From NCBI GenBank assembly GCA_003153955.1, contig PMCB01000045.1, forward strand, positions 21,339 to 42,510: 21,172 bases of DNA, in the 5' to 3' direction. The DNA is from Dehalococcoidia bacterium. GTDB taxonomy: Bacteria; Chloroflexota; Dehalococcoidia; Dehalococcoidales; Fen-1064. Made by a program: the position numbers and the translations under genes. The stretch's first letter is position 1. Each line of letters starts with the position of its first letter. Positions 1-21,172 of this stretch are shown one piece after another. Under the pieces are notes generated by a model. The model saw only the letters and a list, made by a program, of their open reading frames with translations. It ran no database searches and was not told the origin of the DNA.

Positions 1-110
1 TGCAAATTGAAAGATTCGAAACTCATTAAACTCCTAATAATTGATAAATGATTGTTTTGTAATAAAGGGTGGGATTGTTGAAATTCATCGATTTTGTTTG
101 AATTTGTGAA

Positions 111-142
111 ACCCGCAGCCGGGAATTACCCAAGCTGCGGGT
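111..142 (-). terminator. Probable terminator hairpin of the zinc-ribbon gene
   Basis: ACCCGCAGC (111-119) and GCTGCGGGT (134-142) form a perfect 9-bp stem around a 14-nt loop. It lies 14 nt beyond the stop codon of the minus-strand gene at 156-473. On that strand it is followed only by a short T-rich stretch, so a weak intrinsic terminator or a 3'-end stabiliser is the best reading. Confidence 0.45.
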
Positions 143-155
143 CCTGTAAGCCATT

Positions 156-473
156 TTAACGGGTTACTTTTACAGAGCTGTAGCATTCGCGGCAATAAAC
201 CGGTCTGCCTTCTCTGGGTTCAAACGGAACTTCGGTTGTTTTTCCGCAGCGTGAGCATGTCGCGGGGAACATTTGGCGTTGTGACTGGTAGCTGGTATTG
301 TTTCTCTGGGTACCGGTACTGCCCTGGCGTTCTTTCCGCGTCGCCCGACATGCGGGACAGCGTTTCGGTTCATTGGTATAGCCCTTGGATGAGAAAAATT
401 CTTGCTCTTCCACGGTGAACACGAAGTCTGCGCCACAATCGTAGCACTTGATTGATTTTTCCTGGAAACTCAT
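156..473 (-). CDS. Double zinc-ribbon protein of unknown role
   Basis: A 105-residue soluble protein with four CxxC knuckles: C10/C13 with C39/C42 as an N-terminal ribbon, and C73/C76 with C94/C97 as a C-terminal ribbon. A Gln/Ser/Arg-rich linker (about 45-70) separates them. The N-terminal half looks like the probable zinc-binding domain seen in short bacterial proteins (zf-trcl type). Such proteins are usually hypothetical, and nucleic-acid or protein binding is only a guess. The ATG at 473 is preceded by a strong AGGAGG site 7 nt upstream, which fixes the start. It is transcribed divergently from the methyltransferase, with about 230 bp between them. The domain call is confident; the function is unknown. 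Confidence 0.85.
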   Translation of the reverse strand: MSFQEKSIKCYDCGADFVFTVEEQEFFSSKGYTNEPKRCPACRATRKERQGSTGTQRNNTSYQSQRQMFPATCSRCGKTTEVPFEPREGRPVYCRECYSSVKVTR

Positions 474-632
474 GTGATGACCTCCTCTTTAAATATTGTT
501 AGAGTTCTGGTCATCTATACTATAAAATCTACTAGGATCATAAAAAGCATTAATAACCTAAACTGAAACTATCATTATTATACAACACATTCAGTCGTAT
601 TGCAAAAAATCGTGTCCGTGAGATGAGCATTT

Positions 633-661
633 TTGTTCGGTACTCTGCTATATTATATATA
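633..661 (+). promoter_or_regulatory. Possible promoter of the methyltransferase gene
   Basis: TTGTTC (633-638), a 17-nt spacer and TATATA (656-661) precede the ATG at 704 by a short leader. The -10 region is a TATATTATATATATT tract, so its exact register is uncertain. Confidence 0.35.
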
Positions 662-703
662 TTGTAGTTGGTTTTGTAACGAAATATGTGAACCGGAGAT
701 AAG

Positions 704-1444
704 ATGAAAATCGACAAAGAACTGCGGGGAAATATCCAGACCTTTATCAAGAACCTGACCAATGCCGAAGATGATGAAATCAAAGAGTACATCTCTGAGA
801 TTGTCTCTGACAGAAAACTGGAGAACAGCCTCGCAAAAAAGTCGAATTTCGGGGACGGGGAAAAGCCGTTTTCCTATAAAATCGCTGTTGATGTCGCTTC
901 CCGCCTGGCACTGTACGTGCTTTGCCGGACCAAGAAACCGGACGTGGTGGTGGAAACCGGCGTTGCCAGCGGCACTTCTTCCTCTTACATCCTCCGCGCT
1001 CTGGACAAAAACGACAGGGGAACGTTATATTCCATTGATGTTCCCTGGTACACCGTGACCCAGAACTGGAAAGGCGCATTTGTTGACGGCGTGAAGACTA
1101 ACCCGATCGAGATGCAGAGCGGCTGGATTATCCCGGACTACCTGCGGGACCGCTGGGATTTGACCATGGGACTGACCAGTGAAAAACTACCGGCCCTGCT
1201 GAAGAAAACGGGCAAAGTCGATGTCTTTTTCCATGACAGCGAACACTCTTACGAAAATATGGCCCGTGAGTTCAAGACCATCTGGCCCGGCCTTCGGAAG
1301 AAAGGCGTCATGCTGGTGCATAATGTTGAGAAAACCCCTGCCTTTGCCGAATTCGAGCAGAAAGTCGGCGGGGAAAGTTTTAAACTATCCGGCCTGAACA
1401 ATGACTTCAAAATCATGACCATCGGCGGGAAAGCTAAAGGGTAG
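704..1444 (+). CDS. Class I SAM-dependent methyltransferase (Methyltransf_24 type)
   Basis: A 246-residue soluble protein. Residues 81-93 (VVVETGVASGTSS) are the glycine-rich SAM-binding motif I. The acidic end of the second strand follows (about 106-113, TLYSIDVP), and FFHDSEHSYE (175-184) is the characteristic aspartate/histidine segment of the Methyltransf_24/cephalosporin-hydroxylase-like group. These enzymes methylate small molecules or sugars in many pathways, and nothing here identifies the substrate. The first 50 residues are helical and charged. The ATG has a GGAG site about 8 nt upstream. The gene ends only 7 bp from the stop of the convergent 561-residue membrane protein gene, and no hairpin lies between them. 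Fold assignment is strong, substrate unknown. Confidence 0.88.
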   Translation: MKIDKELRGNIQTFIKNLTNAEDDEIKEYISEIVSDRKLENSLAKKSNFGDGEKPFSYKIAVDVASRLALYVLCRTKKPDVVVETGVASGTSSSYILRALDKNDRGTLYSIDVPWYTVTQNWKGAFVDGVKTNPIEMQSGWIIPDYLRDRWDLTMGLTSEKLPALLKKTGKVDVFFHDSEHSYENMAREFKTIWPGLRKKGVMLVHNVEKTPAFAEFEQKVGGESFKLSGLNNDFKIMTIGGKAKG

Positions 1445-1451
1445 TTTGGCG

Positions 1452-3137
1452 CTATTTATCCCGGTACGGCATCACTGTAATCCGTCCGTCGAGCATTACC
1501 AGCATGAGTTTATCTGCGGCTGCCGATTGTATTTCATTGACCAGTCTCTCGATTTCTTCTTCGGCTAAAGGCGGCATACCCGCGCCTGTTTGCCCGACCA
1601 GATATAAGATATGTGTTTTATAACCCAGCCGGTTTTCCAGCCTTACCGCCAGATCTCCCCCTCGGTCATCCGCCAGTATCGTGATATCACGCTTTGTTAA
1701 CATCGTTTCCGCCCCGCGGCGCTGGTCGGCACGCAAAATCTGCCAGTGGTACCAGAGCAGTCCTGCTGCTACCGCCAAAGTTTGCAGCCCCCATTTTGCG
1801 TCATTGAGGAAGTTAGCGCTGAAGCGGTTTCCTAAGGTGTCCCTGAGCAGTTCATAAATAATCGTCACCATGTCGGCAGCCAGCAGCACAATCGCGGCGC
1901 CGATAATCACGTACAGGAAAATGCGGCGCGACAACGCCCGCCACTCATCGATCCCCCCGGCCCTTACCCGTTTTAAAATGCCGTTCCAATAATACAGCCA
2001 GAGCGGCGTGCCCACGACTAACATTGCCAGTGCGGTTGCCAGTTGATGCCGCCACCAGCCGGCGGTCACGGTCATTTGGGTGCCGGTTTCCACCAGCAAG
2101 CCAAAAAGAATGCTCAAGCCGATCACCGTTGTAGCCAATCCTAAAAAGGCCATCAGGTAAAAATACACCCGCCGTGCCGACTGACGTTTTTCCTGTACGC
2201 GGCCGGCTTCTTCCTGCGCCAACCGCTGATGGTAACCCCATATCGCTAAGCCTACCAGAATCGTCGGGACGGCCCAGCCGAGGAATTGAAAATACCGGCT
2301 CCCCGCAGCGCCGGTACCGCTGAAAATCCAAACAAAGACTTGAAACAGTAAAATGGATGCCGAAACAAGGGCGGCGACGGCGCCCCCGGAAATGGCCGGT
2401 AAATAAAAATAAACCTGCCGGAGTTTTGAGTTAAAATCTCCCCGCGCCATGCGGAACCAGTGAAAATACCAGGTTGCGAGGCCGAATACTATCCAGGCGG
2501 CGTTCCCTTGAGTCGAGGTATTCCAGAATTTCCCGGCGACAAGTACATCACCCCAAACCGGCAAATTTCTAAACGCCGCATTGATCAGTAAAACCAGACT
2601 TACTGCCAGCATTACCAAACCGAAAACACTCATAATGTAGACATACCAGCGCCGCATTGTCTTTGCCGCCGAAGAAGGGTGCCCTTCGGATTCCGATACC
2701 CGGTAATGGTAAAACCAGATAACTCCGGCGACAATCACCAGGGCTAATCCGCCGGGGGAAAACGCATCTGCGGAGGCTCCTGATATCAGCCATTTAAGAA
2801 AGCCGGCGGCATTGACTACAAGAATGAAGGCCGATACTAATAATACAAAATTCAGGAAAAATTTCCGCATCACGGCGCCGGTTTCTTCCTGATTGCCTTT
2901 GACCCGGCGCTGTATTGCCCGCCAGAAGAGCAGCCACAGAGGGCCGCCAATTGCTGTCAACGCCAACCCGAGACTCAGTTGTGTCTGATTAAAATTTGTT
3001 CCGCCCACCTGTGTCAGCTTCGCGCTTTTTATCGTAATTTGAAAAATGAGGCTTAATAACCGTTCTACCCCGGCCGCGAATATTCCCAGGGCCACCAGAG
3101 TGACGGCGTAAAACCAGAACCTTCTGATTGTATTCAT
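1452..3137 (-). CDS. Six-repeat membrane protein (DUF5671-like) with a soluble C-terminal domain
   Basis: A 561-residue integral membrane protein built of six similar units, each of about 65 residues and two predicted helices. Each unit opens with an Arg-Arg/aromatic signature (RRFWFY at 5, RKFFLNF at 91, RRWYVY at 162, RQVYFY at 240, RRVYFY at 322, RRIFLY at 404). Each closes with an aromatic signature (LLFWRAI, IWFYHYRV, TWYFHWF, IWGYHQR, LWLYYWN, LLWYHWQI). This matches the DUF5671 pattern as I know it and predicts about 12 transmembrane helices. Residues 480-561 form a soluble alpha/beta tail. No catalytic motif is evident, and the function of DUF5671 is unknown. The start follows a GAGG site, 15 bp after the stop of the upstream NTF2-like gene, so the two form an operon. 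Confidence 0.82.
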   Translation of the reverse strand: MNTIRRFWFYAVTLVALGIFAAGVERLLSLIFQITIKSAKLTQVGGTNFNQTQLSLGLALTAIGGPLWLLFWRAIQRRVKGNQEETGAVMRKFFLNFVLLVSAFILVVNAAGFLKWLISGASADAFSPGGLALVIVAGVIWFYHYRVSESEGHPSSAAKTMRRWYVYIMSVFGLVMLAVSLVLLINAAFRNLPVWGDVLVAGKFWNTSTQGNAAWIVFGLATWYFHWFRMARGDFNSKLRQVYFYLPAISGGAVAALVSASILLFQVFVWIFSGTGAAGSRYFQFLGWAVPTILVGLAIWGYHQRLAQEEAGRVQEKRQSARRVYFYLMAFLGLATTVIGLSILFGLLVETGTQMTVTAGWWRHQLATALAMLVVGTPLWLYYWNGILKRVRAGGIDEWRALSRRIFLYVIIGAAIVLLAADMVTIIYELLRDTLGNRFSANFLNDAKWGLQTLAVAAGLLWYHWQILRADQRRGAETMLTKRDITILADDRGGDLAVRLENRLGYKTHILYLVGQTGAGMPPLAEEEIERLVNEIQSAAADKLMLVMLDGRITVMPYRDK

Positions 3138-3152
3138 TTAGTTTATTCCTCG

Positions 3153-3614
3153 CTAGTAAATCCAATATATATATGTAGGCGAAGTGATTAACCAGGAATT
3201 ACCCGTTTCAGACAAATCGAAAGTAACAGGGAGATTGGATTGGGAACTGCTCATCATGCCGCCCGGATAGGAAGTTTCAATCATCACTTCCACGGTTGCA
3301 TAGTTGCCGTTCTGCACGGTCTTGCCGAGGGTTGCCCGCCAGCCAGTTTGACCTGCCGGACGGTTCGTATTTTGTGAAAGCCAATCATCGTAGGACATCG
3401 TTCCCGGCAAGTTTGGCGATAAATAGTTGTAACTCCGTTGATAGTCCCCTTCCTCAAGAGCGATCAAATACTGTTGGACGGTACCCTGCGGTGTATCCGC
3501 GGCCAGTAAAGTTACATTTTTTCCCCCGGTAACCAAAACGAGAACTACCGCGATCAGGGCCAACGTGCCAATGATACCGGCAAATATTATTAGCCATTTG
3601 CTTGATGAATTCAT
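3153..3614 (-). CDS. Membrane-anchored NTF2/DUF4878-like small protein
   Basis: A 153-residue protein with one N-terminal membrane helix (about 7-29) and an extracytoplasmic domain. The pattern TPQGTVQQYLIALEEGDYQ followed by YNYLSP resembles the opening of NTF2-like DUF4878/SnoaL-type domains, in which helix-forming residues precede a curved beta sheet. No catalytic residues are recognisable. I chose the ATG at 3614 because GGGAGG lies 8 nt upstream. An in-frame GTG at 3623 would overlap that site and add only three residues. It is the first gene of a two-gene unit with the six-repeat membrane protein, suggesting a joint envelope role. The domain assignment is tentative. Confidence 0.75.
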   Translation of the reverse strand: MNSSSKWLIIFAGIIGTLALIAVVLVLVTGGKNVTLLAADTPQGTVQQYLIALEEGDYQRSYNYLSPNLPGTMSYDDWLSQNTNRPAGQTGWRATLGKTVQNGNYATVEVMIETSYPGGMMSSSQSNLPVTFDLSETGNSWLITSPTYIYWIY

Positions 3615-3790
3615 TTCGCGCACCTCCCTGATATGTCACCAATGCTAATTCACAATATCACCTGATGTCAATGTTCGCAATCGGGGGTCGGCATCAAAAC
3701 AAAGTTAATGTTAACGCATTTTGTTAATATTACAATATTTGAATGAGCACTGCCGGCTTCTGCCTCCGGAAAGTATCTGGGCGCGGTGAC

Positions 3791-3819
3791 TTGTTTTGGC
3801 GAACCTTTTATCGTAGAAT
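3791..3819 (+). promoter_or_regulatory. Promoter of tRNA-Arg
   Basis: TTGTTT (3791-3796), a 17-nt spacer and TAGAAT (3814-3819) give a good sigma70-type promoter. The expected start near 3826 lies about 10 nt before the mature tRNA 5' end. Confidence 0.65.
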
Positions 3820-3836
3820 TTATGAGTGACGCAAAT

Positions 3837-3913
3837 GTCCCAGTAGCTCAGCTGGATAGAGCGGCTGCCTTCTAAGCAGCGGGTCGTGGGTTCGAATCCC
3901 ACCTGGGATACCA
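3837..3913 (+). tRNA. tRNA-Arg (anticodon TCT), CCA encoded
   Basis: A complete cloverleaf can be drawn. The acceptor stem GTCCCAG (3837-3843) pairs with CTGGGAT (3903-3909), with a G-U first pair. The D stem is GCTC/GAGC. The anticodon stem GCTGC/GCAGC has loop CTTCTAA and anticodon TCT at 3871-3873, reading AGA. The T stem GTGGG/CCCAC has loop TTCGAAT. The discriminator is A3910 and CCA (3911-3913) is genomically encoded. Confidence 0.97.
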
Positions 3914-3926
3914 TAGATTTGAGACT

Positions 3927-3965
3927 AAAAAGACCCTCATTGTTTTTTAAGGGTCTTTATTGTTT
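3927..3965. terminator. Bidirectional terminator between tRNA-Arg and the 167-residue gene
   Basis: AAAGACCCT (3929-3937) and AGGGTCTTT (3950-3958) form a 9-bp stem. On the plus strand it is followed by a T-rich tract after the tRNA. On the minus strand the arm runs into five Ts, about 24 nt after the stop of the gene at 3982. It probably serves both convergent transcripts. Confidence 0.8.
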
Positions 3966-3981
3966 GAACGGCTAAAATATA

Positions 3982-4485
3982 TCAGGCGTCTATTCTCAGT
4001 ATTGCAGAAATATTATGCATATTTAGCGCCGCGAAATCGGCATCCGAGGAAGTAGTATTTCGCAGATCGAGGATATTGACATTGGTGCAGGGTAAAAACT
4101 GAGATTGCTGCTGCAGTAACTGGTGGATCGACCCTTCATCAAAACTATGAAAATTACCGCTTATTTCGTAGTGGGACATGTGTATTTTGACACGAACCTG
4201 CTTTTTATTAACGTACGGATACAGTTTTCCTTTAGCGCCCGCTCCCCGGGCATCGTCATTTGCCGCGGTAGTGAGCATCCGGATTGACTTTTTGTTGATG
4301 TACATTTCATGCAGATTATCCGGAAGAGGCGCGGAGGCATTGTTTACCTGCCCGCCTTTTAGATGCAGAAATTGTGCCGGAACGTTGATAAAATCAGAAG
4401 GCCGCGCCTCCGCAGACAAAGCGAGCTTTCCTTTAAATACACCCGAATCCGTGTATACCGTTACGGAAATATGTTGTTCTGCCAT
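3982..4485 (-). CDS. Duplicated small beta-domain protein (DUF6812-like), function unknown
   Basis: A 167-residue soluble protein with no signal peptide. It appears to contain two related domains. Residues 6-72 read VTVYTDSG, then GKLALS, then RPSDFIN, then FLHLKGG and IRMLT. Residues 97-166 show the parallel order VKIHMSHYEISGNF, then HQLLQ, then FLPCTNVNILDLR and ISAIL. The first half resembles the DUF6812 pattern as I remember it; the second is a diverged copy. A Gly/Ala linker (80-86) joins them. No catalytic motif is visible. The ATG at 4485 has only weak purine content upstream, with an overlapping out-of-frame ATG four bases earlier, so initiation may be inefficient. It shares a bidirectional terminator with tRNA-Arg. 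Confidence 0.7.
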   Translation of the reverse strand: MAEQHISVTVYTDSGVFKGKLALSAEARPSDFINVPAQFLHLKGGQVNNASAPLPDNLHEMYINKKSIRMLTTAANDDARGAGAKGKLYPYVNKKQVRVKIHMSHYEISGNFHSFDEGSIHQLLQQQSQFLPCTNVNILDLRNTTSSDADFAALNMHNISAILRIDA

Positions 4486-4775
4486 TCATTTATTACTTTA
4501 CTTCAGTATTAACTGTCCTTATTTTACAATACTTTATAATATTGAAGAAATAATACAACCCTTTGTATCAGAAAGGCAAGAAAATATCATCGCATTAAAA
4601 TAGCCCCAATCCGGCATTCGATTCGCTGCCGCGCCTTAAAATCCATCCCCTGATATTCTTCTTTCCACCGCGAAAACTATATTTAGGCTCAAGTACTATC
4701 AATTTTCGACGATGTTAAACCCAACGACCCGCCGAAGTAGAACACTCCCGGCTTGATAATGCCTCAGAAATAGCA

Positions 4776-4809
4776 GGGGCGGAGGCCATACGGCCTCCGC
4801 CCCTTTTTT
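4776..4809 (+). terminator. Strong orphan intrinsic terminator
   Basis: GGGGCGGAGGCC (4776-4787) and GGCCTCCGCCCC (4792-4803) form a perfect 12-bp GC-rich stem around ATAC, followed by six Ts (4804-4809). Orientation is clearly plus strand, because the minus side lacks a T tract. The nearest plus-strand gene upstream, tRNA-Arg, already has its own terminator. Confidence 0.9.
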
Positions 4810-4971
4810 CACCTTGTCACTCTTGAGGCTTTTAAAGCCGAAATACTCCGAAAGCCGCAGCTGTAGGTACTTTTGACTTTTAGTGAAAATGTATTGACCT
4901 CAGTCGTAATGCACCGGCCTCATCGGGACTCCAGTCTCCACAATCAATATCATCTCAATTCAGTAAAAGAC

Positions 4972-5006
4972 AAAAAAGGGAGTCCTTCAACTGAAGGACT
5001 CCCTTT
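4972..5006 (-). terminator. Terminator of the membrane protein / radical SAM / FVTNSSSTSF operon
   Basis: AAAGGGAGTCCTTC (4975-4988) and GAAGGACTCCCTTT (4993-5006) pair over 14 bp with a 4-nt loop. On the minus strand the hairpin runs into six Ts. It lies 31 nt after the stop of the gene at 5038, marking the 3' end of the operon. Confidence 0.9.
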
Positions 5007-5037
5007 AAAATTATTCAGATTGCCGCCGCACCGATGT

Positions 5038-7113
5038 TTAGAACGTGATATTCACATAGGTAGTTTGCAAAGTTTCGATCAGTTTCGTGCGGTAGGCGAT
5101 GTAAATATCGGTGATACCCTTGGATTTCATCCAGGCATCGAGTGCCTCGCTCTTTGTACCGGTCGCATAGCCGGAGTGCAGTCCTTTATGCAGTAATGCC
5201 TCAAACCCTTTTTCAAATAACTCGCCGCTAAGGTCTTTACCGGCAGAATACATCGCCGCGGTAAGCCCTTTACGGTGTTGTCCGCCGTCGTCCATATCCT
5301 TATACCAGTGATACATGGTGCGCCAGACCGTATATTGGGCGACCCATTTCAGGCAGACTGTCGGTTTGCCCCACATTTCTTCCATGACATTTTTGCCGCC
5401 CTCTTTCACTGTTTCCCCGATAATGATTCCGATATTGGTCTTAACCAGCTCTTCGGCAATGCCGGACCAGTCTTCATTCCATTTTTCACCGATGGTTTTA
5501 ACCGATTCGGTTACGCATTTATAAACTTCTTTACTGACTAACGCGCCGACCGGCCCGAATGCGACGTCTGAAGCTGCCGACCACGCTTTTTCCGCCAGCA
5601 TTTCGACTAACTCGGCCCCGGCTAAAGCCGTCTCCCACCGTTCGGCACTTTCAATTGCTTCCTTGTATTCCTCCATGATTGCTTCATAGGCGATATCCCA
5701 TGTCTTCCGCCGGAATTCCTTTAGGTCTTCGACACCTAACGCATTTTTTTGGTTTTCCAGGTGTTCCAGCCTTGCCTTTTTCATGGCCTCCGGCATATAT
5801 TTGTTGATGATGTAAATACAGTCTGCGTATGCCTTATCCCAGTCGGGATTACCGGGCAGGACTTGAGGCTGGATGGCCAGGGGAATATCGAGGTCGTAGT
5901 GGTCTTTACCGATATCGATGGAAACCGGCAGCGAGGCCTCAAATAAATCGCCTTCTTTGCCGGGGATGGTTTTATTCACCGATACCCGGTACATCGCGGT
6001 GGCTAAGTTCAAATGCCGGATGCCTTCCTCATAAGTAGTATCCTTCTCGAATTTGAAATTACCGTATTTAAATACATGTTCTGCCTTATCGTCCCCGTCA
6101 AAATCCAGCGCGCCGACAACCAGTTTGGTCTGCAGGGTCTTGGGGTCAGATTTGACCTTTTTATCAGTGTCATCCCAGATCAACAGGCACAAATCAACGA
6201 TCTTGAAGGGATTTACCTTTGCATCGTCCTTCATGGTTGCGTCGATAACGATATTTTTATCCTCCCGGGGATTGGTGGAATCGTCGATAAACAGCCCCTC
6301 GCGGTAAACCGTAACCTCGACGGTGTCCTTCAAAGGCGGATCGATACAGGAAACCGTGACATCAATCAGGCCTTTGGCATAATAATCCGTAAAAGTGGCC
6401 GGCCCGCTGTAGCCGCTATCAGCTTCGGTTATGGTAATTTTGCCGGTGGTCGGGTCGTCGGCATCAGCATCCACTTTAACGGTGCAGATCTTGGCGGCAT
6501 TAGGGTCGGCGTCGGCAGTCGGGGGCGCCCATTTGGTATCAGCCGGGCCTTTCATCTTATATTTAACTTCAACGCTCTTCCCGGTCTTGGATAACAGCGT
6601 GACCGCAATCGGCTCAAACGTTATCGAAGGCGGACCGTCAAATTTCAGTGTGACATTTTTGGAAGCCGGTTTGCCGTTATAGGTGCCGCTTACTTTGACG
6701 ACAATCTGGTCCGGAACAACCACGGCCGGGTCTGCAACAGGTGTGGCAGTTACAAATGTTCCTCTCCAGTCACCGGAGGGCCCATCATCGCCTGTTTTCG
6801 CCCAGTTTCCACCTTCCACCACACTAAATGTGAGAGTACTGGTGGCTGATGCATTTGGTTTTTGTTGGCCGGCGTCGTCAATATCGACAAACTGCCCGTA
6901 GACATTGACCGGATTGTTATCGCATTTTAGGGTCATCATCCCTTCCGGCATGGTTGTCGTAAGGAGGTTCGAGGAATCATCTTTATTCGGGTCGTCCTTT
7001 TTAGGGGAGCACAATGTCAACAATGTCGCTATCAGCGCCATAGCCGCGCCGATACCGGCGGCTGCAAAGCTGGTGCTGCTGGAATTGGTGACAAAACCTG
7101 TTCTGTATTTCAT
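5038..7113 (-). CDS. Membrane-anchored protein with N-terminal FVTNSSSTSF motif; candidate radical SAM target
   Basis: A 691-residue protein beginning MKYRTGFVTNSSSTSF. Residues 7-16 match an N-terminal FVTNSSSSSF-like signature that I recall from many uncharacterised bacterial proteins. Residues 17-35 are hydrophobic (anchor or signal), ending at C35 with no good lipobox, then a Lys/Asp-rich linker. Residues about 57-420 look like several Ig-like beta domains and include DFDGDDKAE (337-345), a DxDGDxxxE calcium-loop-like motif. Residues 421-691 are almost entirely helical with many Glu, Lys and Trp, and I recognise no family. I chose the ATG at 7113: GGAGG lies 6 nt upstream and the codon overlaps the radical SAM stop as ATGA. 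The alternative start at 7152 lies inside the enzyme gene. Function unknown. Confidence 0.85.
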   Translation of the reverse strand: MKYRTGFVTNSSSTSFAAAGIGAAMALIATLLTLCSPKKDDPNKDDSSNLLTTTMPEGMMTLKCDNNPVNVYGQFVDIDDAGQQKPNASATSTLTFSVVEGGNWAKTGDDGPSGDWRGTFVTATPVADPAVVVPDQIVVKVSGTYNGKPASKNVTLKFDGPPSITFEPIAVTLLSKTGKSVEVKYKMKGPADTKWAPPTADADPNAAKICTVKVDADADDPTTGKITITEADSGYSGPATFTDYYAKGLIDVTVSCIDPPLKDTVEVTVYREGLFIDDSTNPREDKNIVIDATMKDDAKVNPFKIVDLCLLIWDDTDKKVKSDPKTLQTKLVVGALDFDGDDKAEHVFKYGNFKFEKDTTYEEGIRHLNLATAMYRVSVNKTIPGKEGDLFEASLPVSIDIGKDHYDLDIPLAIQPQVLPGNPDWDKAYADCIYIINKYMPEAMKKARLEHLENQKNALGVEDLKEFRRKTWDIAYEAIMEEYKEAIESAERWETALAGAELVEMLAEKAWSAASDVAFGPVGALVSKEVYKCVTESVKTIGEKWNEDWSGIAEELVKTNIGIIIGETVKEGGKNVMEEMWGKPTVCLKWVAQYTVWRTMYHWYKDMDDGGQHRKGLTAAMYSAGKDLSGELFEKGFEALLHKGLHSGYATGTKSEALDAWMKSKGITDIYIAYRTKLIETLQTTYVNITF

Positions 7114-8132
7114 GACATCCCTCCGCTTAAAATTAGTTGCCGGTTCTGGCAAAGCACAATTTCCGGTGTAATCGGACAGCCGCCAAAACAGATATCTTTA
7201 TGTCCGCAGTCCGGACAGGCATTCCTTAATTTATCCCTGAATTGATCAAATTCCGCGCTCTCCCAGACCTGCGCGATACTTGAATTCCGCAGGCTCACCG
7301 CGCATGTTTCTTTCCGGTCGAAGCTGCACGGCGTCATTTTCATGTCTGAGGAGATATAAGCCGAAAATCTTGCGCCTTCACATGAGTCATAACTTTGCGG
7401 GTCGATCCCTTTGTTATTATTCACCAGAGCCGGTACGCAGCAGCTATCATAACCCACCATTTTTGTGACTTCCGGTTTATCCATCAAGGAAAACAGCATC
7501 TCAATCCGCGGGTCTCCCGGTGGGATGACATTGGCATAATCCCCCTGCCCGACCGGTTTGAATAACAGAAAAATCATCCTGCCGACTCCGTCAGGTAATT
7601 TGCCTTCCTTTAATATTTCGATAGCTTCATCGATGGAATCATCGCCTAAAACATAATGCACGTTGACCGTCACTCCGGCGGCAACCAGCATTTCGATTGC
7701 TTTGTAAGTATAATCATTGCGGTACCAGCTCACTGCCGCCGCCCCACAATATTTGGCGATTATTTTTGCGTTTTCTCCGGTTAATCCGTAGCCTGAAGTA
7801 GTCATATTCGGGACAATGCCTTTACTCCGGGAATAGGCAAGGATTTCCTCGAAATTCTCGTGCATATCAGGATCGCCGCGGCCGCCCAGCGCAAACTGGT
7901 GGACTTTACCCTCGCACTGGTCTGCAATCGTTTTAAAATCAGCAAAACTCATATTCTGCCTGTCCAGACTCCCGCCGCTCTGGTAACATTGAATGCCAGC
8001 CAGCGTGCATTTCCCGGATAAACCATGCGCGCAATGCCCCATAATTCCCACATCCAACAGGTGTGGAAATGAAGCCATAAACGGGTCGATACCCGTATCC
8101 CTGCCATCTTTATCCAGGATGCCGCTGCGCAC
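7110..8132 (-). CDS. Radical SAM/SPASM protein with non-canonical cluster cysteines
   Basis: A 340-residue enzyme from the GTG at 8132. Its C-terminal half has the SPASM layout: C251, C269, then C306-x2-C309-x5-C315-x3-C319, then C328, expected to bind auxiliary 4Fe-4S clusters. The N-terminal half has the barrel signature ALGGRGDPDMHENFEEIL (81-98, GGE-like). In place of CxxxCxxC it carries C34, C42 and C49 (C-x7-C-x6-C). SPASM enzymes usually modify peptides or proteins. The gene overlaps the start of the FVTNSSSTSF gene by 4 bp. The GTG has no Shine-Dalgarno site. The frame is open upstream to 8246 without ATG, GTG or TTG, and reads protein-like (LLDEKYRFRTLFDSSNGNYV), so the N-terminus is uncertain. 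Confidence 0.88.
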   Translation of the reverse strand: MRSGILDKDGRDTGIDPFMASFPHLLDVGIMGHCAHGLSGKCTLAGIQCYQSGGSLDRQNMSFADFKTIADQCEGKVHQFALGGRGDPDMHENFEEILAYSRSKGIVPNMTTSGYGLTGENAKIIAKYCGAAAVSWYRNDYTYKAIEMLVAAGVTVNVHYVLGDDSIDEAIEILKEGKLPDGVGRMIFLLFKPVGQGDYANVIPPGDPRIEMLFSLMDKPEVTKMVGYDSCCVPALVNNNKGIDPQSYDSCEGARFSAYISSDMKMTPCSFDRKETCAVSLRNSSIAQVWESAEFDQFRDKLRNACPDCGHKDICFGGCPITPEIVLCQNRQLILSGGMS

Positions 8133-8181
8133 ATAATTGCCGTTGCTGCTATCGAACAGCGTCCTGAAACGATACTTTTCG

Positions 8182-9090
8182 TCAAGAAGGCTGTGTAGTT
8201 TTGGCGGGTTGGGCGGGTTGGACTTGTTGTTGATTTTTTCTCGCTCCTATGAAATACCAAGTGAGACCGGCAACGATTAAAACACCGCCGACGATATAAC
8301 CTGTCGGGTCTACGAAATTATTGGTAACACGCACGAAAGCAAAAATAATCGAGAGTATCATGCCTAAAGCGAATGAAGCTATAGCAATGAACAGAGTGGC
8401 AACCGTTAACTTACTGTTGTCTTTCTTGAAAAGGTGCATAATATCGCGCCAGCCGGCCCTTACCAGTTTGATAATCGGTTCAGTCAGCCCGCGTGAAAGT
8501 GCAAAAGATAAACCCAGAGCGGTCAGGAAAACCACCAGATATTTGTCGATGTGATTGTTTCTGCTGATTGCGTTCGCCAGCATCATGCCGGCGCCGGCAA
8601 AGCAAAGCATGATAATAAACGCATCCTTGCCTTTTTTGACAAAGGCTTTGATGGCGACCGTATAAGTTCTGGTCAACCGGCTGCCGCGGGCTTTAAGAGC
8701 TGCCCAAAAACCTACCTTTTTTATTTCTCTGATAAAAGGCACAATTTCCCGGCCGATAAATCCGGCGAAAAACGCTTTTCCCACCCATGTGTTCCAGCTG
8801 GCGGTAATAAAGATGGCAAATTTTATTATGGGGTTGTTCATGAGCGAGGAAATCATTGGAATTGACCCCAGCCAGATCCACAGCGCCGCCAGGGGAACCA
8901 GCCACATGTAATGTTGTTTAATCAGGTTTACAGCATTTTTCAGATTGTCCGTAATGATTTTCAACAAAACTTTGAAAAACGGTGTATCATCCTTTTCCTC
9001 TTCTGCAGTCAGAATACCGATCACCCCGCCTAATGCGTTCGGTGGCACTGGGAGTACCCGCATGCTTGAGCTGCCTGATTGCTGTTTCAT
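8182..9090 (-). CDS. Six-helix membrane protein of unknown function
   Basis: A 302-residue protein with a soluble N-terminus containing SGSSSM and a Pro/Gly-rich stretch (13-26). Predicted membrane segments lie near 61-80, 88-112, 157-174, 181-200, 229-253 and 263-281. The tail (286-302) is Gln/Pro/Thr-rich and is encoded by a tandem CAACCCGCC repeat. I recognise no family and no transport motif. The ATG at 9090 follows AAGGA at a 9-nt distance. It is the first gene of the operon with the radical SAM enzyme and the FVTNSSSTSF protein, so it may export, anchor or sense the product, which is inference. Losing one A from the A6 tract at 8234-8239 would join it in frame to the radical SAM gene. 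Confidence 0.8.
   Translation of the reverse strand: MKQQSGSSSMRVLPVPPNALGGVIGILTAEEEKDDTPFFKVLLKIITDNLKNAVNLIKQHYMWLVPLAALWIWLGSIPMISSLMNNPIIKFAIFITASWNTWVGKAFFAGFIGREIVPFIREIKKVGFWAALKARGSRLTRTYTVAIKAFVKKGKDAFIIMLCFAGAGMMLANAISRNNHIDKYLVVFLTALGLSFALSRGLTEPIIKLVRAGWRDIMHLFKKDNSKLTVATLFIAIASFALGMILSIIFAFVRVTNNFVDPTGYIVGGVLIVAGLTWYFIGARKNQQQVQPAQPAKTTQPS
8234..8239 (-). other. A6 homopolymer at the frame junction between membrane protein and radical SAM genes
   Basis: On the minus strand GAG is followed by six As and TC. In the membrane protein frame this reads AGA AAA AAT CAA. With five As it reads AGA AAA ATC AAC, which is the open radical SAM frame, uninterrupted to 7110. This may be an assembly error, transcriptional slippage or a genuine boundary with an unusual start. 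Confidence 0.6.
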
Positions 9091-9174
9091 TACATACCAT
9101 CCTTTATCAGAGAGTTATATTGTACGTATCCGGAATATATTACGAATGCAGAGCTAAATTTATGGCCTGATTTG

Positions 9175-9202
9175 TTTATCCATTTTAGAATATAATTGTC
9201 AA
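9175..9202 (-). promoter_or_regulatory. Promoter of the radical SAM operon
   Basis: On the minus strand a perfect TTGACA (9197-9202), a 16-nt spacer and GATAAA (9175-9180) lie about 85 bp upstream of the ATG at 9090. A second weaker pair (TTGACT, 17 nt, CAAAAT) lies just upstream. Confidence 0.55.
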
Positions 9203-9246
9203 TATTTTGCCATTTCAGGCTGACAAAGTCAATAGTTTTTTTACTA

Positions 9247-9266
9247 TTATGAAAATATTTTCATAA
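9247..9266. promoter_or_regulatory. Perfect 20-nt palindrome upstream of the radical SAM operon
   Basis: TTATGAAAATATTTTCATAA is its own reverse complement over all 20 positions. It lies about 45 bp upstream of the -35 box at 9197-9202, past the terminator of the neighbouring gene. An operator is possible, and it is also simply AT-rich. Confidence 0.4.
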
Positions 9267-9319
9267 ACAGAAAACGCAAACCCCGTGGAATCGATCTAAT
9301 TTCCCACAAGGTCTGCGTT
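9266..9319 (-). terminator. Terminator of the 241-residue anchored protein gene
   Basis: AACGCAGACC and GGTTTGCGTT arms (minus strand) pair over about 16 positions with a few mismatches and a loop around ATCGAT, then run into TTTTCTGTTT. It lies about 36 nt after the stop of the gene at 9355. Confidence 0.7.
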
Positions 9320-9354
9320 ATCCGGACTAAGCTTTTTTATAAAACGATATTAAT

Positions 9355-10080
9355 TTATTCTATAGGCGATACAGACGCGATGGCCGGCAGTGTCCCCTCA
9401 AAATGCACCTGGCCGTTAACGAAACTGGCATTTTTAATCGAGAGTCCCGGAATTTTATCTATCATATTCTGCACTAAAGAGATCAAACTCCCTTCATTGT
9501 CCTGAATAATCGAGGCCGGAACGGATAGGTTGCCGACTTTCATTTGCTGTACGTCCAAGTTAATCTGGCCGTTGACCACGGAACCGGTCCCTTTAATGTA
9601 AATCGCGGGATTTCCTTTGATAAATCTCACATATTTGTTGACAACGCTCATATCAGTGGCGGATATCCCCAGCGCTGTTTCGAAGGCCTGAATACGATCG
9701 GTGTGCAGCACGCCGGAAAATTCTGCGGTGCCGTCGGAATTGATCTTTAGTTGGCAGCCCAGCAGCGCATCGTCCCAACTATTGTTCATCCAGGCATTGA
9801 ATTCACCCTGAGTGAAAGTGGTGTTTACATTTTTTTGTCCGGAAAAGGAAATACTTTGAGAAGGCGGCAAATTGGGTGCCAGTGTGACAATTTTAGTGCC
9901 CGCTTTAACTTCTGCGCTGGTTAAATCCTGCGATGTGAAAGTAACTCCCAGGTTTTTCGGTTTATTGGCGCCGAAAAGACTGGATACACCCGGAACTATA
10001 CCGAGATAGCCTCCGACCGCCACCGCTACGACCAAAATGACCACGATAAAAATCAATAACCCCAGCAAGAATTTCTTCAT
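9355..10080 (-). CDS. N-terminally anchored extracytoplasmic protein, unknown function
   Basis: A 241-residue protein. Residues 1-26 (MKKFLLGLLIFIVVILVV start) form a signal anchor, followed by a beta-rich domain. Segments such as TFTQGEFNAWMNNSW, INSDGTAEFSG and LSIKNASFVNGQVHFEGTLP alternate strands and amphipathic helices. This loosely recalls the YpmS/DUF2140 or LmeA-like lipid-binding-type folds; I would not assign either. The ATG at 10080 follows GGGAGG by 7 nt. An in-frame TTG at 10095 overlaps the Shine-Dalgarno site and is rejected. A near-consensus promoter precedes it and a hairpin terminator follows, so it is probably monocistronic. It is divergent from the proline-rich protein gene. 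Confidence 0.8.
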   Translation of the reverse strand: MKKFLLGLLIFIVVILVVAVAVGGYLGIVPGVSSLFGANKPKNLGVTFTSQDLTSAEVKAGTKIVTLAPNLPPSQSISFSGQKNVNTTFTQGEFNAWMNNSWDDALLGCQLKINSDGTAEFSGVLHTDRIQAFETALGISATDMSVVNKYVRFIKGNPAIYIKGTGSVVNGQINLDVQQMKVGNLSVPASIIQDNEGSLISLVQNMIDKIPGLSIKNASFVNGQVHFEGTLPAIASVSPIE

Positions 10081-10110
10081 GTCTGAGCCTCCCAATATTT
10101 AATTAGCTAC

Positions 10111-10139
10111 AGTATAATAATTCCGCTTCAATGATGCAA
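10111..10139 (-). promoter_or_regulatory. Promoter of the 241-residue anchored protein gene
   Basis: On the minus strand TTGCAT (10134-10139), a 17-nt spacer and TATACT (10111-10116) lie about 30 bp upstream of the start codon. Confidence 0.75.
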
Positions 10140-10329
10140 GTTATTCTCAGGCTCAGAACCGAAAATATCGGATATTTGTTTTCATTGAACTATTGAAATA
10201 ATTAACCCGGTCCGGACCAAAATGTGTTGATAATTTACCGGGTTGAACTTTCCGTATCATGATTCCCGAAATCCGAAACTGAATTTTGTGCGACCTAAAT
10301 TGAGCTTCAGTAACTACCCGAAATTCCTA

Positions 10330-10358
10330 TTGTAATTACTCAGGCAGTTATCTATAAT
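10330..10358 (+). promoter_or_regulatory. Upstream promoter candidate for the proline-rich protein gene
   Basis: TTGTAA (10330-10335), a 17-nt spacer and TATAAT (10353-10358). If used, it would give a leader of about 190 nt. Confidence 0.5.
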
Positions 10359-10436
10359 ACCTATATGTGTGCAGGTTTCCTTTTTACAGTCCGGTAAGGT
10401 CTGATATCGAACAAATCATTACTTACTGTGTAATTC

Positions 10437-10465
10437 TTGACGCTGGCGTAACTTTCATATATAGT
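10437..10465 (+). promoter_or_regulatory. Proximal promoter of the proline-rich protein gene
   Basis: TTGACG (10437-10442), a 17-nt spacer and TATAGT (10460-10465) match the sigma70 consensus at 10 of 12 positions. The expected start near 10472 leaves a leader of about 84 nt that contains the 10514-10528 hairpin. Confidence 0.75.
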
Positions 10466-10555
10466 ACTCAGTAATCGGTTTAACCGTACACGCAGAGACA
10501 GAGTAAAAAACATCTTCCGCGCCGGAAGCTTGGAAAACATACAAGGAGATAACGT

Positions 10556-11272
10556 ATGGGAAATGGCAACCTGATTCTGGCCAAGAAAATGGCCCAATCC
10601 ATTATCAAAGACGGTATGATTCGTGATATGGACTTGTTTAACGATATCTCGGGTGTATTAAAACAGGCAAGCGACCAGGACCCTGAAGCAAAAGCTTTGC
10701 TGAACAGAATCAATCTTATCAAGATCAGCACACTGAGCCAGCCAAAGGCCAGTCCCCCGCCCCCGCCGCAATATACCGCACCCGTAGAGGAAAGAATCAG
10801 CCCACCGATTCAGCCGCCGGCGGCGCCTAAGATTACTCCGCCCGCACAGGAAAGAGTTTATCAGCCGGTACAACCGCCGGTTCAACCCAGGAATGTCCCT
10901 CCGGTTCAGCCTAAAAACACCCCGGTTCAACCAAAGGTCGTACCTCCGGTCCAACCAAAGAATCAGCCGGTTCAAAATAAAACCGCCGCTCCGGTTCAAC
11001 AGAAACCAGTTCAGCCTGTTCCGGCCAAAGTTAACCCTGTAAAACAGGAGAAACCAGTTCCGGCCAATAACGACACACCAAGTGAGAAAATTCCGGTTGG
11101 GCTTTGGCTGCTGGCGATAATCCTGGTACTGCCCGGCGGTATTATCGCGTCCATGATGGCCAGGAAAAAGAACCCGGCCAAGTCCGGCGCGCTGTTAATC
11201 GTCGGGATTTTGACATCGATACTGGCAGGCGTGTTGATATTTGTTTCGATGAAATACACGATTAAATTCTAG
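10556..11272 (+). CDS. Proline-rich protein with two C-terminal membrane helices
   Basis: A 238-residue protein in three parts. Residues 1-60 are a charged helical domain without a signal peptide. Residues 61-178 are a proline-rich linker with a run of five prolines and repeated PVQPK/PPVQPK units, separated by Asn, Val, Gln or Arg. Residues 181-201 and 211-231 are membrane helices joined by a short basic loop (ARKKNPAKS). The simplest topology is a cytoplasmic head on an extended Pro/Gln stalk with a hairpin anchor. No homologue is recognised. AAGGAG lies 6 nt before the ATG. It is monocistronic, with a promoter at 10437-10465 and a strong terminator after the gene. The repeats could vary in number between strains. 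Confidence 0.85.
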   Translation: MGNGNLILAKKMAQSIIKDGMIRDMDLFNDISGVLKQASDQDPEAKALLNRINLIKISTLSQPKASPPPPPQYTAPVEERISPPIQPPAAPKITPPAQERVYQPVQPPVQPRNVPPVQPKNTPVQPKVVPPVQPKNQPVQNKTAAPVQQKPVQPVPAKVNPVKQEKPVPANNDTPSEKIPVGLWLLAIILVLPGGIIASMMARKKNPAKSGALLIVGILTSILAGVLIFVSMKYTIKF

Positions 11273-11325
11273 ATGCGTCACCGGGCCGGATGAGAAGAAT
11301 ATCTCAGCCGTTATAATGGTATCTG

Positions 11326-11359
11326 AAAGGGAGTAAAGACAAGTTTTTACTCCCTTTTT
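11326..11359 (+). terminator. Terminator of the proline-rich protein gene
   Basis: AAAGGGAGTAAA (11326-11337) and TTTACTCCCTTT (11346-11357) form a perfect 12-bp stem with an 8-nt loop, followed by a T-rich tail. Confidence 0.9.
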
Positions 11360-11727
11360 ATTTCTTTGCTGATACTGTCACCAGCCTTCTGTTGCCAGCG
11401 GGAAAAACAGCTTGATGCTGTTCTTACCGCGCGATTTTACTCGTCAGGTTGCAGCAGGGTACAATGGAAGCAGGATAACCATTTACCGGTTTTACAGGAA
11501 TAAAGTTTGTCGCGCGGTAAAAATATTCAATAACACACATTCCCCGGGTTAAGTTATGTCATGCTCTCTTCCCAAATAAAAAACTTCCGTGTCTTTGAGA
11601 GCCTGTCCCTGTAGTGGGTTAAAATGCAATGCTTTTCCTGGTGCCAACAGATTAAGCTGATTTATATGGTTATTATGTAAAATACAAAAGTACAGTATTG
11701 TAATCAACTGACGAAGGCTGTAAATCT
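11360..11727. other. Intergenic region with a long-range inverted repeat
   Basis: About 370 bp with no supported gene. TTACCGCGCGA (11424-11434) is the exact reverse complement of TCGCGCGGTAA (11510-11520), 75 nt apart. A small hairpin AACAGC-TTGAT-GCTGTT (11406-11422) lies just before the left arm. I could not place a convincing promoter for the MFS gene here. Confidence 0.5.
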
Positions 11728-12978
11728 TTGAAAAAGCAAAAAATCACCGCCGCCGGCGGCGTGGCAAAATCCCGGCTCTACTACGGATATTACGTCCTGC
11801 TGGCCTGTTTCTTTATCATCATGCTCGTTTTCGGGGCACAAGCCAGCTTCGGGGTTTTCTTCAAGCCGATGCTGAACGAATTCCACTGGACGCGGGCTTC
11901 GACTTCGCTTCCTTTTTCGTTAAACCTGATCCTTTGCGGTGTTTTCGGCATCCTCGCCGGCAGGATCAGCGACCGGGTGGGACCCAGGCTGGTGGTCACG
12001 GTCGGCGGTGTCATTCTGGGTTCGGGGTATATCCTGATGTCGAGGATCACCAATTTGTGGGGACTTTACTTGTCCTACGGCATCATTGTCGCCCTGGGTT
12101 CAAGCGCGATGTATGTCCCGCTGGTATCAATGGTTACCCGGTGGTTTCCCCGGAAACGCGGGCTGATGGTCGGCATCGGTGTCTCCGGGATTGGATTCGG
12201 TATCGGCGTGGTGCCGACAATTGCCAGTCATTTAATGATAAGTTTTGACTGGCATAACTCATTGCTCATCGTGGGCGGGGCGAGTATGGTGCTTATTGCA
12301 GGATTGGCGCAGTTTTTAAGAGCCAAACCGGAAATGCAAATTGCGGCACCAAGCGGCGAAGAAAAACCGAACGCACCGGCGCAGGCGCCCTCCCCCGGGC
12401 TTACGTTCAACGAGGCGGTAAAAACCAGTCAATTCTGGATGATATTTTTCGCCTGGCTGCTTTACGGTTTTTTTTATCAGATCGGCGCGGTACATATTAT
12501 CCCGTATGCTACCGACCTTGGGATGTCGGCGCTGGCGGCCGCCGCCCTGCTGACGATTATCGGGCTAATCGGTATTATAGGCCGGGCCGGCCTGGGATTT
12601 ATCGGCGATAAACTGCACAACAATGTCACTTTAGCCATCGGTTTTATTTTGGTAGCGGTAGTCTTTTTTGCAATTACAATCAGCGGCACCGTGCAGATGC
12701 TGTATATTTATGCAGTTATGTACGGCCTTTTTTCCGGGGTAGGTTTACTGCTGGCGTCGATCAATGCCGAACACTTCGGGCTGCAGTCTTTAGGCGCGAT
12801 TACGGGCGCGATTATTTTCGGCAATAATATCGGCGGGGCGCTGGGACCCTTCCTGGCCGGATATATTTACGACACGAACGGCAATTACAGGCTGGCCTTT
12901 TTGCTCTGCGGGGTCGCTGGCATCGCGGCCGGCATCGTTATCTGGCTGGTAAAACCCGCCGCAAAACAAAGAAACTAA
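11728..12978 (+). CDS. MFS transporter, OFA/monocarboxylate-like
   Basis: A 416-residue protein with 12 predicted membrane helices and a central cytoplasmic loop (about 195-228). GRISDRVGPR (78-87) is the MFS motif A between helices 2 and 3, and RWFPRKRG follows helix 4. The opening YYGYYVLLACFF and the GVFFKPMLNEFHWTRA segment are typical of the oxalate:formate antiporter (OFA) and monocarboxylate-like branch, which exchanges small carboxylates. The substrate cannot be read from sequence. The start is a TTG at 11728, with GAAGG 10 nt upstream. No later in-frame ATG precedes helix 1, so TTG is the reasonable choice. It converges on the lipoprotein gene with only 23 bp between stops. Confidence 0.9.
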   Translation: MKKQKITAAGGVAKSRLYYGYYVLLACFFIIMLVFGAQASFGVFFKPMLNEFHWTRASTSLPFSLNLILCGVFGILAGRISDRVGPRLVVTVGGVILGSGYILMSRITNLWGLYLSYGIIVALGSSAMYVPLVSMVTRWFPRKRGLMVGIGVSGIGFGIGVVPTIASHLMISFDWHNSLLIVGGASMVLIAGLAQFLRAKPEMQIAAPSGEEKPNAPAQAPSPGLTFNEAVKTSQFWMIFFAWLLYGFFYQIGAVHIIPYATDLGMSALAAAALLTIIGLIGIIGRAGLGFIGDKLHNNVTLAIGFILVAVVFFAITISGTVQMLYIYAVMYGLFSGVGLLLASINAEHFGLQSLGAITGAIIFGNNIGGALGPFLAGYIYDTNGNYRLAFLLCGVAGIAAGIVIWLVKPAAKQRN

Positions 12979-13001
12979 TCTCTATTTATTCGGTTACGCG
13001 T

Positions 13002-13415
13002 TCACTGCGACGCTGCGCTATAGAGATATAATCTGATTCCTCCCGGGATATTCACATCTCCCGCATATTTGATTTTTGCCGTAATGATGTCATTAACCTT
13101 ATATTTGCTCATATCCTGGTCGGTAACCACGGTCACGGTGTTGCCCACGCTTGTTGCGACCGGATTAGGCAGCGTACCGACGTTACTAGTCGAGTCAATC
13201 ACTACATCCAGCAGCCATGGATAGCCGATTGTTTGCGCGCTGATACTGACGATTTTTACGGTATCGACGCTGTCGCTGTTGATGACCGCGCCGTTGCCCG
13301 GCGAAATTACAGTAGATGTGACGGTTGAGGTCGTAGTACTGCTCTTGCAAGCAGCAGTAGATAACATGACCGTTAAAACGATTAAAGCGGCCGCCGCTAA
13401 AAATACTTTTTTCAT
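13002..13415 (-). CDS. Small secreted lipoprotein, unknown function
   Basis: A 137-residue protein with a type II signal peptide. A Lys-Lys start and hydrophobic core (4-18) precede LSTAAC, making C23 the lipidated residue of the mature protein, although Thr at -3 is an imperfect lipobox. A Ser/Thr linker (25-37) leads to a beta-rich domain of about 95 residues (VKIVSISAQTIGYPWLLDVV, then VTVVTDQDMSKYKVNDIITA). No family is recognised. GTGAGG lies 5 nt before the ATG. It stands alone, convergent with the MFS gene. Confidence 0.82.
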   Translation of the reverse strand: MKKVFLAAAALIVLTVMLSTAACKSSTTTSTVTSTVISPGNGAVINSDSVDTVKIVSISAQTIGYPWLLDVVIDSTSNVGTLPNPVATSVGNTVTVVTDQDMSKYKVNDIITAKIKYAGDVNIPGGIRLYLYSAASQ

Positions 13416-13580
13416 AAATTCCTCACTTCATATTTTGTTTGATTTGTTTTACAGGCTACTAACCCCATTTTCCTAATGTATCATCTTAGACATAAAGGAA
13501 TCATAAAATTGAGTTCGCATCTGTTACATAAATGTGTCATTTCCCAGTGAATTTCCTCTAAATTCCGACCGCCGTACAAA

Positions 13581-13610
13581 TTGATTATTCGCATTCCGAA
13601 GTAATATAAT
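13581..13610 (+). promoter_or_regulatory. Promoter of the 112-residue membrane protein gene
   Basis: TTGATT (13581-13586), an 18-nt spacer and a perfect TATAAT (13605-13610). The predicted start near 13617 leaves a leader of about 22 nt. Confidence 0.65.
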
Positions 13611-13638
13611 CTGAATATTATGATACTCGGACCGGCGC

Positions 13639-13977
13639 ATGAAAAAACTCCGTAAAGGGATCAAAGAAATCATCGTGGGGCTGGTGGGGGGCCTGCTGTT
13701 CAGCGCTGTCTTAAATTTTTTCAAACAAAGCGGAGTGATTCCTCAAAACCTGGTGATATGGTTCACCGTCATCGGTCTGATAAGCTCAATTATCACGATA
13801 TATTCTTTTCAGACCGCCGGGATTATTTTCACCCTGGGTTGGATATTGGGCGCATGGCTATTGAAAAACTTTATGAGCAATACCGATTTTCTGGTCTATT
13901 TTTGGGCGCCGGTAGCGACCCTGGTTTTCCGGACTTATGTAGTTATCAGAAAAACGGTTTTTCATGCCAGGCGCTAA
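13639..13977 (+). CDS. Small four-helix membrane protein, unknown function
   Basis: A 112-residue protein with a basic start (MKKLRKGIKE) and hydrophobic segments near 10-27, 37-57, 59-78 and 82-97, ending in a basic tail. No family is recognised. No clear Shine-Dalgarno site precedes the ATG at 13639. A short out-of-frame ATG ORF of 11 codons (from 13620) overlaps the start and might affect translation. A good promoter lies just upstream. The next gene has its own consensus promoter beginning 9 nt after this stop, so the two are probably separate transcripts. Confidence 0.72.
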   Translation: MKKLRKGIKEIIVGLVGGLLFSAVLNFFKQSGVIPQNLVIWFTVIGLISSIITIYSFQTAGIIFTLGWILGAWLLKNFMSNTDFLVYFWAPVATLVFRTYVVIRKTVFHARR

Positions 13978-13985
13978 AGAGCCTT

Positions 13986-14014
13986 TTGACAGACTGTCCC
14001 CGCTCTATTATAAT
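13986..14014 (+). promoter_or_regulatory. Perfect consensus sigma70 promoter
   Basis: TTGACA (13986-13991), exactly 17 nt, then TATAAT (14009-14014): 12 of 12 consensus bases at optimal spacing. It drives the 82-residue gene at 14047, with an expected start near 14021. Confidence 0.9.
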
Positions 14015-14046
14015 TGGAGCAACACTAGTCCGATGGAGAATATCCC

Positions 14047-14295
14047 GTGGCATTTAGACGAAGACCTGAACAGCCGGCCGATGACGGAAAAGGCACCGGC
14101 AGTAAAGACAATGAAGTCCTGCAGCTGGAAGCGAGAGTTGATGCACTGGATCGCCGACTGGATAATATCGACTCAATGGTTACTGCCGTCGCCGAACGCG
14201 TAATGAACCGCCCGTTAGTCATCGTGGCCACTTGCCCACATTGCGGCAAGAACATGGAAATCGCGCTGATGGGCACCCAGAAACCGGCGAAGTAA
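14047..14295 (+). CDS. Small coiled-coil protein with a CxxC knuckle
   Basis: An 82-residue soluble protein. A basic N-terminus (AFRRRPEQP) leads to a predicted coiled coil (about 22-50, LQLEARVDALDRRLDNID with heptad-like Leu/Val spacing), then VATCPHCGKNMEIAL with C63 and C66 as a half zinc ribbon. A single CxxC suggests metal binding across a dimer, which the coiled coil could provide (inference). The start is GTG at 14047, with GGAG 8 nt upstream. The ORF in the neighbouring frame (13964-14203) lacks these features and is rejected. A perfect consensus promoter implies high expression. Confidence 0.75.
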   Translation: MAFRRRPEQPADDGKGTGSKDNEVLQLEARVDALDRRLDNIDSMVTAVAERVMNRPLVIVATCPHCGKNMEIALMGTQKPAK

Positions 14296-14490
14296 CCGGC
14301 ATTTCGTTCAATTCCTACCTCAAGGTCTCCGGCGTTGCAATCTTAATTCCCCCTTTTTATATAACGAGCGGCATTTTTGATTATTTCCCCCGGTTTTAGT
14401 ATTGTAAATTAATATGCCCCTTAGATTAATTCTGAATTTATCTAAAAGTTCCAGTCGCTTCCGGCATTACATTATGTTAAGGAGAATTCA

Positions 14491-15888
14491 TTGCTGCCGC
14501 TGATAATCGTTATTGTTTATTTTATCGCCATGATTGTCCTGGGTCTTTCCACCCGCAAACAGGCTCGGAGTGCCGGAAGTTATTTTGTCGCCGGACGCAG
14601 CGGTTCGACGCTATTCATCACGGGTTCCCTGTTGGCCACCATCATCGGGGCCTCGGCAACTATCGGTATGGCCGGGCTGGGCTTTGCCCGCGGACTGACC
14701 GGAGCATGGTGGATATTATCCGGCAGCGTGGGGTTATTAGTGCTCGGATTTCTTTTCGCGCGTAAGGTCCGTGAATACGGTTTTTATACCCTACCGGCCC
14801 TGATCGAAAAACAGTACGGCCGCGCACCGGCGATGGCAGCCTCAATCCTAATCGTCGTGGCCTGGATGGCGGTAATTGCCGGGCAAATCATTGCCGCCGG
14901 TACGATCATGGCAGTACTCGGCTACGGCAACGCAACTGTCTGGATTGTTATTTCCACAGCAGTTTTTATTTTTTACACCGTCCTGGGCGGTCAGCGCGCC
15001 GTGCTGAAAACCGACCTCTGGCAAACAATTATTATTTTCCTGGGGATATTCAGCGGATTGGGTTTTGTCTTGTGGAAAATCGGCGGTTTCAACGCTCTTA
15101 GAAACGGCCTTCCGGCCAGCTATTTTTCATTCCCCGTCAGCGCCAAATTCGGTCCCATCGAACTGCTTAACTATCTGCTGCTGGTGGGACTGACTTATGT
15201 GGTCGGGCCGGACATGTATTCCCGCATCTTCTCGGCGAAAGACGGACAAGTCGCTAAAAGGAGCGTGTTCTGGACCGCCGGGCTGCTGATTCCGCTGGCG
15301 CTGGGGATTACGCTCATCGGCATGACGGCGGCCGTATTATACCCGAATATTGCATCGGGGCAGGCTTTCCCGACGGTTATCAAAGGGGCAATGCCGCCGG
15401 TACTGGTCGGGCTGGTATTAGCCGCTCTGCTCAGTGCCGTGATGTCATCCGCCGTGACCTGCCTGCTCAGCGTCAGCACGATATTGACCACGGATGTGAT
15501 TCACAAATTTAGGCCCGCGCTGACCGAAGAAAAATTACTGGTCATCTCCAAATGGGGAATTGTGATATTGGGCTTGCTGGCACTAGCCGTTGCGCTGCAG
15601 CTCAAAGGCATCATCACCTCGTTAATGTATGCCTATACCATTTTTACCGCCGGTATTATCCCGATTGTGATTGCTGGTTTTTGGAAAGAAAAACTGAAGG
15701 TTACCACCACCGGGGCTTTAACTGCGATTATTGTGGGCGGGACCAGCGCTTTGATCATGAAAATTTATACCGGCGCATTAACAAACGCCGATACCGCGGC
15801 ATTACTGAATCTGCTGCCGCTCGCCGTCAGTACCGTTTTGCTCTTTGCGGTCAGCTGGGGTGAAAGAGCGTTCAGGAAGCAGATGTAG
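14491..15888 (+). CDS. Sodium:solute symporter (SSS/SLC5 family)
   Basis: A 465-residue transporter with about 13 membrane helices, close to the family length. The N-terminal pattern of a first helix, a loop with SAGSYFVAGRSG, and then TGSLLATIIGASATIGMAGLGF matches the SSS family, in which the latter segment helps build the sodium site in the LeuT-like fold. VVGPDMYSRIFSAKD (about 233-247) and the AALLSAVMSSAVTCLLSVSTILTTDV segment (about 308-333) are also typical. The substrate is unknown; the family moves sugars, amino acids, carboxylates, pantothenate and others. The start is TTG at 14491 with AAGGAG 6 nt upstream, a strong site. It is separated from ribD by 235 bp and does not appear part of that operon. 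Confidence 0.92.
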   Translation: MLPLIIVIVYFIAMIVLGLSTRKQARSAGSYFVAGRSGSTLFITGSLLATIIGASATIGMAGLGFARGLTGAWWILSGSVGLLVLGFLFARKVREYGFYTLPALIEKQYGRAPAMAASILIVVAWMAVIAGQIIAAGTIMAVLGYGNATVWIVISTAVFIFYTVLGGQRAVLKTDLWQTIIIFLGIFSGLGFVLWKIGGFNALRNGLPASYFSFPVSAKFGPIELLNYLLLVGLTYVVGPDMYSRIFSAKDGQVAKRSVFWTAGLLIPLALGITLIGMTAAVLYPNIASGQAFPTVIKGAMPPVLVGLVLAALLSAVMSSAVTCLLSVSTILTTDVIHKFRPALTEEKLLVISKWGIVILGLLALAVALQLKGIITSLMYAYTIFTAGIIPIVIAGFWKEKLKVTTTGALTAIIVGGTSALIMKIYTGALTNADTAALLNLLPLAVSTVLLFAVSWGERAFRKQM

Positions 15889-15923
15889 CGAACAACTCTC
15901 AGGATAAATCCCTCTGTATCTCC

Positions 15924-15941
15924 CTTTCCCGAAAGGGAAAG
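15924..15941 (+). terminator. Possible weak terminator after the symporter gene
   Basis: CTTTCCC and GGGAAAG form a 7-bp stem closed on a GAAA tetraloop, 36 nt after the symporter stop. Only TTT follows, so it may be a 3'-end stabiliser or weak terminator. Confidence 0.4.
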
Positions 15942-16007
15942 TTTCCCCTAAAATCAAATATTTCATTAATCACTACAATTTTTCCCCAATGTTCAAATCA
16001 GAAATAC

Positions 16008-16076
16008 AAAATTCGAATTTTTAGATTAAATATTTGAATTTGTTTAATATTTCGAATTTAGATATTAGTATTTTAC
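16008..16076. repeat. AT-rich degenerate short repeats upstream of ribD
   Basis: TTCGAATTT occurs twice, along with variants such as TTTGAATTT, each followed by AGAT or AATAT. The tract alternates AATTCGAA- and AATATTTGAA-like words. It resembles low-complexity intergenic repeats and has no coding potential. Confidence 0.45.
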
Positions 16077-16084
16077 TGCCACCA

Positions 16085-16114
16085 TTTGCACCTTTTTTAG
16101 TGAGATGCTAGAAT
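16085..16114 (+). promoter_or_regulatory. Promoter of the riboflavin operon, nearly leaderless
   Basis: TTTGCA (16085-16090) or TTGCAC shifted by one, with 17-18 nt to TAGAAT (16109-16114). The expected start is at about 16121, within a few bases of the ribD ATG at 16124, which also lacks a Shine-Dalgarno site. Confidence 0.55.
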
Positions 16115-16123
16115 GCAGTCAAT

Positions 16124-17218
16124 ATGGATTACATGGAACGGGCAATCTCACTGGCAAAGCTGGCACTGGGTCAGGTCAGTCCTAATCCGGCTGTCGGCGC
16201 TGTAATCGTCAAGGACGACGATATTATCGGGCAGGGCTATACACAGCCGCCCGGTTCTTCTCATGCCGAAATCATGGCGCTGAAAGAAGCCGGCATGCGG
16301 GCCAGCGGCGGGGTGATGTATGTTACTCTTGAACCCTGCTGCCATTTCGGGCGGACGCCGCCATGCACTAAGGCGATAATCGCGTCCGGCATTAAAGAAG
16401 TTCATGCCGCAATAACCGACCCGAATCCTCTGGTCAGCGGCAAAGGTTTGAAGGAACTGGAAAGCGCGGGTATAAAAACGGTAGTCGGCGAACACGCCGA
16501 AGATGCTTCGGAAATCGTTGAGTCTTACATTAAATTCATCACTACCAGCAGGCCCTTCGTCACCATCAAATACGCCATGAGCATCGACGGTAAAATCGCG
16601 GCGCGCACCGGCGATTCCAAATGGATCAGCAGTGATGAGTCCCGGCGTTACGTTCTCTTCCTGCGCTACACCACCGACGCGGTGATGGTTGGCGTGAATA
16701 CCGTTTTAACCGATGATCCTCAGTTGACCTCCCGCGCCAGCATCCGCGGCGGCGTTGCTAAAAATCAACCGCTCCGGGTTATTGTCGATGCAACCGGGCG
16801 CACGCCGGTGACCGCGAAAATATTTAACACTCCCGGACAAGTTTTAATGGCCGTGAGCGATAAGATCGCCGCCGCCCAAAAGAAAGCTTATAAGAAGCTG
16901 GGCGCGGAGGTTCTGGTACTGCCGGCCAAAAAGGGACTCATCGACCTCGGTAAACTATTGAGCGCTCTCGGCGAAAAACAGATTACTAGCGTGCTGGTCG
17001 AGGGCGGCGCCAGTCTACTGGGTTCTTTATGTGATAATAATCTGGTAGATAAAGCGGTCGTTTTCGTAGCCCCGGTTATCATCGGCGGAGATAAAGCCCG
17101 CACGGCAATCGGTGGTAAAGGCGCCGATAAAGTAGTAAACTCATTAAAGCTGGAACGTGTCAAAACCAAACGTTCCGACAGTGACATGATGATCACCGGT
17201 TATATCGGGAGAAAATAA
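16124..17218 (+). CDS. ribD: Bifunctional riboflavin biosynthesis deaminase/reductase RibD
   Basis: A 364-residue bifunctional enzyme. It deaminates 2,5-diamino-6-ribosylamino-pyrimidinone 5'-phosphate and then reduces the ribosyl side chain with NADPH. The deaminase domain (1-145) has HAE at 47-49 and PCCHFGRTPPC (71-81), giving zinc ligands H47, C72 and C81 and proton-shuttle E49. The reductase domain (about 147-362) has RPFVTIKYAMSIDGKIA, GVNTVLTDDPQLT and LVEGGASLLGS, as in DHFR-like RibD domains. The length is normal. The ATG at 16124 has no Shine-Dalgarno site and follows a promoter so closely that the mRNA may be leaderless. An in-frame ATG at 16133 is an alternative. It is the first gene of the rib cluster and abuts ribE. 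Confidence 0.96.
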   Translation: MDYMERAISLAKLALGQVSPNPAVGAVIVKDDDIIGQGYTQPPGSSHAEIMALKEAGMRASGGVMYVTLEPCCHFGRTPPCTKAIIASGIKEVHAAITDPNPLVSGKGLKELESAGIKTVVGEHAEDASEIVESYIKFITTSRPFVTIKYAMSIDGKIAARTGDSKWISSDESRRYVLFLRYTTDAVMVGVNTVLTDDPQLTSRASIRGGVAKNQPLRVIVDATGRTPVTAKIFNTPGQVLMAVSDKIAAAQKKAYKKLGAEVLVLPAKKGLIDLGKLLSALGEKQITSVLVEGGASLLGSLCDNNLVDKAVVFVAPVIIGGDKARTAIGGKGADKVVNSLKLERVKTKRSDSDMMITGYIGRK

Positions 17219-17848
17219 TTGTTCACCGGCATTGTTGAAGAAATCGGCAAAGTCAGTTTTATACGCCCGGACCGGTTGGCAGTTAAAGCGTCCAAGGCCC
17301 TTGCTGATGTGGAATTGGGCGTGAGCATCGCCGTCAACGGTACCTGCCTGACCGTCACAGATTTTACCGCCGATTCCTTCTCGGTCGGCCTCCAACCGGA
17401 AACTTTACGCCGCACCAACCTCGGCTTTTTAAAAGTCGGCGATGAAGTCAATCTGGAACGGGCGCTAAAGCTGGGGGGCAGGCTGGGCGGGCATCTGGTG
17501 CAGGGGCATATCGACGATACCGGTAAAATCGTTTCTATCCGGCAGGAACAAAAATCCAAACTGATGACGGTGTCCGTACCTCACCCCTTGATGCGGTACA
17601 TGGGGGTCAAAGGGTTTATCGCGGTGGACGGCCTCAGTCTGACCATTGCCGAGATGGGGGCAGATTCCTTCACCGTTTCTCTGGTGGAGTTCACCCAGAA
17701 TGTCACCACCATCGCAAAGAAAAAAGTAGGCGATGTGGTCAATCTGGAAGTCGATATCATCGCGAAATACGTGGAATCTCTGGCCGGCCGTTCCGGCGAG
17801 AGCATAACGTTTGATTTTTTACAGGAGCACGGTTTCGTTCGTAATTAA
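17219..17848 (+). CDS. ribE: Riboflavin synthase alpha chain
   Basis: A 209-residue enzyme that dismutates two 6,7-dimethyl-8-ribityllumazine molecules into riboflavin and the ribitylamino-pyrimidinedione. It begins with the hallmark MFTGIVEEIGKV and has two lumazine-binding beta-barrel repeats: 1-97 (GVSIAVNGTCLTV, VNLERAL) and 98-196 (GFIAVDGLSLTI, VNLEVDIIAKYV). GGHLVQGHIDD at 90-100 marks the junction, and the C-terminal helix follows. The start is TTG directly after the ribD stop (no gap), with GGGAG about 7 nt upstream, so it is translationally coupled to ribD. It could be named ribC in Bacillus-style nomenclature. Confidence 0.96.
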   Translation: MFTGIVEEIGKVSFIRPDRLAVKASKALADVELGVSIAVNGTCLTVTDFTADSFSVGLQPETLRRTNLGFLKVGDEVNLERALKLGGRLGGHLVQGHIDDTGKIVSIRQEQKSKLMTVSVPHPLMRYMGVKGFIAVDGLSLTIAEMGADSFTVSLVEFTQNVTTIAKKKVGDVVNLEVDIIAKYVESLAGRSGESITFDFLQEHGFVRN

Positions 17849-17881
17849 CCGGCGGCTCTGTTTTTAGGTCTGGAGTAAAAG

Positions 17882-19120
17882 ATGACATTATCAAGTATCC
17901 CCGAAATTATCAAAGACGTACAAGCCGGCAAGTTTATCATCCTGGTGGATGATGAAGGCCGCGAGAATGAAGGCGACCTGATTATGGCTGCCGAGAAAAT
18001 ATCCGCGGAAGCGATTAACTTTATGGCTAAAAATGCCCGCGGGCTGATTTGTATGCCGATCACCGAACAGCGTCTGAACGAACTGAATATCCCGATGATG
18101 GTGGGGGAAAATACCGCCATGCACGGCACTGCTTTTACGGTCTCGGTGGATGCCAAAATCCGCGGGGTGACCACCGGTATTTCGGCCCACGACCGCGCGG
18201 AAACAATTAAAGCGATCATCGACCCGGCTACCAAACCCGGAGACCTGGGTAGGCCCGGACACATCTTTCCGATACGCGCCCGCGAGGGCGGCGTGCTGGT
18301 CAGGGCCGGCCACACCGAAGCTACGGTCGACATGGCGCGCCTGGCCGGGCTGTATCCCGCCGGAGTCCTCTGCGAAATCATGAACGAAGACGGCTCCATG
18401 GCCCGCCTGCCGCAGCTGGAAATCATGGCGCAAAAGCTTAACCTGAAAATCGCCAGCATCGCCGACCTGATCGAATACCGCCGCCACCATGATAAAATGG
18501 TGCGCAAGGTCGCAGAAGCGGTCCTTCCGACAAAATACGGCGAGTTCAAATTGATTGCTTACAAAAGTGAAATAGATACCGATGAACATGTCGCGCTGGT
18601 CATGGGTGATATTTCCGGAGACGAGCCGGTGCTGGTGCGCGTGCACAGCGAATGCCTCACCGGCGATGCCTTCGGCAGCCTGCGTTGCGATTGCGGCGAA
18701 CAGTTAGATATGGCGATGAAAGCCATAGCCAAAGAAGGCCGGGGCGTTTTGCTCTACCTGCGGCAAGAGGGCCGCGGCATCGGCTTGCATAATAAAATCC
18801 GCGCCTACGAACTGCAGGATAAAGGATTAGATACAGTCGAGGCGAACGTCAAACTCGGGTTTGCGCCCGACATGCGCGATTATGGCATCGGTGCACAAAT
18901 TTTAACCGACCTCGGCTTACACAACATCCGCATGTTGACAAATAATCCCAAAAAACTGATCGGACTGGAAGGCTACGGCTTGAAAGTGGCCGAGACCCTG
19001 CCGATTATCTGCGAACCGAATCAGTATAACATCCATTATCTGGAAACCAAAGAAACCAAAATGGGTCATACTCTCGGCATTACGCATAATCACCCCGAGA
19101 CTAAGAAAGATAAGAAATAA
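17882..19120 (+). CDS. ribBA: Bifunctional DHBP synthase / GTP cyclohydrolase II RibBA
   Basis: A 412-residue fusion. The N-terminal domain (1-205) makes 3,4-dihydroxy-2-butanone 4-phosphate from ribulose-5-phosphate. It carries the acidic metal-binding DDEGRENEGDL (23-33) and HTEA (144-147). The C-terminal domain (206-400) opens GTP. It carries zinc ligands C258, C269 and C271 in SECLTGDAFGSLRCDCG, the LRQEGRGIGL loop (293-302) and MRDYGIGAQIL (331-341) with the catalytic Tyr. Together they supply both precursors for the pathway. GGAG lies 6 nt before the ATG, 33 nt after the ribE stop, so it is in the same operon. All expected active-site motifs are present. Confidence 0.97.
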   Translation: MTLSSIPEIIKDVQAGKFIILVDDEGRENEGDLIMAAEKISAEAINFMAKNARGLICMPITEQRLNELNIPMMVGENTAMHGTAFTVSVDAKIRGVTTGISAHDRAETIKAIIDPATKPGDLGRPGHIFPIRAREGGVLVRAGHTEATVDMARLAGLYPAGVLCEIMNEDGSMARLPQLEIMAQKLNLKIASIADLIEYRRHHDKMVRKVAEAVLPTKYGEFKLIAYKSEIDTDEHVALVMGDISGDEPVLVRVHSECLTGDAFGSLRCDCGEQLDMAMKAIAKEGRGVLLYLRQEGRGIGLHNKIRAYELQDKGLDTVEANVKLGFAPDMRDYGIGAQILTDLGLHNIRMLTNNPKKLIGLEGYGLKVAETLPIICEPNQYNIHYLETKETKMGHTLGITHNHPETKKDKK

Positions 19121-19185
19121 GGCCAACCCATACTGAAGCTATAAAATAGCTGAAGAATCTCCGTATCTGTTTACTAGGCTCGGCG

Positions 19186-19219
19186 ATCCTTCGCTCCGCT
19201 CAGGATGGCGCGCAGCGCC
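19186..19219. repeat. REP-like double hairpin between ribBA and ribH
   Basis: ATCCT (19186-19190) pairs with AGGAT (19202-19206) around TCGCTCCGCTC. It is followed immediately by GGCGC-GCA-GCGCC (19207-19219). The wording resembles dispersed intergenic 'CTTCGCT...CTCAGGATG' repeats seen in many genomes. It could attenuate read-through from ribBA. Confidence 0.5.
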
Positions 19220-19221
19220 AC

Positions 19222-19250
19222 TTGACATATCGTTATGGAAACTTGATACT
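19222..19250 (+). promoter_or_regulatory. Independent promoter of ribH
   Basis: A perfect TTGACA (19222-19227), a 17-nt spacer and GATACT (19245-19250). The transcript would start near 19257, with AGGAGG and the ATG at 19274 close behind. Confidence 0.7.
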
Positions 19251-19273
19251 TATATTAATCAGGAGGATTACAA

Positions 19274-19741
19274 ATGAGCAAAGTTTATGAAGGGATGTTA
19301 CAGGGCAAAGGACTGAAATTCGCGATTGTTATCGCGCGTTTTAATGAGTTTATCACCGGTAAATTACTGGACGGCGCGCAGGACGCTATGAAACGCCATG
19401 GGGTAAATGATGTTGATGTTGACATCGCCTGGGCACCCGGCTCGTTCGAAATTCCTCTGGTGGCTAAAAAACTGGCTGAAACTAAAAAATATGATGCTAT
19501 CATCTGCCTCGGGGCAGTTATTCGCGGCGCGACACCCCATTTTGAATATGTCGCCAACGAAGTTTCCAAGGGTATCGCCAAAGTCGGACTGGATTCAGGG
19601 ATACCCGTCGCTTACGGCATTATTACCGCCGATAACCTGGAGCAGGCCATCGAACGCGCCGGCACTAAAGCCGGGAACCGCGGATTCGACGCTGCGACGA
19701 ACGCCATCGAAATGGCTAACCTGCTGAAAGGAATTAAATAA
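19274..19741 (+). CDS. ribH: 6,7-dimethyl-8-ribityllumazine synthase
   Basis: A 155-residue enzyme that condenses the ribitylamino-pyrimidinedione with dihydroxybutanone phosphate to form lumazine; the family assembles as pentamers or 60-mer shells. Family motifs are present: ARFNEFIT (21-28), the aromatic-position W53, GSFEIP (56-61), [14 protein letters not shown] (80-93) with catalytic H89, and AGTKAGNRG (129-137) for phosphate binding. AGGAGG lies 7 nt before the ATG. It is separated from ribBA by 153 bp containing a REP-like hairpin and its own promoter, so it can be expressed independently of the rest of the pathway. Confidence 0.97.
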
Positions 19742-19791
19742 CAGACTGGGCCGTCACGATAAAAACAATGTCACCTTTTCCGGCCGGTCTG
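19742..19791. terminator. Possible terminator-like hairpin between ribH and the kinase gene
   Basis: CAGACTGGGCCG (19742-19753) pairs with CGGCCGGTCTG (19781-19791) with one bulge, over a 27-nt AT-rich loop. No T tract follows on either strand, so intrinsic termination is uncertain. It lies between convergent genes. Confidence 0.35.
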
Positions 19792-19844
19792 GTAAATCAG
19801 TAACCGCTGCCGCATTCTTATTGGCTTGGGTTCCTGTTAAGTTT

Positions 19845-21172
19845 TCAATTTGCAGATTTACCGGAACCGATGATGTCATTAATTTTCACTTTTAGCAGCT
19901 TGATATCGAACGGTTTTACCAGATAAGGCAGGTTATTTTTAGTCAGGAAGGCTTTGATATCCGGACCCATGACATCCCCTGTAATGATAATTATCTTACC
20001 TTTCAGCACAGGCATGTTTTCGATAATATGTGAGTATAGGTCTATCCCGCTCATTCCGGGCATTCTGATATCAAGAAGAATAGCATCGTATCCTTCCCCG
20101 GCGTTAAGTTTATCCTGTACAATTCTCGGGTTGGTGATAGTATCTACAGTATAGCCAATCTGTGTTAGTACTTTCTCCAGCAGTGCTCTGACTCCCGGTT
20201 CGTCGTCGACAACTAATATCCTGCCGCTTTTCACCGGCGATGGTTGTATTTCAGTTATCACACAGGTATTTTCGTGTCCTGGAGGCGAAGCATCAACAAC
20301 AGGCAGTTCCACGATGAAAGTAGCGCCCAAACCTAATTCACTTTCAACACTCATTTGGCCGCCGTGTTCCAGGACTATTGAGCGTGATAAACTGAGTCCT
20401 AAACCGGTGCCTTCACCAATATCTTTTGTGGTGAAAAATGGCTCAAACAAGTGTCCCATGTTTTCCTTCGTTATCCCAGGCCCATCATCCCGGAATGATA
20501 TGCGGATAAAATTTTCCGTCTTCTCTGTGGTGATTTTTAATATGCCCTTGCCGTGAGCTTTTTTCATTGCCTGCTCGGCATTTACTATCAAGTTAAGGAA
20601 CACCTGCTGCATTTGCCCCGGGTCTGCTACCAGGCACGGTAATTCCGGGTCATAATTAGTAATCGCATTGATATTTTCGGTCTTTAACACATATTGTCTT
20701 AATTTCAGCGTATTATCGATCACTTCATTCAGATTCACTGAAGTTTTGACCGGTTTCGTCTGGCGGGCGAACGTCAGCAATCTTTTGACAATGTTTGCCA
20801 CGCGCTGGCTTTCGTTAGCGATTATCGTGATGTTTTCTCTTATGTCTTCCGGTACATTTTCGCCCTCCAGTATTATTTGCGAAAAACCAAGAACCGCCGT
20901 CAGCGGGTTGTTGATTTCGTGAGCTATGCCGGCTGCCATTTCCCCTACCGATGCCAATCGACTGGTTATCTGGGCTTTCTCTTCGATTTGATGTCTCTTA
21001 TTCTCCGCATCCTTACGCTCGGTAATGTCCGTAATGAAAGCGATGTTTGCCATGCCGTCAGAAAGTTGGAGCTGTGAGCGCTGTATCTGAACGGGTATCT
21101 GAGAACCGTCTTCACGTTGTAATTTAGATTCAAAATTTTCCGGCGCCGGTAATCCCGATGAATGTAACTTTG
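19845..21172 (-). CDS. PAS-histidine kinase-receiver hybrid protein (5' end beyond window)
   Basis: The reading frame runs off the window edge, so the N-terminus is missing. From the edge, 39 residues before the Met at 21053 (including REDGSQIPVQIQ) continue into ITDITERKDAENK, the end of a PAS domain with its PAC-like motif. Counting from that Met: a HisKA domain with GIAHEINNPLTAV (phospho-acceptor H45); an HATPase domain with LNLIVNAEQAM (N box), DDGPGI, LFEPFFTTK and GTGLGLSLS (G2 box); then a receiver domain (about 277-396) with DD at 283-284, phospho-acceptor D328, T358 and K380. The receiver is at the C-terminus and no output domain follows, so signals probably pass to another regulator. 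The partner and stimulus are unknown. It is convergent with ribH. Confidence 0.93.
   Translation of the reverse strand, partial: KLHSSGLPAPENFESKLQREDGSQIPVQIQRSQLQLSDGMANIAFITDITERKDAENKRHQIEEKAQITSRLASVGEMAAGIAHEINNPLTAVLGFSQIILEGENVPEDIRENITIIANESQRVANIVKRLLTFARQTKPVKTSVNLNEVIDNTLKLRQYVLKTENINAITNYDPELPCLVADPGQMQQVFLNLIVNAEQAMKKAHGKGILKITTEKTENFIRISFRDDGPGITKENMGHLFEPFFTTKDIGEGTGLGLSLSRSIVLEHGGQMSVESELGLGATFIVELPVVDASPPGHENTCVITEIQPSPVKSGRILVVDDEPGVRALLEKVLTQIGYTVDTITNPRIVQDKLNAGEGYDAILLDIRMPGMSGIDLYSHIIENMPVLKGKIIIITGDVMGPDIKAFLTKNNLPYLVKPFDIKLLKVKINDIIGSGKSAN

Follow-up and report, generated by a model that had tools for sequence, protein, structure and literature searches.

SPASM radical SAM enzymes are known to make unusual bonds in peptides, usually in short precursors. 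The window analyzed here, a stretch of 21,172 nucleotides from a Dehalococcoidia bacterium, raises the question of what such an enzyme does beside the gene for a 691-residue protein that begins with MKYRTGFVTNSSSTSF. An earlier note on this DNA had described a three-gene operon with this motif at the start of the last protein, and both are indeed there: three minus-strand ORFs (8182-9090, 7110 to about 8192 and 5038-7113) encode, in this order, a membrane protein, the enzyme and the large target protein. One enzyme family appears tied to this fixed 16-residue start, hereafter the tag, which occurs on proteins as long as 1,073 residues. Should the tag be modified, it would offer a radical-made protein modification at a site that is portable and genetically encoded and that could serve as a laboratory label, and many "hypothetical" phage and bacterial genes would be explained at once. 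The features of the locus are as follows, each with its basis in brackets.

8182-9090, minus strand: membrane protein of 302 residues, first gene of the operon (hydrophobic segments and homologues at enzyme loci)
7110-8192, minus strand: SPASM radical SAM enzyme whose exact start is uncertain (domain match, cysteines invariant among relatives, AlphaFold model, matches to solved folds)
7986-8033, minus strand: codons of the putative SAM-cluster cysteines, C54-X7-C62-X6-C69-Y-Q, in non-canonical spacing (alignments of relatives)
7110-7113, minus strand: ATGA, in which the stop codon of the enzyme and the start codon of the tagged protein overlap (sequence)
5038-7113, minus strand: tagged protein of 691 residues with tag, helix, Ig-like beta region and helical C-terminal region, predicted with modest confidence (sequence and model)
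7066-7113, minus strand: 16-residue N-terminal tag MKYRTGFVTNSSSTSF (alignment, matches to tag pattern and profile)
7015-7071, minus strand: predicted helix, residues 15-33, straight after the tag, likely a membrane anchor (sequence and model)
4975-5006, minus strand: intrinsic terminator of 14 pairs with a T-rich tail (sequence)

The proposed 14-bp terminator was recovered as a 14-pair hairpin at 5006-4975, and the enzyme stop overlaps the target start as ATGA at 7113-7110, as had been reported together with stoichiometric co-production as its possible effect; gene overlaps of this type are ordinary. The promoter suggested at 9175-9202 did not hold up, with consensus matches no better than chance (10 in the region versus 6.4 +/- 2.9 in shuffles) and those nearest to the suggested site lying at 9232-9204 and 9218-9189. 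We take ATG 7113, with GGAGGG ahead of it, as the start of the target; a TTG-started ORF of 704 residues was ruled out. For the enzyme, the listed GTG at 8132 is too late because conserved residues extend upstream to about 8190 in a frame that is open to about 8246.

The assignment of the enzyme to the SPASM group is borne out by a SPASM domain above the curated Pfam cut-off (PF13186, 30.9 bits versus 21.5) and by the generic SPASM domain model TIGR04085 (29.8 bits versus 27), the sole NCBIfam model to pass its cut-off; Pfam Radical_SAM stays below its own (21.8 versus 29.5 bits). Membership in a named radical SAM equivalog was rejected, all NCBIfam equivalog scores being far below the curated cut-offs. 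The AlphaFold model (pLDDT 94.8, pTM 0.92) has a radical SAM barrel followed by the SPASM region, and its closest solved folds are SuiB, SkfB, anSME, ChlB and PqqE, of which the top-ranked are modifiers of peptides or proteins. Searching PDB sequences with the window enzyme or its profile gave no relevant match.

Alignments of 20 and of 94 relatives show the putative SAM-cluster cysteines to be invariant. Their spacing is CX7CX6C, not the canonical CX3CX2C, in the window enzyme, in 119 of the 120 listed close relatives and at all 80 cellular loci (the family has 2758 database matches, 120 of them listed). A sister clade has CX3CX2C in 120 of 120 listed relatives, at the same place as the CX7CX6C cysteines. 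Because the three invariant cysteines thus stay in the canonical place, cluster binding is still likely, as judged from the alignments. Among viral loci, five of the 38 in the close group (L149 and L152-L155) have other spacings than CX7CX6C; the 42 others all contain a CX3CX2C stretch, and five of these also fit CX7CX6C when that pattern is tried first.

On the side of the target, the tag follows the consensus MKx(R/K)x(D/G)FV(T/S)NSSSxSF (e.g., the pattern MKxRxDFVTNSSSSSF) around a constant N10-S11-S12 core. In the search patterns N10 is fixed and the choice at several further positions is limited; T is permitted at S11 and S12 but was never seen there. Residue 4 switches with the enzyme clade, a change that may be one event. 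The tag is N-terminal in 100 of 101 pattern matches. Chance or composition was rejected as its source, with 0 matches for the reversed pattern and 0 in five mononucleotide shuffles, and so was a conserved DNA element, the codons being variable. In an alignment of 86 targets (A3: 85 of 99 tagged ORFs plus the window's, after removal of near-copies, of some truncated ORFs and of two that were very short), invariant columns fall in the tag only and the bodies are unrelated. Cellular tagged ORFs range from 38 residues, the shortest perhaps broken, to 1,073, and 95 of the 99 exceed 100; the 125 distinct phage tagged proteins, kept at 60 residues or more, have 81-256. Families matched by the 86 targets include BRCT in 11 and BspA-type leucine-rich repeats (LRR) in eight, and a Pfam scan of 46 phage tagged proteins gave none at E<=0.001. 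Within the BRCT/LRR cluster, no tag was found in 41 of the 108 ORFs of the examined loci, and such bodies therefore seem to exist untagged as well.

The tag of the window's own protein is retained in 16 aligned relatives, the most distant at 25% identity, and is modeled as disordered (mean pLDDT 32 over residues 1-10). A structural search with the target model gave weak Ig-like or cadherin-like matches (TM-scores of 0.12-0.22 by query, with a model pTM of 0.46). A lipoprotein signal is doubtful here, as Cys35 has Leu at position -1.

The earlier note had proposed to test whether such motifs lie beside this enzyme family more often than chance, and they clearly do. An ORF with a tag of this type is found at 77 of 80 enzyme loci (the best 80 of 221 relatives in named assemblies), and at 60 of these 80 a tagged ORF starts within 126 nt after the enzyme. 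Across 647 genomes, the tag occurs in eight of the ten with the enzyme and in 0 of 637 without it at E<=1e-5, a threshold set after the results were known; in the two enzyme-bearing genomes without the tag, the enzyme genes look broken. The paired searches covered one and the same set of genomes, judging by equal set sizes and by the identifiers shown. Five enzyme-free genomes give weak matches to the tag profile (A4, built from enzyme-adjacent genes) at E 6.5e-4 to 8.4e-3, known as scores and positions only, at model positions 9-28, 2-21, 9-19, 7-22 and 11-29. Conversely, tag DNA alone retrieved 23 viral contigs, 21 of which encode the enzyme; the other two are probably one phage because they share tag genes, and they may be fragments.

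The two locus sets comprise the best 80 of 221 and the best 80 of 220 relatives, and merging at 90% identity reduces the 80 cellular loci to 67 enzymes, the 38 close-group viral loci to 24 and the 42 viral CX3CX2C loci to 30. In the latter group, the available flank lacks a tag at 18 of 42 loci, or 11 of 30 once merged, and no tag lies within 5 kb in T4-like Klebsiella phage Miro, which carries a distant enzyme relative (about 27%). Searching phages and plasmids by tblastn with the 20-residue tag, a query too short to mean much, gave no match; three phage tagged proteins used at full length likewise found nothing among named phages. Runs of as many as eight consecutive tagged genes occur in phages, and the pairing holds in cells, phages and plasmids and across enzymes of different cysteine spacing. 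The enzyme and the N-terminal motif thus belong together, far beyond chance, in cells and phages. Their hosts include gut and sediment bacteria, and Acetatifactor muris (L042) carries one such pair.

The membrane protein is a less general partner. It had been described as a six-helix protein, whereas a crude hydropathy scan gives five segments, and the eight relatives shown have four to six. Neither Pfam nor NCBIfam assigns it to a family above cut-off, and PADLOC models gave nothing at E<=0.01. Homologues occur at 10 of the 80 enzyme loci, always upstream of the enzyme; they share 21-33% identity, in the weakest case across just 71 residues. The membrane protein, first proposed to anchor or export the product, is therefore not a general part of the system. 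All ten of these loci have a hydrophobic segment just after the tag, which makes a role in handling membrane-bound tagged proteins plausible at these sites. Nor does the label of surface protein extend to tagged proteins at large, given that 63 of 76 tagged loci have no hydrophobic segment after the tag and that BRCT domains or BspA-type repeats occur in 11 and eight of the 86 targets.

In the sister clade, the tag is paired with a SMEK-NACHT gene of defense type. The STAND gene of locus L233 matches SMEK_N (143.7 bits), NACHT (29.6 bits) and Avs2 models (E to 8e-27), and homologues lie at L228-L235, of which L234 is from Rhodobacter sp. CZR27, and at L108. A STAND NTPase with an added N-terminal domain, as in Avs systems, is thus found in an operon of the sister clade only; by its gene content, this operon appears to be of defense type. 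No SMEK-NACHT-type gene was seen in the window operon.

How might enzyme and tag work together? We consider it probable that the N-terminal tag, shared by many otherwise unrelated proteins, is the substrate of the enzyme, which would act as a SPASM radical SAM maturase of proteins. The tagged protein would be made beside the enzyme, and the flexible tag would enter it with M-K-x-R/K-x-D-F-V-T as the address, so that a 5'-deoxyadenosyl radical could alter at least one residue of the N10-S11-S12 core. Where the tag precedes a membrane helix, as in the window's clade, the membrane protein may help to place or hold the modified protein. Gene pairing, co-occurrence, the constant core, the change of residue 4 with the clade and the modeled fold of a peptide- or protein-modifying SPASM enzyme are what the analysis observed; the modification, its site and its kind we infer. 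Of the earlier proposal that the motif is a recognition or modification site, the pairing with the enzyme in cells and phages is strongly supported, and recognition or modification itself is the best inference.

The constant core might just as well serve for binding, and bodies and neighbors vary; the tag could then be a docking handle only, while the enzyme acts elsewhere on the tagged protein or on a different molecule. We regard this as unlikely, since the bodies offer no other common target site in alignment A3 and the highest-ranked solved folds belong to peptide or protein modifiers. These same folds include the RiPP maturases SuiB and SkfB, and some relatives (L007, L011 and L020) have lipobox-like sequences after a hydrophobic segment, so that the tag could be cleaved; it is nevertheless rather improbable that the tag region, once modified, is released as a short product, or that it is a leader to be removed. 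Nearly all cellular tagged proteins exceed 100 residues, the conserved part itself sits at residue 1 with no leader ahead, and among ORF families in at least five of the 80 loci, judged by eye, no peptidase or peptide exporter stood out, with one ABC-transporter-like family in 10 loci. Finally, the almost invariably N-terminal position of the tag and its abutting a hydrophobic segment in the window's clade would suit an expression or localization signal with the enzyme merely traveling along. This is very improbable in view of variable codons, of the absence of the tag at E<=1e-5 from the 637 enzyme-free genomes and its absence from the two whose enzymes look broken, and of a pairing that persists from cells to phages and plasmids whatever the cysteine spacing of the enzyme.

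A maturase acting on the tag could be part of something broader, i.e., a general protein-tagging system in which a radical SAM enzyme would place a new modification at the N-S-S core of a single portable tag, shared by many unrelated proteins, and which bacteria and phages would use against each other. We propose this tentatively, as a possibility somewhat short of even, because tagged genes form arrays in phages and the SMEK-NACHT operon of defense type contains an enzyme of one clade.

Among known systems, the SPASM RiPP maturases SuiB (streptide maturase) and SkfB share 18% and 15% identity with the enzyme. They act on short precursors, whereas the conserved sequence here is at residue 1 of large unrelated proteins, few of which are short enough to resemble a precursor beside its maturase, and the SAM-cluster spacing is CX7CX6C. 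The anaerobic sulfatase-maturating enzyme anSME, which converts Ser or Cys to formylglycine, has 17% identity, and its model TIGR03942 gives the enzyme 15.4 bits versus 349.45; no sulfatase appears among the family matches of the 86 targets (first 25 of 27 and of 28 families). In NCBIfam, partial HMM matches were to mycofactocin, PqqE, tungsten-enzyme and NirJ-type maturases, the best being TIGR04317 (E 3.7e-13; 49.3 bits versus a cut-off of 380), with the others also far below. Literature searches by topic and by tag strings, with partial coverage and without bioRxiv, found no tag-enzyme system, and an earlier description is possible; the single match to the tag strings was a paper on a hemp-wort peptide. 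Another match is PHROG 7293, a phage family of "unknown function" matched by the window enzyme, two phage relatives and a canonical sister (E 1e-27 to 4e-24), whose entry makes no mention of tagged partners. Next to all of these, the enzyme-tag pair looks like an undescribed system that recognizes a portable protein tag and probably alters it chemically.

Within the window, the SPASM radical SAM enzyme lies, as the earlier note had claimed, in a three-gene unit (on the minus strand), with its stop codon overlapping the start of the tagged target gene.

8182-9090, minus strand: membrane protein, 302 aa
7110 to about 8192, minus strand: SPASM radical SAM enzyme, start codon uncertain
7113-7110, minus strand: ATGA overlap of enzyme stop and target start
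5038-7113, minus strand: tagged protein, 691 aa, begins MKYRTGFVTNSSSTSF
5006-4975, minus strand: terminator, 14 pairs, after the target gene

Conservation of the enzyme extends upstream past a GTG at 8132, and the frame is open to about 8246, overlapping the membrane gene. The 14-bp terminator noted earlier was found again, and the promoter proposed with it did not stand out from background, as promoter-like matches in the region numbered 10 vs 6.4 +/- 2.9 in shuffles (no clear excess). Profile searches of the source assembly (2.09 Mb, 137 contigs, 83% complete) returned one enzyme match and one tag match, adjoining, and a relative of the enzyme with 82% identity comes from a Dehalococcoidales bacterium. 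Elsewhere, the window carries a tRNA-Arg (tct) at 3837-3913 on the plus strand, and an ORF listed at 3711-3914 on the opposite strand is probably spurious because it overlaps this gene. Four ORFs at 16124-19741 (plus strand) resemble a riboflavin operon (ribD, ribE, ribBA, and ribH by appearance), and a 561-aa protein at 1452-3137 (minus strand) contains four DUF5671 stretches (179 bits).

Across the best 80 of 221 confirmed enzyme relatives in named assemblies, 77 loci encode a start-anchored tag, i.e., a 16-residue protein start resembling MKxRxDFVTNSSSSSF, and 66 of 67 do so once enzymes are merged at 90% identity. Two of the tagless loci stop soon after the enzyme match (L023 at 63 nt and L045 at 53 nt), and the third, L080, lacks a tag, yet one is encoded on a different contig of its genome; all 25 genomes traced from the 80 loci contain a tag match. 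The pattern occurs 101 times in the 1.26 Mb of these loci, 100 times at a start codon and 94 times among these on the enzyme's strand, and in 60 loci a tag begins 4-126 nt past the enzyme match. Neighbouring ORFs thus start with the motif beyond chance, given that the reversed pattern or five mononucleotide shuffles of the same 80 loci gave no match at all.

The co-occurrence proposed in the earlier note also holds for whole genomes. Among 647 genomes (sets of 148, 200, 150, and 149; enzyme profile E<=1e-30, tag profile E<=1e-5), the enzyme was found in 10 and the tag in 8 of these vs none of the 637 without enzyme (Fisher p 6e-17, or 2e-9 after dropping four centre genomes that had been chosen because they bear the enzyme); weak, partial matches to the tag profile were seen in 5 of the 637. 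In the two enzyme-bearing genomes without tag, the enzyme match either stops near model position 196, followed by apparently unrelated sequence (G286), or lacks the middle part of the enzyme (G585).

Sixteen relatives of the window target, down to 25% identity and found by whole-protein similarity without the tag pattern, all share M1, K2, Y3, R4, T5, F7, V8, T9, N10, S11, S12, S13, S15, and F16 with it. Among 279 distinct tags, S11 and S12 are invariant, as is N10, which was fixed by the search pattern; K2 (277), D6 (256), V8 (265), T9 (272), and S13 (272) predominate, residue 4 is R (234) or K (41), residue 7 is F (254) or Y (25), and positions 3, 5, 14, and 15 are less constrained. Codons vary, with serines drawn from both codon blocks (99 tags). 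In an alignment of 86 targets (the window target and 85 of 99 cellular tagged proteins), invariant columns are confined to the tag, and the bodies behind it include BRCT domains (11), BspA-type leucine-rich repeats (8), HIRAN (1), and a PQQ-like propeller (1). Seven targets match the candidate defence family PDC-S48, and no tag was found in 41 of 108 BRCT/LRR cluster ORFs of the cellular loci. A model of the window target of modest confidence (pLDDT 69.7) starts with a disordered tag and continues through a helix (15-33) and strands (about 50-415) to a helical end, with weak Ig-like matches among solved folds.

The membrane protein, which the earlier note had placed in the unit with enzyme and target, has homologues in only 10 of the 80 cellular loci and is not a general component. 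A hydrophobic stretch directly follows the tag in 10/10 of these loci vs 3/66 other tagged loci (p 3e-10), and the protein therefore appears to partner membrane-type tagged proteins rather than the whole system. In six of these ten loci (L007, L012, L040, L041, L047, and L062), a further conserved gene of ~313 aa stands after the tagged one.

Viruses carry the pair as well. Taking the best 80 of 220 confirmed relatives in IMG/VR, the 38 loci nearest the window enzyme (L118-L155) have tags in 36 cases (23/24 merged at 90% identity) and the window enzyme's CX7CX6C cysteine spacing in 33. Sequence covers 491 nt downstream in tagless L119 and 361 nt upstream in tagless L146, whose relatives L143-L145 bear the tag gene ~420 nt upstream. 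The remaining 42 loci (L156-L197) all contain a canonical CX3CX2C stretch, with tags in 24 (19/30 merged at 90% identity) and none within the examined flank in 18. Up to eight tagged genes stand in a row (L126). Searching for tag-core DNA alone gave 23 viral stretches, all at ORF starts, and the enzyme is encoded in all but two of the records (21/23), with 10 of the contigs also among those found in IMG/VR through the enzyme. At E<=0.001, Pfam gave no match to any of 46 phage targets. Nine have a match in PHROG 7397, a family without described function. Distant relatives at about 27% identity occur in 169 named-phage records, among the matches listed chiefly phages of Klebsiella, Enterobacter, Cronobacter, Citrobacter, and Escherichia (e.g., NC_041981, L198, 4896-6050); Klebsiella phage Miro, the one record examined, is tagless within 5 kb. 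Five viral enzymes (L149 and L152-L155) have neither spacing and are possible intermediates. In viral records G684 and G691 (L214 and L221; open frames of 782 and 789 codons), a long in-frame insert that looks like an intein splits the enzyme match at about model position 105, near a GGRGD motif.

Residue 4 of the tag is R in 88/90 cellular and 92/92 close-group viral tags and K in 34/35 tags of the viral CX3CX2C group. This split is as expected if the enzyme reads that position, though it may reflect a single change within one clade.

We also read five further viral contigs and three of seven plasmids found (Agrobacterium, Rhodobacter, and Rhizobium) of the sister clade. In all eight loci, a 131-142-aa protein starting MKIKxDFVSNSSSTSFVY or a near variant lies directly upstream of the CX3CX2C enzyme, and a SMEK-NACHT STAND protein is encoded near the tagged gene; every one of the eight has a homologue, as does L108 of A. 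muris. That of L233 scores 143.7 bits for SMEK_N and 29.6 bits for NACHT and is Avs2-like by PADLOC, and the gene content points to a possible role of the sister clade in phage conflict. STAND protein, tagged 131-142-aa protein, and canonical-type enzyme recur together in L228-L235 and L108 (plasmids, viral contigs, and Acetatifactor muris), with a small unknown protein in 7 of these 9. The sister-clade enzyme profile gave no strong case beyond A. muris in 200 genomes of its family.

Tag strings retrieved no relevant paper from the literature searched, and the parts consulted of PMC10853773 and PMC3023750 do not treat the enzyme-tag system, which, going by these searches, appears undescribed so far. 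In PMC9062424, precursor peptides were sought across a network of radical SAM enzymes that modify peptides, and PMC10352776 deals with RiPPs of Bacteroidales and with an enzyme bearing the canonical CX3CX2C motif. The most economical reading of our data is that the enzyme would recognise the tag and then modify its N-S-S core. We consider recognition of the tag highly probable and a modification within residues 1-16 likely; any single chemistry, taken by itself, is improbable. Judged by fold, both the formylglycine-type oxidation carried out by anSME and the crosslink formation carried out by SuiB are conceivable.
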